Shown here in pieces: positions 1 to 64,000 of a DNA stretch of 64,000 nucleotides; the stretch's first letter is position 1; each line of letters opens with the position of its first letter. The DNA is taken from the NCBI GenBank assembly GCA_030824515.1, contig JAVBXN010000008.1, forward strand, positions 62,001 to 126,000. The letters run 5' to 3'. Origin of the DNA: Pelobacter sp. GTDB taxonomy: Bacteria > Desulfobacterota > Desulfuromonadia > Geobacterales > Pseudopelobacteraceae. The position numbers were made by a program, and so were the translations under genes. The notes under the pieces were generated by a model, which was given only the letters and a program-made list of their open reading frames with translations, was not told the origin of the DNA and did not search any database.

Positions 1-51
1 AACTTTCACTCAAGGCCCTTCTTTGAAGGTTTTTTAGCGGGGTTGTTAAAC
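1..51 (-). repeat. possible partial attC-like hairpin at window edge
   Basis: Read on the minus strand this starts with GTTTAAC (51-45), a match to the attC R'' core RYYYAAC, contains a short stem CCTTC-AAA-GAAGG and reaches GTT at 3-1, where the window ends. The stem is short and the site is cut, so this is the weakest of the attC-like elements here. Between it and the next element (52-138) there is no credible gene, and positions 213-326, up to the first gene, also hold no recognisable coding region. Confidence 0.25.
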
Positions 52-138
52 CCTCCGGGACGGTTATCTTCCCATTCAGCTATGAAGCCATTCACAATAA
101 TGGCTGCAGGGATTAAGATTAGGCAATCCGCAATCTTT

Positions 139-212
139 GGATAACGGTTGTGAGGCACACCGGCTCGGCGGGGGGCTTTTCCCCCGCTGACCGGTGTTGC
201 CGATTGTTGGGC
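139..212 (-). repeat. attC-like (59-be-like) imperfect hairpin 1
   Basis: On the minus strand the element runs from GCCCAAC (212-206, a full RYYYAAC match) to GTTATCC (145-139, only the GTT triplet conserved). The arms pair as ACACCGG/CCGGTGT and GCGGGGG/CCCCCGC around a short loop, and GGC/GCC pairs outside with one unpaired base on the 5' arm. An extrahelical base on that arm is typical of integron attC sites. It lies 114 bases after the stop of the minus-strand gene at 327-866, the order expected for gene then attC. No integrase gene is visible, so the assignment rests on structure only. Confidence 0.42.
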
Positions 213-326
213 GTCATCCTCTGCCGCAAGGTTTCTCCGGTGGCAAACTTTTTCTGCGACTACGCCCGCACCACCGTACTCCTCGGTTTGGCTGGACAGT
301 GACTCCGAATTTCTCCGGATATTTTT

Positions 327-866
327 CTATTTAGCAAGTTCCATGAAGCTAAAGGCATAAGCAGCAAATCCTGAAACTGCCGACATCGTAATTACAACAG
401 ATGTTATCCATTTTGTTTTTATTTCATTGTCTGCTTGTAGTTGGTGCCAATGGCCTACCGCAATAATGCTGCTAGCAATTGCACCTGGAATTGCTCCTAT
501 AATAATGAACAAAATTCTACGAGTTGAAATCGATTCTACTGGCTGGAACAAATAACTGATTTGCAACATTTTCAAAATTGAGGCTATAACGAAGTTAACT
601 AACACGGTTGCAAGAGGCCACACTATACTTGCAATAACGTTAAATCCTACCCACTCTCCCTTTTTGCTGACTAAAGACTGGATAAATAGTAGCTGCATCA
701 GTGAAGCGAAAAAACTTGTCATAGGCAGCACAGCTACCCAGAAAAACAGGTGTTTAGAAGCTATTGGATATATTGCGAAATACGAAACTACTGCTGCTAT
801 TGCTATGGCAATGACGTTAATAATTAGAAATTTTACTGTCGCTAATTTGGTTAGATTTAATTCCAT
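327..866 (-). CDS. hypothetical polytopic membrane protein
   Basis: A 179-residue protein that I do not recognise. It is almost entirely hydrophobic, with about five predicted membrane segments (roughly residues 12-34, 40-65, 73-97, 118-141 and 155-175) and a short soluble loop around 142-153. I chose the ATG at 866 because GGAG lies five bases upstream; an in-frame TTG five codons earlier has no such site. Base composition is clearly more AT-rich than the cell-wall cluster to the right. It sits between two attC-like hairpins, so it may be a captured gene cassette. No function can be assigned. Confidence 0.6.
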   Translation of the reverse strand: MELNLTKLATVKFLIINVIAIAIAAVVSYFAIYPIASKHLFFWVAVLPMTSFFASLMQLLFIQSLVSKKGEWVGFNVIASIVWPLATVLVNFVIASILKMLQISYLFQPVESISTRRILFIIIGAIPGAIASSIIAVGHWHQLQADNEIKTKWITSVVITMSAVSGFAAYAFSFMELAK

Positions 867-875
867 TATTTCTCC

Positions 876-934
876 GGCCAACGGTTGGGGAGAACAGCGG
901 CGGTTTTTAGGCCGCTGCTTCTGCCTGGTTGGAC
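876..934 (-). repeat. attC-like (59-be-like) imperfect hairpin 2
   Basis: This 59-base element reads GTCCAAC (934-928, full RYYYAAC match) to GTTGGCC (882-876, one mismatch to GTTRRRY) on the minus strand; six of seven core positions pair. Inside, CAGCGGC/GCCGCTG pair perfectly around a nine-base loop, flanked by AGAA/TTCT with one extrahelical base on the 5' arm in minus-strand reading. It fills the space between the stop of the gene at 944-2194 and the start of the gene at 327-866. Size, core triplets and the bulge side all agree with an integron attC site, but there is no integrase in view. Confidence 0.5.
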
Positions 935-943
935 ACTCGTCCT

Positions 944-2194
944 TTACTTTTGACTCGTCCTTGATTCCGCCTTACTAGGGTCATCTGTAAAGGTAATATT
1001 GCCTTCTTTATCAACGCTCTTATAGATTCCAGTTTCAGGACGTTTTGGTTGTAAATAGTTAGTTTTTGTAGGTGGTACAACAGGTTTTGTCTCTGTCTTG
1101 TCAATAATTGGTACTGTTTTAAGATAGTAATCCGAAGAGCCATCATAAATTCCATTTTGTTTTTTATACAAGGCATCACCAGTAATCATCACACCACCAC
1201 AATCAGGACAGACAAATTCAGTTGAGTTTTTCGGAGGCTTCGTAAGCAGGACTTTAGAGCATTTACTGCATCCATAATATTTGTTTGGGGTAACATACCA
1301 CTCTCTGTATTTTTGGTTCATGAGAACAGAAAACGGCTCATGATGCGGGTCGTCAGTAGTGTTTATTATTCCCAACCCTTCTGGATTATCAATTTCACCC
1401 CCAGACCAGTACGGGATTTCAGCCACCTTACCATTTGCCCGTATTATTCGGTCGTTGAATCGATCTCGTATAAATATTACCGGCTTCCCCCATGGATCGA
1501 TAATTTTGTCTTTTTTTACCTTGGCACCAAACTCCAGTATTTTTTTATGATTTGTGTCAACGTATTCAGCAAAGCCGTCTACGGTAATCTCGCAATCTGA
1601 ACCAACGTAATGAAATTTCTCCGGTGAAATTTTATAGTATGCATCTAATGCTTTAGCCATTTCGGTTTTGAATCTGTTGTTGGCTTCAATTTTGTCCATT
1701 TTTTTAAAGAAGGATTTGTCGTAGGCATGACTGGGATTATAAAGGCTGTAGGCAATCATGGGGGTGCATAAAAAGATAGGAAATATATATTTAAAGACTT
1801 GTCTGGTCGTTATAGCCTTTGCGACCAAAACCAAAAACACAATGGCGGTTACCAGAATTGTAGGGACGTATAGAATGGATACTAAAAATTCCAGGCTGTT
1901 TGGCCAACCTGGTGAATGCCTTGTGTTGTTGGCTACCGCTACGAAAAACAAGCTGTAAATGCTTATGGCATACATCAGCGCCAACTTCAGCAATCCTCCT
2001 GAACTACTGCCCATGTTGATGTTATTGTGTACAGGAGTCAGAATTTTTTCTGTTTCTTTTTCGGGCGTAATACCTTCTTTCCAAATATCGAATTTATGCC
2101 CACATTTATGGCATGTCGCGAACTTCACCTGTAACGGAATATGTTTTATGCTGCTAACACCACAAGAGGGGCATGTGATTTTTGATAAGGACAT
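944..2194 (-). CDS. zinc-ribbon membrane protein with DUF4124-like tail
   Basis: A 416-residue protein of unknown function. The N-terminus is a zinc ribbon (Cys8, Cys11, Cys28, Cys31), followed by about three membrane segments between residues 66 and 152. The large remaining part contains a segment with DPWGKPVIF, which resembles the C-terminal fold of major pseudopilins, then a second CxxC...CxxC ribbon near 305-335. The last 25 residues (GIYKSVDKEGNITFTDDPSK) look like a DUF4124-type motif. The start ATG at 2194 has only a weak AGAG upstream. Base composition is AT-rich like the gene at 327-866, and attC-like ends flank it, so capture as a cassette is plausible. What it does is unknown. Confidence 0.62.
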   Translation of the reverse strand: MSLSKITCPSCGVSSIKHIPLQVKFATCHKCGHKFDIWKEGITPEKETEKILTPVHNNINMGSSSGGLLKLALMYAISIYSLFFVAVANNTRHSPGWPNSLEFLVSILYVPTILVTAIVFLVLVAKAITTRQVFKYIFPIFLCTPMIAYSLYNPSHAYDKSFFKKMDKIEANNRFKTEMAKALDAYYKISPEKFHYVGSDCEITVDGFAEYVDTNHKKILEFGAKVKKDKIIDPWGKPVIFIRDRFNDRIIRANGKVAEIPYWSGGEIDNPEGLGIINTTDDPHHEPFSVLMNQKYREWYVTPNKYYGCSKCSKVLLTKPPKNSTEFVCPDCGGVMITGDALYKKQNGIYDGSSDYYLKTVPIIDKTETKPVVPPTKTNYLQPKRPETGIYKSVDKEGNITFTDDPSKAESRTSQK

Positions 2195-2213
2195 TACTTT
2201 GTCTCTTTTCTTG

Positions 2214-2263
2214 GTTCAACATATTATTCACCGGTTCACGCGCACGCGCGCGTGAACCGGTGA
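2214..2263 (-). repeat. perfect inverted repeat with attC-type core next to it
   Basis: TCACCGGTTCACGCGC at 2228-2243 is repeated in perfect inversion at 2248-2263 around a four-base loop. Seven bases further on the minus strand is GTTGAAC (2220-2214), a full match to the attC/attI core GTTRRRY, which lies 19 bases before the start of the gene at 944-2194. No clear RYYYAAC was found on the other side and no T-run follows the hairpin. It may be the upstream boundary of the cassette-like block or only a transcription-attenuating hairpin after the aminotransferase gene. Confidence 0.4.
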
Positions 2264-2363
2264 TCTTCCCAAATGGAACATTTATCCGGCGTACTTGTCA
2301 GAGCTACTTGGGATCAACTACGCCGTCCGCACTTCCAGCCGTAACCACTCAATCTTCTCAAAA

Positions 2364-3536
2364 TCACACCGCCAGTTCCCGGAAACGCCGCACCGCCTCG
2401 GGGATGGTCTCCTCGCGGATATTGCCGAAGGCCAGCCGCAGATACCCCTCCAGGCCGGCGCCGAAGACTTCACCCGGCAGGCAGATGATGCCGGCCCAGT
2501 CCACCAGGCGTTTGGCTGCTTCGCGGCCGCTGCAGCCGTCGAAGGGATGCCTGACCCAGGCGAAGAAGGCGCCGCTGGACGAGAGGTGGAAGCGGTTGCC
2601 CGGCTTCATGAATTCGGCCCGGAACAGGTCGTGGCGGCGGGCCATCATCTCGCGGTTGGCCGCCACCCAGCCATCCAGGTTTTCGACCCCGAATTTGACG
2701 GCGTGCTGGGTGATGCGCGGCTGGCAGACCGCCATCGTGTCCTGCGCCTTGAGGGCGTGGTGGATAAAACCTTCGGAAGCGGCCAGCAGGCCGGCGCGGT
2801 AACCGGTTAGGGCGTAGGTCTTGCCGAACGAGGCGATATGCACGAGGTTTCCGCCCCAGTCCGGGTCGCTGAACAGCTCGTGCGGACGGCTGCCGCCGGG
2901 GATGAACTCGTTGTAGGTTTCATCCAGCACCAGCGCGATATCGTGACGCCGGGCCACCTCCAGAAGCTCGCCGATCACCGCCGGCGGCGTGATGGCGCCG
3001 GTCGGGTTGCTGGGGGAGACCAGCAGGATCGCCCTGGTTCTGTCCGTGATCAGCGACTCGATCGTGGCCGGGGAAGGCAGCCCGCCGTCGGCTTCGACAA
3101 AAGGTGCGCAGACGCCGCGGATGCCGAGCATGTCCAGCACCATCGGGTGGTCGAAGTAGCAGGGCGCCTGCAGCACGACCTCGTCACCGGCGCGGCAGAG
3201 GGTCACTATCGCCAGCCAGAAGGCCTGACTGGCGCCGATTGTCAGGCAGAGATTGGCAGGCGACAGCCGGGCGCCGTATTTGCGCTGGTAATAACCGCAA
3301 ATTGCCTCGCGCACTTCGGGCAACCCCTCATCCGGCGAGTATTTGGAAAGGAGCGGGTCAGGCAGCAGCCCGGACAGGTGATCCGTAAGCCCGGGGGCAG
3401 GGGCGTAATCCGGCACCGCCTGACACAGGTCGATCAGTTCCGGACCGTCGGCGGGACGCGTTGCGACCCAGTTTTTTACCTCGGAAATCGGTGGAAAATG
3501 GACCGCGGTTATCAGCGGTGAAAGCACCATGCTCAT
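2364..3536 (-). CDS. class I/II PLP-dependent aminotransferase
   Basis: A 390-residue fold-type I aminotransferase of the aspartate-aminotransferase superfamily. Visible family marks are SPSNPTGAI, the cofactor Asp in LVLDETYNEF, and the Schiff-base motif SFGKTYALTGYRAG with Lys239. The substrate cannot be named from sequence; close relatives act on aspartate, aromatic amino acids or 2-oxo acids. The ATG at 3536 has GGAG six bases upstream. It is transcribed away from the division cluster and stands alone; the inverted repeat at 2228-2263 lies downstream and may slow read-through. Confidence 0.85.
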   Translation of the reverse strand: MSMVLSPLITAVHFPPISEVKNWVATRPADGPELIDLCQAVPDYAPAPGLTDHLSGLLPDPLLSKYSPDEGLPEVREAICGYYQRKYGARLSPANLCLTIGASQAFWLAIVTLCRAGDEVVLQAPCYFDHPMVLDMLGIRGVCAPFVEADGGLPSPATIESLITDRTRAILLVSPSNPTGAITPPAVIGELLEVARRHDIALVLDETYNEFIPGGSRPHELFSDPDWGGNLVHIASFGKTYALTGYRAGLLAASEGFIHHALKAQDTMAVCQPRITQHAVKFGVENLDGWVAANREMMARRHDLFRAEFMKPGNRFHLSSSGAFFAWVRHPFDGCSGREAAKRLVDWAGIICLPGEVFGAGLEGYLRLAFGNIREETIPEAVRRFRELAV

Positions 3537-3627
3537 ATGTATCTCCAGTCGCTTTATTCGGCCCGACTATAGCAGAATTCCACAGCCCCGCACGCACAAT
3601 TTTCTCCTACAAAATTCATGTTTTAAC

Positions 3628-3656
3628 TTGACACAACCCTTGACGGCGGCTATAAG
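3628..3656 (+). promoter_or_regulatory. sigma-70 type promoter of the dcw cluster
   Basis: TTGACA (3628-3633) and TATAAG (3651-3656) are separated by exactly 17 bases, close to the sigma-70 consensus. The expected transcription start, near 3663, is just before the MraZ box and about 50 bases before mraZ. Confidence 0.7.
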
Positions 3657-3666
3657 TTTCATCAAT

Positions 3667-3691
3667 GTGGAAAAAAGTGGAACATTGTGGA
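3667..3691 (+). promoter_or_regulatory. MraZ box: three GTGGA repeats, 10-bp period
   Basis: GTGGA occurs at 3667, 3677 and 3687, three direct repeats spaced by one helical turn. MraZ is known to bind such short G-rich repeats with a 10-base period in front of its own gene and repress the dcw cluster. The box lies just downstream of the predicted transcription start. It also overlaps an in-frame GTG at 3687, which argues against using that codon as the mraZ start. Confidence 0.68.
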
Positions 3692-3713
3692 AAATAATGC
3701 CAACGAGAAGGTC

Positions 3714-4190
3714 ATGTTCAGGGGAATATTCGAAACGACCATAGACGCCAAGGGGCGTACCAGCCTGCCGGCCAGGTTTCGGGAAGTCATGCTCGAAAAG
3801 CATGGCGACGAGCGTTTCTTCCTGACCAACTCGGTCCCGGTGGATCTGGGCGGCGGCATTTACAGCTCCGGCCTGCTGATATTCCCATACAACGAGTGGT
3901 TCGTCTTCGAAGAGAATTTCCGCGTCAGCAAGGGCTTTACCTCCGAACAACGCAAGAGCATCCTGCGCACGATCATTTCGCCGGCGCAGGAGTGCAGCGC
4001 CGACAAACTGGGACGCTTTCTGATTCCGCCCACATTCCGCAAAAGCGCCGCGCTCGACCGCGAAGTCCAGTTCGTCGGCACCATGGACAAAATCGAAATC
4101 TGGAGCATGGCCGAGTGGGACAAGGTCCGCGCCCAGGATGTCAAGAACTTCCCCAGCGGCACTGAAGCCGCCGCCGAACTGGGACTGTAA
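3714..4190 (+). CDS. mraZ: transcriptional regulator MraZ
   Basis: A 158-residue member of the MraZ family, a ring-forming DNA-binding protein with two AbrB-like halves. The sequence has the usual opening MFRG, followed by [13 protein letters not shown] in the first half and [10 protein letters not shown] in the second; these DxxGR loops contact DNA. I chose the ATG at 3714 because the family starts MFRG; an in-frame GTG at 3687 would add nine residues but lies in the operator. A GAGAAGG sequence precedes the ATG, with tight spacing. It is the first gene of the division cluster, its stop overlaps the rsmH start (TAATG), and it is probably autoregulated through the box at 3667-3691. Confidence 0.93.
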
Positions 4191-5125
4191 TGTCCGACTT
4201 CCGCCACCTGTCGGTGATGCCGGAGGAAGTGATCCGCTTCCTGGCGCCGGGTGACTCCAAAACCTACCTGGATGGGACCCTGGGGGGCGGCGGCCACAGC
4301 CTGCTGATCCTTGAAAACGCTCCCAATGCCCTGCTGGTCGGCATCGACCGCGACCAGGCCGCGCTGGCGGCAGCCGGAAAACGGCTGGCAGCATTCGGAG
4401 ACCGTTTCCGGCCGGTGCATGGCGATTTTGCCGGCCTGGCCGGTCACCTGGAGGCACTGGGCATATCGGCGCTGGACGGCTTCATCCTCGATCTGGGTGT
4501 TTCCTCACACCAGCTGGACACGGGCCAGCGCGGCTTCAGCTTCCAGCAGGACGCGCCGCTGGATATGCGCATGGACACCAGTCGCGGCGAAACCGCCGCC
4601 GACCTGCTCAACGACCTGCCGGAGCAGGAACTGGAACGGATCATCGGCGAATACGGCGAGGAACGCTGGGCCAGGCGGATCGCCGCCTTCATCATCAACG
4701 CCCGGAACGAGTCGCCGATCACCACCACCTTCCAACTGGTGGACATCATCAAAGGTGCAGTGCCGAAGGCCAAGTGGGACGAGCGCATCCACCCGGCCAC
4801 CCGCACTTTCCAGGGCCTTCGGATTGCGGTCAATCACGAGCTGGAAAGCCTGGAACGCGGGATGCGCGCCGCGCTGGACCTGCTCAAGCCGGGCGGACGG
4901 GGCGTGATCATATCGTTTCACTCACTGGAAGACCGCATCGTCAAGCACATCTTCCGCGAATACGCCGAAGGATGCACCTGCCCGCGTCAACTGCCGCTCT
5001 GCGTATGCGGCAAACAGCCGCGGGTAAAGGTTCTGACCGGTCGTCCGGTCACCGCCACACAGCAGGAAACGGACGAGAATCCACGGGCACGCAGCGCCAA
5101 GCTGCGGGCCATTGAAAAGTTGTAA
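4190..5125 (+). CDS. rsmH: 16S rRNA (cytosine1402-N4)-methyltransferase RsmH
   Basis: A 311-residue SAM-dependent methyltransferase (formerly MraW) that methylates N4 of C1402 in the 16S rRNA decoding centre. The SAM-binding motif [10 protein letters not shown] is at residues 28-37, and the family blocks [12 protein letters not shown] and [15 protein letters not shown] are intact, as is the Cys-containing segment near the C-terminus ([14 protein letters not shown]). The start ATG overlaps the mraZ stop by one base, so translation is probably coupled. mraZ-rsmH-ftsL is the conserved head of dcw clusters. Confidence 0.96.
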
Positions 5126-5206
5126 ACCAAAATCCGACCACTTCCCCCCTGACAAGTGGGGATTGAGCGGGGTTATTGATTCAAGCTGTACAAAGAGGTA
5201 ATCATC

Positions 5207-5548
5207 ATGGCACAGGCAAGAGCAGATTATGGCAAGGTAGCCGCACCGCGCGCATTCGGCGGAGCGGATCTGGCGTCCCATCGCATCGATATATTCAAAT
5301 ACCTGATGATCTGCATGATCCTGTTCACGATCGTGTCGGTCTTTCACGTCTGGTCGCGCTTCAGGCTGGTTGAGCTTAACCTGCAGATAACCGAGGTCAG
5401 CCGTCAGCTGAAAGACGCCGAGCAGGAGCAAAAGCGCCTGAAACTTGAAGCAGCCTCGCTGAAGACTCCGGCGCGCATCGAAACCATTGCCAAAAATGAG
5501 CTGGGCATGGCGCTGCCGAACGAGCTGCAGGTAATTCACGTCAAATGA
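5207..5548 (+). CDS. ftsL: cell division protein FtsL
   Basis: A 113-residue bitopic protein with a cytoplasmic N-terminus, one membrane segment at about residues 30-50 and a periplasmic coiled coil at about 55-90. FtsL forms a complex with FtsB and FtsQ that controls FtsW-FtsI at the division site. FtsL proteins are poorly conserved; the assignment uses size, topology and its place between rsmH and ftsI. AGAGGT precedes the ATG. The stop overlaps the ftsI start (ATGA). The 81 bases between rsmH and ftsL contain a C/G-rich inverted stretch (5138-5160) but no gene. Confidence 0.87.
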   Translation: MAQARADYGKVAAPRAFGGADLASHRIDIFKYLMICMILFTIVSVFHVWSRFRLVELNLQITEVSRQLKDAEQEQKRLKLEAASLKTPARIETIAKNELGMALPNELQVIHVK

Positions 5549-7512
5549 AGGATGAACGGGAAAAATGGGCCCGCATCCGGATCATAATGATCGGGACTGT
5601 TTTCGGCCTGATGTTCCTGATGGTAGTCGGCCGCGCCTTCTACCTACAGATTCTGCAGCATGAAGAGCTCGTCAGGAAAGCTGAAAAACAGCACCAGCAC
5701 CGGGTGGACCTGACCCCGGCCCGCGGCAGCATCCTTGACCGCAACGGCACTCCGCTGGCCGAATCGATCCACATGGATTCCTGCTATGCCGAACCGAAAC
5801 GCATCAAGGATGTGGACGGCACCGCGGCAGTGCTCGCGCCGATCCTGGGAGTTCCCAAGCAGGAGCTGGTGGCAAAGCTCTCGATCAACAAGTCCTTCAC
5901 CTGGGTCGAGCGCTGGCTGCCCCCCGACACCGCCATCAGAATCAAGAACATGAAGCTGCCCGGCATCGGATTCGCACCGGAGTCCAAGCGTTTCTATCCC
6001 AATGTCGAAACGGCGGCCCATGTGATCGGCTTCACCGGTCGCGACCCCAACGGCCTTGAGGGAATCGAGCTCAAGTACGACGGGACCATCCTGGGCAATA
6101 CCGGCTACATGATTACCGAGCGGGACGCTTTGGGCCGGAATATCGCCATCAAAAACACCGTCATCAAGGATTCTTCTCCCGGCAACAGTGTCGTGCTGAC
6201 GCTGGACAAGACCATCCAGTTCATTGCCGAGAAGGAACTGGCCAAAGCCGTGACCGAAAGCAACGCCAAGGGCGGCATGGCTCTGGTGATGGAATCGGAC
6301 ACCGGCAAGGTGCTGGCCATGGCCAACTATCCGACTTTCAACCCGAACGCCTACTCACGCTATTCGCTGGCACAACTGCGCAATCGGGTGGTGGCTGACA
6401 GTTTCGAACCCGGCTCGACCTTCAAGGTTTTTACGATCGCCTCGGCGCTTGAGGCGGGGGTAATCAAGCCGACCGATGTCTACAACTGCGAGAACGGCAA
6501 CTACCGGATCGCCGATCGGACCATACATGACGACCATCCCCACTCACGTCTGACCGTATCGGAAATCATAAAATATTCCAGCAACATCGGCTCCGCCAAA
6601 ATCGGCTTCAAACTTGGCGAGGAAAAACTGTCGGGCTATCTTCGCAACTTCGGATTCGGCGGACGCACTGGCATTGACCTGCCGGGTGAATCATCCGGTT
6701 ACATCAAGCGCAACTGGTACGGAATTGACCTGGCCACGATTTCCTTCGGACAGGGTGTCTCCCTGTCGGCCATCCAGCTGGTTTCGGCAGTATCCGCTAT
6801 TGCCAATGGCGGAACGCTGATGAAACCATACCTGGTCGAGCGGATTCTCGATGACAGCGGCAAGGAAGTCCAGCGCTTCGAACCGCAGATAGTGCGGAGA
6901 GTCATATCTCCAGAAACCGCCCAGAAGGTGTCCAGAATGATGGAGACCGTTACCGGCGAGGGCGGCACCGGCACCAAGGCGGCGGTGGACGGCTACCGCG
7001 TGGCCGGCAAGACCGGCACCGCACAGAAGGTTGACCCGGTCACACGCACCTATTCACCATCGAAACGCATCGGCTCCTTTGTCGGTTTCGTTCCCGCAGA
7101 CAATCCGAAGCTGACGATCGCGGTGATTATAGACGAGCCGCAAGGCATCAAGTATGGCGGAGTGGTGGCGGCCCCGGCTTTCAAGTCAATAGCGCAGAAC
7201 ACGCTGGCATACCTGAAGATAACCCCCAACATGCCGACCGCCAAGACACAGAAGAAGGATGAAGAGACGGATGAGGGCGAAACCGAACCCGAGTCGGATG
7301 CCGACGGCTATATCGAGGACCCGGCCAACGCAGGGGCGGTCATGCCTAACTTCAGGGGTATGAGCATGCGCAACGTACTGCAGGTGATGGAAAAGCGCGG
7401 CATCAACATCCGCCTGATCGGCAGCGGCAAGGCAATCGAGCAGAGTCCACCGCCCGGGCATGCCATCGGCGGAACCGGCGAGGTGTGGATAAAGTTCACA
7501 CCTTCCGCCTGA
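5545..7512 (+). CDS. ftsI: division transpeptidase FtsI (PBP) with PASTA domain
   Basis: A 655-residue class B penicillin-binding protein that cross-links septal peptidoglycan. It has an N-terminal membrane anchor (about residues 10-32), a PBP dimerisation domain and a transpeptidase domain with the STFK active site (Ser291, Lys294), SSN (345-347) and KTG (489-491). An acidic linker (about 565-590) leads to a C-terminal PASTA domain (about 595-654). PASTA tails are absent from E. coli FtsI but known in Gram-positive and deltaproteobacterial homologues, where they may bind glycan or partner proteins. It overlaps ftsL by four bases and ends 11 bases before murE. Confidence 0.94.
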   Translation: MKDEREKWARIRIIMIGTVFGLMFLMVVGRAFYLQILQHEELVRKAEKQHQHRVDLTPARGSILDRNGTPLAESIHMDSCYAEPKRIKDVDGTAAVLAPILGVPKQELVAKLSINKSFTWVERWLPPDTAIRIKNMKLPGIGFAPESKRFYPNVETAAHVIGFTGRDPNGLEGIELKYDGTILGNTGYMITERDALGRNIAIKNTVIKDSSPGNSVVLTLDKTIQFIAEKELAKAVTESNAKGGMALVMESDTGKVLAMANYPTFNPNAYSRYSLAQLRNRVVADSFEPGSTFKVFTIASALEAGVIKPTDVYNCENGNYRIADRTIHDDHPHSRLTVSEIIKYSSNIGSAKIGFKLGEEKLSGYLRNFGFGGRTGIDLPGESSGYIKRNWYGIDLATISFGQGVSLSAIQLVSAVSAIANGGTLMKPYLVERILDDSGKEVQRFEPQIVRRVISPETAQKVSRMMETVTGEGGTGTKAAVDGYRVAGKTGTAQKVDPVTRTYSPSKRIGSFVGFVPADNPKLTIAVIIDEPQGIKYGGVVAAPAFKSIAQNTLAYLKITPNMPTAKTQKKDEETDEGETEPESDADGYIEDPANAGAVMPNFRGMSMRNVLQVMEKRGINIRLIGSGKAIEQSPPPGHAIGGTGEVWIKFTPSA

Positions 7513-7523
7513 GCGAGGAACGC

Positions 7524-9083
7524 ATGACACTGCGGCAATTATTGGAAAATCTTGCGGACATCGAAATACATGGGGACACCTCCGTCAGCATCGGCACACT
7601 GACCTGCGACTCGCGCAAAGCCGGAGCCGGCACGCTTTTTTTCGCGCTGCCGGGCACAGCGGCGGATGGCCACCATTTTATTGCAAAGGCGATAACAGCC
7701 GGAGCAACGGCGGTTGTCCTTGAAAATGACCAATACGCGCCGGCCGGAATACCCTGGATCAAGGTTACGGACGGACGAGCGGCGATGGGGCTGATGTCAT
7801 CACGCTTCAATGGCGATCCCACTGCAGACAGGCCGCTGATCGGCATCACCGGCACCAACGGCAAGACCACCACCACCTACCTGATCGAAGCGATCCTGGC
7901 TGCGGCCGGGATTCCGGCAGCGGTGCTCGGCACGATCAGCTACCGCTTCGGCGACAGAACCATCGCAGCCTCCCACACCACGCCCGAATCCACGGAACTG
8001 CAAAGCGCCTTCCGCCAGTTGGCAGAAGCCGGTGCAAAGGCCTTCGTAATGGAGGTTTCATCGCATGCGCTGGAGCAGAAACGGGTGGACGGCTGCCACT
8101 TCGATGTCGGCGTTTTCAGCAACCTGACCCGCGACCACCTGGATTATCATGGCACAATGGAAAGCTACCTGGGGGCCAAGCAGCGGCTCTTCAGCGAACT
8201 GCTGCGCCCTTCCACGGCAAAACCTTTCCGGCGCGCAGCGGTAAACATGGACGATCCATACGGCTCCGCCATCGCCGCGTGCAGCAGCTGTCCTGTCATC
8301 ACCTACGGCATCCGGGGGGAGTGCGATGTGCGGCCGGTCGATACGATCTCATCGGTAAACGGCATCAGCGGCACACTGGTGACGCCCAAGGGCAGTTTCC
8401 GGTTTTCGTCGAAGCTGCTGGGAAGCTTCAACCTCTCCAATATCCTGGCGGCCGCCACTGCCGGAATCGGATTGGATCTGCCGCTGGAGGCGATCAAAAA
8501 CGGAATCGAAAACCACGCCACCGTTCCGGGGCGCATGGAACGGGTTGAAAACCTGCACGGCGTAACCTGCCTGGTGGATTACGCCCACACCGGCGACGCT
8601 TTGGAGAATGTTCTTTCAACCCTGAAGGAGATCGCAACCGCAAGGATCATCACCGTTTTTGGCTGCGGAGGCGACCGCGACAACGGCAAACGCCCGATCA
8701 TGGGGCGCATTGCAACCAACATGTCGGACCTGGCGATCGTCACCTCCGACAACCCCCGCACCGAACAGCCGCTCAAAATTCTGGAGCAGATCAGGGCCGG
8801 AATACTTGAACTTCCCCCTCGCCCTCAGGGAGAGGGTTGGGGTGAGGGTGGGGTTCGGGAATACAGCCTGGCTGAGCTTGCCGGCGGCTTCACTGAAAAG
8901 GGATTCGTCATGCAGGAAAACCGCCGCGAGGCGATTCGCCTGGCGGTCCGCCTGGCAAAAGCCGGCGATATCATCCTGCTGGCCGGCAAGGGGCACGAAG
9001 ATTACCAGATCATCGGCACGGTCAAGCAGCACTTCGATGACCGGGAAGAAGCGGCAAAAGCCTTTGCGGAGAAGACGGATTGA
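7524..9083 (+). CDS. murE: UDP-MurNAc-L-Ala-D-Glu:meso-DAP ligase MurE
   Basis: A 519-residue ATP-dependent ligase that adds the third amino acid of the peptidoglycan stem. The ATP motif [10 protein letters not shown] begins at residue 110, and DNPR at 409-412 is the signature of meso-diaminopimelate specificity. I use the ATG at 7524 (AGGA five bases upstream) rather than an in-frame GTG at 7485 inside ftsI. Residues about 430-443 (PPRPQGEGWGEGG) are not family sequence; they are encoded by a dispersed palindromic repeat inserted in frame between two core segments. The stop codon overlaps the murF start. Confidence 0.95.
   Translation: MTLRQLLENLADIEIHGDTSVSIGTLTCDSRKAGAGTLFFALPGTAADGHHFIAKAITAGATAVVLENDQYAPAGIPWIKVTDGRAAMGLMSSRFNGDPTADRPLIGITGTNGKTTTTYLIEAILAAAGIPAAVLGTISYRFGDRTIAASHTTPESTELQSAFRQLAEAGAKAFVMEVSSHALEQKRVDGCHFDVGVFSNLTRDHLDYHGTMESYLGAKQRLFSELLRPSTAKPFRRAAVNMDDPYGSAIAACSSCPVITYGIRGECDVRPVDTISSVNGISGTLVTPKGSFRFSSKLLGSFNLSNILAAATAGIGLDLPLEAIKNGIENHATVPGRMERVENLHGVTCLVDYAHTGDALENVLSTLKEIATARIITVFGCGGDRDNGKRPIMGRIATNMSDLAIVTSDNPRTEQPLKILEQIRAGILELPPRPQGEGWGEGGVREYSLAELAGGFTEKGFVMQENRREAIRLAVRLAKAGDIILLAGKGHEDYQIIGTVKQHFDDREEAAKAFAEKTD
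8813..8853 (+). repeat. in-frame palindromic repeat inside murE
   Basis: A low-complexity stretch made of CCCTCGCCCTCA, GGGAGAGGG and GGTGAGGGTGGGG. It resembles the widespread intergenic palindromic repeat whose halves read CCCTCACCC and GGGAGAGGG. Here it lies inside murE and keeps the frame, coding for a Pro/Gly-rich loop just after the DNPR region. Its boundaries are approximate. Confidence 0.6.
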
Positions 9084-10477
9084 TGTTCACCACCGCTGAA
9101 ATAGCAGCCGCAACCAACGGTCGCGTGATCGGTCCCGCCACAGGCGGTGTGGATGGCGTTTCCACCGACTCCCGCACCGTTGCGCCGGGACAACTGTTTG
9201 TGCCGCTGCGCGGCGAACGCTTCGACGGACACGCCTTTCTGGCCGATGTGGCCGCCAGGGGTGTCACCGTTCTGCTGGCCGAGGAGCAGTGGCTGAAATC
9301 CCATTCGGTCCCGGAAGCGGTCACCTGTATCGCGGTAAAAAACACACTGCGAGCGCTGGGCGATCTGGCAGCTTCCTGGAGGCTGCGCTTCGAAATCCCG
9401 CTGATCGGAGTCACCGGCAGCAACGGCAAAACCACGGTCAAAGAGATGCTGGCGACAATTCTCGAACAGAACAGCGCCGGACTCAAGACATTCGGCAACC
9501 TCAACAACCTGATCGGGCTGCCGCAGATGCTGTTCCAGCTGCGTCCCGAACACCGCTGGGCGGTGCTGGAAATGGGCATGAGCGAACCTGGCGAAATCGA
9601 CCGTCTGGCCGAGATCACCCGACCCCTGGTCGGGGTGGTGCTGAACGCTCTGCCGGCCCACCTGCAGAGCATGGGAACGGTGGAAGCGGTGGCCGCCGCC
9701 AAGGGAGAGCTTTTAAACCGCATCAGCGACAACGGACTGGCGGTGGTCAACGCCGACGACCCGCGCGTCGCTTCCCTGCACCAGAACCCTTCGGCGCGCA
9801 GAATCAGTTTCGGCATCAACCGGGGCGAGGTTCGGGCCAGGGACATCGAGCTGTTGGGGCTATCCGGACAACGCTTCCTGCTGGTTACGCCAAAAGGTGA
9901 AGCCACGATTCACCTGAAAGCATGTGGCCGCCACAACATCTACAACGCACTGGCCGCAGCGGCAGCGCTGCTGGACAAGGTCGATCTGAGCGTGATCGCG
10001 GCCGGCCTCGAAGTCTTCACTCCCTACAAGGGGCGCTTACAGACCGAGCAACTGGACGGGATCACAATCATAGACGACAGCTACAATGCCAATCCGGCTT
10101 CGGTCAAGGCCGCGCTGGAAACCTTGTCACAGGTTGCCGCGGCCAGCCATCGCATAGCGGTACTGGGAGACATGCTGGAGCTTGGCGAATATGAAATCGA
10201 AGCGCATCAGACCGTCGGCACGCTCGCCGCACTTAATGCCGACCGGCTCTACCTGCTGGGGGAACGCATGACAAAGCATGCCGCCGAAAGCGCCAGACTG
10301 GCCGGTATGCCGTCGGAAGCAGTATTCTGCTGCACAGATCATGAGCAGATCGCACACGAGCTGCACGGTTCGCTGCGAGAAAATGACGTAATACTGGTCA
10401 AGGGATCGCGCGGCATGACAATGGAGCGGGTCGCGACAGAACTGAAGAAACTGATGCAGCACGGCAAAGAGGAATAG
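9083..10477 (+). CDS. murF: UDP-MurNAc-tripeptide:D-Ala-D-Ala ligase MurF
   Basis: A 464-residue Mur ligase that joins D-Ala-D-Ala to the tripeptide precursor in the cytoplasm. The P-loop [10 protein letters not shown] begins at residue 112; the central segment [10 protein letters not shown] and the C-terminal segment [13 protein letters not shown] are typical of MurF. The ATG at 9083 overlaps the murE stop and has GGAG upstream; a TTG one codon earlier is less likely. It follows murE and precedes mraY in the standard order. Confidence 0.95.
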
Positions 10478-10479
10478 CG

Positions 10480-11556
10480 ATGCTTTACCACCTTTTTTAT
10501 CCGCTGGCGGCCAACGTCAAATTATTCAACATATTCAAATATTTGACATTCCGCACGATCTACGCGATGATCACGGCGCTGCTGGTCTGCTTCGTTATCG
10601 GGCCCTGGATCATCCGCAAGCTCGAATCTTTGCAGGCCCGCCAGGTAATCCGCACCGACGGGCCGGAATCGCACCTGCAGAAGCAGGGGACCCCTACCAT
10701 GGGCGGAGTCATGATCCTGGCGGCGATCATCATCCCGACCCTGCTGTGGGCAGACCTGACCAACCATTACATCTGGATCACGCTTTTCATCACCATCGGA
10801 TACGGCCTGATCGGCTTCGTCGATGATTACAAAAAGGTTGTCGAGAAGAATCCCAAGGGCCTTTCTCCGCGGCAGAAGATGTTCTGGCAGGTTTTGCTGG
10901 CCGGGGCGGTGTCGGTATTCCTGTTCCTGAAACCGGGCTTCAACGAGCAGCTCTTTTTCCCGTTCTTCAAGAACTTCCATCCGGACCTCTGGATCTGGTT
11001 CATCCCCTTTGCAACGCTGGTGATCGTCGGCTCCAGCAACGCGGTCAACCTGACCGACGGACTGGATGGACTGGCGATCGGGCCGGTGGCGATCAACGCC
11101 GCCACCTACATGCTCTTCGCCTACGTTGCCGGACACGCCACACTGTCGGCCTACCTGCAGGTGCCGCGTGTCGTCGGAGCCGGGGAACTGGCGGTGCTAT
11201 GTGGTGCAATGGTGGGGGCCGGGCTCGGTTTCCTCTGGTACAACTCCTATCCGGCCGAGGTTTTCATGGGAGATGTGGGATCGCTCTCGCTGGGCGGCGC
11301 ACTGGGAACAATCGCGGTTCTGACCAAGCAGGAGCTGCTGCTGGTGATCGTCGGCGGGGTCTTCGTGGTCGAGGCGCTGTCGGTCATTTTCCAGGTAGGC
11401 TCGTATAAATACCGCGGCAAGCGCATCTTCCGCATGGCGCCGATCCATCACCACTTCGAGTTGAAGGGGGTGGCCGAGCCGAAAATCATAGTACGTTTCT
11501 GGATCATCACGATCATACTGGCGCTGGTTGCCATTTCGACACTTAAAATGCGATAA
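10480..11556 (+). CDS. mraY: phospho-MurNAc-pentapeptide transferase MraY
   Basis: A 358-residue integral membrane enzyme with about ten membrane segments. It transfers phospho-MurNAc-pentapeptide to undecaprenyl phosphate to make lipid I. Family motifs are clear: GTPTMGG near residue 70, FVDDYKK near 113, [12 protein letters not shown] near 190 and the HHHFELKG motif near 325. The length is normal. AGAGGA precedes the start, and only two bases separate it from the murF stop. Confidence 0.96.
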
Positions 11557-11565
11557 GGTCTGTTC

Positions 11566-12906
11566 ATGGAATTGAAAAGCAAAAAGATCCTGGTCGTGGG
11601 CCTCGCCAAAACCGGCGTGGCCTGCGCCCGTTTTCTGGCCTCGAAAGGCGCGCAGGTCACGGTCACCGACCTGCGCAACGAAACCCAGCTGGCCGGTCCG
11701 CTGGAGGAGTTGGCCGGCTTCGAAATCGTGCGGGAACTGGAGCGCCATGACCAGGCAACCTTTCTGGCCAGCGACCTGATAGTGGTTTCCCCCGGCGTGG
11801 CCATGGATCTTCCGCAACTGCTGGCGGCGCAAAAAGCCGGGATCGAGATCATCAGCGAAATCGAACTGGCAGCACGCTTCATCGACGTGCCGCTGGCGGC
11901 AATCACCGGAACCAACGGCAAAACCACCACGACCACGCTTTTGGGGGCGATCTTCAAAAACAACGGCTACCACACCTTTGTCGGCGGCAACATCGGCAAC
12001 CCGCTGATCGAGATGGCCGAGTCACATCAGATCGTCGATCAGGTGGTGGCCGAAATCAGCTCGTTCCAGCTGGAATGGATCAACTCGTTCCGACCGACCG
12101 TGGCGGCGCTGCTGAACCTGAGCGAGGATCATCTGGATCGCTATCCGAGCTACCAGGATTACATCAACGCCAAGCTGCGTATTTTCGAGAATCAGACCGA
12201 AGGCGACTTCGCGGTGCTGAACCGCGATGACGAGCTGGTCTGGGAGCAGGCCGGGAAACTGGCGGCACGGGTATTCCCCTTCAGCCGGACAGTGGAGCTG
12301 GAAGAGGGCATCTTCTATCGGGACGGGGTGATCACCTACCGCCACGACGGCCGCGAGGAATGCTTCCCGACCGCGGCGATCAGGCTGCAGGGAGTACACA
12401 ACCAGGAAAACATCATGGCCGCCATGGCCTGCGCGTTGCTTTTGGGCTGCCGGCCCGACGAAACCTTCGAAACAGTGCTCTGCTTCGAGGCGCTCCACCA
12501 TCGCATGGAATTCGTGCGCGAGGTGCGGGGAGTGCGCTACTACGAGGACAGCAAGGCCACCAACGTGGGCAGCGTACAGAAAGCGCTGGAGAGCTTCAAG
12601 GAAATCACGCTGATCGCCGGCGGCAAGGACAAGGGCGGTTCCTACGCCCCGCTGGCCGGCATGGTCAAGGAACGGGTCCGGCATCTGATCCTGATCGGCG
12701 AAGCCGCCGGGCGGATGCAGGCCGAACTGGGCAACCTGACCGATACGCGCCATGCAGCCTCCCTGGAAGAAGCTGTGCAGCTTGCGGCCGAAATCACGGA
12801 GGCCGGGGGAACAGTGCTGATGTCTCCGGCCTGTTCAAGCTTCGACATGTTCCGGGATTATGAAGAACGCGCCCAGCGTTTCATCGCGGCGGTAAAGTCC
12901 TTGTAG
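11566..12906 (+). CDS. murD: UDP-MurNAc-L-alanine:D-glutamate ligase MurD
   Basis: A 446-residue cytoplasmic Mur ligase that adds D-glutamate to UDP-MurNAc-L-Ala. The ATP motif [10 protein letters not shown] begins at residue 115; [11 protein letters not shown] and DSKATNVGS are MurD marks, and the C-terminal [17 protein letters not shown] block is intact. The start is nine bases after mraY. The TAG stop codon is part of the first bases (GTAGGG) of a dispersed repeat that fills the whole gap to ftsW. Confidence 0.95.
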
Positions 12907-13003
12907 GGACAACCCTTTGTGATTGCCTAAAAGGCGGGCGAAACATTGCGGGGGCAATCCTTGTGCTTGCCCAAAAGCGGGCGAATACAAGATTCGCCCC
13001 TAC
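12903..13003 (+). repeat. dispersed palindromic repeat between murD and ftsW
   Basis: A 101-base element that begins GTAGGG and ends CCCCTAC, with inner pairs such as GGGCGAA/TTCGCCC. It belongs to the same family as the element at 27771-27857. It starts inside the murD stop codon and ends three bases before the ftsW start, so it is the entire intergenic space. No ribosome binding site is visible between it and ftsW. Confidence 0.65.
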
Positions 13004-13005
13004 GG

Positions 13006-14148
13006 ATGCTTATGAAACTGATGTTTAAAAAACTGGAAGAGTATGATCTGGTCATAATGATGATGGCAATCGCGCTGACCTGTTTCGGCGTGGTGATGGT
13101 CTATTCGGCCTCGTCGGTGATGGCCGCCAAGCGCTTTCACGACGGCTTTTTCTTCCTCAAGCGCCAGGGGCTGTTCGCGCTGGTCGGCTTCGGAGTGATG
13201 CTGGGCGTGATGCGGATCAACTACCAGTTCTGGCGCAAACTGGCCGTCCCGATTCTGCTGGGGTGCCTGGTCCTGCTGGTGATGGTGCTGATTCCGGGCA
13301 TCGGTGGCAGCGCCGGAGGTGCCTCGCGCTGGATAAGGCTGCCCGGTTTCAACCTGCAGCCCTCCGAGATCGCCAAGATCGCGCTGATCATGTACATGGC
13401 CTACTCGCTGGACCGGAAACAGGACAAGATCAAACAGCTCGGAGCCGGATTCGTTTCCTACATGCTGATCCTGCTGGTGCTTTTGGGACTCCTGCTCAAG
13501 CAGCCGGACATGGGCGCGGCGCTGACCCTGGCTGCCGTGGCGATGATCATGCTTTTTGCCGCCGGTACGCGCCTGGTGTACATCATCTCGATCTTTCTGA
13601 TGTCGATGCCGTTTCTGTACTTTCTGGTGATGAACGTGGCCTACCGCAAGCGACGCATCATGGCTTTCCTGGACCCGTGGCAGGATCCCCAGAACAGCGG
13701 ATTCCAGATCATCCAGTCCTGGCTGGCGCTCGGCACCGGCGGAGTTTTCGGTCAGGGGTTGGGTGAGGGCAAACAGAAACTCTTCTATCTGCCGGAAGCC
13801 CACACCGACTTCATCCTGTCGGTGGTTGGCGAAGAGCTGGGCTTTTTGGGCGTGATCGTGATCATCGGCATGTTTTTCCTGCTGGTACAACGCGCGATGC
13901 GCATAGCCGTGGCGGCGCCCGACGCCTTCGGCCGTTTTCTGGCGCTGGGTATAGCGGTGCTGTTCGGTATCGAAGCCACCGTCAACATGGGGGTCGTCAC
14001 CGGCATGCTCCCCACCAAGGGACTGGCGCTGCCATTCATCAGTTACGGCGGAAGCTCATTGATCATCAGCCTGTTTGCGGTAGGCATACTCTTAAACATT
14101 TCATCGGGACTGAAGATTTCCTCCATCAGCCTGAAGGAGGAAAAATGA
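13006..14148 (+). CDS. ftsW: septal peptidoglycan polymerase FtsW (SEDS family)
   Basis: A 380-residue polytopic SEDS protein with about ten membrane segments that polymerises lipid II at the septum together with FtsI. Visible marks are VMVYSASS in the first segment, the LQPSEIAK loop and the C-terminal LPFISYGGSS motif. The start is uncertain: ATG codons at 13006, 13012 and 13021 are possible and none has a clear Shine-Dalgarno site, because the repeat at 12903-13003 occupies the upstream region. Its stop overlaps the murG start (ATGA). Confidence 0.92.
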   Translation: MLMKLMFKKLEEYDLVIMMMAIALTCFGVVMVYSASSVMAAKRFHDGFFFLKRQGLFALVGFGVMLGVMRINYQFWRKLAVPILLGCLVLLVMVLIPGIGGSAGGASRWIRLPGFNLQPSEIAKIALIMYMAYSLDRKQDKIKQLGAGFVSYMLILLVLLGLLLKQPDMGAALTLAAVAMIMLFAAGTRLVYIISIFLMSMPFLYFLVMNVAYRKRRIMAFLDPWQDPQNSGFQIIQSWLALGTGGVFGQGLGEGKQKLFYLPEAHTDFILSVVGEELGFLGVIVIIGMFFLLVQRAMRIAVAAPDAFGRFLALGIAVLFGIEATVNMGVVTGMLPTKGLALPFISYGGSSLIISLFAVGILLNISSGLKISSISLKEEK

Positions 14149-15269
14149 AACTGGTCATTGCGGGAGGCGGCACGGGTGGACACCTGTTCCCCGGCATAGC
14201 GGTAGCGGAAGAGTTTTTGGCGCGTGATCCGGGCAACGAGGTTCTTTTTGTCGGAACCGAACGGGGCATCGAGGCTCGTGCGGTGCCTGCCGCCGGCTAC
14301 AGGCTGGAGTTGATTTCCGCGGCCGGTATCCGCGGCAAGCACGGCTTGACCCAGCTTGCCGGCATCGCCAAGATGATCTATGGCTATGCCCAGTCACGCA
14401 AGGTGCTGAAAGCGTTTCGCCCCGACCTGGTGCTGGGTGTCGGCGGGTATGCCTCGCTGCCGATGGTGCTGGCGGCGGGCGGCATGCGCATCCCGCGCTT
14501 TATCCACGAACAGAACGCGATACCGGGGCAAACCAATCGGCTGCTGGCCAGGTTCGCGGACCAGGTATTCATCACACTGGAAGAGTCAGCCAGATACTTC
14601 CCCAAAGATTCGACACTGCTGACCGGCAATCCGCTGCGACGGCAGATACTGGACATGGTGGGCAAATCAAATCCCCCCTTAATCCCCCCTTTACAAAAGG
14701 GGGGAAGCGAACAAAGTGAGCAGGGGGGATTTCACCTGTTCATCTTCGGCGGAAGCCAGGGCGCTCACGCGATCAACATGGCCATGGTCGAAGCGCTGCC
14801 GCTATTGAAGGAGAGCCGGGACAAACTGGTAATCACCCACCAGACCGGCGAAAAGGATTGTGAAGAGGTTGCCGGCGCCTACCGCGCGGCCGGAATTGAT
14901 GCCAGGGTGACACCATTTATCAGCGACATGGCCTCGGAATACTCCAAAGCCGACCTGATCATCTGCCGGGCCGGCGCCACCACAATCGCCGAAGTAACCG
15001 CTTGCGGCAAGGCCTGCCTGTTCATACCGTTTCCCCACGCGGTGGACGACCACCAGCGCAGGAACGCCGAAGCGCTGTTGAAGAAAGATGCCTGTTTCAT
15101 GCTGCTGGAGCAGGAACTGACCGGCAAACGGCTGGCGGAGACTATCACCGAACTGGCCGCAGACTCCGGCAAGGTCATACGCACAGCCGAACTGGCCTTC
15201 GGCATGGCGCGACTGGATGCGGCCAGGATTATTGTGGATCAGATGCTTGAAAGACAATCGACACCATAG
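14145..15269 (+). CDS. murG: lipid II synthase MurG (GlcNAc transferase)
   Basis: A 374-residue GT28 glycosyltransferase that adds GlcNAc to lipid I at the inner face of the membrane. The N-terminal GGGTGGHLFPG loop, HEQNAIPG, GGSQGA and the donor-site CRAGATTIAE are all present. AAGGAGG stands four bases before the ATG. The protein is slightly longer than typical MurG (about 355-360) because residues about 175-196 (NPPLIPPLQKGG and following) come from a palindromic repeat inserted in frame between TGNPLR and the GGSQGA strand, at the domain linker. An in-frame, linker-located insertion suggests the enzyme still works. Confidence 0.95.
   Translation: MKLVIAGGGTGGHLFPGIAVAEEFLARDPGNEVLFVGTERGIEARAVPAAGYRLELISAAGIRGKHGLTQLAGIAKMIYGYAQSRKVLKAFRPDLVLGVGGYASLPMVLAAGGMRIPRFIHEQNAIPGQTNRLLARFADQVFITLEESARYFPKDSTLLTGNPLRRQILDMVGKSNPPLIPPLQKGGSEQSEQGGFHLFIFGGSQGAHAINMAMVEALPLLKESRDKLVITHQTGEKDCEEVAGAYRAAGIDARVTPFISDMASEYSKADLIICRAGATTIAEVTACGKACLFIPFPHAVDDHQRRNAEALLKKDACFMLLEQELTGKRLAETITELAADSGKVIRTAELAFGMARLDAARIIVDQMLERQSTP
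14669..14732 (+). repeat. in-frame palindromic repeat inside murG
   Basis: A 64-base element with perfect ten-base terminal inverted repeats AAATCCCCCC/GGGGGGATTT and an inner pair CCCCCCTTT/AAAGGGGGG. This type is normally an intergenic dispersed repeat. Here it is translated through without a stop or frameshift. Confidence 0.75.
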
Positions 15270-15356
15270 CAAGTCGAAAACGGTCAGCGAACAGTAATAA
15301 TTTGAACATTTACTATTCTCGATGAGTACGGCCTTCCATGGTGAAAGGACTGAATA

Positions 15357-16739
15357 ATGTACGGAAGAATTGAGAAGATCCACTTCGTGGGTATCGGCGG
15401 CATCGGCATGAGCGGCATTGCCGAAGTGCTGCTCAACCTGGGTTACAAGGTCTCCGGCTCCGACCTGCGCGGCTCCGACACCACCGAAAGGCTGGCCGGC
15501 CTGGGCGCCGAAATCGCGGTCGGGCACGATGCCGACAACCTCAGGAATGTTGACGTGGTGGTGATTTCCTCGGCGGTGCATGACGACAACCCGGAGGTGA
15601 TCGAGGCCAAGCGGCTGCACGTTCCGGTTATCCCGAGGGCCGAGATGCTGGCCGAGTTGATGCGCATGAAGTACGGGATCGCGATCGCCGGCACCCACGG
15701 CAAGACCACCACCACCTCGATGGCCGCTTCGATCCTGGGTCATGCCGGCATCGACCCGACCATCGTGATCGGCGGCAAATTGAACGCGATCGGCACCAAC
15801 GCCCAACTGGGACAGGGCAAGTTCCTGGTGGCCGAGGCCGACGAATCGGACGGTTCCTTCCTGGTGCTGTCACCGACGATTGCCGTGGTCACCAATATCG
15901 ACGCCGACCACCTGGACCACTACCTGGGCGGCATCGAAGAGATCAAGGACACCTTTGTAGAATTCATCAACAAGGTGCCGTTCTACGGCCTGGCGATTCT
16001 CTGCCTGGATGACAAAAACATCCGGGAAATCCTGCCGCGTATCAAGAAGCGCTACATGACCTATGGCCTCTCTTCCCAGGCCGATATCCGTGCGACCCAT
16101 GTCAAACATGACGGCTTCCAGACATCATTCGTGGCCCACTACAAGGGTTACCGCCTGGGAGAGGTTACCTTCCCGATGCCCGGGCCGCATAATGTGCTGA
16201 ACGCCATGGCCTGCATCGCCTTGGCGCTGGAACTGGACGTCCCGTTCAGCGCAATCCAGGAGGGGTTTGCCAAGTTCGGCGGAGTCGGCCGGCGTTTCAC
16301 CGTCAAGGGTGAACCGCAGGGCATCATGGTCGTAGATGACTATGGACACCATCCGGCCGAGATCAGGGCCACACTGTCAGCGGCACGCCAGGGCTGGCCG
16401 GAGCGCCGCATAGTGGCGGCCTTTCAGCCGCACCGCTACACTCGCACCCACGAACTCTTCAACGAGTTTGTCACTGCTTTCTACGATGCCGACGTACTGG
16501 TTCTGACCGATGTCTACGCGGCCGGAGAGCAGCCGATAGCCGGGGCCACCGCCGAGCGGCTGGCAGCCGAAGTGCTGCGCCACGGTCAAAAAGACGTGAC
16601 CTGTATCGCCAACCGCGAACTGATCCCGGAGCATCTGGCCGGCATCGTCAAGGAAGGCGACATCGTGATTACTCTGGGAGCCGGAAACATCTGGCAACAG
16701 GGCGAAGCACTGGTGAAGCTGCTGGAGGCACGCAACTGA
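15357..16739 (+). CDS. murC: UDP-MurNAc:L-alanine ligase MurC
   Basis: A 460-residue cytoplasmic Mur ligase that adds L-Ala to UDP-MurNAc. The N-terminal UDP-binding segment [17 protein letters not shown], the P-loop GTHGKTTTT from residue 112, EADESDGSF and the C-terminal [10 protein letters not shown] segment are all intact. The ATG at 15357 has GAAAGGA upstream. The 87 bases between murG and murC are AT-richer and hold no gene, so a local promoter is possible but not evident. Confidence 0.95.
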
Positions 16740-16753
16740 AAAGGTCCGAAGGA

Positions 16754-17653
16754 GTGATACGTGGCCGGCTGCTGTACGACGAGCCGATGAGCCTGCACAC
16801 TTCGCTCAAGGTGGGTGGTCCGGCCGACCTGTATGCCGTGCCGGAGGACTCCGCCGACCTGCAGGATCTGTTGAAATGGCTGAGCGCTGACGATATCCCC
16901 TGGCTGGCCATAGGCCGGGGCTACAACCTGCTGGTGCGGGACAAGGGTATCCGCGGCGCGGTGATATCGCTGGAACGCTTCAACCGGATCGAAGTCGTAA
17001 GCAATGAAGACTATCCGCCCATTGAAACGGCTGGGGCGTACGTCAGGGCCGGTGCGGGAGCAGACAACCTTTCTGTTGTCCGCTTCGCCCAGGAACGCGG
17101 GCTGGGAGGGATCGGATTCATCTCCGGCATTCCCGGCACGGTCGGCGGGGCGATCAGGATGAACGCCGGCGCCTACGGCAAGGGCATCCTTGAGCATACG
17201 CAGTGCCTGACACTGCTGCGCGACGGGGCGGTACGCGAGTTTTGCATCAGCGACCTGGATTACGGCTATCGCCATCTCGGCCTGGAAGCCGGTGATATCG
17301 TGCTGGAGGCCCTTTTCAGGCTGCAGGCACGCGAGGCAGATCAAACCGAAGACGAGATCCGCAAGGATCTGGAACTGCGCCGATCGAAACACAACGTGGG
17401 CCTGCCGAGCGCCGGTTCTTTCTTCAAAAACCCTTCCGGGCAGGCGGCCTGGAAGTTGATCGATGCCGCCGGAATGCGCGGAACCCGCGTGGGCGGGGCG
17501 ATGGTATCCGAAGTGCACAGCAACTTCCTGGTCAATGCCGGCGGAGCCAGTGCGGATGATTTCCTGCGGCTGTCGGCTACGGTAAAAAATGCGGTTTTCC
17601 GAATATCCGGCGTGACACTACAGGAAGAAGTGCGTATAGTGGGCGATGAATAA
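16754..17653 (+). CDS. murB: UDP-N-acetylenolpyruvoylglucosamine reductase MurB
   Basis: A flavoenzyme of 299 residues that reduces the enolpyruvyl group to make UDP-MurNAc. The FAD segment HTSLKVGGPADL, IPGTVGGAIRMNAGAYG and the C-terminal NPSG...AWKLIDAAG and SNFLVN segments place it in the MurB family. The start is unclear: GTG at 16754 is directly preceded by GAAGGA with no spacing, while a CTG at 16736 lies seven bases after GGAGG. The family is usually a few residues longer at the N-terminus, so a slightly earlier start is possible. Confidence 0.92.
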   Translation: MIRGRLLYDEPMSLHTSLKVGGPADLYAVPEDSADLQDLLKWLSADDIPWLAIGRGYNLLVRDKGIRGAVISLERFNRIEVVSNEDYPPIETAGAYVRAGAGADNLSVVRFAQERGLGGIGFISGIPGTVGGAIRMNAGAYGKGILEHTQCLTLLRDGAVREFCISDLDYGYRHLGLEAGDIVLEALFRLQAREADQTEDEIRKDLELRRSKHNVGLPSAGSFFKNPSGQAAWKLIDAAGMRGTRVGGAMVSEVHSNFLVNAGGASADDFLRLSATVKNAVFRISGVTLQEEVRIVGDE

Positions 17654-17668
17654 CGGGCTGGAGTAGCC

Positions 17669-18619
17669 ATGGGCAATCAAGAACGTATCACTGAAATTAA
17701 GAAGATGAAAATCGGCGTCCTGATGGGCGGCCTCTCGGCCGAGCGCGATGTTTCGCTCAAGAGCGGCGGAGCGGTACACAAGGCGCTGGTCACGCAAGGC
17801 TTCGACGCGGTTGCGATCGATGTCGGCCGCGACCTGGCGGACGTACTCAAGCGCGAGGGGGTTGAAGCTGCCTTTATCGCGCTGCACGGCCGCTACGGCG
17901 AGGACGGCTGCGTCCAGGGCCTGCTGGAGTTATTGCAGATCCCCTACACCGGGTCCGGCGTACTGGCCAGCGCCCTGGCCATGCACAAGCTTTACAGCAA
18001 GCAGGCTTTTGCCGCCAGCGGCATCCTGACCGCGCCGTTCCGTTGTTTCAGGCGCGGCGAAACCGTCAGACTGCCCGAGCTGCCCTTCGGCATGCCGCTG
18101 GTGGTCAAACCGGTCCAGGAAGGCTCGTCGGTCGGGGTATCAATCGTCAAGGAAGAGAGTCAGCTGGAAGCGGCGCTGCAACTGGCCTTCAACCATGACG
18201 AGGAAATACTGGTTGAGCAGTACATCAAGGGGCAGGAAGTTCAGGTCGGCATCCTGAACGACCGACCGATCGGCGCGATCGAGATTGTGCCTAAAAACGA
18301 GTTCTACGATTTCGAAGCCAAATATACCGACGGCATGGCCGAGCACATCTTTCCGGCCCGACTTGAAGCGGCGTTGTACGAAAAGGCGCAGCAGGTCGGA
18401 CTGGCCGCCCACCGTGCCCTGGGGTGCAAGGGCTACAGCCGGGTTGATCTGCTGGTGACGACCACCGGCGATTGCTATGTGCTGGAAGTCAACACGCTGC
18501 CTGGCATGACGGCCTTGAGCCTGCTGCCGGAAATTGCCGCCAAGGGGGCCGGCCTGCCGTTTGAAGCCCTGGTAGCAGACATAATCGCTTCGGCATCACT
18601 TTCAATCAAGGTGAACTGA
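17669..18619 (+). CDS. ddl: D-alanine--D-alanine ligase
   Basis: A 316-residue ATP-grasp enzyme that makes the D-Ala-D-Ala dipeptide used by MurF. The Ddl N-terminal [14 protein letters not shown], the LHGRYGEDG segment, the [15 protein letters not shown]-binding part and the C-terminal [10 protein letters not shown] metal site are visible. The ATG at 17669 has GGAG five bases upstream; a later ATG at 17705 matches the common family start but lacks such a site. It sits between murB and ftsQ in the usual order. Confidence 0.95.
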
Positions 18620-18623
18620 ACCA

Positions 18624-19448
18624 GTGCGGGATTTCTCCAATTCCACATACCAGCGCCGCAAGGTAGCCCCCAACAAGGTCAAGATCCAGCGCAAGCCGAT
18701 TGATCTGAAGAAGTATCTGCGTCCGGTGGCAAAGATCACGGTTGGACTGTTCGGCATCATACTTTTGGGATTTATTTCATTCGGCGTCTACCGCGCCATT
18801 GGCTCGGTCACCTTTTTCAGCCTTGAAAACATCGAGGTATCCAGCGCAAAACGCCTGACCCGTGACGAGATACTGGGGCTGACCGGCATAACCCCGGGCA
18901 AGGATCTGCTGCGCATGAACCTCAAGCGCATGGGCGAGCAGCTGCTCCAGAACCCCTGGGTCGAAACCGTGCGCATCAACCGTTATCTTCCCAACGGAAT
19001 CTCGATCGTCATCACCGAAAGGGAACCGCTGGCGATTGTCAACATGGGCTTCATCTACTATCTGGACAACAAGGGCACCATCTTCAAGGCGCTCAACCAG
19101 GGTGACAAACTCGATTATCCGGTTATCACCGGTTTCAGCGAGGAAGAGATCGGCAGCGACCCGAAAGGGACAAAAGCGGCGCTGCTGGCAACCTGCGATC
19201 TGCTTAAGATCCTCAAGGAAAAAGGCGCCTTCATCCTTGCGGATGTGTCGGAGATTCATTACGACAAGGGTTACGGATTCACGATGTTCACATCTTCCGG
19301 AGCGCTTCCGGTCAAGATCGGCGCCGGGGATTTCAGCGCCAAGATCGAACGGTTCGCGCGCATCTACCGCGATCTGACGGCACAGGGAACGGCGCTGCAA
19401 TACATCGATCTCGACTACAACGACAAGATCATCGTAAAAAAGAGCTAA
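18624..19448 (+). CDS. ftsQ: cell division protein FtsQ
   Basis: A 274-residue bitopic division protein. A basic N-terminal tail (about 1-48) precedes one membrane segment (about 49-70), a POTRA domain (about 75-140, with the conserved NPWVETVRINRYLPNGISI) and the FtsQ beta domain. FtsQ binds FtsB-FtsL and controls septal synthesis. The start is a GTG four bases after the ddl stop. About 34 bases separate it from ftsA. Confidence 0.92.
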   Translation: MRDFSNSTYQRRKVAPNKVKIQRKPIDLKKYLRPVAKITVGLFGIILLGFISFGVYRAIGSVTFFSLENIEVSSAKRLTRDEILGLTGITPGKDLLRMNLKRMGEQLLQNPWVETVRINRYLPNGISIVITEREPLAIVNMGFIYYLDNKGTIFKALNQGDKLDYPVITGFSEEEIGSDPKGTKAALLATCDLLKILKEKGAFILADVSEIHYDKGYGFTMFTSSGALPVKIGAGDFSAKIERFARIYRDLTAQGTALQYIDLDYNDKIIVKKS

Positions 19449-19482
19449 ATATCATCATTTTCATAAGCAGCAGGAGGGAAGT

Positions 19483-20721
19483 ATGTCAGCAACCAAGAGA
19501 GACAACCTGATCGTCGGCCTGGACATAGGCACGACCAAGATCTGCGCCATTGTGGGTAATGTCACCGAAGACGGCATCGATATCGTCGGCATCGGCACCA
19601 GCCCTTCCAGCGGCCTGCGCAAGGGTGTCGTCATCAACATAGAAAGCACTGTGGGTGCGATCCGCAAGGCGATCGACGAGGCCGAACTGATGGCCGGCTG
19701 CGAGATAAAATCGGTCTACGCCGGCATCGCCGGCGGCCACATCAAGGGGCTGAATTCCAACGGCGTCATCGCCATCAAGAACCGGGAAGTGTCCCAGGAG
19801 GATGTGCGGCGGGTCATAGACGCGGCCAAGGCGATCAACATTCCGATGGACCGGGAAGTGCTGCATATCCTGCCGCAGGAATTCATTATCGATGAACAGG
19901 ACGGTATCCGCGAGCCGCTGGGCATGAGCGGAGTCCGGCTGGAAGCCAAGGTGCACATCGTCACCGGCGCCGTGGCCAGCGCCCAGAACATCGTCAAATC
20001 CTGCAACCGGGCCGGACTGGACGTGGCCGACATCGTGCTGGAACAGTTGGCCTCGTCGCACGCAGTGCTCTCCGACGACGAGAAGGAACTGGGAGTCTGC
20101 ATGATCGATATCGGCGGCGGAACCACCGACATCGCCATCTTTTCCGAAGGAGCGATCAAGTACACCTCGGTGCTATCACTGGGCGGCAACCACCTGACCA
20201 ACGACATCGCGGTCGGACTGCGCACACCAATGGCCGAGGCCGAGAGGATCAAGCAGAAGTACGGCTGCTGCCTGTCGGCGCTGGTCGGCAAGGAAGACAA
20301 GATCGAGGTGCCCAGCGTCGGCGGCCGCAAACCGCGCGAGTTGTCCCGCAACGTGTTGTGCGAGATCCTCGGACCACGAGTGGAAGAGATTTTCGCGCTG
20401 GTCAACCGCGAAATAGTCAAGTCAGGACTGGAAGATTCGATCGCATCGGGTGTGGTCATCACCGGTGGTTCCAGTATCCTGGAAGGGATGCCGGAACTGG
20501 CGGAACAGATTTTCAACCTGCCGGTGCGGCGCGGCCTGCCCCAGCATGTCGGCGGACTGTCGGACGTGGTAAAATCACCGGTGTATGCCACCGGAGTGGG
20601 CCTGGTTGTCTACGGCAGCCGCAATTCCGGATCACGTGAATTCCCCACCAGCAAATCCGAAGCCAATCTGTTCGGGTCGGTGTTCGGCAGGATGAAACAC
20701 TGGTTTCGCGAGTTTTTCTAG
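19483..20721 (+). CDS. ftsA: cell division actin-like protein FtsA
   Basis: A 412-residue actin-fold ATPase that tethers FtsZ filaments to the membrane. The phosphate-1 loop DIGTTKICAIVG, phosphate-2 loop DIGGGTTDIAIF and adenosine motif VVITGGSS are present, as is the 1C domain. The C-terminus FGRMKHWFREFF is an amphipathic membrane-targeting helix. GGAGG lies just before the ATG. ftsZ follows after a 238-base gap that carries a hairpin and a promoter-like sequence. Confidence 0.96.
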   Translation: MSATKRDNLIVGLDIGTTKICAIVGNVTEDGIDIVGIGTSPSSGLRKGVVINIESTVGAIRKAIDEAELMAGCEIKSVYAGIAGGHIKGLNSNGVIAIKNREVSQEDVRRVIDAAKAINIPMDREVLHILPQEFIIDEQDGIREPLGMSGVRLEAKVHIVTGAVASAQNIVKSCNRAGLDVADIVLEQLASSHAVLSDDEKELGVCMIDIGGGTTDIAIFSEGAIKYTSVLSLGGNHLTNDIAVGLRTPMAEAERIKQKYGCCLSALVGKEDKIEVPSVGGRKPRELSRNVLCEILGPRVEEIFALVNREIVKSGLEDSIASGVVITGGSSILEGMPELAEQIFNLPVRRGLPQHVGGLSDVVKSPVYATGVGLVVYGSRNSGSREFPTSKSEANLFGSVFGRMKHWFREFF

Positions 20722-20776
20722 TTTGTAAAAGGTATCTATCCGCCAACCCACAAAATAATAAGAAAAAGACCTGAAC

Positions 20777-20807
20777 TGTGCCGCTCAGATGGATTTTGAG
20801 CGGCACA
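20777..20807 (+). repeat. 11-bp hairpin in the ftsA-ftsZ gap
   Basis: TGTGCCGCTCA (20777-20787) and TGAGCGGCACA (20797-20807) form a perfect 11-base-pair stem with a nine-base loop. There is no T-run after it, so it is not a typical intrinsic terminator. It could be an mRNA processing or stability element that separates ftsA from ftsZ expression. Confidence 0.6.
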
Positions 20808-20881
20808 TGAACATAACATTAAGCTAACACTCTGTTTTTCCAAAGCACCTTCCGGCCGGGATTTTTTTATATTTTTTTCCT

Positions 20882-20910
20882 TTGATTCTTAATCTAATTG
20901 GAGTTACATT
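20882..20910 (+). promoter_or_regulatory. possible ftsZ promoter
   Basis: TTGATT (20882-20887) and TACATT (20905-20910) are 17 bases apart, about 50 bases before ftsZ and after the hairpin. Both boxes match the sigma-70 consensus only in part. Confidence 0.4.
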
Positions 20911-20959
20911 CCTGTATTAATGGATCGAATCACTGCCGCTACAAAAAGGGGGAATATGC

Positions 20960-22129
20960 ATGTTTGAATTTGATGAAACCATTGAACAGAGTGCTGTCAT
21001 TAAAGTAATTGGAGTGGGCGGCGGCGGCGGAAACGCTGTCAACACGATGATCTCCAGTTCTATAAATAAAGTAGATTTTATCGTTGCAAATACAGATGCC
21101 CAGGCTCTGCGCACATCCCATGCCCCCGTAAAACTCCAGCTTGGCCGCGAACTGACCAAGGGACTCGGCGCAGGATCAAAGCCTGAAGTGGGAACCGCCG
21201 CAGCCCTTGAAAACAAGGATCAGCTGGTTGGCGCGATCAAGGGAGCCGACCTGGTATTCATCGCGGCCGGCATGGGCGGCGGCACCGGCACCGGCGCAGC
21301 CCCGGTAATCGCCGAAGCGGCCCGCGAAACCGGCGTGCTCACCGTCGGCGTGGTTACAAAACCGTTCACCTACGAAGGCAAGGCCCGTTCAGTGCTGGCC
21401 GAGCAGGGCATTGCAGAGCTGAAAAAACATGTCGATTCTCTGATCATCATCCCCAACGACCGACTGATCAGCATGGCCAGCAAAAACATGTCTCTTTTCG
21501 ATGCATTCAAACCGGCTGACGACGTATTGCGCCAGGCGGTCCAGGGCATTTCCGAACTGATCACCTCCACCGGCCTGATGAATCTGGACTTTGCCGATGT
21601 GAAAACCGTCATGAGTGTCCGCGGCATGGCCATGATGGGCATCGGCATGGGCAACGGCGAGAATCGCGCCGCCGAAGCGGTCAACAATGCCATCTCCAGC
21701 CCGCTTTTGGAAGACAACGACATCTCGGGCGCCAAGGGCGTGCTGGTCAACATCACCGGTTCGGCCTCGATGACGATGGACGACTACAACACCGTCAACC
21801 GCATCGTCCACGAAAAGGTCCACGAAGACGCCAACATCAAGATCGGTGTAGTCAGGGATGACGACATGGCGGACGCCATCAAGGTGACCGTGATCGCCAC
21901 CGGCTTCGGAGATCGTTTTGACACGGAAAAAGGGCGCGACTTCCGCAGGAGCAGCCTGTCGATTGCCGACAAGCACGCGGCTGCCCCGGTATCGTTCGAC
22001 CGGCCGACCTTCCAGCGCGATCGCGAGAAGACAGAAAACATTTCCCGCATTCGTCCGACAGTATCTTTCATTGAAGATGACGAGGATCAATACGACATCC
22101 CGACTTTCCTGAGAAAATCGGTCGATTAG
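20960..22129 (+). CDS. ftsZ: cell division GTPase FtsZ
   Basis: A 389-residue tubulin homologue that forms the Z ring. The GTP-binding loop [22 protein letters not shown] and the T7-loop region are intact. The last residues (DIPTFLRK) are the conserved tail that binds FtsA and other partners. GGGGGA precedes the ATG at 20960. It is the last gene of the division cluster and ends 20 bases before a strong terminator. Confidence 0.98.
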
Positions 22130-22149
22130 ATCTAAACCGATCACTTAAC

Positions 22150-22191
22150 AAAAAGAGGGGGCCTGCCGGAAACGGCAGACCCCCTCTTTTT
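22150..22191. terminator. bidirectional intrinsic terminator, ftsZ/phoU
   Basis: A long GC-rich stem (AGAGGGGGCCTGCCG with its complement) around a GAAA-like loop, flanked by A5 on one side and T5 on the other. It can stop ftsZ transcription on the plus strand and phoU transcription on the minus strand. Confidence 0.88.
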
Positions 22192-22210
22192 GTTTTCTCG
22201 TCATCCGTTT

Positions 22211-22882
22211 TCAGGCGATCGTATGCCTGATATCCTTGCCCTTGACCATGAATATGACCATTTCGGCGATGTTGGTGGCGTGGTCGGCGATGCGTTCCAG
22301 CGACTTGGAGATGTAGTTGAGCTTCATCGCCCGTGAAATCGTGGACGGGTCTTCGATCATGAAGGTCAGGAGTTCACGCTGAATCTGGATGTTGAGATCA
22401 TCGACGAAGCTGTCGTTCTTGCAGACCTTCACGGCCAGCTCGGCGTCTCCGCGCACAAAGGCGTCCAGCGCCTCCTTGACCATCACCTCGGACCAGTGCG
22501 CCATGCGGGGGATGTCGATGTAAGGTTTCAGCGGCGGTTCCTCATTCAGTTCGCGGGTGCGCTTGGCAATGTTGGCGCATTGATCGCCCATCCGCTCCAG
22601 GTCGGTCACGATCTTGAGCGCGATCGTGATGAAGCGCAGGTCGCGCGCGGCCGGCTGGCGCAAGGCCAGCAGTTCCATGCAGCGTTCGTCGATCGACACC
22701 TCGGCGGTATTGACCTCGTGATCCATCGCGATCGTACGTTCGGCCAGCGGCGTGTCCCGTTCCACCAGGGATTTGACCGAATTGGCGATCATCAGTTCCA
22801 CCTTGCCGCCCATCACCAGGATACTCTGTTTCAAATCGTTCAGTTCCGCATCGAATACGGCGCTGATGTGTTCTCGTTGCAT
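22211..22882 (-). CDS. phoU: phosphate signalling protein PhoU
   Basis: A 223-residue all-helical protein with two three-helix PhoU repeats; the family segments RDLRFITIALKIVTDLERMGD and LERIADHATNIAE are visible, and their acidic residues bind metal. PhoU links the Pst transporter to PhoR and prevents Pho activation when phosphate is plentiful. GGAG precedes the ATG. It is the last gene of the minus-strand pstS-pstC-pstA-pstB-phoU set, 227 bases after pstB, a gap with a repeat. Confidence 0.95.
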   Translation of the reverse strand: MQREHISAVFDAELNDLKQSILVMGGKVELMIANSVKSLVERDTPLAERTIAMDHEVNTAEVSIDERCMELLALRQPAARDLRFITIALKIVTDLERMGDQCANIAKRTRELNEEPPLKPYIDIPRMAHWSEVMVKEALDAFVRGDAELAVKVCKNDSFVDDLNIQIQRELLTFMIEDPSTISRAMKLNYISKSLERIADHATNIAEMVIFMVKGKDIRHTIA

Positions 22883-22960
22883 TATCTCTCCTCTTTTAAG
22901 GACGCGGTATTTTTCGTTCCTGCGGAAAAGAACCTTCCTTTAACCTACAAAAAGCAGTTG

Positions 22961-23096
22961 ATCGCGCAAAGGCGCTAAGTTCGCTAAGAAAAACAAAGTA
23001 TTAAAAAACGTATGGACTTAACCATTTGGGTGAGGCCTTTATGGATTGTAAGATATTGACTTTCTTTGCGTCTTTGCGCCTTTGCCTGAGTGAATT
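22961..23096. repeat. inverted repeat pair in the pstB-phoU gap
   Basis: GCAAAGGCGCTAAG and following bases (about 22965-22997) and its imperfect reverse complement (about 23060-23096) face each other about 65 bases apart. The two arms agree at roughly three quarters of positions. Elements of the GCAAAGGCGCAAAG type are common dispersed repeats. No coding sequence is evident in the gap. Confidence 0.5.
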
Positions 23097-23109
23097 GCCG
23101 TTTTTAGGT

Positions 23110-23892
23110 TTAACCGAATCTTCCGGTGATGTAGTCTTCCGTCTGTTTCTTCTCCGGGTTCGTGAATATCTTGCGGGTCGCGCCGGCCTCGATCAGTTCC
23201 CCCAGGTAGAAGAAGGCGGTTACATCCGAAACCCTGGCGGCCTGCTGCATGTTATGGGTGACGATCACGATAGTATACTTGTCTTTCAGCTCTTCGATCA
23301 ACTCTTCAATCTTGAGCGTCGATATCGGGTCCAGCGCCGAGCAGGGTTCGTCCATCAGGATGATCTCCGGATTGACGGCAATGGCGCGGGCGATGCAGAT
23401 GCGCTGGGCCTGTCCGCCGGAAAGCCCCAGCGCCGAGTCGTTCAGGCGGTCCTTGACCTCGTTCCAGATCGCGGCGCTTTTCAGGCTGCGTTCGACCGCC
23501 TCGTCCAGAGTGGACTTGTCGTTGACCCCGGAGATCCTCAGGCCGTAGACGATGTTCTCGTAGATCGACTTGGGAAAGGGGTTGGATTGCTGGAAGACCA
23601 TGCCGATCCTGCGCCGCAGGGAGATGACGTCTGTGGACGGTTCATTGACCTCGGCGCCGTTGAAGCGGATGCTGCCGGTGATGCGGGCGCTCTCCACCAG
23701 GTCGTTCATGCGGTTGAAGCAGCGCAGAAGCGTGGATTTGCCGCAGCCGGAGGGTCCGATAAAGGCGGTCACCTGGTGGCGGATCATGTCAAGATTGATC
23801 TCCTTGAGCGCCTGCGCCTCGCCGTAGTGCAGGTTCAGGCCGGAGACCGAGAGGATCGGGGTGGTATCGGTTGGTTGCTGGGTTTGTGCCAT
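23110..23892 (-). CDS. pstB: phosphate ABC transporter ATP-binding protein PstB
   Basis: A 260-residue ABC ATPase that powers high-affinity phosphate import. Walker [10 protein letters not shown], the signature LSGGQAQR, Walker [12 protein letters not shown] and the switch histidine in VTHNM are all present. AAGGA lies upstream of the ATG. It follows pstA by 21 bases and is translated from the same minus-strand unit as the permeases. Confidence 0.97.
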
Positions 23893-23913
23893 GTCAATTC
23901 CTTGAATATGCGT

Positions 23914-25512
23914 TTAGAACGTAGATGTCGTGTATCTCTTGCGCATTCGGTTGCGCAGGTAAATGGCGGTGCTGCTGGCCACGATCACGATTGCCAGGAG
24001 CAGCATGGTTGTCACGTAGACCATCGGTTTGGCGGCCTCCACGTTGGGGGACTGGAAGCCGACGTCATAGATATGGAACCCCAGGTGCATGAACTTGCGG
24101 TCCATGTGGAAGAAGGGGAAGTTGCCGTCAAAGGGGAGCGTCGGCGCCAGTTTGACCACGCCGACGATCATCAGCGGCGCTACTTCTCCGGCGGCGCGCG
24201 CCATGGAGAGGATCAGGCCGGTCATGATGCCGGGGGTGGCCATCGGCAGCAGGATCTTGGTCAGGGTCTGGAACTTGGTGGCTCCCAGCGCCAGTGATCC
24301 TTCGCGGATGCCGCGCGGGATCGAGGCCAGCGATTCCTCGGTGGCCACGATCACCACCGGCACGGTCAAAAGCGCCAGCGTCAGGCTGGACCAGAGGATG
24401 CCGCCGGTGCCGAAGGTCGGGGTCGGCAGCCGTTCCGGGAAGAACAGGCTGTCAAGGCTGCCGCCGATGCCGTAGACAAAGAAACCGAGGCCGAAGACGC
24501 CGTAGACGATCGAGGGGACGCCGGCCAGGTTGTTGACCGCGATGCGCACCGCACGGGTCAGCAGTCCGTCCCGGGCGTATTCGCGCAGGTAGATGGCGGC
24601 GACCACGCCGAAGGGGAGCGAGAAGACGCTCATCAGCAGCACCATCATGACCGTGCCGAAGATGGCCGGAAACAGCCCCCCTTCGGTGTTGGATTCGCGC
24701 GGGTCGTCCAGCAGCAGTTCACGCACCCGTTCAAGGTAGGCTCCGCATTTGGCGATAAACGACATGCTGTTGGGGCGTTGATGGGCAACGATTTCGATCA
24801 GGGCGATCTCCTTGCTACCCCCGCTAACATCTTCGAAACTGGCGCTGATGCGAGTGATCTCGGCCAGGCTGGCAGATGACTGTTCGTTGAGCGCGTTGAA
24901 CTCGGTCATGGCCTTATCCCGCTCGGTAGTAAGTTCAGCGATGGCGGCGCTGTTCTGCTCTTTTCCGTTGTATTCCAGTTTGAGCAGTTTGAGGCGTAGA
25001 CGTTCGGCCCGGTTGTTCAGGTCGGACATCTGCCCTTTGATTTTGCGGGACGCTTCGTTTTTCTCGGCCACCAGCTTCAGCGCCCGCTCCAGGGTCTCCA
25101 ACGGCGCGGCCGCCGCCGGGATGTCCAGCCCTTCGGCGGTGACACTCTTCAGAAAGCCGAAGTAGTTGCCATGTTCACGGCGTTCGAGCAGCATTGCGTC
25201 AGCCGGCAGGCTGCGCTTTGTGATATCTTTTTCGTCGATCCAGCGGAAGTCCTGACCGAAGACGTCTCGATTGGCTATTTTCAGCTGCAGGCGGCGTTCT
25301 CCGCTGATCGGGTTTTTTTCGTGCTGCATGATCTGGCCCAGGGCGGCGCTGCCGTCCTTCAGTTCGAAGCGCACCAGTTGCTTCGGCCAGAAGTAGCCGA
25401 GGCCATTGGAGACCACCACTCCCACCAGCGAGAGCGTCATCACCAGCACGATCGCCAGGGCGGCGCCGGTGGCAAGTACGTACGGTTCGCCTGTTTTCCA
25501 GAATTTCTTCAT
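23914..25512 (-). CDS. pstA: phosphate ABC transporter permease PstA, long form
   Basis: A 532-residue PstA, against about 290-300 in E. coli. After the first membrane segment (about 16-38) there is an extra periplasmic region of about 235 residues with a charged, coiled-coil-like stretch near 145-225. The usual permease core (about 280-525) follows, with the coupling segment near SLALGATKFQTLTKILLP. AGGACAGGT precedes the start. The neighbouring PstC is also enlarged, so the two extra domains may interact outside the membrane. Confidence 0.93.
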   Translation of the reverse strand: MKKFWKTGEPYVLATGAALAIVLVMTLSLVGVVVSNGLGYFWPKQLVRFELKDGSAALGQIMQHEKNPISGERRLQLKIANRDVFGQDFRWIDEKDITKRSLPADAMLLERREHGNYFGFLKSVTAEGLDIPAAAAPLETLERALKLVAEKNEASRKIKGQMSDLNNRAERLRLKLLKLEYNGKEQNSAAIAELTTERDKAMTEFNALNEQSSASLAEITRISASFEDVSGGSKEIALIEIVAHQRPNSMSFIAKCGAYLERVRELLLDDPRESNTEGGLFPAIFGTVMMVLLMSVFSLPFGVVAAIYLREYARDGLLTRAVRIAVNNLAGVPSIVYGVFGLGFFVYGIGGSLDSLFFPERLPTPTFGTGGILWSSLTLALLTVPVVIVATEESLASIPRGIREGSLALGATKFQTLTKILLPMATPGIMTGLILSMARAAGEVAPLMIVGVVKLAPTLPFDGNFPFFHMDRKFMHLGFHIYDVGFQSPNVEAAKPMVYVTTMLLLAIVIVASSTAIYLRNRMRKRYTTSTF

Positions 25513-25522
25513 ACCTGTCCTC

Positions 25523-27751
25523 TTAGTATCTTCCGTACTTTTTCCTGAACCTTTGCCGCAGCGCTTCGGCCGCGGTGTTGATGATAAAGGTGAAGATGAA
25601 CAGCAGCACCGCCGAGAGGAACAGTACCCGGTAGAGCGAGCTGAACACCGGCGCTTCCGGAATCTCCACGGCGATGTTGGCCGAGAGCGAGCGCAGTCCG
25701 TTGAACAGGCTCCAGCTCATGATCGGGGTGTTGCCGGTGGCCATCAGTACGATCATGGTTTCACCGATGGCGCGGCCGAAGCCGATCATGACAGCCGAGA
25801 AGACCCCCGGCAGCGCCGAGGGGAGCACCACACGCCAGGCGGTCTGCCAGCGGCTGGCGCCCAGCGCCAGCGAGGCGGCGGTCAGGTTGCGCGGAACGTT
25901 GGAGATGGCGTCTTCGGCAATGGTGAAGATGATCGGGATCACGGCGAAGCCGAGCGCGATGGCGATGATGATGCTGTTGCGCTGGTCGTAGCGGACGCCG
26001 AGGGCGCTGTACAGCCATTGTTTGAAGTCTCCGCCGAACAGGTGCAGTTCGGCCACCCCGCTCAGCAGGAAGGCCAGGTAGCAGCCCAAGACAACCAGCG
26101 GGATCATGGCGACGAATTCCTGGCCGCGGGTCAGGCGCTGCAGCGGAGAGTTGATTCTGATCCGTTTCCAGAAGAAGATCGTGACCAGCAGCAGTAGCGG
26201 CACCAGCACGATGCTGAAGAATACCGTCAGGATGCTTTTGTCGATCAGCGGGGCCAGCCAGAGTCCGGCCAGAAAGCCGATTACGACCGAGGGGATGGCG
26301 GCCATGATCTCTACCAGCGGTTTGATGCGCCCTTTCAGCCTGGGGGACATGAACTGGCTGGTGTAGAGTGCGGCCAGTATGGCCAGCGGCACCGCGAACA
26401 GCATTGCGAAGAGGGTGGCCTTGACCGTGCCGAACATCAGCGGGATCAGGCTCAGTTTGGGTTCGAAGTCGTCGTTGGCGGCCGAGGATTGCCAGGCAAA
26501 TTCCGGTTTGTCGTAGCCTTCGTACCAGACTTTGCCGAACAGGGTGCCAAAGGAGATCTCCGGGTGCGGGATCGCCAGTTTCCAGATCCTGAGCGTGCCG
26601 GCTTCGTCCAGGGCACAGAGGCTGTTGCCCTTGGGTGACAGGGCCGCCTTGAGGAGCGGCGAGCCCAGCTCTATCGTGAGCAGTTTGCGTTCCGAGGTCA
26701 TGTGGTCGGCATGGATGGCGCCGTTATCCATGGTGAACAGGGTCTTGTCGCGCGGGGAAGGCAGGATGGCCGTCGCCTGCCCCGAGGTCGGGCGCAGGGT
26801 GTGGATGCGGGTCAGACGTCTATCCTCTCCGCTGCCGGCCAGTTTGACCGGAAACCAGGTGGTCAGCCGCCCTTTGGCGTCTCCCACGGCAATCGATACG
26901 TCTCCAAGTACCATGGCCAGCGAGGTGATCGCCTGGCGGTCGGCCGAGGCCTGGATGTTGTCCAGCAGGCGCGCCTGTCCCGCTTCCGAGATATCCCAGC
27001 GCTGGAGCATGCCGTTGCCGGTGCCGGCGTAGAGGTAGTGTCCCTTGGAGTCAACCGCTATGGCCGAGAGGCGGCCCGGCAGCGGGTCGCTGATTTCAAC
27101 GGTTTCGCTGCTCCGTTTTTCGTTGCCGAACAGGTCCGTTTCAAGCAGTTGACGGGTTAGCCGGATGCGGTCGCCCACCAGCCGGTCAATACGTACGCTG
27201 CCCTGCCCTTCGATCTGACGGGCAAAGGACTGCACCACTGTGCCGGCGGCGGCAAAGGCCAGCTCGTCACGGGCAGTGACATCGTGATTGACGGTAACCG
27301 TTCCGTCGGGAGATTTGGCGGAATCCAGCGCTACCGTGACCAATGAGACGGCGCCGTTGTCCCACAAAAGGTTATAGTCCGATTTGCCGATGTATTCGGC
27401 CGACAGCAGCCGCGCGGCGCCAGCCGGAACATTGGGGGCTTTGATGCTGGCGGAGGTGGAGCCGTCGGCGGCTTTCAGAAAGTGAAAGGTGCCGGTCTCG
27501 TCCAGCAGAAAGGCGCCCTGCTGGTTCTCTTCCGTCCCGACCGCAAGCACCCTGGCGGATGCCAGGGTGGGTGGCAGTTTGAGGGTGGCGGCAACCCTGG
27601 CCGAGGCTGGATAGAAGAGCGGCAGAGCAACCCGCGAGATCATCACCAGGATCCAGACCACCGAGATGATTACCAGCACTCCGCCGATACGGATCAGCAG
27701 TTCGGCGAGACGGTCGTTGCGGCGCGATTTGTCGGTAAAGTTTTTCTTCAT
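25523..27751 (-). CDS. pstC: phosphate ABC transporter permease PstC with large periplasmic domain
   Basis: A 742-residue PstC, more than twice the E. coli length. The first membrane segment (about 20-43) is followed by about 350 residues that look like a WD40/beta-propeller-type domain (repeats such as AIAVDSKGHYLYAGTGNGMLQRWDI and SPKGNSLCALDEAGTLRIWKL within it), then the standard permease core from about 430 with the coupling segment LALGASRWQTAWRVVLP. Long PstC forms are known in Pseudomonas and Geobacter relatives. No clear ribosome binding site is seen; the upstream gap is filled by a dispersed repeat. Confidence 0.92.
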   Translation of the reverse strand: MKKNFTDKSRRNDRLAELLIRIGGVLVIISVVWILVMISRVALPLFYPASARVAATLKLPPTLASARVLAVGTEENQQGAFLLDETGTFHFLKAADGSTSASIKAPNVPAGAARLLSAEYIGKSDYNLLWDNGAVSLVTVALDSAKSPDGTVTVNHDVTARDELAFAAAGTVVQSFARQIEGQGSVRIDRLVGDRIRLTRQLLETDLFGNEKRSSETVEISDPLPGRLSAIAVDSKGHYLYAGTGNGMLQRWDISEAGQARLLDNIQASADRQAITSLAMVLGDVSIAVGDAKGRLTTWFPVKLAGSGEDRRLTRIHTLRPTSGQATAILPSPRDKTLFTMDNGAIHADHMTSERKLLTIELGSPLLKAALSPKGNSLCALDEAGTLRIWKLAIPHPEISFGTLFGKVWYEGYDKPEFAWQSSAANDDFEPKLSLIPLMFGTVKATLFAMLFAVPLAILAALYTSQFMSPRLKGRIKPLVEIMAAIPSVVIGFLAGLWLAPLIDKSILTVFFSIVLVPLLLLVTIFFWKRIRINSPLQRLTRGQEFVAMIPLVVLGCYLAFLLSGVAELHLFGGDFKQWLYSALGVRYDQRNSIIIAIALGFAVIPIIFTIAEDAISNVPRNLTAASLALGASRWQTAWRVVLPSALPGVFSAVMIGFGRAIGETMIVLMATGNTPIMSWSLFNGLRSLSANIAVEIPEAPVFSSLYRVLFLSAVLLFIFTFIINTAAEALRQRFRKKYGRY

Positions 27752-27770
27752 TTATAGTCACAACCCAAAT

Positions 27771-27857
27771 GTAGGGGCGATTCTTGTAATCGCCCCTTTT
27801 TTATAATCGAATCTGTTTAATCAGCTGAAGCAGGGCAAACACAAGGTTTGCCCCTAC
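27771..27857 (-). repeat. dispersed palindromic repeat between pstS and pstC
   Basis: An 87-base element with GTAGGGG/CCCCTAC ends and two inner hairpins (GGGGCGATT/AATCGCCCC at 27774-27796, GGGCAAAC/GTTTGCCC at 27832-27852). It is of the same family as 12903-13003. Its first bases supply the TAG stop codon of pstS, as the other copy does for murD. The hairpin next to T6 could act as a partial terminator that lowers permease expression relative to pstS. Confidence 0.68.
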
Positions 27858-28819
27858 CGGAGCGCTTTCAGTTGATCATCAACCAGCTTGGCGGTCAGCG
27901 GGTCGTAACCGTCCTTGACCACAACTGCCTGGCCTTCCTTGGAGAGGGCATAGCGCAGGAACTCTTCCACGACCTTGGGCAGCGGTTGACCCGGTTTCTT
28001 GGCAACATAGATGTAGAGCATGCGGCTCATCGGGTAGGAGCCATTCAGTACGTTGGCATAAGTGGCTTCGGCGACCTTGCCCCCTTCCTTGGCGGAAAGC
28101 GGCACTGCGCGCACGCCGGAAGTGGTGTAACCGATGCCGGAGTAGCCGATGGCGGCGATATCCTTGGCTATGCCTTCGACAACCGAAGAGGAGCCGGGCT
28201 GTTCCTTGACGCTGTTCTTGAAATCACCCTTGTTGAGCGCATGTTCCTTGAAGTAACCATAGGTGCCGGAAGCGGAGTTGCGGCCATAGAGACTGACCGG
28301 CTTGGCGGCCAGGCTGCCGGTCACACCCAGCTGTCCCCAGGTGGTGACATCGGCACCGCCGCGTTTGTGGGTCTTGGAGAAGATCGCATCAACCTTGTCC
28401 AGCGACAAGCTCTTGATCGGGTTGTCCTTGTTGACGAAGACCGCCAGCGAATCCAGTGCGACGCCGATCCTGGTCGGCTTGAAGCCGTGTTTCTTTTGGA
28501 ACGCCTCGATTTCGGAGCCCTTCATCTCGCGTGACATCGGCCCCAACTGGGCGGTGCCGGCGATCAGCGCCGGTGGTGCGGTACTGGAACCCTTGCCTTC
28601 GATCTGGATGTTGACGTTGGGGTATTTCTTCTTGAAACCTTCGGCCCAGTAGGTCATCAGGTTGTTGAGGCTGTCGGAACCGATGCTGCCCAGGTTGCCG
28701 GCCACACCGGCGGTCGCGGTGTAATTCTTGATCTTGGGGTCTACTGTTACCTTCTCGGCCTGGGCCGCCACAACGGAGACCAGCAGCAGTGCCGCGGTCA
28801 GGATTGATTTCTTGAACAT
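27854..28819 (-). CDS. pstS: phosphate ABC transporter substrate-binding protein PstS
   Basis: A 321-residue periplasmic binding protein that hands phosphate to PstC-PstA. It has a Sec signal peptide (about 1-22, ending AQA) and family segments GSDSLNNLM, EGKGSSTAPPALIAGTAQLGPMSREM and GRNSASGTYGYF. The ATG at 28819 has AAGGAGG eight bases upstream; an ATG 14 codons earlier would disrupt the signal peptide. It is the first gene of the minus-strand pst unit and has a Pho-box-like site upstream. Confidence 0.95.
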   Translation of the reverse strand: MFKKSILTAALLLVSVVAAQAEKVTVDPKIKNYTATAGVAGNLGSIGSDSLNNLMTYWAEGFKKKYPNVNIQIEGKGSSTAPPALIAGTAQLGPMSREMKGSEIEAFQKKHGFKPTRIGVALDSLAVFVNKDNPIKSLSLDKVDAIFSKTHKRGGADVTTWGQLGVTGSLAAKPVSLYGRNSASGTYGYFKEHALNKGDFKNSVKEQPGSSSVVEGIAKDIAAIGYSGIGYTTSGVRAVPLSAKEGGKVAEATYANVLNGSYPMSRMLYIYVAKKPGQPLPKVVEEFLRYALSKEGQAVVVKDGYDPLTAKLVDDQLKALR

Positions 28820-28873
28820 TGAGTGTTCCTCCTTGTTTGTTACGTTACAATTTGAGAACACTCTAGCAGATCA

Positions 28874-28893
28874 ATGTTACAGTAATGTTACAG
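28874..28893 (-). promoter_or_regulatory. Pho box of pstS
   Basis: On the minus strand CTGTAACAT occurs twice with an 11-base period (28893-28885 and 28882-28874), the direct-repeat geometry of PhoB sites. It is about 55 bases before the pstS start. Confidence 0.7.
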
Positions 28894-29022
28894 GGAGGAA
28901 AAAGGTGGGTTAAATATGCGGGGATGTTTGGATTTATCTTCTCACACAATCTTGTAAAATATATATTTTGTGATAGACATTATTAATTGAATACATTTCA
29001 CACACTCCGAGGAGGTAACAGC

Positions 29023-29778
29023 ATGTTTCGACGCCTTACCGTATTGACCGCAGCAGTTCTCGTACTTTCCGCATCACTGGCAGCCGCAGATGAAATCATT
29101 ATCGCAACCGGTCCGACCTTCATCAAAGCGATCTTTGATCCGATCAAAGCCCCCTTCAAAGCCAAAACCGGCCTTGACATCAAGATCACGGTAGGCGGAC
29201 CGGTGCCTTCCCTGGACGTACTGGAAAAGGGCGGCGCCGATGCGGCCGGAGCCAGCCTGCCGCTGGAATCCTGGCTGGAACTGGCCAAAAAGGGCGGCGT
29301 GCCTGTAAAAGAGAAGAGCGCATATTCAACATACGTTCCCATGACGGAAAAAGCGATGCTGATGGTTAATAGCGGGAACAAGATCAATGCGCTTTCAAAA
29401 GAGCAGCTGAAAGGGATCTTCACCGGAAAAACCCAGAACTGGAAAGAGATCGGCGGTGATGATGCCCCGATACTGGTCGTCTGGCCGTCGCTCACTTCCG
29501 GCGCGCTGGCACTGTTCCAGGCCAAGGTACTTGATAACGAGCCGGTGACCAAAACCGTCTACGACGTCCCGTCCATAGATGACACCCCGGCGGCTATAGC
29601 CGGTTCGGTGGAAGCCATCGGGATTATAAACGGCCATTCCATCGAAAAGGGCATCAAGGAAGTTGCGCCGCCGCTTGAACGGCCATTGACTCTCGTGTAC
29701 AAAGGTACTCCCTCCGCCAAGCTGCAGAAGCTGCTCGATTTCTTAAAGCAGGATGGCAAACAGTATTTCAAACAGTAA
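29023..29778 (+). CDS. second PstS-like substrate-binding protein
   Basis: A 251-residue exported protein of the PstS-like phosphate-binding superfamily. A signal peptide (about 1-22, ending LAAA) precedes a fold with IIIATGPTF, IFTGKTQNWKEIGG and a C-terminal ...LLDFLKQDGKQYFK segment, typical of short PstS-like proteins. GGAGG lies eight bases before the ATG at 29023. It faces away from pstS and has its own terminator, so it is expressed alone. It may bind phosphate or another oxyanion; the ligand is not clear from sequence. Confidence 0.82.
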   Translation: MFRRLTVLTAAVLVLSASLAAADEIIIATGPTFIKAIFDPIKAPFKAKTGLDIKITVGGPVPSLDVLEKGGADAAGASLPLESWLELAKKGGVPVKEKSAYSTYVPMTEKAMLMVNSGNKINALSKEQLKGIFTGKTQNWKEIGGDDAPILVVWPSLTSGALALFQAKVLDNEPVTKTVYDVPSIDDTPAAIAGSVEAIGIINGHSIEKGIKEVAPPLERPLTLVYKGTPSAKLQKLLDFLKQDGKQYFKQ

Positions 29779-29784
29779 TCAGTT

Positions 29785-29844
29785 ACGGCGCTTTGAACCG
29801 GCAGGATGGACATCTTTCCCGTCGTCAAAGCGCCGTTTGTTTTA
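29785..29844 (+). terminator. intrinsic terminator after the second binding protein
   Basis: ACGGCGCTTTGA (29785-29796) pairs with TCAAAGCGCCGT (29825-29836) around a 28-base loop, followed by TTGTTTT. The long loop is unusual but the 12-base stem is perfect. Confidence 0.7.
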
Positions 29845-29939
29845 AACCACACAAAATCACATCAAACAGGGATAATCGGAAACTACCATCCTGCAGACTA
29901 AACATGCTCCGGCTTTATCCCGCCCGCCGGTTACAAAAG

Positions 29940-31697
29940 TTACGCTTTCCTCAAGGTAAACGAGAAAATCGACCCCTTGCCAGTTTCGCTTGATACGGCC
30001 ACATCGCCTCCATGCAACTGCACGATATGCTTCACGATCGCCAGCCCGAGACCGGTGCCACCCTGTTCACGTGTCCTGGCTTCGTCAACCCTGTAAAAGC
30101 GCTCGAAGATGCGAGGCAGATCCTTGAAGGGAATGCCGATGCCGGTATCAGCGACCGATACCCGGACGAACTCGCCGGCGTCCTCGGTATACAGACGCAC
30201 GGCACCGTTTTCCGGCGTGTACTTGATCGCGTTTTCCAGCAGGTTGACCAGCACCTGCTCAAGCCGCCCCTGATCAGCCAATACCCGTGGCAGCTTACAG
30301 CCGGCCGATTCGTTGACGATTGCTATTTTTTTCTGATCGGCGCTTTCCTGCAGCAGCATGCAGGCCTTGGAGATTGTTCCGCAGACATCCAACGGAAACA
30401 GCTCCATCAACGCCTCCTTGGTCTCCAGGTGCGACAGGGCCAGGATGTCGTTGATCAGATTGGTGAGACGTTCAGAATGGCTGGCAATGATCTCGACGAA
30501 GCGCCTGGCCCTGACAGGGTCCGATTCCAGCGCACCATCCAGCAGGGTTTCGGCGTAACCCTTGATGATCGTCACCGGGGTTCTCAGCTCATGGGATACG
30601 TTGGCGACAAAATCACGACGCATGTTCTCCACTTTTTTCAGATCGCTGATATCGTGAAATACCGCGACAATCCCCTGCCTGACACCATTTACTTTCAGCG
30701 GAACCCAGTGGGTTAAGAGGGTGCAGTCGTTCGGCTGGATCGAGATTTCCCGCAACAGTTCGTCCACATCCGGCTGGCCAAGATCTTTGAAAGCCTCCAA
30801 AAGGTCGGGATGCCGGGAGATTTCCACCAGCTTCTTGCCTTCCACGTCTCCGCTGATCGAGAAGAGTCGGCGAAAAGCCGGGTTGACCAGGGTTATCTCG
30901 CCATCGGGAGCAGTCACCATGATTCCTTCACCCATGCTGCTCAGGATGGTGTCCAGACGCTGCTTTTCCGCCGAGAGCCGCTGAACCTGATCCTCGATCC
31001 GTTCCGACATCTCGTTCATCACGCCGGCCAGTTTGCCGATTTCATCCCTGGAAGTCACCTTGATCCTGGCTCCCCTTCCCCCCTGGCCGATCCGGGCGGC
31101 GGCATCGGCCATGTCTCGAAGCGGACGTGATGTCAGGCTGGAGAGGACGCCGCTGAACAGCAGCGCGATCAGCACAGTCACCAGCGTCGCACCGCCGACC
31201 AGCCCATGCAGCGTGCTGCGGGTGGAGGCCAGGTATTCCAGCGGCATCGCCAGACGGATCACCCCTTCGGGTGCGCCGCTGCCGTAACTCATGGCACTGT
31301 AAAGCATCGACATGCGCAGTGTGTCGGAGTAGCGCAACGCACTTCCGGCCCCGTTTTTGAGGGCGTCCTGCACCTCGGGGCGCTGGAGATGGTTCTCAAG
31401 CTGGGCCAGGCGGGCCTGCCCCACGTCGGAATCACCGATGACCGTGCCGTTTGTGGCGATCAGGGTAACCCTGGACTTGATCACGGTTCCAACCGTTTCC
31501 GCCAGCTGTTGCGGAGGCTGAACTCCCTTGTTGCTAATGACCAGCAAACGCGCCAGCTGGGCCTGGTTGGCCAGGTTGGCCCGGCTCTCTTCGATCATCT
31601 CCTTCTGCAGCACATGATCTATGTAAAAATAGAAACTTCCGGTGATCAGCACGATCAGAAAGATATAGGAAAGCATCAGCTTGGTACGAAATCCCAT
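29940..31697 (-). CDS. phoR: phosphate sensor histidine kinase PhoR
   Basis: A 585-residue membrane histidine kinase. Two membrane segments (about 7-28 and 165-187) enclose a periplasmic sensor region, followed by HAMP, a PAS domain (about 245-345), the dimerisation domain with SHELRTP (His369) and a complete HATPase domain (N box NLLENAIKYTPE, DTGIGIP, GTGLGLAIVKHI). The ATG at 31697 is preceded by GAGGAG inside the last codons of phoB, so the two are translationally linked. PAS plus large sensor is the long PhoR form also found in Gram-positive bacteria; the trigger is probably the state of Pst-PhoU. Confidence 0.92.
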   Translation of the reverse strand: MGFRTKLMLSYIFLIVLITGSFYFYIDHVLQKEMIEESRANLANQAQLARLLVISNKGVQPPQQLAETVGTVIKSRVTLIATNGTVIGDSDVGQARLAQLENHLQRPEVQDALKNGAGSALRYSDTLRMSMLYSAMSYGSGAPEGVIRLAMPLEYLASTRSTLHGLVGGATLVTVLIALLFSGVLSSLTSRPLRDMADAAARIGQGGRGARIKVTSRDEIGKLAGVMNEMSERIEDQVQRLSAEKQRLDTILSSMGEGIMVTAPDGEITLVNPAFRRLFSISGDVEGKKLVEISRHPDLLEAFKDLGQPDVDELLREISIQPNDCTLLTHWVPLKVNGVRQGIVAVFHDISDLKKVENMRRDFVANVSHELRTPVTIIKGYAETLLDGALESDPVRARRFVEIIASHSERLTNLINDILALSHLETKEALMELFPLDVCGTISKACMLLQESADQKKIAIVNESAGCKLPRVLADQGRLEQVLVNLLENAIKYTPENGAVRLYTEDAGEFVRVSVADTGIGIPFKDLPRIFERFYRVDEARTREQGGTGLGLAIVKHIVQLHGGDVAVSSETGKGSIFSFTLRKA

Positions 31698-31701
31698 GGA
31701 G

Positions 31702-32379
31702 TTACTCCTCGATCTTGTAGCCGAAGCCACGGACGGTTTTGATTATATCCCCGGGGGTTCCCAGCTTGCCGCGCAGGCGGGTCACGTGGGTATCGACGGT
31801 CCGGGTGTCACCGGCGTTGTTATAGCTCCAGACATCCTGCAGCAGCTTTTCCCTGCTGTGTACGCGCCCCTTTTTCTCGACCAGGTAGAGCAGCAGCTTG
31901 AATTCGGTGCTGGTCAGCTCGATCTCGCTTCCGGCGCTGGTTACCAGGTGACGCTGCTTGTCTATGACGATCTCGCCGATTGATAACAGCGCGGTCGGAA
32001 CGGCTTCGTGCTCCATGCGCCTCATCAGCGACTTGATTCGCAACATCACCTCCCGCATCGAGAACGGCTTGACGATGTAGTCATCTGCTCCCACTTCGAA
32101 ACCGACCACCCGATCGATCTCGTCACCCTTGGCGGTGATCATGATTATCGGGATCCGGGCGGTGCGCGGATCTTTCCTGAGCGCCTTGCAGACCTCCGTC
32201 CCCAACAGGCCGGGCAACATCAGGTCCAGCAGGATCAGGTCCGGAAGCTCGGAAGCGGCCAGTTCAAGCCCCTGCTTGCCGTCGTGAACACAGTGCGCGG
32301 CATAGCCCTCTTTTTCAAGATTGAAGGCCAACAGCTCGGCCAGGTCCTTTTCATCCTCAATGATCAGCACTTTTTTCAC
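31702..32379 (-). CDS. phoB: phosphate response regulator PhoB
   Basis: A 225-residue OmpR-family regulator. The receiver domain has the acidic pair Glu8/Asp9, phospho-acceptor Asp52, a conserved Thr in MITAKG and Lys in VKPFS. The C-terminal winged helix ends with the family pattern GYKIEE. The start is a GTG with AGGAG eight bases upstream. It precedes phoR on the minus strand, and a palindromic Pho-box-like element lies about 45 bases before it, consistent with autoregulation. Confidence 0.94.
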   Translation of the reverse strand: MKKVLIIEDEKDLAELLAFNLEKEGYAAHCVHDGKQGLELAASELPDLILLDLMLPGLLGTEVCKALRKDPRTARIPIIMITAKGDEIDRVVGFEVGADDYIVKPFSMREVMLRIKSLMRRMEHEAVPTALLSIGEIVIDKQRHLVTSAGSEIELTSTEFKLLLYLVEKKGRVHSREKLLQDVWSYNNAGDTRTVDTHVTRLRGKLGTPGDIIKTVRGFGYKIEE

Positions 32380-32421
32380 GGTACGCTCCTGCAGGTAATC
32401 TGACGCATGTCAATTTGACAA

Positions 32422-32445
32422 GTTGTAACATACAAATGTTACAAC
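32422..32445 (-). promoter_or_regulatory. palindromic Pho-box-like element before phoB
   Basis: GTTGTAACAT (32422-32431) and ATGTTACAAC (32436-32445) form a perfect ten-base inverted repeat around ACAA. Each arm contains the TGTAACAT unit that is directly repeated at the pstS Pho box. A further TTGTAACAG occurs near 32535, upstream of the plus-strand small gene. Confidence 0.5.
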
Positions 32446-32583
32446 CATGTGACGGATTGATGACTTTTATGTAGAAATAACAGGATCAGGCAAACAGGTG
32501 GAATTTTACATAAAATTTATTCTATCTCCACAAGATTGTAACAGTGATCGCTTATAGTGACAAAAAACATGAACGGAGAAAGA

Positions 32584-32772
32584 ATGGATATGAAGATCAG
32601 GAATAATGAGGATTTTTACTTCTGGTACTGCGACTGGTGCGACACCGAGAATCTGGTCCCCTGGGTGAAGCTGCAGGATGGAACCTACTGCGGAGCCTGC
32701 CACCGACCGATGGCGACGCCTCATATGAGCGGTGTCATCGTGAATGGCGCCATTGCGGCGGGGTTGTGTTAG
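32584..32772 (+). CDS. small zinc-ribbon protein, unknown function
   Basis: A 62-residue protein with two CxxC pairs (YCDWCD and YCGACH) about 20 residues apart, which suggests a single zinc ribbon. The rest is not recognised. The ATG at 32584 was chosen because GGAG lies five bases upstream; ATG codons at 32569 and 32590 are alternatives. It diverges from phoB, and a TGTAAC-containing sequence about 50 bases before it could be part of a Pho-type site. Confidence 0.6.
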   Translation: MDMKIRNNEDFYFWYCDWCDTENLVPWVKLQDGTYCGACHRPMATPHMSGVIVNGAIAAGLC

Positions 32773-32774
32773 CC

Positions 32775-32966
32775 ATGCGAGAATGGCTGGCAGCCATGAT
32801 CCGCTGTCTCCGGTTGCCGTTGCCAAGCGGCCTGGCAGAATTGGACCTGCAGATAGAAAAGTTGCGCAATTTGCGGGATTCCTACCGGGCTTCACTTCAG
32901 GTACAGCGGCAAGACTGCACTGTTGATTCAAATCATCAATGTCCGCGATACATCTCCAGCACGTAG
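32775..32966 (+). CDS. possible small protein downstream of the zinc-ribbon gene
   Basis: A 63-codon open frame begins two bases after the preceding stop codon. It starts MREWLAAMIRCLRLPLP, then has a charged helix-like stretch (ELDLQIEKLRNLRDSYRASL). There is no good ribosome binding site, so translation would depend on coupling to the upstream gene. It overlaps the end of the convergent gene at 32936-33757 by 31 bases. It could be chance; I recognise no family. Confidence 0.3.
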   Translation: MREWLAAMIRCLRLPLPSGLAELDLQIEKLRNLRDSYRASLQVQRQDCTVDSNHQCPRYISST

Positions 32967-33757
32967 AGCACGATTTCAATCGCGATCAGCACAATGATGA
33001 TCCATTCCAGGCGGGCCGAACGGCGGGCATGGGAGAGGCTGCTGAAGACGTCGGTCATATCCAGCAGCGTTTCCGACTTGTGCTTGATTTCCTGGTAGCG
33101 CTGGTTCAGCTCGAACAGTCCGGCCATGGTCAGATATAGCCGGTCCGCCTCCGGATTGTCCCAGGTGATATCCGGCTTGTCCAGCACCATGATATGGGCT
33201 ATCGAAGTAAACTTGAAGCTCAGGATCGATGATGCCAGCCTGGCCATGTCCCGGTCCGGCAGTTCCAGCGTCCCCTTGCCCAGATTGGCGATCAGCACCT
33301 CCACCTCGTCGAAAACCACATCGACCCGTTCCTCGATCCGCTCCAGCGCCACCGATTTGGCAATCACGAAACAGATGATGTCCATGAATGCCTGATTATA
33401 GCGCGGCATCACCGCGCAGTCGTTGGTGATGGCCGGCCCGCGGGACGGATCGATTTCCAGACGGTATTCCTCACGATACGGCAACTGGAGCTGGCCCTTC
33501 GGATACTCGGCATAGGCCGGCATGCCGTCCAGAAAGCGGGCGATGATATCGCCGGAACAATTGATGAAGACCACTCCGCCGAAGTAGTACAGGTAGACCA
33601 GTTCGACATCGTCCGCAGCCGCCAGCGAAAATGTCAGTGGACTGAGCTTCATCGGCTCTTCCCAGCGGTATTTGCGGGTGATGCCTAGCTTGCCCGCCAG
33701 GCGGTTCAAGTCCAGTTCGCCGCTGAAGGCGAATGCGTTGAACGAAAAAACTTCCAT
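32936..33757 (-). CDS. RMND1/Sif2 family (DUF155) protein
   Basis: A 273-residue protein of the DUF155 family, found from bacteria to mitochondria (RMND1), where it supports mitochondrial translation. The bacterial role is unknown. Family features are the N-terminal strand EVFSFNAFAFSGELDL, the YYFGGVVFINCS segment, the long helical region and a single C-terminal membrane helix (LEWIIIVLIAIEIVLYVLEMY). I start at the ATG at 33757 with AAGG eight bases upstream; an ATG at 33796 has no ribosome binding site. It stands alone on the minus strand. Confidence 0.82.
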   Translation of the reverse strand: MEVFSFNAFAFSGELDLNRLAGKLGITRKYRWEEPMKLSPLTFSLAAADDVELVYLYYFGGVVFINCSGDIIARFLDGMPAYAEYPKGQLQLPYREEYRLEIDPSRGPAITNDCAVMPRYNQAFMDIICFVIAKSVALERIEERVDVVFDEVEVLIANLGKGTLELPDRDMARLASSILSFKFTSIAHIMVLDKPDITWDNPEADRLYLTMAGLFELNQRYQEIKHKSETLLDMTDVFSSLSHARRSARLEWIIIVLIAIEIVLYVLEMYRGH

Positions 33758-33952
33758 AAAGCCAACCTTGCCCTTTATCCTGCAACTCTGCTCCATACAG
33801 GTTTATTTATAGTTAGCGTACCATAAGCAGACTCGGTTACAAGAAGCGAATGGATTGTCGCTCTGCTTTGGAAGCACCTGTTTATACCGGCCAGGAGACA
33901 TGTGGCTATACCGATCTGCAAGAAACAATACTGCGTCTCATTACAAAACTGG

Positions 33953-33994
33953 TTGACATTTTATCCGCCCTGCTTTATTGATAATAAAAATCAA
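33953..33994 (+). promoter_or_regulatory. promoter with overlapping Fur box
   Basis: TTGACA (33953-33958) and TATTGA (33976-33981) are 17 bases apart. TTGATAATAAAAATCAA (33978-33994) overlaps the -10 region and matches the 7-1-7 Fur consensus TGATAATnATTATCA at 12 of 14 positions. Fur with iron bound would block this promoter. It lies 22 bases before the gene at 34016. Confidence 0.62.
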
Positions 33995-34015
33995 TTTCAC
34001 AGCAAGTAGGGGCTC

Positions 34016-34738
34016 ATGCTTTTACCAGACACGGAAAACTTTAAACACAATCCATCTTTTCAGCATTTTCCACGGAATATGCTCGAAAATTTTAAAGACC
34101 CTCTTGACTGTCTGACCGCACATCTGGTGCTTGAATGTTCCGCGGTTCTGGCAGGGGTAAAGCCTGCCAGTTTGATTTCCCTCGTCAATCGTACCCGTCC
34201 CTGCGGGCGGAATTTATACCAGCTTTGGCAACTTCATCACGAGAACCTCGAACACCGATTTGCCGATCTCACCTTGGTAATGCTGCAAAACAAACCACAA
34301 GCTGTACTGCTGTTATGCTACAGACACAATCACCTTGAGCGCCATCTGGCCCATGCCGGCATCCGCACCCTGCTGCACAAAGCCGGATACGAAGCCGGCG
34401 CATCCTGCACAACACTTGTAGACGAGTTGAGTAGGCGCATTGCCGGAAATGATTCTTTTCCCCATGAAATTGGTCTCTTTATCGGTTATCCGGCCAAGGA
34501 TGTCGCAGCCTTCATGGGACTGGTCAAACTCCCCTTTTCCTGTCAGGGCCCCTGGAAGATTTACGGCAACCCGGAACGAAGCCTCGCCCTCGCGGAACAA
34601 TACCGCTGCTGCCGCCAGAGGGTGAGCACCATCCTGGCAACAGGCAATCGAACAGTGCTCGAATTAGCTTGTTCAAAGCATCCTTTTTTTTGCCAGCATA
34701 TTGATAATGACTATCAATATCCCGCCAGACATAGTTGA
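34016..34738 (+). CDS. DUF3793 family protein, probably iron regulated
   Basis: A 240-residue soluble protein of the DUF3793 family, recognised by the central HEIGLFIGYPAKDVAAFM segment and by several Cys residues (such as CC at about 200). The function of the family is unknown; members commonly occur in anaerobes near iron-uptake genes. GGGG precedes the ATG at 34016. A Fur box overlaps its promoter and a second, better Fur box lies within its last codons, ahead of the cytochrome gene. A role in low-iron response is an inference from these sites. Confidence 0.78.
   Translation: MLLPDTENFKHNPSFQHFPRNMLENFKDPLDCLTAHLVLECSAVLAGVKPASLISLVNRTRPCGRNLYQLWQLHHENLEHRFADLTLVMLQNKPQAVLLLCYRHNHLERHLAHAGIRTLLHKAGYEAGASCTTLVDELSRRIAGNDSFPHEIGLFIGYPAKDVAAFMGLVKLPFSCQGPWKIYGNPERSLALAEQYRCCRQRVSTILATGNRTVLELACSKHPFFCQHIDNDYQYPARHS
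34700..34718 (+). promoter_or_regulatory. Fur box before the cytochrome gene
   Basis: ATTGATA-ATGAC-TATCAAT is a perfect seven-base inverted repeat and matches the 7-1-7 Fur consensus at 13 of 14 positions. It is inside the 3' end of the DUF3793 gene, 52 bases before the next start codon. Confidence 0.65.
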
Positions 34739-34770
34739 CACAACGACACCCCGACAGAGGAGAGACACTC

Positions 34771-35217
34771 ATGAAAAAAGTTTTCGCGGCCGCGGCCCTT
34801 GCCGCACTGGCATCAATCCCGGTACAAGCAGATGAAATCACCTGGAACGGCACTATCAATCCAGTATTTGAAAAACACTGTATCGCCTGCCATGGCAGCG
34901 CTGCGCCTGAATACGCAGATTTCAAGAAGGATAAGGCGGCCTGGCTTAAGAAGGGAATCGGCATGAGAATGGAAACCTACAGCCACTTGCTATCGTTCGT
35001 CGGATGGCCCAACACCGGGGCACTGATGAGAAGACTAGATGACGGCACGGGTTCAATAGATGGGAAACCTGGCAATATGTACCTGCACTTGGGTTCCGAC
35101 GATCTGGAACGGCAGGCCAATCTTGCCATTTTCAAGCAGTGGGTTGGCAACTGGGATCTGAAAAGGTGGAGCGATGTTTCCAAGAGCGAACTTAATAATC
35201 TCAAGGTTAAATACTGA
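34771..35217 (+). CDS. periplasmic monoheme c-type cytochrome
   Basis: A 148-residue exported protein with a signal peptide (about 1-20, ending VQA) and one heme c motif CIACH at 37-41. The next part (KDKAAWLKKGIGMRMETYSHL) and the PGNMYLHLGSDDLERQANLAIF region look like the haem-domain seen in some DUF-type cytochromes; Met residues there could be the distal ligand. GAGGAG precedes the ATG. It probably carries electrons in the periplasm. The Fur box upstream suggests control by iron, and it may be cotranscribed with the DUF3793 gene 32 bases before it. A short hairpin (35280-35309) follows without a T-run. Confidence 0.8.
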   Translation: MKKVFAAAALAALASIPVQADEITWNGTINPVFEKHCIACHGSAAPEYADFKKDKAAWLKKGIGMRMETYSHLLSFVGWPNTGALMRRLDDGTGSIDGKPGNMYLHLGSDDLERQANLAIFKQWVGNWDLKRWSDVSKSELNNLKVKY

Positions 35218-35367
35218 CAGAAGACGGGATAATTCTCCAATGGCACATAACACTTTTACAAGCACGGCTGATAAATTGAGCCCGGAGTTTGCTAATAACA
35301 GGTCCGGGCCTGGGAATCCACGGAAGGCATTCAGATATGTTTCACATCCAAATGTATTTCATGACAA

Positions 35368-36639
35368 TCATTTTCGCGGTTTATGGCGGTTCTCGTAGAA
35401 CTTGAGAATCACATAGGTGATCCAGGCAACAATGAACATTCCGACTGTAAATATGGCATATGACAACGGCCAGGGGATATTCCTGGTCATCATCGAAAAC
35501 TCGGACATGCCGCCGATGCCGGCAATCACGTTGAGCGGCATGAAGATCACGCTGAGGATCGTCAGACGGTAGATGACCCGGTTCTGGTTGATGTTGATGA
35601 AACCGACCGTGGCATCCATCAGGAAGTTGATCTTGTCGAAAAGAAATGAGGTGTGGCCGTCCAGCGATTCGATGTCGCGCAGGATCTGCTGCGAATCTTC
35701 CAGCTGCAACTGAGAGAGCAGTTTTCGGCGGATCAGGAAGGTCAGTGCCCGGCGGGTATCCAGCACATTACGGCGGATACGGCCGTTCAGGTCCTCCTCC
35801 TCGGCGATGTCGGCCAGGGTCTGGGCCGCTTCTTCGTCGGTCATCTTTTCACTGAGCACCTTCTTGCCGACTTCGCCCAGCGCGGTGTAGATCTCCTCCA
35901 GCGAATCGGCCGAATACTCGGCATCGGCGGCGTAGAGATCCAGCAGCATGTCCATGCCGTCGGAAACGGAGCCGGCCTGAATCCTGGCGCGCAGACGCTG
36001 CAGACGGAAAACCGGCAGTTCTTCTTCTCGTACAGAAAAGAGAATGTCGCGGTAGAGGATGAAAGCCACCGCCACGTTGCGGGAACTCCCCTCGCGATCG
36101 AGCAGGAAGTCGGAGTGCAGGTGAATCTCGCCGTTTTCCTCCACATAGAAACGGGCACTGGTTTCGATGTCGGTCAGATCCTCCGGATCGGGCAACTCCA
36201 GTCCGAAAAATTGACCGATCTTACGTCGGTCGGCTTTTGTCGTGCCCACCAGATCGACCCAGATCGGCTTGATCCCCTCCAGGTCCTCGACCGATTCGAT
36301 CGTAGTCTGGCTCAGGCGACCGTTCGACAGCTCAAAGGCGTTCACGACGCAGGCTGCGCCAAGGTAGCTGCTGCGGGTGGCCAGCGTGTCGCGGGTGGCA
36401 TCGCTGACTTCGTCCAGGATGTCGTCGGCGTGGCTGTCGTCGATCTGTCCCCACACCAGAAACAGATCCTCGGGAGCCAACTCGTCCAGAATCGATGCCA
36501 TTTCGGCGGGATCAAGCCGGTTCAGATAGAGATGCAGCTCCGCCAGGCACTGTTTCTGTGCAGCGGATTCCGCCTGTTCATGACGCGGCGTATCCAGCCT
36601 GTGACCGGTCTCGTCCACAAGCCTGTATCTGGACAGCAT
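35368..36639 (-). CDS. CorA-like divalent cation transporter with MgtE-N-like domain
   Basis: A 423-residue protein of the CorA superfamily: a soluble alpha/beta region, a long helix and two C-terminal membrane segments. The N-terminus (LDPAEMASILDELAPEDLFLVWGQI) resembles the MgtE intracellular N domain. The CorA signature GMN at the end of the first membrane segment is replaced by GGMSEF. In known CorA proteins GMN forms the ion filter, so the substrate may differ. The start is not certain: ATG at 36639 fits the sequence, GTG at 36678 is an alternative, and neither has a clear ribosome binding site. Confidence 0.8.
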   Translation of the reverse strand: MLSRYRLVDETGHRLDTPRHEQAESAAQKQCLAELHLYLNRLDPAEMASILDELAPEDLFLVWGQIDDSHADDILDEVSDATRDTLATRSSYLGAACVVNAFELSNGRLSQTTIESVEDLEGIKPIWVDLVGTTKADRRKIGQFFGLELPDPEDLTDIETSARFYVEENGEIHLHSDFLLDREGSSRNVAVAFILYRDILFSVREEELPVFRLQRLRARIQAGSVSDGMDMLLDLYAADAEYSADSLEEIYTALGEVGKKVLSEKMTDEEAAQTLADIAEEEDLNGRIRRNVLDTRRALTFLIRRKLLSQLQLEDSQQILRDIESLDGHTSFLFDKINFLMDATVGFININQNRVIYRLTILSVIFMPLNVIAGIGGMSEFSMMTRNIPWPLSYAIFTVGMFIVAWITYVILKFYENRHKPRK

Positions 36640-36776
36640 ATTTTGAACGGTTTGAAGTGGCACCCTGCACCTGCTCACGATGTTTGCAATTCAATAACTT
36701 TGATCGTTTAGCACATTAATATCAGGAATGCAAAGTAATCAGCATGTTATATAACATTTCCCCTGGCCAGCCTTTT

Positions 36777-38423
36777 TCAGACCCTGGCCAGGACTTTCAG
36801 CAGATGTGGCACCATCTGCTTCTTGCGCGACATCACGTTCCTGAGTTCATACAGGTGCGGCTCGAGCTGCGGATATTCCATCACATGGGCGATGCGGGTA
36901 TGCCCCTCCACCAGGAACAGCGTGGTTTCGGTCGTGATATCCGTCACCATCAGACCGGCGATGAAGAGATTGTCGCGGCGCTTGACTTCCGCCAGAGCCG
37001 ACAGCAGGTCATCTTTCATGCCGTAAAACTCGTCAAAGCCGACCACCTCCACCTGCCCGACGCCGATCGTATGTGATTCCTGCTTGAAAAGTTTGAAATC
37101 GGCCGACACGACCCGCTCAACCGTGCCGTAGTTCTTCAGCGAGCTGCAGGCGGCAAAAATATCGCGACCGAAATCGGTTGCCATGACTCCTGCCCGTTGT
37201 TCCAGCCAGACAACCGCCTGGCGGTCGCTTTCGGTGGTGGTGGGCGACTTCAGGATGACCGTATCCGAGAGGATTCCCGCCAGAAGCAGTGCTGCGATTG
37301 TCGGGTCCGGCTCGACGCGGCAATCACGGTAGCGCCACGTAACCAGGGTACAGGTGCTGCCGACCGGCGAGGTAGTGAATGCGATCGGCATATTTGAGTG
37401 GCTGTTGCCAAGCTTGTGGTGGTCAATGACCTCGCTGATTTCAACCTGTTCCGCGCCCGGGACCGCCTGACCCAGTTCGTTGTGGTCCACCAGTATCAGG
37501 TTGTAGGGAATCGGCGACAACAACGAGGATTTGGTTGCAACGCCGGCCAGGGTGCCATCCTCCTCCAGAGCCAGTATCGCCGGTTCACTGGATGCCATCA
37601 GCTTCTGGCGCAGCGCGGCCAGTGACTCGCCGACCCCGATCGTTGAAAACGTGCACTCCGCCAGAAACGACACCGGCGTGGAAAGCCGCGCCAGCCAGGC
37701 GGCGGTGGCAGTGTCATGGGGTGTCAACAACACGTTGACACCCTTCTCAAGCGCCAGTTCATTCAGTCCCGCTTCCAGGGGGTGCCCCCCGGTGACCACC
37801 AGCACCCGCACACCCCGCTCGATTGCCGCCTGCTGGATGGTACGGCGGTTACCTGTCATGATCAGCAGTTCGCGGGGATCGTGCCCCTCGATCCGGCTGG
37901 TAAACGACTCCTCCAGCATGGCGCCGATAAAGAGCTTCAGCGTGACCGGGTCATTGCCGTTCCCGCCGGTCTCGAACCGCCCCGACAGGGTCCTGGCCAG
38001 GCTCGGCAGACTGGTCATCACCTGCCGCAGCTTTTCCTGGCAGGGAAGCATGTAGCTTTCGGAGAGCCGCCGCAGTGAAAGCGCGCCGCATGGTTTCTGG
38101 TCATCGCAGATCACCGGCAGAACCCGCACGCCGCTCTTGTTGAACAGCTCCAGCGCTTCGTAGGCCGAGGCCCGCTGGCCGATCGTGATGGCCCGCGCAT
38201 TGATGATATCGCGAACCTTGGGGTGGACATCGGCCAGCAGCAGCGGCTCGGGGATTCCAAGGCGATCGAGGATATAGCGGGTCTGCGGATTGGGTGCGCC
38301 GGCCATCGCGGCAATCACGTCCGGATCGCCAAGCTTTTGTTTCAAGGCGGCATAGCCGATCGCCGAGGCGATCGAATCGGTATCGGGATTACGGTGGCCG
38401 ATTACGTAGGTGGTCTTAGTCAT
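36777..38423 (-). CDS. family II inorganic pyrophosphatase with CBS-DRTGG-CBS insert
   Basis: A 548-residue Mn-dependent (family II, DHH) pyrophosphatase that hydrolyses pyrophosphate in the cytoplasm. The catalytic N-part has GHRNPDTDS (9-17); the continuation has VDHNE and the DHH motif in VIDHHKLGNS; DHHA2 is at the C-terminus. Between them lie a first CBS domain (about 65-120), a DRTGG domain (about 140-240) and a second CBS domain (about 245-300). Such CBS-PPases are inhibited by AMP/ADP and activated by ATP or diadenosine polyphosphates. An ATG five codons upstream (38438) is also possible. A short inverted repeat CCTGGCCAG/CTGGCCAGG spans the stop codon. Confidence 0.92.
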   Translation of the reverse strand: MTKTTYVIGHRNPDTDSIASAIGYAALKQKLGDPDVIAAMAGAPNPQTRYILDRLGIPEPLLLADVHPKVRDIINARAITIGQRASAYEALELFNKSGVRVLPVICDDQKPCGALSLRRLSESYMLPCQEKLRQVMTSLPSLARTLSGRFETGGNGNDPVTLKLFIGAMLEESFTSRIEGHDPRELLIMTGNRRTIQQAAIERGVRVLVVTGGHPLEAGLNELALEKGVNVLLTPHDTATAAWLARLSTPVSFLAECTFSTIGVGESLAALRQKLMASSEPAILALEEDGTLAGVATKSSLLSPIPYNLILVDHNELGQAVPGAEQVEISEVIDHHKLGNSHSNMPIAFTTSPVGSTCTLVTWRYRDCRVEPDPTIAALLLAGILSDTVILKSPTTTESDRQAVVWLEQRAGVMATDFGRDIFAACSSLKNYGTVERVVSADFKLFKQESHTIGVGQVEVVGFDEFYGMKDDLLSALAEVKRRDNLFIAGLMVTDITTETTLFLVEGHTRIAHVMEYPQLEPHLYELRNVMSRKKQMVPHLLKVLARV

Positions 38424-38607
38424 GATAGTCGCTTTCATTTGTAAGTGTCATTGGTGTCGTTAATGATTCCGGTTTTTAAACAATGTTACTATAAAAGAGG
38501 GGCTCTATTGCCATGCGGATCTCAAGCGCAACATAGCGAAAGCTTGCTTCATCACCGGCTGCCATTAGCTTTTGATTTGATTCATGGAGTAACATTTTTC
38601 CACCAAT

Positions 38608-38700
38608 GTTGTAGGCCGGATCAAAAGCAGCGGATCCGGCGGGGTTGGTTTGATTGCGGTTTGGGTCACCGGTTCCGCTTTGCTTGAACCGGCTTACAAC
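38608..38700. repeat. 93-bp palindromic element in a gene-free gap
   Basis: GTTGTAGGCCGGATCAAA at the left end and GTTGTAAGCCGGTTCAAG at the right end (minus strand) are imperfect terminal inverted repeats, each followed by a second similar block (CGGATCCGG / CGGAACCGG). This looks like a REP/MITE-type dispersed element. The rest of the gap, 38424-38607 and 38701-38765, has no convincing gene. Confidence 0.55.
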
Positions 38701-38765
38701 TCTACATCCCATAATACTTTGCACTAAATCCAACAGATATCGGTGTAGTTGCGTGAACGGGTCTA

Positions 38766-40013
38766 TTATTGCAACTCCCAGAGACTCCGGATCGGAACGG
38801 CATACAGTCTCTCACCAAAAGACACAGTAGATTCTCCATCGTACAGCACAACACCTGCCGCAAAGCGTTCTGCAACCGCGGCCTTCATCTTTTTCAATCC
38901 GCGAAAATCAGCCTGAGTGACGGTAGCCGAAGCTTTGACTTCTATACCCGCCAGACGCTGGCCGGTGCTTTCAATAACGATATCAACCTCCACACCGTCC
39001 TTATCGCGGAAATGATGGAATGAGACCGGTGCTTCATTCCAACTCGCCTGGCGTCGTAGTTCCTGAAAAACAAAGGTCTCCAGAAGCTGCCCCAGAAGTG
39101 GCCGATCAACAGATAGCGCCTCTGCGTCCACACCCAGCAAAGCGCACGCGACACCCGTATCCCCAAAGTGCAGTTTTGGAGTTTTGATCAGACGACTCAT
39201 ACGATTTGAGTGCCAGGGGGGAAGCTCTTCCAGCAGGAATACATTGGTCAGCAGTGTAAGATAATCGCGTATGGTCGGTCGACTCACCTGAAAAGGTGAA
39301 GAGAGGTCTGCAACATTGAGAAGCCGTGATGTCTGGCCGGCAGCCAGCGAGAGCAGCCGGGGCAATGCTTCCATTGCGCTGATGCGGGCGAGATGGCGGA
39401 CATCCCGCTGCACCAGGGTTTCAATATAGTCGCGATACCAAATGGCCCGGCGCCGCGCTGTGGAACGAGCCAATGCCGCCGGATAACCTCCGGCAACTAT
39501 CCGCTCGACCAGTTCCTTTCCCAGCCGCTCATGGGTGGCGGCCCTGAATCCACCATGGAACAGAACCTTCAAGAAAGCAGCGGGTGTACACGCGAGTTCC
39601 GTTTGCGCAAGAGGATGCAGGCGAAGAATCTCCATGCGTCCAGCAAGTGAATCAGCCAGTTTCGGCAGCAGAAGCACATTGGCCGAACCGGTCAGGATAA
39701 AGCGCCCCGGTCTGCGGTCACGATCAACCGCCGCCTTGAGGGACGTAAACAGTTCAGGAACCCGCTGAACTTCATCCAGGACAACCTTTTCACCCAGATC
39801 GCCCACGAATCCGACCGGATCGGTCTTGGCCGCAGCTCGGAGGACATCGTCATCGAAGGTTATATAGTCATAGCCGGCGGCGTCACCTATTATACGGGCC
39901 AGTGTGGTCTTGCCGCACTGACGCGGGCCATGAACCAGCACAACTGGTGTATCTGCCAGCGCCTCAATCAACCTGGTTTGTACGAAACGAGTATACAATA
40001 AGCTATCTGTCAT
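38766..40013 (-). CDS. AAA ATPase with DUF4143 domain
   Basis: A 415-residue protein of the AAA_14/DUF4143 class. Walker A GPRQCGKTT is near residue 30, Walker B VVLDEVQ near 77, and the sensor motif ILTGSAN near 105. The C-terminal DUF4143 part has the nuclease-like pattern DKDGVEVDIVI...GIEVKAS (Asp, then Glu-x-Lys) of PD-(D/E)XK enzymes. The cellular role is unknown; such genes are scattered and mobile among bacteria and often stand alone, as here. The ATG at 40013 has only a weak upstream GG sequence. Confidence 0.85.
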   Translation of the reverse strand: MTDSLLYTRFVQTRLIEALADTPVVLVHGPRQCGKTTLARIIGDAAGYDYITFDDDVLRAAAKTDPVGFVGDLGEKVVLDEVQRVPELFTSLKAAVDRDRRPGRFILTGSANVLLLPKLADSLAGRMEILRLHPLAQTELACTPAAFLKVLFHGGFRAATHERLGKELVERIVAGGYPAALARSTARRRAIWYRDYIETLVQRDVRHLARISAMEALPRLLSLAAGQTSRLLNVADLSSPFQVSRPTIRDYLTLLTNVFLLEELPPWHSNRMSRLIKTPKLHFGDTGVACALLGVDAEALSVDRPLLGQLLETFVFQELRRQASWNEAPVSFHHFRDKDGVEVDIVIESTGQRLAGIEVKASATVTQADFRGLKKMKAAVAERFAAGVVLYDGESTVSFGERLYAVPIRSLWELQ

Positions 40014-40129
40014 GCGACCGATTGTAAATAAAGTATCGTCTAATTGAAAGTATTATATGCGTCCAAATGAAAAGATAAGCAACTTTGGAACAGATATGGA
40101 CGATCCTCTTGGCGGACCACTTTCAGAGC

Positions 40130-40720
40130 CTACATCCCCTTGAGCTTCCACAACGCGGCGACCCCGAAAACCAGGAACATGAATCCTGCCGTGCGATGAA
40201 TCCAGCAGATCGGAATAAAGCGCACCAGCTGTTTGCCGGCAAAGATCCCCAGCAGCGAGACGCACCACAGAGCCAGCGTGGAAGAGCAGAAGACCATGAC
40301 CATCCCCATGACGCTGTCCGAATGGCGGGCCGCCTGACTGGCGGTTACCAGCTGGGTCTTGTCGCCCAGTTCGGCCATGAAGATCATGATGAAGGCGGTA
40401 CGGGCCGCCGTGGCCGCCGTGGGTGGAGGGCCATCTTCATCATCTTCGCTGTCGCATGCGTGCCGCAGCGTGCTGTAGCCGAAATACAGAAAGAGCATCG
40501 CCGAGACCAGCGTCACCCAGAAGATCGGCAACAACAGGAAAAGCACTTTTCCCACCGCCACCGCCGCCAGATTCAGCACGACAAAGGCGGCCGCAATGCC
40601 CACGAAGATCCGCTGCCAGGGATAGCGCAGCGCCAGGGCCATCGCGGTCAGCTGGGTCTTATCGCCCAGTTCCGCCAGAAAGATCAATCCGAATGTGCTG
40701 AAAAATATGGCTTGTTCCAT
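40130..40720 (-). CDS. TMEM165/GDT1 (UPF0016) family cation transporter
   Basis: A 196-residue membrane protein with six predicted segments and two copies of the family motif ExGDKTQ (LAELGDKTQL near 17 and MAELGDKTQL near 115). GDT1/TMEM165 proteins exchange Ca or Mn for protons; bacterial members such as MneA export Mn. AGGA precedes the ATG. It is the last gene of the minus-strand run headed by the Mn riboswitch at 51058-51168. It has no yybP-ykoY element of its own, although such genes often do. Confidence 0.88.
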   Translation of the reverse strand: MEQAIFFSTFGLIFLAELGDKTQLTAMALALRYPWQRIFVGIAAAFVVLNLAAVAVGKVLFLLLPIFWVTLVSAMLFLYFGYSTLRHACDSEDDEDGPPPTAATAARTAFIMIFMAELGDKTQLVTASQAARHSDSVMGMVMVFCSSTLALWCVSLLGIFAGKQLVRFIPICWIHRTAGFMFLVFGVAALWKLKGM

Positions 40721-40794
40721 TTAGTTTCCTATGACGTTATTTTTTGAGAAGCCTTTTCTATGAAATTATTTATGAACGACTGACGGTATTTTAG

Positions 40795-41640
40795 TCACCA
40801 TTGGTTAAGGGCGGTGACAACCGGAAGAATAACACGCGCACCCTCCACTACCGCGGACCGGGGGTTTTCCACAATGCTAACGCTGATACCGGTCTGTTCC
40901 TCCAGCCTTGCACGCATTCCGGGAATCAAGGCCCCTCCGCCGGTCAACCAGATTCCGCTTTCGATGATTTCGCACCCAAGACTGTGGGGCAGGTCCAGCA
41001 AGAAGGAATTTACCGTGTCTATAAGCTTTTCAACAGCAGGGAGTTCAGATCCGGCTGCGGAACGGGCGACGCCATCCGTCCGCAGAATTCTCTCGGCATC
41101 CTCATCAGAAATGGTGCTGTTTCTGTCACGCTCCGCGGCTTTTACCAGATCCCGGCGCATCATTGCGCAGCCGATCCTGACGGCACAGGTTGTGCGGATT
41201 TTACTGGATTGAATCACCGCGCAATCGGTAACACCTTCCCCGATATCGATTACCATCTGGGCATAGGGGGACGAAACGTCGATTCCTGAACCGATTGCAG
41301 CGGCAAGAGGTTCCGGGATGACAACCACCGATGAAGCTCCGGAACTTATTATCGAATCCACCAGCAGTTCTCGCTCCGAGCGATTCACATCGCTGGGCGC
41401 GCAGGCCAGTACACGCGGCTTGACTATACCGAACACCCGCCCCTGTGCCAGCAATGGTTTCAGGATCGCAACCAGCGCTTCGCCGTCCACCACGACACCT
41501 CCGCACAGCGCCCGTTTAGTCGCGATGGCCGCAGAATGCTCGACCATGCGGTGCATTCCCGTACCCATTCGTATGGTTGCCGTGCCGACATCCAGAGCCA
41601 GGTTCTGCCTCCAGAATGCGTGCTGCGATATTAACGACAT
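40795..41640 (-). CDS. compact MreB-like actin homologue
   Basis: A 281-residue actin-fold protein closest to MreB, which is normally about 345 residues. Phosphate-1 LALDVGTATIRM, the catalytic Glu region VIPEPLAAAIG, phosphate-2 VIDIGEGVTD (usually DIGGGTT) and the adenosine motif LTGGGALIPG are present. The shortening falls in the parts that correspond to subdomains IB and IIB, which form inter-subunit and MreC/RodZ contacts. AAGGA stands six bases before the ATG. mreC and mreD are not adjacent, so this is probably a secondary paralogue whose polymer, if any, differs from that of the main MreB. Confidence 0.8.
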   Translation of the reverse strand: MSLISQHAFWRQNLALDVGTATIRMGTGMHRMVEHSAAIATKRALCGGVVVDGEALVAILKPLLAQGRVFGIVKPRVLACAPSDVNRSERELLVDSIISSGASSVVVIPEPLAAAIGSGIDVSSPYAQMVIDIGEGVTDCAVIQSSKIRTTCAVRIGCAMMRRDLVKAAERDRNSTISDEDAERILRTDGVARSAAGSELPAVEKLIDTVNSFLLDLPHSLGCEIIESGIWLTGGGALIPGMRARLEEQTGISVSIVENPRSAVVEGARVILPVVTALNQW

Positions 41641-41706
41641 AGCAGTTCCTTATGCGTTCCAGCCAGTCACGAGTAGAACCTCTTGACCATTCGTAAAAAG
41701 GTTAAA

Positions 41707-42006
41707 TCAGTCAAACAGCTCTTCCAGGAATGATTTCTTCCTGTACGGTTTCTGCCCCTGGGAATGCCCATGACCGTGGCCATGCCCTGAAGCATGGCTG
41801 CTCTGGTGTGGCGCGTATTGTGGCTGCTGGGGCGCATATTGGGGCTGGGGAGGAGGCGTCAGGTCCTGCGAAGCGGAGCGCTCGATAATCTTGTCCAGCT
41901 CTCCCCGATCAAGCCAGACACCGCGGCATTCCGGACAGTAGTCTATCTCTACACCCTGACGTTCCGACATGACAAGGTTTACGGTTGGACATACGGGACA
42001 TTTCAT
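41707..42006 (-). CDS. zf-TFIIB-type zinc-ribbon protein
   Basis: A 99-residue protein. The N-terminal zinc ribbon (MKCPVCPT and IDYCPECRGVWLDRGELDK) is a standard zf-TFIIB domain. A Gln/Pro-rich repeat (QPQYAPQ, QPQYAPH) and a His-Gly stretch (HGHGHGH) that could bind metal follow, and the end is KSFLEELFD. AGGAGG precedes the ATG. The function of this common small family is unknown. It lies between terC and the mreB-like gene, with gaps of 42 and 66 bases. Confidence 0.85.
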   Translation of the reverse strand: MKCPVCPTVNLVMSERQGVEIDYCPECRGVWLDRGELDKIIERSASQDLTPPPQPQYAPQQPQYAPHQSSHASGHGHGHGHSQGQKPYRKKSFLEELFD

Positions 42007-42048
42007 GAAATTCCTCCTGGTATGGTGTTTTGTTGTTGGTGTTTAGAA

Positions 42049-42993
42049 TTAATTATGTTCGACCGGAACGGCATGTTGCGGGTGTTTCTTTCCGATGGTC
42101 AGTGAGGCGATTACCGCCAGGGCCAGGCTGGCAAAGATCACCGCCAGCGATATGTGGATCGGGATTTGGAATCCAATGGCGCCTGCGATCATCTTGCCCC
42201 CCACGAAGGCCAGGATGAAGGATATTCCCAGTTTCAGGTAGACGAACATCCCCATCACGCTAGCCAGCAGGAAGTAGAGCGCCCGCAACCCCATGATGGC
42301 GAAGATATTGGAGGTAAAGACGATGAACGGATCCAGGGTTACCGCAAAGATGGCCGGGATCGAATCGATCGCAAACAGTACGTCGCTGCTCTCCACCATC
42401 ACCAGCGTCAGGAACAGCGGGCTGGCAACCAGCAGCCCCTTGCGGCGGGTAAAGAACCAGTCGCCCCGCACCCGTTTCGTGAACGGGAACAGACGGCGGG
42501 CCAGCCTGACCAGCAGGTTGTTGTCCGGGTGTACCTCACCCTCTTCGCCGAATGCCATTTTCCAGGCGGTAAACAGCAGCAGCGCCCCAAACAGGTAGAA
42601 CATCCAGTGAAAGTTCTTCAGCAGCTCGATACCGGTGAAGATGAACAGCGCCCGCAGCACCAGCGCGCCGATGATGCCCCATTTCAGCACGCGGGCCTGA
42701 TGCTCTCCGCGGATTTTGAAATAGCCGAAAATCATGATGAACACGAACAGGTTATCGACCGACAGTGATTTTTCGATGATATAGCCGGTAAAAAACTCCA
42801 GCGCCTTGGTTTGTCCCAGAAAGACATAGATGCCTGCATTGAAGGCCATTGCCAGCGAGACCCAGATTATGCTCCAGGTCAGCGCCTGGCGGAACGAGAC
42901 CTCGTGGGCTTTGCGGTTCATGCCCAGGTCGATGACCAGCATGATGATCATCAGCACCCCGAAGGCGCCCCACATCATTGATTGTTCTGACAT
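42049..42993 (-). CDS. TerC/Alx family membrane protein
   Basis: A 314-residue protein with about nine membrane segments. The conserved EKSLSVDNLFVFIMIF and VESSDVLFAIDSIPA segments with acidic residues in the membrane identify the TerC/Alx type. E. coli Alx exports Mn and is controlled by a Mn/pH riboswitch; TerC proteins in Bacillus metallate secreted enzymes with Mn. AAGG lies just before the ATG. The start overlaps the end of the PGPGW gene by 19 bases, showing that they belong to one transcript. Confidence 0.92.
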   Translation of the reverse strand: MSEQSMMWGAFGVLMIIMLVIDLGMNRKAHEVSFRQALTWSIIWVSLAMAFNAGIYVFLGQTKALEFFTGYIIEKSLSVDNLFVFIMIFGYFKIRGEHQARVLKWGIIGALVLRALFIFTGIELLKNFHWMFYLFGALLLFTAWKMAFGEEGEVHPDNNLLVRLARRLFPFTKRVRGDWFFTRRKGLLVASPLFLTLVMVESSDVLFAIDSIPAIFAVTLDPFIVFTSNIFAIMGLRALYFLLASVMGMFVYLKLGISFILAFVGGKMIAGAIGFQIPIHISLAVIFASLALAVIASLTIGKKHPQHAVPVEHN

Positions 42994-43217
42994 CCATTAC
43001 CTTTCCTGATACTTTCTATGCGCTCTTTTACCTTGCCCAGCAGTTTCCTGGCCCAGATGAATTCGGTGGCCAGGATCGCCAGGCCAACCGGGATAACCAC
43101 CACCGCCGGTCCCGGAAGCGCGATCATCGCCACCCCGGCGGCCAGGACCGTGAAACCCACCACTATTACTATCAGGCGTTTGGCCTGCCCGATCGTCTTG
43201 AGAACAATATGATGCAC
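42975..43217 (-). CDS. PGPGW-type small membrane protein
   Basis: An 80-residue protein with two membrane segments (about 10-50) around the motif ALPGPAVVVIPVGLAILATEF, which identifies the putative transmembrane PGPGW family, of unknown function. The start is a GTG at 43217 with AGGGG about eight bases upstream; the frame is open further upstream but only as antisense-like sequence. It overlaps terC by 19 bases. Confidence 0.75.
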   Translation of the reverse strand: MHHIVLKTIGQAKRLIVIVVGFTVLAAGVAMIALPGPAVVVIPVGLAILATEFIWARKLLGKVKERIESIRKGNGCQNNQ

Positions 43218-43272
43218 GTCAGATCCCCTCGCAAAAGCAGACTTCTTTCCATAAACGCATCCTGATACGGCA

Positions 43273-45258
43273 CTATTCAACTGACGGTTCGAACAACCGG
43301 CCGGCCACCGCCAGCTGTTCGGGCGTCCCCAGCAGCAGCAGGATATCGTCAACCTGCAGTTCCCAGACCGGGTCGGGGTTCGGAACCACCTCTTCACCCC
43401 GTTTGATGACCAGCACCGAGGCGCCTGACATCTTTCTGATGGTGCCTTCCCGCAACCCCTCCCCCTCCAGCTGCGACCTGGTTTTAACCCGGTATGTGGC
43501 GATTTCGGCTCCCGACAGATACCCGCTGATGCCTACCGCATGGCTGTGTCGCCTGCTCATGGAGCGCAGCATGTCGTAGCCGTCGCTGCGCACCTCGGCA
43601 ATGCAGCGCTCTATGTCGGAATGGGGCACCATGTAATTCCGCAGCACGCGCGAGAGAATCTCGATCGAAGTTTCGAACTCCTCCGGTATGACCTCGTTGA
43701 CACCCAGCTTGTAAAGCGGCTCGACCTCCAGCAGATAGCGGGTTCTGACAATGATGTGCAGCGCAGGGTTCAGCTGGCGGGCAAGTGATGCCACCCTCCT
43801 GCTGGCGGCGGCATCCGAAATTGCTACAACCATGCCACGGGCCTTGGCAATCTGTGCATGTTCCAGCACTTCCAGCTTGGAGGCGTCTCCAAACATGATA
43901 TGCTGTCCCTTTTTGCCCTCTTTTTTCACGGTAAAGGGATTGGTTTCAATCACGATATGCTGAATTTTCAGGTTTTTCAGTACCCGGGCCAGGTTCTTGC
44001 CGTTAATACCGTAACCCACGATGATGACATGGTCGTTCAAAAGCACCGGTTTCTCATGTTGCGACAACACCCCCCTGCCGCGGGTCAGTTTGTGCGGCAG
44101 CCAGGCAACGATCCGGTCCGCCAGTGGCGAGGCAAATTTGAGACAGACCGGAGTCAAACCCATCGTCGCAATCGAAGCCGCCAGGAATATCTGGTAATAC
44201 TCCGGTGTAAGCAGCCCGAATTTGACTCCGGCCTGGGAGAGAACGAAAGAGAACTCGCCAATCTGGGCCAGGGAGAGCGCGGCGATGATCGCGATCCGCA
44301 TCGGCACCCCCAGCGTCAGGGCCGCAGCGGTGGTTATCAGCGTCTTGATCAGCACGATCGTCAGCACCAGGGAAGCTGTCAAAAGCGGATACCTGACCAG
44401 GATGGCCGGGTCCAGCAGCATGCCCACCGAGATGAAGAACAGACTCATGAATGCTTCCCGGAAGGGGATGATGTCGCTCAGGGCCTGGTGGCTGTATTCG
44501 GACTCGGAGATCGCCAGACCGGCGATGAATGCGCCCAGCGCCAGCGACAAACCGGCCAGGGCGGTCAGCCAGGCCGTCCCAAGCCCGATGAAGATGATCG
44601 TCAGGATGAAGAGCTCCCTGCTCCTGGTCTTTACCACCTGCTTGAAGATCCACGGCACCAGGAAGCGCGCGCCGTAATGGGCCGCCAGAACCACTGCGGC
44701 CGCCTTGCCGCCGATGATCAGGATACCCCGCATACCATCCCCGCCTCCCGCCAGAAGCGGAATCAGCAGCATCAGCGGCACGATGCAGAGATCCTGGAAG
44801 ATCAGGATGCCCATCGCCATCTTGCCGTGGGGAGCGTCGGCCTGACCGGCATCGATCAGCAGCTTCATCAGGATCGCGGTGCTGGAAAGCGCCACCAGGA
44901 AACCGAAAAAAACCGCCTGGTTGAGCGGAAAGCCGAAAGCCGCGCCAAAAGCCGCCACCGCCAGGATCGTAACCAGGACCTGCAGTCCGCCCCCCCACAG
45001 CACCAGGTGTTTTATCCGCATCAACTCCTTCAGCGACAGTTCGATGCCGATCGTGAACAGCAGCAGCACCACGCCGATCTCGGCCATCTGCTCGACCTGG
45101 TGGGTGTTCTTGATGAACGCCAGCGCATGCGGACCGGCCAGGATGCCGGTAACCAGAAAACCGATGATGGAAGGGAATTTCAAACGCCGGAACAGCACCA
45201 CCGTCACCAACGCCAGGCCAAAGAGGATCTCTATGTCTTTGAGCGCTTCATACGGCAT
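43273..45258 (-). CDS. CPA2 cation:proton antiporter with RCK (TrkA) domains
   Basis: A 661-residue protein of the KefB/KefC type. About 12 membrane segments form the exchanger (1-390), with LFTIGIELS, the LSSTAILMKLL segment and LALGAFIAGLAISES. A TrkA-N domain (VIIVGYGINGKNLARVL, near 405) and a C-terminal TrkA-C domain follow, so nucleotides or glutathione adducts may gate it. The likely ion is K or Na. GGGAG lies seven bases before the ATG at 45258, and the preceding gene ends only four bases upstream. Confidence 0.9.
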   Translation of the reverse strand: MPYEALKDIEILFGLALVTVVLFRRLKFPSIIGFLVTGILAGPHALAFIKNTHQVEQMAEIGVVLLLFTIGIELSLKELMRIKHLVLWGGGLQVLVTILAVAAFGAAFGFPLNQAVFFGFLVALSSTAILMKLLIDAGQADAPHGKMAMGILIFQDLCIVPLMLLIPLLAGGGDGMRGILIIGGKAAAVVLAAHYGARFLVPWIFKQVVKTRSRELFILTIIFIGLGTAWLTALAGLSLALGAFIAGLAISESEYSHQALSDIIPFREAFMSLFFISVGMLLDPAILVRYPLLTASLVLTIVLIKTLITTAAALTLGVPMRIAIIAALSLAQIGEFSFVLSQAGVKFGLLTPEYYQIFLAASIATMGLTPVCLKFASPLADRIVAWLPHKLTRGRGVLSQHEKPVLLNDHVIIVGYGINGKNLARVLKNLKIQHIVIETNPFTVKKEGKKGQHIMFGDASKLEVLEHAQIAKARGMVVAISDAAASRRVASLARQLNPALHIIVRTRYLLEVEPLYKLGVNEVIPEEFETSIEILSRVLRNYMVPHSDIERCIAEVRSDGYDMLRSMSRRHSHAVGISGYLSGAEIATYRVKTRSQLEGEGLREGTIRKMSGASVLVIKRGEEVVPNPDPVWELQVDDILLLLGTPEQLAVAGRLFEPSVE

Positions 45259-45262
45259 CAAG

Positions 45263-45754
45263 CTACTCCCTGATCTCCTGGCCGGGGCTGACGAAGGAGA
45301 TACCCTGCCCTGAAGTGGCGCCGATCATCACGCACTCGATGACCGGGGTATTGACAACCCTGTCGGCGCTCCACCGGACGATGAAGTTGGCTCCAAAGCC
45401 GCCGCTGGCATCCTTTTCCTCGATATGGACGAAGGTGGAGGCCAAAGGCCCCAGGCTGAGCGGCTTGTCCAGGTAGCGCCGGATCATGCGGCCGTTGGTA
45501 TCGTAATAGTCAATCGACGTGATCCTGATGGGCGCCGCCAGGTCGGTGCTGCGCAAGCTCAATGTCGTGGCCAGCTGGAAGGGGAGCTTCTTTGGCCCGG
45601 TAAATACGTTGGAATAGGCCGGCACGTAAACGGTCTGCCCCTTTGACAGGCGAATTCCGGACTCTGACGCCCAGGATTTATCCGGAAGGGTCCAGCACAG
45701 CAGAGAGAGCATCACAACCGGGATTGCACCCATGAACAAGTTTCGGTAGCACAT
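45263..45754 (-). CDS. DUF3124 exported protein
   Basis: A 163-residue protein of the DUF3124 family. A hydrophobic leader (about 8-30, ending SWASES) is followed by a beta-rich domain with GQTVYVPAYSNVF, TSIDYYDTNGRMIRRYL and VIECVMIGATSGQGISF. The family function is unknown. It is four bases from the CPA2 antiporter start and 50 bases after the UPF0182 gene, so it is probably a periplasmic accessory of one of them. Confidence 0.82.
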   Translation of the reverse strand: MCYRNLFMGAIPVVMLSLLCWTLPDKSWASESGIRLSKGQTVYVPAYSNVFTGPKKLPFQLATTLSLRSTDLAAPIRITSIDYYDTNGRMIRRYLDKPLSLGPLASTFVHIEEKDASGGFGANFIVRWSADRVVNTPVIECVMIGATSGQGISFVSPGQEIRE

Positions 45755-45804
45755 CAGGATTTTCCCTTTCAGTCCATCTTCGACATTTGCGAGATTGTCA
45801 AAAT

Positions 45805-48477
45805 CTATCGTGACAGTTGTTTCAGCACCTGCTCCAGCTTGCGCAACTCTTCGCCATAACCGGCCCAGTTGCCCTGGCGCTGCAGGGTCATAGCCTTCTC
45901 ATAAATGCTCATCGCCTCCCTGGCCAGTGACGCCGGTGGCGTTTTCGAATCGGTTTCCACCGCCACGGTGGCGGCTGCAACCGTTTTTTTGCCACCAAAG
46001 AGTCGCTGCAGCGCCAGTTCCAGGTTTTCCTCCATCACCACCTGATCCCCGAAAGCGACAATCACCCGTTTCAGTTCCGGCAGGCCGGCCTTGTCGGCCG
46101 CAAGAAACAGCGGCTGGACGTAGAGCAGCGATTTTTCGATTGGAATTACCAACAGGCTGCCACGGATGACCTCGGAACCGCGCTGGTTCCAGAGCGTCAA
46201 CTGCTGGGAGATGAAGGAGTCCTGGTTGATGCGGGCGTCGATCTGTTTCGGGCCGTAGATCAAACGGTCGCGCGGGAAAGTATAGGCCCGGATTTTACCG
46301 TAATTTTCTCCGTCGCAGCGTGCCGTCAGCCAGGCCGCCAGGTTATCCCGTTTGGAGGGGGTAAACGGCAGCAGCAGTATGTACTCCTCCACCTTTTCAC
46401 CGGGCAGCTTCATGATCGTGTAGTAGGGTTCCATCGGCTTTTCGCCCAGGGCCGGAACCTGCCAGAGGTTCTCCTTGTTGTAGAAAACCTTGGGATCGGT
46501 CATGTGGTAGGCGGCAAACATGGCCGCCTGCAACTGCAGGAACTGGTGCGGGTAACGGACATGCCGGCGCAGATCTTCCGGCATGGCGCTCAGCGGCTTG
46601 AACAGGTCCGGAAAAATGCGGGCATAGACCTTCACCAGCACATCGTTCGGATCACTGATGTAAAAGCCGACCGAGCCGTCGTAGGCATCCACAACCGCCT
46701 TGACCGAATTGCGCATATAGTTGATACCGCCCGTGAGCGGCTTTGAGCAGGGTAACCGGTTCGAATAGGTGTAGGCATCTACGATCCATTTCAGGCGGCC
46801 CTTTTCGTCCACCACCATGTAGGGATCGCCGTCGAAACGGAGAAAGGGCGCGATCGCCCTGACCCGCTCGTTGATATTGCGGTTGTAGATAATCCGGCTC
46901 TTGGCGGTGATATCCGAAGAGAGCAAAATCTTTTCCGTTTTGAATTTGGCGGCAAAGAGCGCTTTTTTAAGCAGGGAATCGATCGGCACCCCGCCTTTTC
47001 CGGCGTAGGTGGTATTGATATTGCCGGTGGCGGTCGGATAGCTGAATTCCGGAACCTTGGTCCCGACGACCACATAGTCGTTGGAGAGTTCACCGAAATA
47101 GATCTCTGGCCGGGTGACCTTGATATCGGCCAGGCTGACGGCCGGGATGTCCTTGACGAAAAACTCCGGAAGCCCTTCCTTGCTGATCCTGCTGACCGGC
47201 CCGAAGGTGATGCCGTTACCATGGGTAAAGATCAGGCGTTCGTTGATCCAGTTTTTGCTGGGAAGGTCGGCGTATGACAGTTCGCGCGGCGAAAGCATCA
47301 CCTGGGAATACTGGCCGTTGACCTTGTAGCGGTCATTATCAACATCGAAAAACTTGTAATAGGTCCGGATCTGCTGCAGCTGACTGTAGGTTTTGAGCAG
47401 CGGAGCATGATCCCAGAGACGGATGTTCTTGATGGTGGCATCGTTGTTGGCTATATCAACGGCGGATAACCTGGTGTCCACATCGAAAGGCACCGTTTCG
47501 ATCTTGTCCAGATCATAGCCGAAACGGGTAAACTTGAGATTATTTTCGATATAGGGCATTTCCAGCGCCAACTCGTTGGGAGCAACCTTGAATTTCTGCA
47601 GCACCCCGGGATAAACCCGGATACCGATCAGGTACAAAGCAACCACGATAACCGGCGGCAGCAGCGCCAGACGCCAGGACCCCTTCCAGATTCCGGCCGC
47701 CAGCAACACGCCGGCAACAGGCGTCAGGAAGGCAAGCGCCCGGTAGGTCAAAAGTCGCGAGTTGACATCAACATAGCCCGCGCCATAAAAGGCGTTGTTG
47801 TTGGAATACAGCAGCCTGAAGCCGTCCAGGTAGAAGCCGGCGGCGATCACGCAGGCGAAGAGCCCGGCCAGAACCGCCAGGTGCCGGCGGACTTTTTCAT
47901 CAACCGCAGCGCCGCGCTCGGTCAGGGTGATACCGCCCCGGACATAGTACACGACAGCGGTCATGACCGTGGTTGACAGCAGCAGGAAGCTGGCGAAAGC
48001 CTTGAGCATTTCCAGGAACGGCAGGCTGAACAGGTAGAAACCGAGATCCTTTCCGATAACCGGATCAACCGTTCCGACCGTGACTCTGTTGGTGAAAAGC
48101 AACAGTTCTTCCCAGCGCATCGCACCCCACTGGCCGGCAAACAGGGCCAGGGCGACACAGGCCAGGAGACCCAGCGGCCTGACAAATCGCTGGGCCTCGC
48201 CCCGAGGCAGCCTGATACTGCCGGCTTCGATGAACATGCCGGCGTATGGAAACGCGGCTCTGCCGGCAAGCCGCAGGTTGATCAGCGCAAAACCGAACAG
48301 CAGAACAGCAAAGAACACTCCTGCAATTGTCTGTGAATAAACCGTTGTGGTAAACACCGACGAGAAACCGGTCTCCACGAAAAAGAGCCAATCGCTGTAA
48401 AAATTCAACAGGTACGAAAGCAGTGGGAAAATCAGGGAAACAATGATCAGTATCAGAATGAACTTGTTCTTAAGCAT
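45805..48477 (-). CDS. UPF0182 family large membrane protein
   Basis: An 890-residue protein of the UPF0182 (COG1615) family. Six or seven membrane segments lie within the first 290 residues, followed by a soluble region with NNNAFYGAGYVDVNSRLLTYR, EMPYIENNLKFTRFGYDL, TYSQLQQIRTYYKF and HGNGITFGPVSRIS, all typical. The last 100 residues include a charged helix. Its biochemical function is unknown. It is the largest gene of the minus-strand run. A five-base hairpin (48528-48543) with no T-run lies upstream. Confidence 0.92.
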   Translation of the reverse strand: MLKNKFILILIIVSLIFPLLSYLLNFYSDWLFFVETGFSSVFTTTVYSQTIAGVFFAVLLFGFALINLRLAGRAAFPYAGMFIEAGSIRLPRGEAQRFVRPLGLLACVALALFAGQWGAMRWEELLLFTNRVTVGTVDPVIGKDLGFYLFSLPFLEMLKAFASFLLLSTTVMTAVVYYVRGGITLTERGAAVDEKVRRHLAVLAGLFACVIAAGFYLDGFRLLYSNNNAFYGAGYVDVNSRLLTYRALAFLTPVAGVLLAAGIWKGSWRLALLPPVIVVALYLIGIRVYPGVLQKFKVAPNELALEMPYIENNLKFTRFGYDLDKIETVPFDVDTRLSAVDIANNDATIKNIRLWDHAPLLKTYSQLQQIRTYYKFFDVDNDRYKVNGQYSQVMLSPRELSYADLPSKNWINERLIFTHGNGITFGPVSRISKEGLPEFFVKDIPAVSLADIKVTRPEIYFGELSNDYVVVGTKVPEFSYPTATGNINTTYAGKGGVPIDSLLKKALFAAKFKTEKILLSSDITAKSRIIYNRNINERVRAIAPFLRFDGDPYMVVDEKGRLKWIVDAYTYSNRLPCSKPLTGGINYMRNSVKAVVDAYDGSVGFYISDPNDVLVKVYARIFPDLFKPLSAMPEDLRRHVRYPHQFLQLQAAMFAAYHMTDPKVFYNKENLWQVPALGEKPMEPYYTIMKLPGEKVEEYILLLPFTPSKRDNLAAWLTARCDGENYGKIRAYTFPRDRLIYGPKQIDARINQDSFISQQLTLWNQRGSEVIRGSLLVIPIEKSLLYVQPLFLAADKAGLPELKRVIVAFGDQVVMEENLELALQRLFGGKKTVAAATVAVETDSKTPPASLAREAMSIYEKAMTLQRQGNWAGYGEELRKLEQVLKQLSR

Positions 48478-48557
48478 GCTGTATCCCTCTGTTATTCACA
48501 TCCAAAATCATTTGCGCTTCATGAACGCCCCCATTTAAGGGGGAGGAATTTCACAGC

Positions 48558-48992
48558 TCAACGGTTATAAGGGTTGGAAGAACTGTCGGCCCGTCTTTTC
48601 TTGATAAAGCGGTAAATCAGGTAGCCGAGCCCGGCCAGCAGGGCAATCTCAAACAGGCCGATTCCGCCGCCGCCTCCCATGCCGCCTGCTCCTGCGCCGG
48701 CAATACCGCTGAACAGCATGCTGCCCAGCATGCCGCCCATGATCCCGCCGGCCATGCTTCTCATGAAACCACCACCGGCCTGCTGCTGGAATGCGCCGGG
48801 CGCTGGCGTGGCCTGCCGCGGCTGGCTGGTCTGATAGGTGGGGCTGGCCGGTCTGGAATAGCTGCGCGAACCGCGGCTGCCCATGGAGCGGCTGCCGCCG
48901 GCCCGAGCGTCGGCATTGAGTTCCAGCACGCTGATGCTTAGAAACAGTACCGCCGCCATGATCGTGAATACTTTGACAACTCGATTTTTCAA
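48558..48992 (-). CDS. Gly/Met-rich membrane protein (short Tim44-like leader type)
   Basis: A 144-residue protein. A signal-like hydrophobic segment (about 8-25) precedes an Arg/Ser-rich stretch, a Gln/Pro region, a Gly/Met-rich segment (about 75-110) and a membrane helix (about 112-128) with a basic tail (IKKRR). This organisation matches the N-terminal part of bacterial Tim44-like proteins, but the Tim44 domain is absent. The start is a TTG with GGAG seven bases upstream. It lies 41 bases after terC and 80 bases before the UPF0182 gene. Confidence 0.7.
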   Translation of the reverse strand: MKNRVVKVFTIMAAVLFLSISVLELNADARAGGSRSMGSRGSRSYSRPASPTYQTSQPRQATPAPGAFQQQAGGGFMRSMAGGIMGGMLGSMLFSGIAGAGAGGMGGGGGIGLFEIALLAGLGYLIYRFIKKRRADSSSNPYNR

Positions 48993-49033
48993 TTTGATCT
49001 CCTCGCTTCCATCATCTCCGGCAAGTCCGGAAC

Positions 49034-49795
49034 CTACGGATTTGTAGTTCCTTCAACATCCGTTTCCACATACTGGTTGTGAAGCTTGACCGGTGTGCCC
49101 CTGCGCATGCGCAGGTTGAGCATCTCGACCAGCACCGAGAAGGCCATCGCGAAATAGATATACCCCTTGGGGATGTGCATGTCGAGCCCGTCACCGATCA
49201 GCGCCACACCGATCAGCAACAGGAAGCTGAGCGCCAGCATCTTGATGGTCGGGTGTTTTTCCACGAAAGCGCTGATCTTGCCCGAAAAGACCATCATGAA
49301 TCCGACCGCAATCACCACCGCCGTCACCATCACGAGCAGCTGACTGGCCATTCCCAGCGCGGTGATGATCGAGTCGAGTGAAAAAACAATGTCCAGCAGC
49401 AGGATCTGGACGATTACGGCTCCGAAGGTTGCTCCGGCGCCGGCGACAACATGCCCTTCATCACCTTCCAGCTTCTCGTGGATCTCCATCGTGCTCTTCC
49501 AGATCAGGAACAGCCCGCCCGAAAGCAGGATCAGATCGCGTCCGGAAATTTCGTTGCCAAGCACGGAGAACAGCGGTGAAGTCAGCCCCATCAGCCAGGT
49601 CAGCGAGAACAGCAGCGCGATGCGGATGAACATGGCCAGCCCGAGACCGACCAGCCTGGCTTTCTCCTGCTGGTGAACAGGCAGTTTCCCGGCCTGAATC
49701 GAGATAAAAATAATGTTGTCAATTCCCAGTACAATCTCAAGCGCGGTCAGTGTTACCAGCGCCATCCAAACCTGCGGGTCCGTCAACCAATCCAT
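49034..49795 (-). CDS. TerC family membrane protein (YkoY/YjbE-like)
   Basis: A 253-residue TerC protein with seven to eight membrane segments. The motif ALEIVLGIDNIIFISI near 18-33 and LLDIVFSLDSIITA near 135-148 place acidic residues in the membrane, as in the YkoY-type members that export Mn or supply it to secreted enzymes. Genes of this group are classic targets of the yybP-ykoY riboswitch, and this one is the third gene after such a riboswitch. It differs from the Alx-like TerC at 42049-42993, so the run holds two TerC subtypes. Confidence 0.92.
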   Translation of the reverse strand: MDWLTDPQVWMALVTLTALEIVLGIDNIIFISIQAGKLPVHQQEKARLVGLGLAMFIRIALLFSLTWLMGLTSPLFSVLGNEISGRDLILLSGGLFLIWKSTMEIHEKLEGDEGHVVAGAGATFGAVIVQILLLDIVFSLDSIITALGMASQLLVMVTAVVIAVGFMMVFSGKISAFVEKHPTIKMLALSFLLLIGVALIGDGLDMHIPKGYIYFAMAFSVLVEMLNLRMRRGTPVKLHNQYVETDVEGTTNP

Positions 49796-49834
49796 TGTTA
49801 CAGCCTCCCGGATTTATAAAATTAGTTCAGAATA

Positions 49835-50056
49835 TCAATCCATGCATAAATTGCGTCTTTTGGAACACCAAAGGTCAATCGCTTCTCTCATGATTTCGGA
49901 GATGCTTTTGGATGTGGTCTTTGTCAGCTTTTCCAGCGTCTTCTTTTCATTGTCGTTGATGCGCATTGAAATAACATTCTGCATCGGTTCAATTCTGTTG
50001 CGTTTCTTTTTGGATGATTTTGATTCCCTGGAAAGATTGTTTCTTGTGTAAGGCAT
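49835..50056 (-). CDS. ribbon-helix-helix DNA-binding protein
   Basis: A 73-residue basic protein. After an N-terminal Lys/Arg-rich tail, the segment QNVISMRINDNEKKTLEKLTKTTSKSISEIMREAIDLW has the strand-helix-helix pattern of CopG/Arc-type repressors. GAGGAGG stands close before the ATG at 50056. It is 57 bases from htpX and 39 bases from terC, with no adjacent toxin gene, so it may be a local regulator of this run. Confidence 0.75.
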   Translation of the reverse strand: MPYTRNNLSRESKSSKKKRNRIEPMQNVISMRINDNEKKTLEKLTKTTSKSISEIMREAIDLWCSKRRNLCMD

Positions 50057-50113
50057 TGCTTCCTCCTCTGTTGTGTGCCGGAACATTGCGGTTCCGCGGT
50101 TGTGGTTGATCTG

Positions 50114-50980
50114 TCAGTGTTGTTGATTTGCCAGTGATTCCAGTCTCGCGATACGCTCTTCCATCGGCGGATGAGTCGAGAACAGCGACATCATGCCGCC
50201 GCCGGTCAACGGATTGACGATGAACATATGCGCCGTGGCCGGCCTGGCGTCGTGAAGTGGAATTGCCTGCGATGCGTTATGCAGCTTGCGCAGCGCGCCG
50301 GCCAGAGCCAGCGGCCGTCCGCAGATCTCGGCTCCGGAAGCATCCGCCAGGTATTCACGGGAACGGGACACAGCCATCTGAATCAGCATCGCGGCAATCG
50401 GTGCAACGATCGCCATGGCCAGCGTTCCGATCAGCCCGCCGACTCCGCCGCCGTCTTCATCATCTCCCCGGCCGGCGCCGAACATCGCGCCCCACTGCAG
50501 CATGTTGCCAATCATCGAGATGGCGCCGGCAAAGGTGGCGGCGATGGTAGAGATCAGTATATCGCGATTTTTGACATGGGCCAGTTCGTGGGCCATGACC
50601 CCTTCCAGCTCATCCGGCGTGAGAATGCGCAGGATGCCTTCGGTGGCGGCCACGGCGGCATGTTCCGGGTTACGACCGGTGGCAAAGGCGTTGGGGGAAT
50701 CGTCCGGAATGATGTAAACCTTGGGCATCGGCAGCCCGGCCCGACCGGCCAAACGCTCGACCATGCCGTAGAAAGACGGATGAACCTCGCGGGTAATTTC
50801 CTGGGCGTTGTACATCTTGAGGACGATCTTGTCGGAAAACCAGTAGGAGCCGAAGTTCATCACGGCCGCCATGCCGAAGGCGATGATCATGCCTCCCTGG
50901 CCGCCGATTGCTCCACCCATCGAGACCAGTAGAATGGTAAGCAGGGAAAGAAGAATTGTTGTTTTGAAGCGGTTCATCAT
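50114..50980 (-). CDS. htpX: membrane zinc metalloprotease HtpX
   Basis: A 288-residue M48B protease that degrades damaged membrane proteins together with FtsH. Two N-terminal membrane segments (about 7-45) precede the zinc site HELAH (131-135); the third ligand Glu is in the [10 protein letters not shown] region; two more hydrophobic stretches lie between. GGAGG precedes a double ATG (50980, 50977). It is the first gene after the Mn riboswitch, whose terminator ends 44 bases upstream, an unusual partner for this riboswitch. Confidence 0.95.
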
Positions 50981-51023
50981 GACTTATATACCTCCGACGA
51001 TTTATTTGCTTCGCCGGGGTAAT

Positions 51024-51070
51024 AAAAAAGACCTTTACCCACGGCGCGATACGCATTGGATAAAGGTCTT
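51024..51070 (-). terminator. riboswitch expression-platform terminator
   Basis: On the minus strand AAGACCTTTATCC (51070-51058) pairs with GGGTAAAGGTCTT (51040-51028), followed by T-rich sequence. The first arm is also the 3' strand of the riboswitch P1 stem, so the two structures exclude each other: when metal stabilises P1 the terminator cannot form. Confidence 0.85.
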
Positions 51071-51168
51071 GCTTGCGATGATTATCGTCCCAGCCCGAGT
51101 CTTTCGACTGTGTTGACGGGCATGGGGTCAGCCATTTCTCCGGCTGATAGCTACTCCCCTTTACTGAT
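51058..51168 (-). promoter_or_regulatory. yybP-ykoY manganese riboswitch
   Basis: The minus-strand RNA has the conserved marks of this family in order: AAAGGGGAGTAGC (51162-51150), a GC hairpin, CCGTCAACA, a second helical arm and AGCAAGACCTTTA near 51073-51060. TAAAGG at the 5' end pairs with CCTTTA at the 3' end to make P1. The family binds Mn(II) (with Mg) between its two loops. The overlap of P1 with the downstream terminator predicts that Mn turns on the genes that follow, starting with htpX. Confidence 0.93.
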
Positions 51169-51172
51169 AGCT

Positions 51173-51201
51173 AATGTAATCAGCGTTGCCGGGTTTGTCA
51201 A
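51173..51201 (-). promoter_or_regulatory. promoter of the riboswitch transcript
   Basis: On the minus strand TTGACA (51201-51196) and TACATT (51178-51173) are 17 bases apart. The start site would be near 51166, right at the 5' end of the riboswitch. The promoter lies just beyond the ccsB stop (51209), so the downstream genes need not be read through from resB-ccsB. Confidence 0.65.
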
Positions 51202-51208
51202 GGGCATT

Positions 51209-52060
51209 TTATTTTCCGCCTCCATAACTGTGCAGACCGGACAGGAACAGGTTGACCCCCAGATAGCAGAAGATCGTGGCCGCGAAACCGACAATCGAGA
51301 GCCAGGCGGCCCGTTTGCCGACCCAGCCCTTGGTGATACGGGCATGCAGGAAAGCGGCATATACGAACCAGACGATCAGCGACCAGGTTTCCTTGGGGTC
51401 CCAGCTCCAGTAGGTGCCCCAGGCGTAGTTGGCCCAGGCCGCCCCGGTGATGATGCCGAGCGTCAACAGCGGAAAGCCGACCATGATCGCGCGATAGTTC
51501 AGGTCGTCCAGAACCTTGATCGGCGGGAACATGGCGATTACGCCACCGGAACTGCCGTTGCCGCCGGTTTCAAAAGCGGCCTTGATCAGGTACATGATCG
51601 ATATGCCGCAGGCCACCGCAAAGGCGGCGTAACCGAGGAAGCAGGTGATGACGTGATACAGCAGCCAGTTGCTCTGCAAAGCGGGCACCAGCGGCTCGAT
51701 GCCGGTGTTCAGCCCCAGCTGCGCCCAGGCCATGCCAAGCAGCGCAAACGGCATCACGAAGGCGCCGATCACCCGGTATTTGTATTTGATATCAAGCAGG
51801 GCATAGATCAGCACGATGGTCCAGGCAAAGAACACCACCGACTCGTACAGGTTGGAGAGCGGCGCATGCCCCACGCCCATGTCGTAGGACTCCTTCCAGC
51901 GCAGCGCAATTGCGACGGTCTGGGCCAAGAGCCCGACATAGGCGGCGATCATCCCGGCGGTGCCGAGAGTTTTGGCGCGGCTGGCCAGAAATGCGAAAAA
52001 CAGCAGCATCGAAACCAAATAGGCAAAAGTAGTTACATTAAACAAAAGTGAACTGGTCAT
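51209..52060 (-). CDS. ccsB: cytochrome c biogenesis protein CcsB/CcsA type (ResC)
   Basis: A 283-residue protein with about eight membrane segments, the haem-handling part of cytochrome c maturation system II. The tryptophan-rich WWD motif WGTYWSWDPKETW binds haem at the outer face, and flanking His residues act as ligands. With ResB it moves haem across the membrane and attaches it to CxxCH motifs. Its start overlaps the resB stop by four bases (ATGA). The naming varies (ccsA, ccsB, resC). Confidence 0.92.
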   Translation of the reverse strand: MTSSLLFNVTTFAYLVSMLLFFAFLASRAKTLGTAGMIAAYVGLLAQTVAIALRWKESYDMGVGHAPLSNLYESVVFFAWTIVLIYALLDIKYKYRVIGAFVMPFALLGMAWAQLGLNTGIEPLVPALQSNWLLYHVITCFLGYAAFAVACGISIMYLIKAAFETGGNGSSGGVIAMFPPIKVLDDLNYRAIMVGFPLLTLGIITGAAWANYAWGTYWSWDPKETWSLIVWFVYAAFLHARITKGWVGKRAAWLSIVGFAATIFCYLGVNLFLSGLHSYGGGK

Positions 52061-53439
52061 GGTTTTTCCTCCCCGGAAAGGTCTGATTTAAGTTTGCTCG
52101 CCAGCCGGTCAAGGCAGAGCTGGAAACCGGCCTGGTTTTTACTGGCGTTGCCTCCGATCGTGACAATGCCATTTTGAATCCGCACCCAGACACGGCGATG
52201 CGACATGAAGAAAGCGGCGTAGATGCCGATCACCATCAACAGGCATCCCAGCCAGACCACTTCGACACCAGGATCCTTGGCCACCTGCAGACCGGTGTAC
52301 ATCCGCTCCTGAGCGCCCTTGTAGTGGATTACCGGGCCGCCGCCATGCTGTTGCGCATGCTGGAGGTTCAACTCGGGATGGTTGGCATAAACGACGAAGC
52401 TTTCGCTTTTACCGTTGGCGGTATGCAACTCCACCTGGGCCGCCGGTCCGGACAGCCCCGGAGCGAATTCCGCAACGTCCCTGGTCGCCTCGATCACATG
52501 CAGGCTGCTGCCGTCTGGCAGAGTTACCGACGATTTGCCTTCGATTGTCACAGGCACCGGATTTTTACCGCTCAGATCGCTGACGGTGAAGAAATAGTTG
52601 CCGGCATTGCCGTAACTGGACTGGTAGAAGGTAATGCCCTTGTAGGTCAAAGGATCGTTGACGATAACACGGGCGTTGGTGTAATCCGGCACCGGCCGGC
52701 CGTTTTCCAGCACGGTCAGGATGCTTTTGAACTCCTTTGGCGCTCCGCTGGCATAATGGGCCACGCTGAACTGCTCGCATCGCAGGGAGAAGCCCAGGTC
52801 GATCTCCTCGTTGGAGCGGGACATCACCTTGGAGACCGCTTCCCCTTCCATGATGTTGACAAAGCCCTTGTAACCGAAGACCGACCCGATTATGGCTCCG
52901 ATGAAAATGATGATGACGCTCAGGTGGACGCAATAGACCGCCAGACGGCACCAGGGGGTTTTCTGGGCAAACAGGTGCCAGTCACCGCCGGACTCGGTCA
53001 CGACCGGTTCGGCAAATTCACTCTTCAGAAAAGCGGCGACCCTGTCCTTGACCACGGCAGCTTCACCGGTATGGGGAAACTCCGTCACTCCGGAAAGGGA
53101 CTTTTCCAGGGCACTGTTGAAGATCGTCACCGGATTGGTGATCGTCTTCCAGATATGCGGAAGACGCTTGATGGAGCAGGCCACCAGGTTGACGGTCAAC
53201 AGATAGAGCAGCAGAATGAACCACCAGGAGTGGTACATGTCAAAAAAGCCCAGTGTTTTATATAGTTTGAGCTTGGCCGGACTGATTGCTTGCACGTATT
53301 CCGGCGGCAGGCTGCCCTGGGGAATAATGGTGCCGATGATCGAAATCAGGGCCAATCCGATCAGCAGAGACATGGTCAGCTTGAGTGAACAGAAAAAATC
53401 CCAGAGAGATTGTAAAAAATCGCGTTTATTATCAGTCAC
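52057..53439 (-). CDS. resB: cytochrome c biogenesis protein ResB
   Basis: A 460-residue ResB/Ccs1 protein. Three membrane segments lie in the first 210 residues and one near 415, with a large periplasmic domain between. The family pattern FCSLKLTMSLLIGLALISIIGT at the first segment and GVTFYQSSYG-like GITFYQSSYGNAG are visible. The start is a GTG at 53439 with AAGGAG nine bases upstream; a TTG nine codons earlier is less likely. resB-ccsB form a two-gene unit for system II, which many multihaem-cytochrome producers use. Confidence 0.92.
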   Translation of the reverse strand: MTDNKRDFLQSLWDFFCSLKLTMSLLIGLALISIIGTIIPQGSLPPEYVQAISPAKLKLYKTLGFFDMYHSWWFILLLYLLTVNLVACSIKRLPHIWKTITNPVTIFNSALEKSLSGVTEFPHTGEAAVVKDRVAAFLKSEFAEPVVTESGGDWHLFAQKTPWCRLAVYCVHLSVIIIFIGAIIGSVFGYKGFVNIMEGEAVSKVMSRSNEEIDLGFSLRCEQFSVAHYASGAPKEFKSILTVLENGRPVPDYTNARVIVNDPLTYKGITFYQSSYGNAGNYFFTVSDLSGKNPVPVTIEGKSSVTLPDGSSLHVIEATRDVAEFAPGLSGPAAQVELHTANGKSESFVVYANHPELNLQHAQQHGGGPVIHYKGAQERMYTGLQVAKDPGVEVVWLGCLLMVIGIYAAFFMSHRRVWVRIQNGIVTIGGNASKNQAGFQLCLDRLASKLKSDLSGEEKP

Positions 53440-53538
53440 TTTTTCAAACTCCTTTTTTAGTCGCAAGGTTCGGCTCGCAACCCATGGTTGCGAAGATCAG
53501 CCCTCTCAGCTTAAGGGACATTGAACGGATTCGGGGCA

Positions 53539-53883
53539 TCAGGCGACAAAATTCTGCGGAGGAACAAAAATGGGAAAATAGACCTGCGTCGGTTTACTGT
53601 TTATAGTGGAGCAATGCAGTAAACCAGGCATGGGGACATAATCGGGAAACGAACTTTGAAACAGGGGCGCAAAGTTTGAACAACAGTCGCTTTCGCAGTG
53701 GTGGCCGGGAGGACACTCCGGGCACTGGCGTTCATCACCACCGTCGTCGGAGGGAATCTGTGAATGCGCGACCTTTACGGAGTCAACCATATCCGACAGT
53801 CGGGCAGCGTCGCAGGCAAGCGGCATGACTAAACTGATAATCAGCAGTATTGTGGAAGCTATGTATCGCATTGAAATTCGCAT
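53539..53883 (-). CDS. small Cys-rich exported protein, unknown
   Basis: A 114-residue protein with a signal peptide (about 6-26) and a Cys/His cluster CPECPPGHHCESDCC in the middle that could bind metal or form disulfides. It ends with a Phe/Pro-rich tail. The family is not recognised. ATG codons at 53883 and 53871 are both possible, with no ribosome binding site. It is upstream of resB on the same strand but 99 bases away, so a functional link is not certain. Confidence 0.5.
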   Translation of the reverse strand: MRISMRYIASTILLIISLVMPLACDAARLSDMVDSVKVAHSQIPSDDGGDERQCPECPPGHHCESDCCSNFAPLFQSSFPDYVPMPGLLHCSTINSKPTQVYFPIFVPPQNFVA

Positions 53884-54049
53884 GACTGAGTAGTGTAGTT
53901 GAATGCTAAAGAATTATTGCTAAATTGTCAATGATGGAAGATACATAAGTGAATATGAATTTGACCGGAACAGGGCAGGATCTTTATTCTTCCCCATTCC
54001 AGGCAACGACCTGACGTTTAAAATACTTAATTCAAACAGGAAAAGCAAT

Positions 54050-54931
54050 ATGGGGATATCAAACTATCCATCCGTGGTTACACTACCTAAAATAGATAAA
54101 CCCTATCCCTCGATCCTCTGTTTTTTGAGCAGCAGGTTTCCGGCGATTACCCCGGATGCCTGGGAAAAACGAATTGGGGAAGGAAAGGTGCATGACGATC
54201 AAATGCGCCCGATAACGCCGGACACCGGGTATGTCCCGCAAATGCGAATCTTCTATTTTCGTGAGGTTAACGACGAGCCGTACATTCCTTTCGCGGAAGA
54301 GATCCTCCATCGGGATGACCAGATCCTGGTTGCCTGCAAGCCGCACTTCCTGCCGGTAACACCAGGTGGCCGCTATGTTGACGAGTGCCTGCTGAATCGC
54401 CTGAGGGTCACCACCGGAATCTCTGAACTGGCGCCCCTGCACCGTATCGACCGTGAAACCGCCGGAATCGTCCTGTTTTCGGTCAACAGGGAGACACGCG
54501 GCCGTTACGGAGAGCTTTTCATGAATGCCCGGGTTGAAAAGAGCTATCTGGCGATTTCGGCCAACCTGCCGGTTGATGGCAAGACCTCATGGACAATTGA
54601 GGACAGAATCGTGCGGGGAGAGCCCTGGTTCCGCATGCAGAGCGTCGCGGGGGAAACCAATGCCCGCTCCACGATCAGGCTGGTGGATGTAAAAGACGGC
54701 AAAGGCCGCTTCGTTTTGCGCCCGATCACCGGTAAGACCCACCAGTTGCGGGTTCATATGAGCGGAATCGGCTGCGGAATCCTGAACGACCGCTACTATC
54801 CGCAACTGCAACCGGAAAGCGCCGACAACTTTGAGACACCATTGCAGCTTGTTGCCAAATCGGTGCGGTTCCGTGATCCGCTCAGCGGTAAAATCAGGGA
54901 ATTCGTCTCGGAACGCGTACTGACGCGGTAA
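54050..54931 (+). CDS. RluA-family pseudouridine synthase
   Basis: A 293-residue RNA pseudouridine synthase. The catalytic motif HRIDRETAGIVLF carries the essential Asp, followed by KSYLAI and the C-terminal RPITGKTHQLRVHM. There is no clear S4 domain; the first 80 residues are shorter and less conserved. The RNA target (rRNA or tRNA) cannot be told from sequence. AGGA lies upstream of the ATG. It is convergent with the ammonium-channel gene, and a shared hairpin follows. Confidence 0.9.
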   Translation: MGISNYPSVVTLPKIDKPYPSILCFLSSRFPAITPDAWEKRIGEGKVHDDQMRPITPDTGYVPQMRIFYFREVNDEPYIPFAEEILHRDDQILVACKPHFLPVTPGGRYVDECLLNRLRVTTGISELAPLHRIDRETAGIVLFSVNRETRGRYGELFMNARVEKSYLAISANLPVDGKTSWTIEDRIVRGEPWFRMQSVAGETNARSTIRLVDVKDGKGRFVLRPITGKTHQLRVHMSGIGCGILNDRYYPQLQPESADNFETPLQLVAKSVRFRDPLSGKIREFVSERVLTR

Positions 54932-54943
54932 TATCCACACGAA

Positions 54944-54975
54944 AAAGCCCGCGCAGGAATCCCCGGCGCGGGCCT
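54944..54975 (-). terminator. intrinsic terminator between rluA-type gene and ammonium channel
   Basis: GCCCGCGC pairs with GCGCGGGC around about 11 bases. On the minus strand it is followed by TTTTTC, so it mainly ends the ammonium-channel transcript. Confidence 0.75.
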
Positions 54976-54988
54976 TGAAGTCATATTA

Positions 54989-56221
54989 TCAGTTTATTGA
55001 TTCACTATTGGACAGTGCAACCGTTGCCCCCAAAAGGACCTCTTCATCTTCCGCGCACTCTTCACACTCGAACTCTTCCGCATCAACATACGGCTCAACC
55101 CTTCTGCCAAGAATTGAGATCACCTTGCCACTGACCAGCCCGGAAACCGCCGCGATTACAACAGTCACCAGTATTCCGGTCAGTTGTGCAGCGAAGTTGA
55201 TACCAACGGCGACGAACAGCGCGGCGATACCACCCAGCAATCCCGGCAGTCCGTGAAGATAGAGCACTCCGCACGTATCGACTTTCCGGGTTATGTCGGT
55301 CAACCTTCCCTGGATTACGGCAAAACCGAAAGTGGAAACTATTCCGGCCAGCAGGCCAATGGCAAAGGCAGTAGCCGGGGCGGCCAGGTCACAGGTCGAG
55401 CCGATGGCCACGCCTCCGGCCAGAGTCGCGTTGGCAATATCCGCCGCCGAGATTTTCCCCCTCAGCTTGACAGACGCAAAATAGGTAGCCAGGGTCGAAC
55501 CGCACAGGGCCAGTATCACGTTGACCGCTGTTGCCGGCACATCGGCCGGGGCAACAAGCGCCGCGCAGAAACTGGGCCAGAACACCCAGAGCACCATGCT
55601 GCCCAGGAGCGAGTACCTGTCGCTGGTGTCATCGCACTCGACCGGAGTTTCGTATTCCTTGAGCGTTGTCATGGAAGCGGCCACCGCAAGTCCGAAGATG
55701 GCTCCGAAAGCGTGTATGACGATCGAACCGCCGGTGTCCACCACCTTGCCGGTTATCAGCCCCAGGCCGCCATTGAGCACAATCCATTCATTTAACGCAT
55801 AAAACGGCACAAAGAGAATGCCGAGGAGCAGGTACTGGTGCATCTTCAGGCGCCCCAGCACCGCGCCGGCACAGATCAGCAGGCTTGCGGCCGCAAACTC
55901 TGCCAGGATCAGCTTGTCGATCATCCCCGCGGAAGTACCGCTGGCACCGTGCAGACTCTCCTTCAGGAAGTACAGCGGGATCGAGACGCTCACCAGCAGA
56001 TAGGTCGCGGTCAGTGCCGAACGGCCGTACTTTTTGACGAAGACCATCAGAAACCCGAATCCGACCAGCAACATGGCCATGATGTGTATGGCCCGTTCGT
56101 ACTTCTGCACATCGCTTAAAGCGGCAAAGCCGGTGCCCGGAATTTCAGCAGCGCAGGCCACTCCGCCAACAACAAAAAGCAACATTGCCAGTTGAAAACC
56201 ACAATTGAGACAGTTTTTCAT
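54989..56221 (-). CDS. Rh-type ammonium channel
   Basis: A 410-residue Amt/Mep/Rh protein with a leader and about eleven membrane segments. Sequence marks are closer to Rh50 than to AmtB: DTGGSIVIHAFGAIFGLAVA with the first pore His, STCDLAAPATAFAIG, and DTCGVLYLHGLPGLLGG with the second pore His. Rh proteins conduct NH3 (and perhaps CO2). The C-terminal tail is acidic with two Cys in a row of Glu (FECEECAEDEE), which could bind metal. No glnK gene is adjacent. A sigma-54-like site lies about 145 bases upstream. Confidence 0.87.
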   Translation of the reverse strand: MKNCLNCGFQLAMLLFVVGGVACAAEIPGTGFAALSDVQKYERAIHIMAMLLVGFGFLMVFVKKYGRSALTATYLLVSVSIPLYFLKESLHGASGTSAGMIDKLILAEFAAASLLICAGAVLGRLKMHQYLLLGILFVPFYALNEWIVLNGGLGLITGKVVDTGGSIVIHAFGAIFGLAVAASMTTLKEYETPVECDDTSDRYSLLGSMVLWVFWPSFCAALVAPADVPATAVNVILALCGSTLATYFASVKLRGKISAADIANATLAGGVAIGSTCDLAAPATAFAIGLLAGIVSTFGFAVIQGRLTDITRKVDTCGVLYLHGLPGLLGGIAALFVAVGINFAAQLTGILVTVVIAAVSGLVSGKVISILGRRVEPYVDAEEFECEECAEDEEVLLGATVALSNSESIN

Positions 56222-56363
56222 GATGCCCCCCCAAACCTTTCCGAAGCTGCCTTTTTTTACGTCATGCCATGACGCATCTAGTGATCTGAATCAGAAACAA
56301 GATCCTGAACTCTTCTCGCAACAATCTGAACTCAGGACATTAGATATTTACAGCGCACCATTC

Positions 56364-56380
56364 TGCACGCAACAGGCCAA
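56364..56380 (-). promoter_or_regulatory. sigma-54-like promoter of the Rh-type channel
   Basis: The minus strand reads TTGGC-N8-TGCA, with GG and GC spaced by ten bases, the -24/-12 geometry of sigma-54 promoters. Ammonium transport genes are often under nitrogen control through sigma-54. The -12 element is not perfect. Confidence 0.38.
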
Positions 56381-56668
56381 CAGCCCTGTTAATGCCCAAT
56401 TTATAACCACTGTGCTATATAATTAGTCACTTAAACGGGGTAAATGTGGAAATTGCCGGGAAACAATGTTCATATGCAGTGCGGGCACCGAATTATGAGT
56501 GCCTGCTGAGTAGAGGATTTGAGTTAAATAAGCACTCTCTTGCCGATATATAAAAATGCATTTATCTGCAGGAGCAGGTTTTTTTGCTTATTTTGCGGGC
56601 AACGATTACGGATCAGGCACTGCTCGGACATGGCGACAAAACATGAACGGCGCAGGAGACCATCAGGC

Positions 56669-56705
56669 AAAAAAAAGCGCGGAACCGAAGCCCCACGCCT
56701 TTTTC
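56669..56705 (-). terminator. intrinsic terminator of hcp
   Basis: On the minus strand GGCGTGGGGC, a TTCG loop and GTTCCGCGC form a stem with some G-T pairs, followed by T8. It lies 24 bases after the hcp stop. Confidence 0.72.
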
Positions 56706-56728
56706 GTTACTGCATATTTCGAGGATTA

Positions 56729-58330
56729 CTAGCCGAGAATCGCCTTCATATCGGCTTCGACCGTGGTTATCGGTGCGATGTTGAAGTTCTCAACCAGGAA
56801 GTTGAGCACGTTGGGGGTGATGAAAGCCGGCAGAGTCGGTCCCAGCTTGATGTTCTTGATGCCCAGATGCAGCAGGGTCAGCAGGATCACGACCGCCTTC
56901 TGCTCGTACCAGGAGAGGATCATCGAAAGCGGCAGGTCGTTGACGCCGCACTCGAAAGCACCCGCCAGGGCCACCGCGATCTGGATGGCCGAATAGGCGT
57001 CGTTGCACTGGCCGACGTCCAGCAGGCGCGGGATGCCGCCGATGTCGCCGAACTCCAGTTTGTTGAAACGGTACTTGCCGCAGGCCAGGGTCAGGATCAC
57101 CGTATCCTGGGGCAGCTTCTCGGCAAACTCGGTGTAGTAGTTACGTCCCGACTTGGCACCGTCGCAGCCGCCGATCAGGAAGAAGTGCTTGATCGCGCCG
57201 GACTTGACCGCAGCTATGACCTTGTCGGCCACGCCCAGCACCGCATTGTGGCCAAACCCGGTCAGGATTTCCTGGCCCGGATTTTCCGGCAGACCGGGCA
57301 GCTCGAGAGCCTTGTTGATAACTTCGCTGAAATCCCAGCCATCGACGTGCTTGACATCCGGCCAACCCACCAGGCCCCAGGTGTAGAGGCGGTCCTTGTA
57401 GCTGTCGGCCGGTTTCTGGATGCAGTTGGTGTTGAAGATGATCGCGCCGGGGAAGTTGACGAACTCCTTGGCCTGATCCTGCCAGGCGCCGCCGAAATTG
57501 CCGACCAGGTGCGAGTACTTCTTCAGGCCGGGATAACCGTGGGCCGGCAGCATCTCGCCGTGGGTATAGATGTTGATGCCCTTGCCTTCGGTCTGCTTGA
57601 GCAGTTCCTCCAGCATCTTCAGATCATGGCCGGTCACCAGGATAGCCTTGCCGGCCTTGGTACCAAGTTGGACCGGAGTCGGAACCGGATGGCCATAGGT
57701 ATCGGTATGAGCCGCATTCAAAAGACCCATCACGGTCAGGTTGTGCTTGCCGCACTCCATTGCCAGGCCGACAAAATCCATCAGCCCCAGGTTGGCATCT
57801 GTGGTTGCTGCCAGCGCTCTCTGTACAAAAGCAAGCACCTCGTCGTCGCTACGCCCCAGGATCATGGCGTGATCCATGTAGGCCGCCATCCCCTTGAGGC
57901 CGTACATCAGGATCTCGATCACGGAACGGATGTCTTCGTTGACGTGCTGGCCGTTGATGCCGTAGGCCTCGGCCTGCTTGACCATGCCATCCAGATCGTC
58001 TGCCGGTTTCCAGTCTGCCACCGGGCCGGAGAGGCTCACACCGGCCGCGGTTTTGGTCTTCTCTTTCAGTTCGTAGCAGCGCTTGATGACCCCGCCGATG
58101 TGACGCGCGTCGAAATCCACGTTGGTGACGGTGGTGAAGAGCCCCTCGATCGTGAAACGATCGATCTCGGCGTTGCGCCCCAGTTTGTCGGCATACAGCG
58201 CCAGGCTTTTCAGGCCGTACAGCAGGTGATCCTGCAACGACGCTACCTGCGGGCTTTTACCGCATACGCCGGAAATATTGCAACCGACTCCGTTTGCTGC
58301 CTGCTCGCATTGATTACAAAACATGCTCAT
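56729..58330 (-). CDS. hcp: hybrid-cluster protein / hydroxylamine reductase, class I
   Basis: A 533-residue cytoplasmic iron-sulfur enzyme that reduces NO to N2O or hydroxylamine to ammonia and protects from nitrosative stress. The N-terminal cysteines are spaced Cx2C-x8-C-x5-C (Cys5, 8, 17, 23), typical of class I proteins from strict anaerobes with a [4Fe-4S] cluster. The hybrid-cluster ligands lie in segments such as SLACGKYRFN and the ones around HGEMLPAHGYP and FNTNCIQKP. GGGAGG precedes the ATG. An FNR/HcpR-like palindrome is 100 bases upstream. No hcr reductase gene is adjacent. Confidence 0.95.
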   Translation of the reverse strand: MSMFCNQCEQAANGVGCNISGVCGKSPQVASLQDHLLYGLKSLALYADKLGRNAEIDRFTIEGLFTTVTNVDFDARHIGGVIKRCYELKEKTKTAAGVSLSGPVADWKPADDLDGMVKQAEAYGINGQHVNEDIRSVIEILMYGLKGMAAYMDHAMILGRSDDEVLAFVQRALAATTDANLGLMDFVGLAMECGKHNLTVMGLLNAAHTDTYGHPVPTPVQLGTKAGKAILVTGHDLKMLEELLKQTEGKGINIYTHGEMLPAHGYPGLKKYSHLVGNFGGAWQDQAKEFVNFPGAIIFNTNCIQKPADSYKDRLYTWGLVGWPDVKHVDGWDFSEVINKALELPGLPENPGQEILTGFGHNAVLGVADKVIAAVKSGAIKHFFLIGGCDGAKSGRNYYTEFAEKLPQDTVILTLACGKYRFNKLEFGDIGGIPRLLDVGQCNDAYSAIQIAVALAGAFECGVNDLPLSMILSWYEQKAVVILLTLLHLGIKNIKLGPTLPAFITPNVLNFLVENFNIAPITTVEADMKAILG

Positions 58331-58358
58331 CTGTATTTCCTCCCTTTTCTTCAGTTGT

Positions 58359-58372
58359 TCGAGTAAACTCGA
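58359..58372 (-). promoter_or_regulatory. short palindrome in the hcp leader
   Basis: TCGAGT-AA-ACTCGA is a perfect inverted repeat 28 bases before the hcp start. It may be an operator or a leader hairpin; no family match was recognised. Confidence 0.3.
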
Positions 58373-58429
58373 TTGGTGATTTTTTCGTTAATATGGTAGA
58401 GACACTATACCTCTTTTTCCTTAGAATAC

Positions 58430-58443
58430 TTGACGGTTGTCAA
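58430..58443 (-). promoter_or_regulatory. FNR/HcpR-like box upstream of hcp
   Basis: TTGAC-GGTT-GTCAA is a perfect five-base inverted repeat in the FNR/CRP format TTGAN6TCAA. HcpR and FNR-type regulators control hcp genes in many anaerobes. The site lies between hcp and the divergent kinase gene and could act on either. Confidence 0.55.
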
Positions 58444-58471
58444 AAAAACGCATTTCACGAAAGTTGCCCGC

Positions 58472-58990
58472 ATGAAACCGAACCTGACGCTGATAGGCAT
58501 GCCCGGAGCCGGTAAAAGCACGGTTGGAATCATCCTGGCCAAGATGCTGTCGTTCAACTTTGTCGACACTGATATCCTGATCCAGCTCAGCCAGCAAAAA
58601 TCACTGCAGCGTATCATCGATGAGAGTGACCACCTGAACCTGAGAAGAATCGAGGAGCAGGAGATCCTGAACATTAACGTCGCAAGACATGTGATCGCGA
58701 CCGGCGGCAGCGCGGTTTACAGTGAACCGGCCATGGCGCACCTGCGGGAGATTTCGGAGATAACCTTCCTGAAAGTGGACTACCACGAGATTCTGAAGCG
58801 GATTCGCAATTTCAAGACCAGGGGCATCGCCAGTTCCAAGGAGCAGAGTTTTCTGGATCTGTACAACGAACGACAGGTTCTCTACGAGAAATATGCCGGG
58901 ATGACCATTGACTGCGCCGGCCTGGACCAGGAAGAGATTGCCGGAATAATCGCACGGGACTACATTCAAAGGCATTGCCAAGCAAGCTGA
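58472..58990 (+). CDS. shikimate kinase-like protein
   Basis: A 172-residue P-loop kinase of the shikimate kinase family, which phosphorylates shikimate in aromatic amino acid synthesis. Walker A GMPGAGKST is at 9-17, the DTD pair near 33, the LRRIEEQEI segment with the substrate-binding Arg, and NERQVLYEKYA near the lid. The usual GGG of the substrate loop is GGS here, which is a small departure. The ATG at 58472 has only a weak GAAAG upstream. It diverges from hcp and precedes nuoM by 41 bases. It could also act on a related small molecule. Confidence 0.8.
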   Translation: MKPNLTLIGMPGAGKSTVGIILAKMLSFNFVDTDILIQLSQQKSLQRIIDESDHLNLRRIEEQEILNINVARHVIATGGSAVYSEPAMAHLREISEITFLKVDYHEILKRIRNFKTRGIASSKEQSFLDLYNERQVLYEKYAGMTIDCAGLDQEEIAGIIARDYIQRHCQAS

Positions 58991-59031
58991 TTTGTTGATA
59001 ATGCAACAAGGTCAATTTCAAGAAGGTATCT

Positions 59032-60525
59032 GTGCTCACTGAATATCCGCTGCTGACAATACTGATCCTGCTGCCGCTGGCCGGCTGCCTGGCGCTGCTG
59101 CCGCTCTGGAACTGCCGCGTATCGGCGCGCCCGGTCGCCTTGGGCGTGGCACTGCTGGAACTGGTGCTGTCGGCCTGGCTGTATGGTTCCTGGCGGGAGT
59201 TGACGCCGCTGCAGGCAAAACTGCCCGGATATCTGCTGGTGGAGGATGCGCCCTGGATTCCGGCTTTCGGCATACGTTACACGCTGGGCCTGGACGGCAT
59301 CTCGCTCCTGATGGTGTTGCTGACCTCCTTCACCTTCTGCATCGCGCTCTTGGTATCGTGGAATTCGATCAAGGAAAAAACCGCGCTGTTCCTGACGTTG
59401 ATGCTTACGATGGAGGCCGGCATCATGGGGGTCTTCCTGGCCCTGGACCTGGCTCTGTTCTACCTGTTCTGGGAGGTGATGCTGATCCCGATGTTCTTCC
59501 TGATCGGGATCTGGGGACATGGCCGCAAGATTTATTCCACGATCAAATTCTTCCTGTTCACCATGTTCGGCTCACTGCTGATGCTGCTGGCGATCATCGC
59601 GCTACAGCTGTTGCACGCCAAACAGACCGGTATCACAACCTTCGGACTGCACGAACTGCTCAAGACCCAACTCCCGGCCGACACCCAACTCTGGCTGTTT
59701 GCCGCTTTCTTTTTGGCCTTTGCGATCAAGTTCCCGCTCTTCCCGCTGCACACCTGGCTGCCGGATGCCCACACCGACGCCCCCACCGCCGGCAGCGTAG
59801 TGCTGGCAGGGCTTTTGCTGAAAACCGGCAGCTACGGACTGATCCGCTTCGGTTATCCGCTCTTTCCTCTGGCGGCCCAGACCCTGACCCCACTTTTTTA
59901 TACGCTGGCCCTGATCGGCATCATCTACGCATCGCTGGTGGCCTTTGCCCAGGAGGACATGAAGCGCCTGATCGCCTACTCCAGCATCGCCCACATGGGT
60001 TACGTCGCGATCGGTATCGCGGCCTGGCAGCCGGTGGCATTGTCCGGTTCGATCCTGCAGATGGCCAACCACGGAGTAACCACCGGGGCGCTGTTCTGCC
60101 TGGTAGGCATGCTGGACGAACGGGCCCACACCCGCGAGATCGCCGCCTTCGGCGGCCTGTGGGGCAAGATCCCGCAATACTCGTTCTTCTTCCTGTTCTT
60201 CTCGCTGGCCTCGCTGGGACTGCCCGGTCTGAACAACTTCGTGGGTGAATTCCTGGTGCTGGCCGGAACGATGAAGAAAGCGCCGCTGGTGGCCGCGCTG
60301 GCTTTCATCGGCATCGTCCTGACCTTGATCTACACCGTGCGCCTGGTTCAGGAGGTGATCTTCCAGGAGGAGCGCCAGCCGCTAGCTCTGGCCGACCTGA
60401 CGCCGCGCGAACTCCTGATCCTTGCGGTACTGGCGGTTGTTGACGTCTGGATGGGGGTTCACCCCGCGCCGCTTCTGGACCTGATCCATGGTCCGGTTCA
60501 GTTGCTGACCGGGGGTGGTTTGTGA
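59032..60525 (+). CDS. nuoM: NADH-quinone oxidoreductase subunit M
   Basis: A 497-residue antiporter-like membrane subunit of respiratory complex I with about 14 segments. The TM5 Glu in FYLFWEVMLIPMFF, the Lys in LLLKTGSYGLIRF, and the PLHTWLPDAHTDAPTAGSV segment are conserved. The start is GTG with AAGG five bases upstream. Only nuoN follows; nuoL, nuoK and the other subunits are not in the window, which is unusual. The subunits may join a complex encoded elsewhere or form a partial proton-pumping module. Confidence 0.92.
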   Translation: MLTEYPLLTILILLPLAGCLALLPLWNCRVSARPVALGVALLELVLSAWLYGSWRELTPLQAKLPGYLLVEDAPWIPAFGIRYTLGLDGISLLMVLLTSFTFCIALLVSWNSIKEKTALFLTLMLTMEAGIMGVFLALDLALFYLFWEVMLIPMFFLIGIWGHGRKIYSTIKFFLFTMFGSLLMLLAIIALQLLHAKQTGITTFGLHELLKTQLPADTQLWLFAAFFLAFAIKFPLFPLHTWLPDAHTDAPTAGSVVLAGLLLKTGSYGLIRFGYPLFPLAAQTLTPLFYTLALIGIIYASLVAFAQEDMKRLIAYSSIAHMGYVAIGIAAWQPVALSGSILQMANHGVTTGALFCLVGMLDERAHTREIAAFGGLWGKIPQYSFFFLFFSLASLGLPGLNNFVGEFLVLAGTMKKAPLVAALAFIGIVLTLIYTVRLVQEVIFQEERQPLALADLTPRELLILAVLAVVDVWMGVHPAPLLDLIHGPVQLLTGGGL

Positions 60526-61916
60526 GTCAGGCAGATGTCTACGCTCTGATGCCGTTGCTGATTCTGGCCGGCGGCAGCGTCCTGGTCCTGCTGGCCGGAG
60601 CGCTCAAACCGGGCGGTTACCTGTACGAACTGGCCGGGGCGCTGATCACAGCGGCGCTGCTCTGGAGCCTGCTGCTTCCGGACATGGCGGTCATGCCCGG
60701 CCTGACGATCACCCCCTTCTCGCGCTTCTTCTGGGTATTTCTCGATGCGGCCGGCCTGGTGGCGCTGCTGCTGGCGACCGGCTACAACCGCCGGCGCGGC
60801 ATCACCGGCGAGGAATACCCCGCCACACTGCTCTTCGCGTTGGCCGGAATGGGCGCGGCCTGCGCCGCGAGCGACCTGCTGATGCTTTTTCTGGGGCTGG
60901 AAGCCTTCACCTTCGCTTTTTACATCCTGGTGGCGATCAAACGCGATTCAGTCAAGGGGGGCGAAGCCGGACTGAAATACCTGCTGAACGGCACCCTCTC
61001 GGCCGCCATTATGGGAATGGGCATGGCGCTGCTCTACGCTGCCACCGGCACGCTCAAGCTGTCCGGACTGGCTTTGGCGGCAAACCATCCCGAAGCGCTC
61101 TTTCTGGCTGGCACCTGCCTGGTCCTGCTGGGGATGGCCTTCAAGCTTTCGCTGGCGCCGGCCCACCTCTGGACCGCCGATGTTTACCAGGGCGCTCCGG
61201 CGCCGGTCACGGCGCTGCTCTCCACCGCTTCCAAAGGGGCCTCACTGGCGGCGCTGCTGCTCGTGCTGCCGCTCTTCGGCGCCTGGCACGGCCTGCGCGA
61301 CCTGCTCTGGGCACTGGCGCTGTTTTCAATGCTGGCCGGCAATTTCGCGGCGCTGCGACAGAGCAGCCTCAAGCGCATGCTGGCCTGGTCATCGGTCGGG
61401 CAGATGGGCTACGTGGCGCTGGCGCTGGTGGCGGCCCCGTCCGGCGGCCTGCGGGCGGCACTCTTTTACATCGTGGTCTACGCGACGGCCGGGCTGGCTG
61501 CCTTCGGCGCGCTGTCGGCGCTGTCGGACCGCTTTGAACCGGACCGGCTGGATGACTACCGCGGATTGGGCTATCGCTGCCCGCTGGCGGGCATTTCACT
61601 GGCGGTGGCGATGTTCTCGCTGGCCGGCATACCGCCGACGGCAGGATTTATCGGCAAATTCGGCGTATTCAACGCGGCGCTGCGGCAGGGGGAGACAACC
61701 CTGGCGATCATCGGCATACTGGCGGCGCTGGTGGCGGTTTTTTTCTACCTGCGGGTGGTGGTGATGCTGTACATGAAACCGGCCGTGGATAGCGGAGAGC
61801 TTCGTTCGCCGGGCTTTTCCGAAATCATCGCGCTGGCCGTGGCGACCGCCGCCACGCTGCTGCTGGGTATTTATCCCCAACCTTTGCTTGACCTGCTGGC
61901 AAAGATTCTGATCTAA
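60522..61916 (+). CDS. nuoN: NADH-quinone oxidoreductase subunit N
   Basis: A 464-residue antiporter-like membrane subunit of complex I. The Glu in LMLFLGLEAFTFAFYIL and the Lys residues in GLKYLLNG and LLSTASKGASL are present, as is the PPTAGFIGKF block near the end. The GTG start overlaps the nuoM stop (GTGA), so the two are translated together. It is followed by a lipoprotein protease gene after 13 bases. Confidence 0.92.
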   Translation: MSQADVYALMPLLILAGGSVLVLLAGALKPGGYLYELAGALITAALLWSLLLPDMAVMPGLTITPFSRFFWVFLDAAGLVALLLATGYNRRRGITGEEYPATLLFALAGMGAACAASDLLMLFLGLEAFTFAFYILVAIKRDSVKGGEAGLKYLLNGTLSAAIMGMGMALLYAATGTLKLSGLALAANHPEALFLAGTCLVLLGMAFKLSLAPAHLWTADVYQGAPAPVTALLSTASKGASLAALLLVLPLFGAWHGLRDLLWALALFSMLAGNFAALRQSSLKRMLAWSSVGQMGYVALALVAAPSGGLRAALFYIVVYATAGLAAFGALSALSDRFEPDRLDDYRGLGYRCPLAGISLAVAMFSLAGIPPTAGFIGKFGVFNAALRQGETTLAIIGILAALVAVFFYLRVVVMLYMKPAVDSGELRSPGFSEIIALAVATAATLLLGIYPQPLLDLLAKILI

Positions 61917-61929
61917 GAGGAGGCCTTTC

Positions 61930-62724
61930 ATGTTCCGTTACATAACCCTGTCGATCTGCCTGTTTCTCCTGGGCGCCTGCAGCACCGTCCCGATTACCGG
62001 CCGCTCGCAGCTCAACCTGATACCCGGTTCGTCGATGCTGTCGATGAGCAACCAGCAGTACGGAACTTTCCTGAAGGAGAACAAGGTCAGCCGGAACCAG
62101 CAGCAGATTGCCATGGTCAAGCGGGTCGGCCTGCGCGTGCAGAACGCGGTGGAACGCTACTTCATCAGCAGCGGCCTGAAAGAGCATCTGGCGGATTACA
62201 AGTGGGAATTCAATCTGGTGGAAGACAAGCAGGTCAACGCCTGGTGCATGCCGGGCGGCAAGGTGGTGGTCTATACCGGCATACTGCCGATAGCCGTAGA
62301 CGACACCGGGCTGGCGGTGGTGATGGGGCACGAGATCGCCCACGCCATCGCCGAGCATGGCAACGAGCGCATGAGCCAGGGACTGCTGGCGCAGCTGGGC
62401 GGCGTGGCGCTCTCCACCGCACTGTCCACCAAACCGGCGGCCACCCAGCAGCTCTGGATGTCGGTCTACGGCATGGGCGCCCAGTACGGAGCGATCATGC
62501 CCTATGGCCGCATGCAGGAAAGCGAGGCCGACCACCTGGGGCTGGTATTCATGGCCATGGCCGGATACGACCCCAAAGCGGCAATTTCCTTCTGGGAGCG
62601 CATGGCGGCCCAGAAGGGAGGGCAGGCGCCGCCCGAATTCCTCAGCACGCACCCGTCGGATGTGAACCGGATTGCCAATATCAAGCGGCTGATACCGGAA
62701 GTGCTCCGGCAATACCCGCAGTAG
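61930..62724 (+). CDS. lipoprotein M48 family metalloprotease
   Basis: A 264-residue periplasmic protease of the LoiP/YcaL type. A signal peptide ends in the lipobox LGAC, so Cys17 becomes lipidated. The zinc site is HEIAHAIAEHGNER (His134, His138), and the third ligand Glu lies in ESEADHLGLVFMAMAGYDP. Such proteases remove misfolded outer-membrane or lipoproteins. GAGGAGG precedes the ATG. It follows nuoN closely and may share its transcript. Confidence 0.92.
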   Translation: MFRYITLSICLFLLGACSTVPITGRSQLNLIPGSSMLSMSNQQYGTFLKENKVSRNQQQIAMVKRVGLRVQNAVERYFISSGLKEHLADYKWEFNLVEDKQVNAWCMPGGKVVVYTGILPIAVDDTGLAVVMGHEIAHAIAEHGNERMSQGLLAQLGGVALSTALSTKPAATQQLWMSVYGMGAQYGAIMPYGRMQESEADHLGLVFMAMAGYDPKAAISFWERMAAQKGGQAPPEFLSTHPSDVNRIANIKRLIPEVLRQYPQ

Positions 62725-63056
62725 CGATTCTTATCGGCAAACCAGTGTTGTAGTTTGGCGGTAAACAGGAAAGATGGCCTATTGGCCGCCTTTTGAGTTG
62801 TGTTGAAAATATATCTGTCCGTATTCGTGTCAGAGGCTGGTTTTTGACCGTAAAATCGAGGCTCCAAGGCTGAAAACGGGGGCAACAATTTCTATTTAAT
62901 TGCTATATTTAAAGCAGTTAGCCTGGTCCGGCCCCGGAATTCTATCCCAATGAATGCTCTTCAACGACTACCTTGCGGCCATCGAAGATCCATTCGGCTG
63001 TATGACAATTGACATCTATTTTCATTTATTCCTATTTGCGACCAACGGTTCCAGCA
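62725..63056. other. 332-bp region without a gene
   Basis: No coding region can be supported. Just after the protease gene, GGCGG (62757) and CCGCC (62791) with following TTTT could form a weak terminator with a nested GGCC-TATT-GGCC. The rest is AT-richer sequence with no repeat or motif that I recognise. Confidence 0.5.
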
Positions 63057-63338
63057 CTAACCGGCGCGAAGTTTTTTAGCGCGTCCGGTTGAGTGCGTTG
63101 TTCGCTGCTCTGTCTGCACATCCGCATAGGAATCCAACAATTGCCGGATCATTCGCTGATATTGCGTATGATATTTTGATGCCTCAGCTTTGAAGAACTC
63201 AACGCTCTTCTTGCTGAGGGATATCGTCACCTTGACCGATTCCTCGCTGAAAGCCAGTTCGGCAGGAGAAGGGAGAAAATCTCGTATAATCTTGATCTCA
63301 CCCAATGGTTCATCGGTGTATTTTATTTTCGTGCTCAT
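63057..63338 (-). CDS. brnA: BrnA-type antitoxin (ribbon-helix-helix)
   Basis: A 93-residue protein. The central ESVKVTISLSKKSVEFFKAEASKYHTQYQRMIRQLLDSYA is a strand-helix-helix DNA-binding domain of the BrnA/CopG type. The basic tail (TGRAKKLRAG) may help DNA binding. I use the ATG at 63338, preceded by GGAAAGG. It overlaps the end of brnT by 29 bases; toxin first, antitoxin second is the usual order in brnTA operons. Confidence 0.88.
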   Translation of the reverse strand: MSTKIKYTDEPLGEIKIIRDFLPSPAELAFSEESVKVTISLSKKSVEFFKAEASKYHTQYQRMIRQLLDSYADVQTEQRTTHSTGRAKKLRAG

Positions 63339-63600
63339 AAATTGCCTTTCCTTTCCGCCAGTATCCGGCACCAAATATACGGATTACGTTATTTCGATAA
63401 GTAAATCGTACGGTGAGAATTCCGTCACCGGACTTGCCAAAACAATAGTAACGCATTTCATCATTGCTGTGGTTCACGTCTTCAGCGATGATACGGTGGG
63501 GATCAGCAAAGGCGTATTGAGCCGATGCAAATGAGACCCCATGCTTTTGCTGGTTTTCATGATCCTTTTTCGAATCCCATTCAAAATGCGCTTTTGTCAT
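63310..63600 (-). CDS. brnT: BrnT family toxin (RelE-fold ribonuclease)
   Basis: A 96-residue member of the BrnT family. The N-terminus FEWDSKKDHENQQKHGVSFASAQYAFADP is the family signature; the C-terminal half with VRFTYRNNVIRIFGAGYW completes the RelE-like fold. BrnT toxins cleave RNA and are neutralised by BrnA. AAGG stands seven bases before the ATG. An upstream palindrome is the probable operator. Confidence 0.9.
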   Translation of the reverse strand: MTKAHFEWDSKKDHENQQKHGVSFASAQYAFADPHRIIAEDVNHSNDEMRYYCFGKSGDGILTVRFTYRNNVIRIFGAGYWRKGKAIYEHENKIHR

Positions 63601-63630
63601 GTGATTACCTTATCAGGAATCAAAGTAATA

Positions 63631-63662
63631 AACCATATTATTGTATGGTTAATAATATGGTT
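63631..63662 (-). promoter_or_regulatory. palindromic operator of brnTA
   Basis: AACCATATTATT (63631-63642) and AATAATATGGTT (63651-63662) form a perfect 12-base inverted repeat; the eight-base spacer contains a third ATGGTT half-site. It lies 30 bases before brnT. Ribbon-helix-helix antitoxins commonly bind such repeats to repress their own operon. Confidence 0.65.
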
Positions 63663-63729
63663 AAAATCAGCTTTTGGTTTGTTCAGCGAACGGCTGAGAG
63701 CACAGCGGGTTCACCGCTGTTGTGCTTGG

Positions 63730-64000
63730 TTATACATTTGTGCAGTAATTTACAATAAAATCATGTGGATTGATCACTACAGCATTCGCTCCTATGTATT
63801 CATAACATGCTCTTGCTTTCATACAAAATGCAGCATCCTTGGAAATAAGAAAGTGAAAATCATAAGCCATTGTTGCATGTAACATGTCGTTGTTAGATGC
63901 ATTAAATCGATCTTTACCTTTTTTTACCTTATTAAAATCATCAGCATAGTAACCTGCCCAATTCATCAGGCTATAAGCTCTTGCAATATTATTTTGCGGA
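63730..64000 (-). CDS. PIN-domain-like protein, C-terminal part (cut by window edge)
   Basis: The minus-strand frame is open to position 64000, so the 5' part lies outside the window. The visible 90 residues include NDMLHATMAYDFHFLISKD followed by AAFCMKARACYEYIGANAVVINPHDFI. A D-x2-H-x-A...D pattern of this kind occurs in the C-terminal half of PIN-domain nucleases, which are often toxins. An ATG at 63966 exists but is probably internal. It ends 67 bases before the brnTA operator. Confidence 0.5.
   Translation of the reverse strand, partial: PQNNIARAYSLMNWAGYYADDFNKVKKGKDRFNASNNDMLHATMAYDFHFLISKDAAFCMKARACYEYIGANAVVINPHDFIVNYCTNV

Follow-up and report, generated by a model that had tools for sequence, protein, structure and literature searches.

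The window, by which we mean the whole stretch of 64,000 nucleotides analysed here (C16:62001-126000), belongs to a genome of 4.65 Mb in 62 contigs that is 100% complete and whose nearest relatives are Geobacteraceae MAGs, among them GWC2_55_20 (G021). Throughout the text, G000 denotes the window's own genome, other G numbers its relatives, L numbers sequence loci and C numbers contigs, and HGR is our label for the 74-nt hairpin repeat that leads the array. Namely, at one edge of the window the features follow one another in the order HGR, cassette 1, attC1, cassette 2, attC2, a brnTA cassette and attC3, after which comes glgP (Table 1). The array is inserted between glgP and a class I/II aminotransferase gene, which forms a conserved 5' flank and is found in 51 of 58 relatives. 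Since the two host genes lie approximately 120-150 bp apart in several relatives, the insertion is the derived state; other inserts at this junction in relatives are mostly not cassette arrays. Between the aminotransferase gene and HGR, at approximately 2312-2363, a PIN-domain (VapC-like) gene has left a piece of its 3' end (2181-2588 in L048); in G021, the gene is open. The window contains no tRNA as an insertion site, and an Rfam search of it gave no match.

Table 1. Features of the array, its host flank and the second array. Positions are those of the window unless a locus is named; R1 is a home-made covariance model for attC and its E-values are rough.
Feature	Position	Strand	Remarks
HGR	2214..2287	-	74-nt repeat, orphan attI-like; crossover G^TT between 2220 and 2219
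HGR stem-loop	2228..2263	-	GC-rich arms 2263-2248 and 2243-2228
Cassette 1	882..2219	-	from the TT after the G of HGR to the G of attC1; G^TT at both ends
Cassette 1 gene	944..2194	-	416 aa
attC1	876..934	-	59 nt; GTCCAAC...GTTGGCC; R1 match at 933-876, E 3.5e-11
Cassette 2	145..881	-	between G^TT of attC1 and G^TT of attC2
Cassette 2 gene	327..866	-	179 aa, hydrophobic
attC2	139..212	-	74 nt; GCCCAAC...GTTATCC; R1 match at 212-139, E 9e-13
Cassette 3 start	1..144	-	brnT-brnA leader; runs beyond the window to attC3
attC3	L010 19378-19313		just outside the window, left; weaker, R1 23.7 bits, E 6e-4
Host aminotransferase, class I/II	2364..3536	-	Pfam E 2.5e-45; 77 bp upstream of HGR, co-directional
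attC of second array	63040..63106	-	R1 35.1 bits, E 1.8e-7; not listed in the initial annotation

Cassette 1 encodes a protein with a CxxC zinc-ribbon-like N-terminus, an internal zinc-ribbon-like motif and hydrophobic stretches, of which no homologue is present in 140 other genomes of the order. The cassette 2 protein has a single homologue (36%), encoded in G057 at a locus with two attC (L240), and a search for it in viral contigs found none. Neither protein meets any family of Pfam or NCBIfam, and, judging from their hydrophobic stretches, it is plausible that both cargo genes encode membrane proteins, as had been proposed. Cassette 3, in turn, carries BrnT (Pfam E 1e-23) together with a brnA-like frame.

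attC sites of the array

The attC sites were identified with R1, a covariance model made from 25 attC adjoining full intI genes in sister species, the sites of the window being left out; the training hairpins come from arrays beside intI, and in the genus 17 of 39 genomes have a TIGR02249 match above the cut-off. The initial annotation had described two minus-strand hairpins that start with RYYYAAC, end with GTT and each stand behind an open reading frame (ORF), and had named a search with an attC covariance model as a check. Both hairpins are confirmed, at 934-876 and 212-139, the former being exactly 59 bases long as stated, and they give strong matches to R1 (48.3 and 54.0 bits, respectively) rather than none. 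What is more, folded as single-stranded DNA, both do better than 200 of 200 shuffles, with z-scores of -3.3 (934-876) and -4.2 (212-139). They have the RYYYAAC...GTTRRRY ends and the hairpin with an extrahelical base that characterize attC, with GTTGGCC and GTTATCC as imperfect forms of GTTRRRY. A close sequence relative of attC1 lies beside an intI locus in L108, and hairpins closely similar to attC2 are found in the intI-linked arrays L094, L097, L100 and L111. A further GTTTAAC, noted at 51-45, is indeed present but has no attC hairpin and sits in the leader of cassette 3.

There is no intI in the window or in the 40 kb upstream of it, and the intI adjacent to attI that defines a complete integron is not found here. 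The array at the window edge is, in other words, a cassette array without an integrase (CALIN) with ordinary attC sites: a CALIN has two or more attC of the same orientation without a neighbouring intI, and here there are three. The central claim of the initial annotation, an integron-like cassette array without a visible integrase, is thereby supported.

A second array stands at the right end of the window and in L233 (1541-4075), with four attC of 22-43 bits, three of them in L233. Its apparent leader, GGACTCCGGATTCCGGGGAATAACAGTTGAAA (L233 approximately 4535-4500), resembles a short-stem attI by eye and scores below the threshold of the core matrix described further on.

The repeat that leads the array

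HGR has the layout GGATAAATGTTCCATTTGGG-AAGAT-(stem-loop)-GAATAATAT-GTTGAAC, with the terminal GTTGAAC at 2220-2214. This motif upstream of the first gene had been noted before, and it is there, but it is not the end of an attC; it is the 3' end of HGR. Namely, what escaped the initial annotation is that GTTGAAC belongs to an attI-like repeat, and that the repeat marks the point of insertion. Over 24 copies, pairing in the outer 12 pairs of the stem amounts to 92.7%, 14 cells show changes in both partners and none of 500 shuffles reaches the same value, in a test that is lenient since the copies are related.

One might ask whether HGR is simply an unusual attC of the gene upstream of it, with the host gene itself being an old cassette. 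Like an attC, it is a hairpin ending in GTT, yet it has no 5' RYYYAAC box and its copies are approximately 80% conserved per column, which is unlike attC. In addition, the upstream flank differs between paralogous copies, and here this flank, with its aminotransferase gene, is widely conserved chromosomal DNA. We therefore give this explanation next to no credence. As a conventional attC, HGR is ruled out by the missing R'' box.

Approximately 11 full copies of HGR are present in G000 and 13 in G021. By BLAST, the repeat is found in 31 of 39 genomes of the genus. The covariance model finds it in 24 of the 29 genera of the order, 96 of its 141 genomes having a match; among genomes of other orders of the phylum it was found in none of 289, versus 7 of 8 inside the order. 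A pattern scan of 84,980 species returned 59 stretches, nearly all from Geobacter and its relatives, including Geobacter argillaceus, Trichlorobacter thiogenes and Geotalea toluenoxydans, and the pattern did not occur in viral contigs. The ORF preceding HGR lies a median of 76 bp away and shares its strand in 32 of 41 cases; downstream, the next ORF begins within approximately 150 bp, and 39 of 42 such ORFs are co-directional.

One would also see GC-rich hairpins scattered behind genes if HGR were a REP-like hairpin or a terminator, mobilized by a transposase of the Y1 (RAYT) type, with the cassettes making use of a convenient hairpin. Genes of this kind do occur at or near cassette loci: L048 contains a Y1 transposase (3917-4876; PF01797, E 9.6e-12), and Y1-like frames, recognized by eye, lie in the cargo of L049 (2-310) and in L014 (9720-9783). 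That said, most of the cargo seen is not RAYT, and HGR lies on the strand of the cassettes, has an attI core at its end and carries GTTRRRY-type ends in nearly all of its copies. The same core is, moreover, common to attI sites without the long hairpin, and we hold a REP-like origin to be very improbable.

Two sites deserve mention in their own right. In G005 (C17, L236, near oriented position 552), an orthologous HGR lacks the hairpin, with GGATAAATGTTC followed directly by TACGAGTTGGAA, and a different sequence still stands behind it. In L177 (3341-3444), an HGR-like site of 48 bits has an attC downstream and an IntI-like fragment upstream; the source is a MAG labelled Desulfomonile, which is either outside the order or contains a mis-binned contig.

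Breakpoints and association with attC

In integrons, the integrase IntI inserts a cassette by recombination between the folded attC and attI, the point of insertion being G^TT. At the window locus, G000, G021, G024 and G001 have HGR in common and diverge straight after GTT into four different cargoes, the ends of the repeat being GTTGAAC, GTTAGAC, GTTGGAG and GTTGGAA, respectively; in G001, the 5' flank of HGR is different too, although the intergenic region is the same. In six further orthologous pairs from G000 and G021, there are 79-96 identities in approximately 100 bases before GTT, and the 100 bases after it are unrelated. Between these two genomes, then, homology ends at GTT with different cargo in 7 of 7 loci. 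For L134 and L146 the other border can be seen as well: homology returns exactly at the TT behind the G in the attC that belongs to the L146 cassette. Going by these alignments, the breaks at GTT and the right border between L134 and L146 are the footprint that would be expected of cassette insertion at G^TT. Cassettes that begin between G and TT of a conserved core with a constant upstream side, the pattern of an attI, are seen at HGR in the four species at this locus and in the six further pairs. The initial annotation had proposed comparing related strains at the GTT triplets, naming different flanks without a break there as the outcome that would speak against it; the break is exactly at the core triplet. 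Empty HGR sites were sought at two loci, both of which have other inserts and no footprint.

The association of HGR with attC can be put in numbers. At the 59 public HGR loci, R1 finds 51 attC, of which 49 lie downstream of HGR on the same strand at a median of 1.1 kb, where some of the loci come from genomes used for the HGR alignment and R1 was trained without reference to HGRs. Among HGRs with 2 kb of adjoining sequence available, 26 of 41 have an attC within that distance downstream, as compared with 1 of 46 upstream. In six whole genomes, 25 of 116 attC (among the matches listed) lie at most 5 kb behind an HGR, where approximately 0.4 would be expected, and none was found upstream of an HGR or on the opposite strand. 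Counted from the repeat, 18 of 37 HGRs in these genomes have an attC at most 5 kb behind them (none of 4 in G031). Contig ends, decay or cargo of another kind, for instance the insert with the Y1 transposase in L048, leave roughly a third to a half of HGRs with no attC in reach.

These data also bear on off-target insertion, in which cassettes would enter at arbitrary genomic GTT, at attG or other secondary sites, with the repeat being incidental. IntI can use attG (Loot et al. 2024, as cited in PMC12444791) and secondary sites of the GNT type, according to the account in PMC10127599. As presented in PMC12444791, attG sites share with HGR that they are chromosomal, receive cassettes and lie away from intI, but they are divergent from classical att sites and broadly scattered, whereas HGR is conserved, has an attI core and is re-used across species. 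HGR is not, in other words, a non-classical site without attI or attC consensus. In E. coli, attG insertions are broadly distributed over many loci (PMC12444791). Here, on the other hand, the cassettes begin at a conserved repeat of 74 nt that has the core of attI, the same site is re-used in all orthologous loci compared, and the enrichment of attC behind HGRs argues against this explanation as well. The probability that we assign to it is very small.

Likeness of HGR to attI

The intI loci beside the arrays L094 and L095 are almost identical, and the two arrays part at AAATACGA^GTT, so that a real attI of the genus is located independently of HGR. This attI, GGAAGATGACCGTATTCCGGTCAAATACGA^GTT, and that of L111, GGATGGCCGGAATTCCGGTGAATAACGA^GTT, have the layout of HGR with a shorter stem, and the HGR core, TSAAYAACGA^GTTRRRY, matches the intI-linked attI of the genus. 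When the HGR covariance model was run on 208 kb of intI and array loci, 4 of the 5 best matches were the genus attI, individually weak at E-values (rough, as above) of 0.09-0.9. In addition, we built a 24-nt core matrix from the HGR cores (consensus GAACCGGTCAATAACGA^GTTGGAC; threshold 14 bits). This threshold is reached at nine attI sites linked to intI and at seven leaders of orphan arrays that lack HGR, as compared with no site in 353 kb of host DNA.

Orphan leaders of other kinds point in the same direction. Two orphan array leaders of G015 are 81-92% identical to its intI-linked attI (L093), the similarity ending at GTT; the orphan leader on C62 of G000 is 79% identical to the G015 attI over approximately 200 bp; and in G005 an orphan leader copies another attI type at 71%. 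The orphan arrays without HGR are headed, in other words, by copies of attI sites of different types. Short tandem iterons preceding the core characterize two other attI types, which occur both beside intI and as orphan leaders (L093, L248, L249 and L246; L102, L110, L230, L250, L252 and L254).

HGR shares with the attI of an integron the GTTRRRY core with an upstream box, insertion at G^TT and conservation of the upstream side only, and its core AATAAGATGTTRRR resembles the attI2 core AATAAAATGTTRRRY quoted in PMC12901181. It differs in having no adjoining intI, many copies per genome and an enlarged hairpin, and the likeness is limited to the core and the short stem. As the attI of any intI locus examined, HGR was rejected: none of these loci has HGR as its own attI, and the matches extend over the core, with no full-length match. 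Because it is not adjacent to intI, we call it attI-like.

The integrase

In G000, no IntI match exceeds the family cut-off, and there is only a fragment on C55; full-length IntI is also absent from G021, the closest near-complete relative. The fragment (107 aa) lies in an array region of its own (L014 6731-7054 and 7424-8118), which includes a large palindrome (GTTCAACTTGACTTTATG...) that is also present in L064 and L100. A search for IntI remnants at HGR loci and orphan arrays found none except in L177.

The IntI proteins of this group (L092-L111, L230-L232) are approximately 455-505 aa long, with an extra N-terminal part of approximately 160 aa; that of L094 matches Phage_int_SAM_4 just over the cut-off. 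In many loci, a divergent partner gene (MKTRLxLKPGQKGTK..., no Pfam match) lies between intI and attI. A standard-length IntI of genus g15 was considered as an obvious partner of HGR and rejected, as its attI differs.

Could the arrays behind HGRs be ordinary CALINs that arose by loss, each being an integron remnant from which intI was deleted, with HGR as the old attI? The loss of intI is, together with off-target insertion and rearrangement, among the routes to CALINs listed in PMC8618304, the HGR core is common to real attI sites, and a fragment of IntI is kept on C55. However, with approximately 11-13 HGRs per genome (G000, G021), an equal number of independent integrons would be required, the HGRs have no IntI remnant beside them and no intI was seen adjoining one, and upstream of HGR there is usually an ORF approximately 76 bp away. 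On balance, we regard this explanation as unlikely.

Discussion

We consider it quite probable, from the sequence comparisons described above, that HGR is a dispersed orphan attI-like site and that the array was built there by IntI-type recombination. Namely, circular cassettes would enter HGR, which follows the aminotransferase gene and has no neighbouring intI, and an integrase encoded elsewhere would insert and remove them at G^TT in trans. In this lineage, that integrase is probably the N-terminally extended IntI or one that was acquired transiently; indeed, as neither G000 nor G021 has a full IntI and their cassette content differs, a recent loss or a transient source must be assumed. HGRs would be one family among several dispersed attI-like sites in the order, consisting of a hairpin and the simple-site core given above, and the hairpin may matter for recognition. 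What is more, since HGR lies close behind an ORF and the first downstream ORF is near and co-directional, the first cassette could owe its expression to read-through from the host gene before it.

A wider reading is that bacteria of the Geobacterales type have a distributed integron, in which attI families are copied round the chromosome and an integrase in trans swaps cassettes, allowing genome-wide capture. We lean slightly towards this view, and, with the same slight preference, towards the part of it according to which the dispersed attI sites lie mostly behind host genes.

A dispersed orphan attI-like repeat as the leader of an array is a new form of integron attachment site. In the open-access literature, which does not include subscription papers, we found no description of an orphan or dispersed attI. 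The array shares with CALINs (PMC9024848, PMC8618304) two or more attC, co-directional ORFs and the lack of a nearby intI, but its start is an attI-like site that is both conserved and repeated, a route that PMC8618304 does not list. With the cassettes of the Delta-attI type (PMC12901181), it shares a partial attI away from the attI locus; there, however, Delta-attI replaces attC at the 3' end of a cassette in mobile integrons, whereas HGRs lead chromosomal arrays. Outside class 1, attI is poorly described (PMC9024848), and for this reason IntegronFinder misses dispersed orphan attI sites.

For the origin of integrase-less arrays, a dispersed orphan attI is a further, testable route. HGR also makes it simple to look for cassettes in bacteria of groundwater and sediment. 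If IntI acts in trans, a single integrase can bring diversity to ten or more loci of the chromosome, each of them read together with a different host gene. Scattered landing sites, approximately ten per genome across the order, would in this way let one integron load many places of the chromosome.
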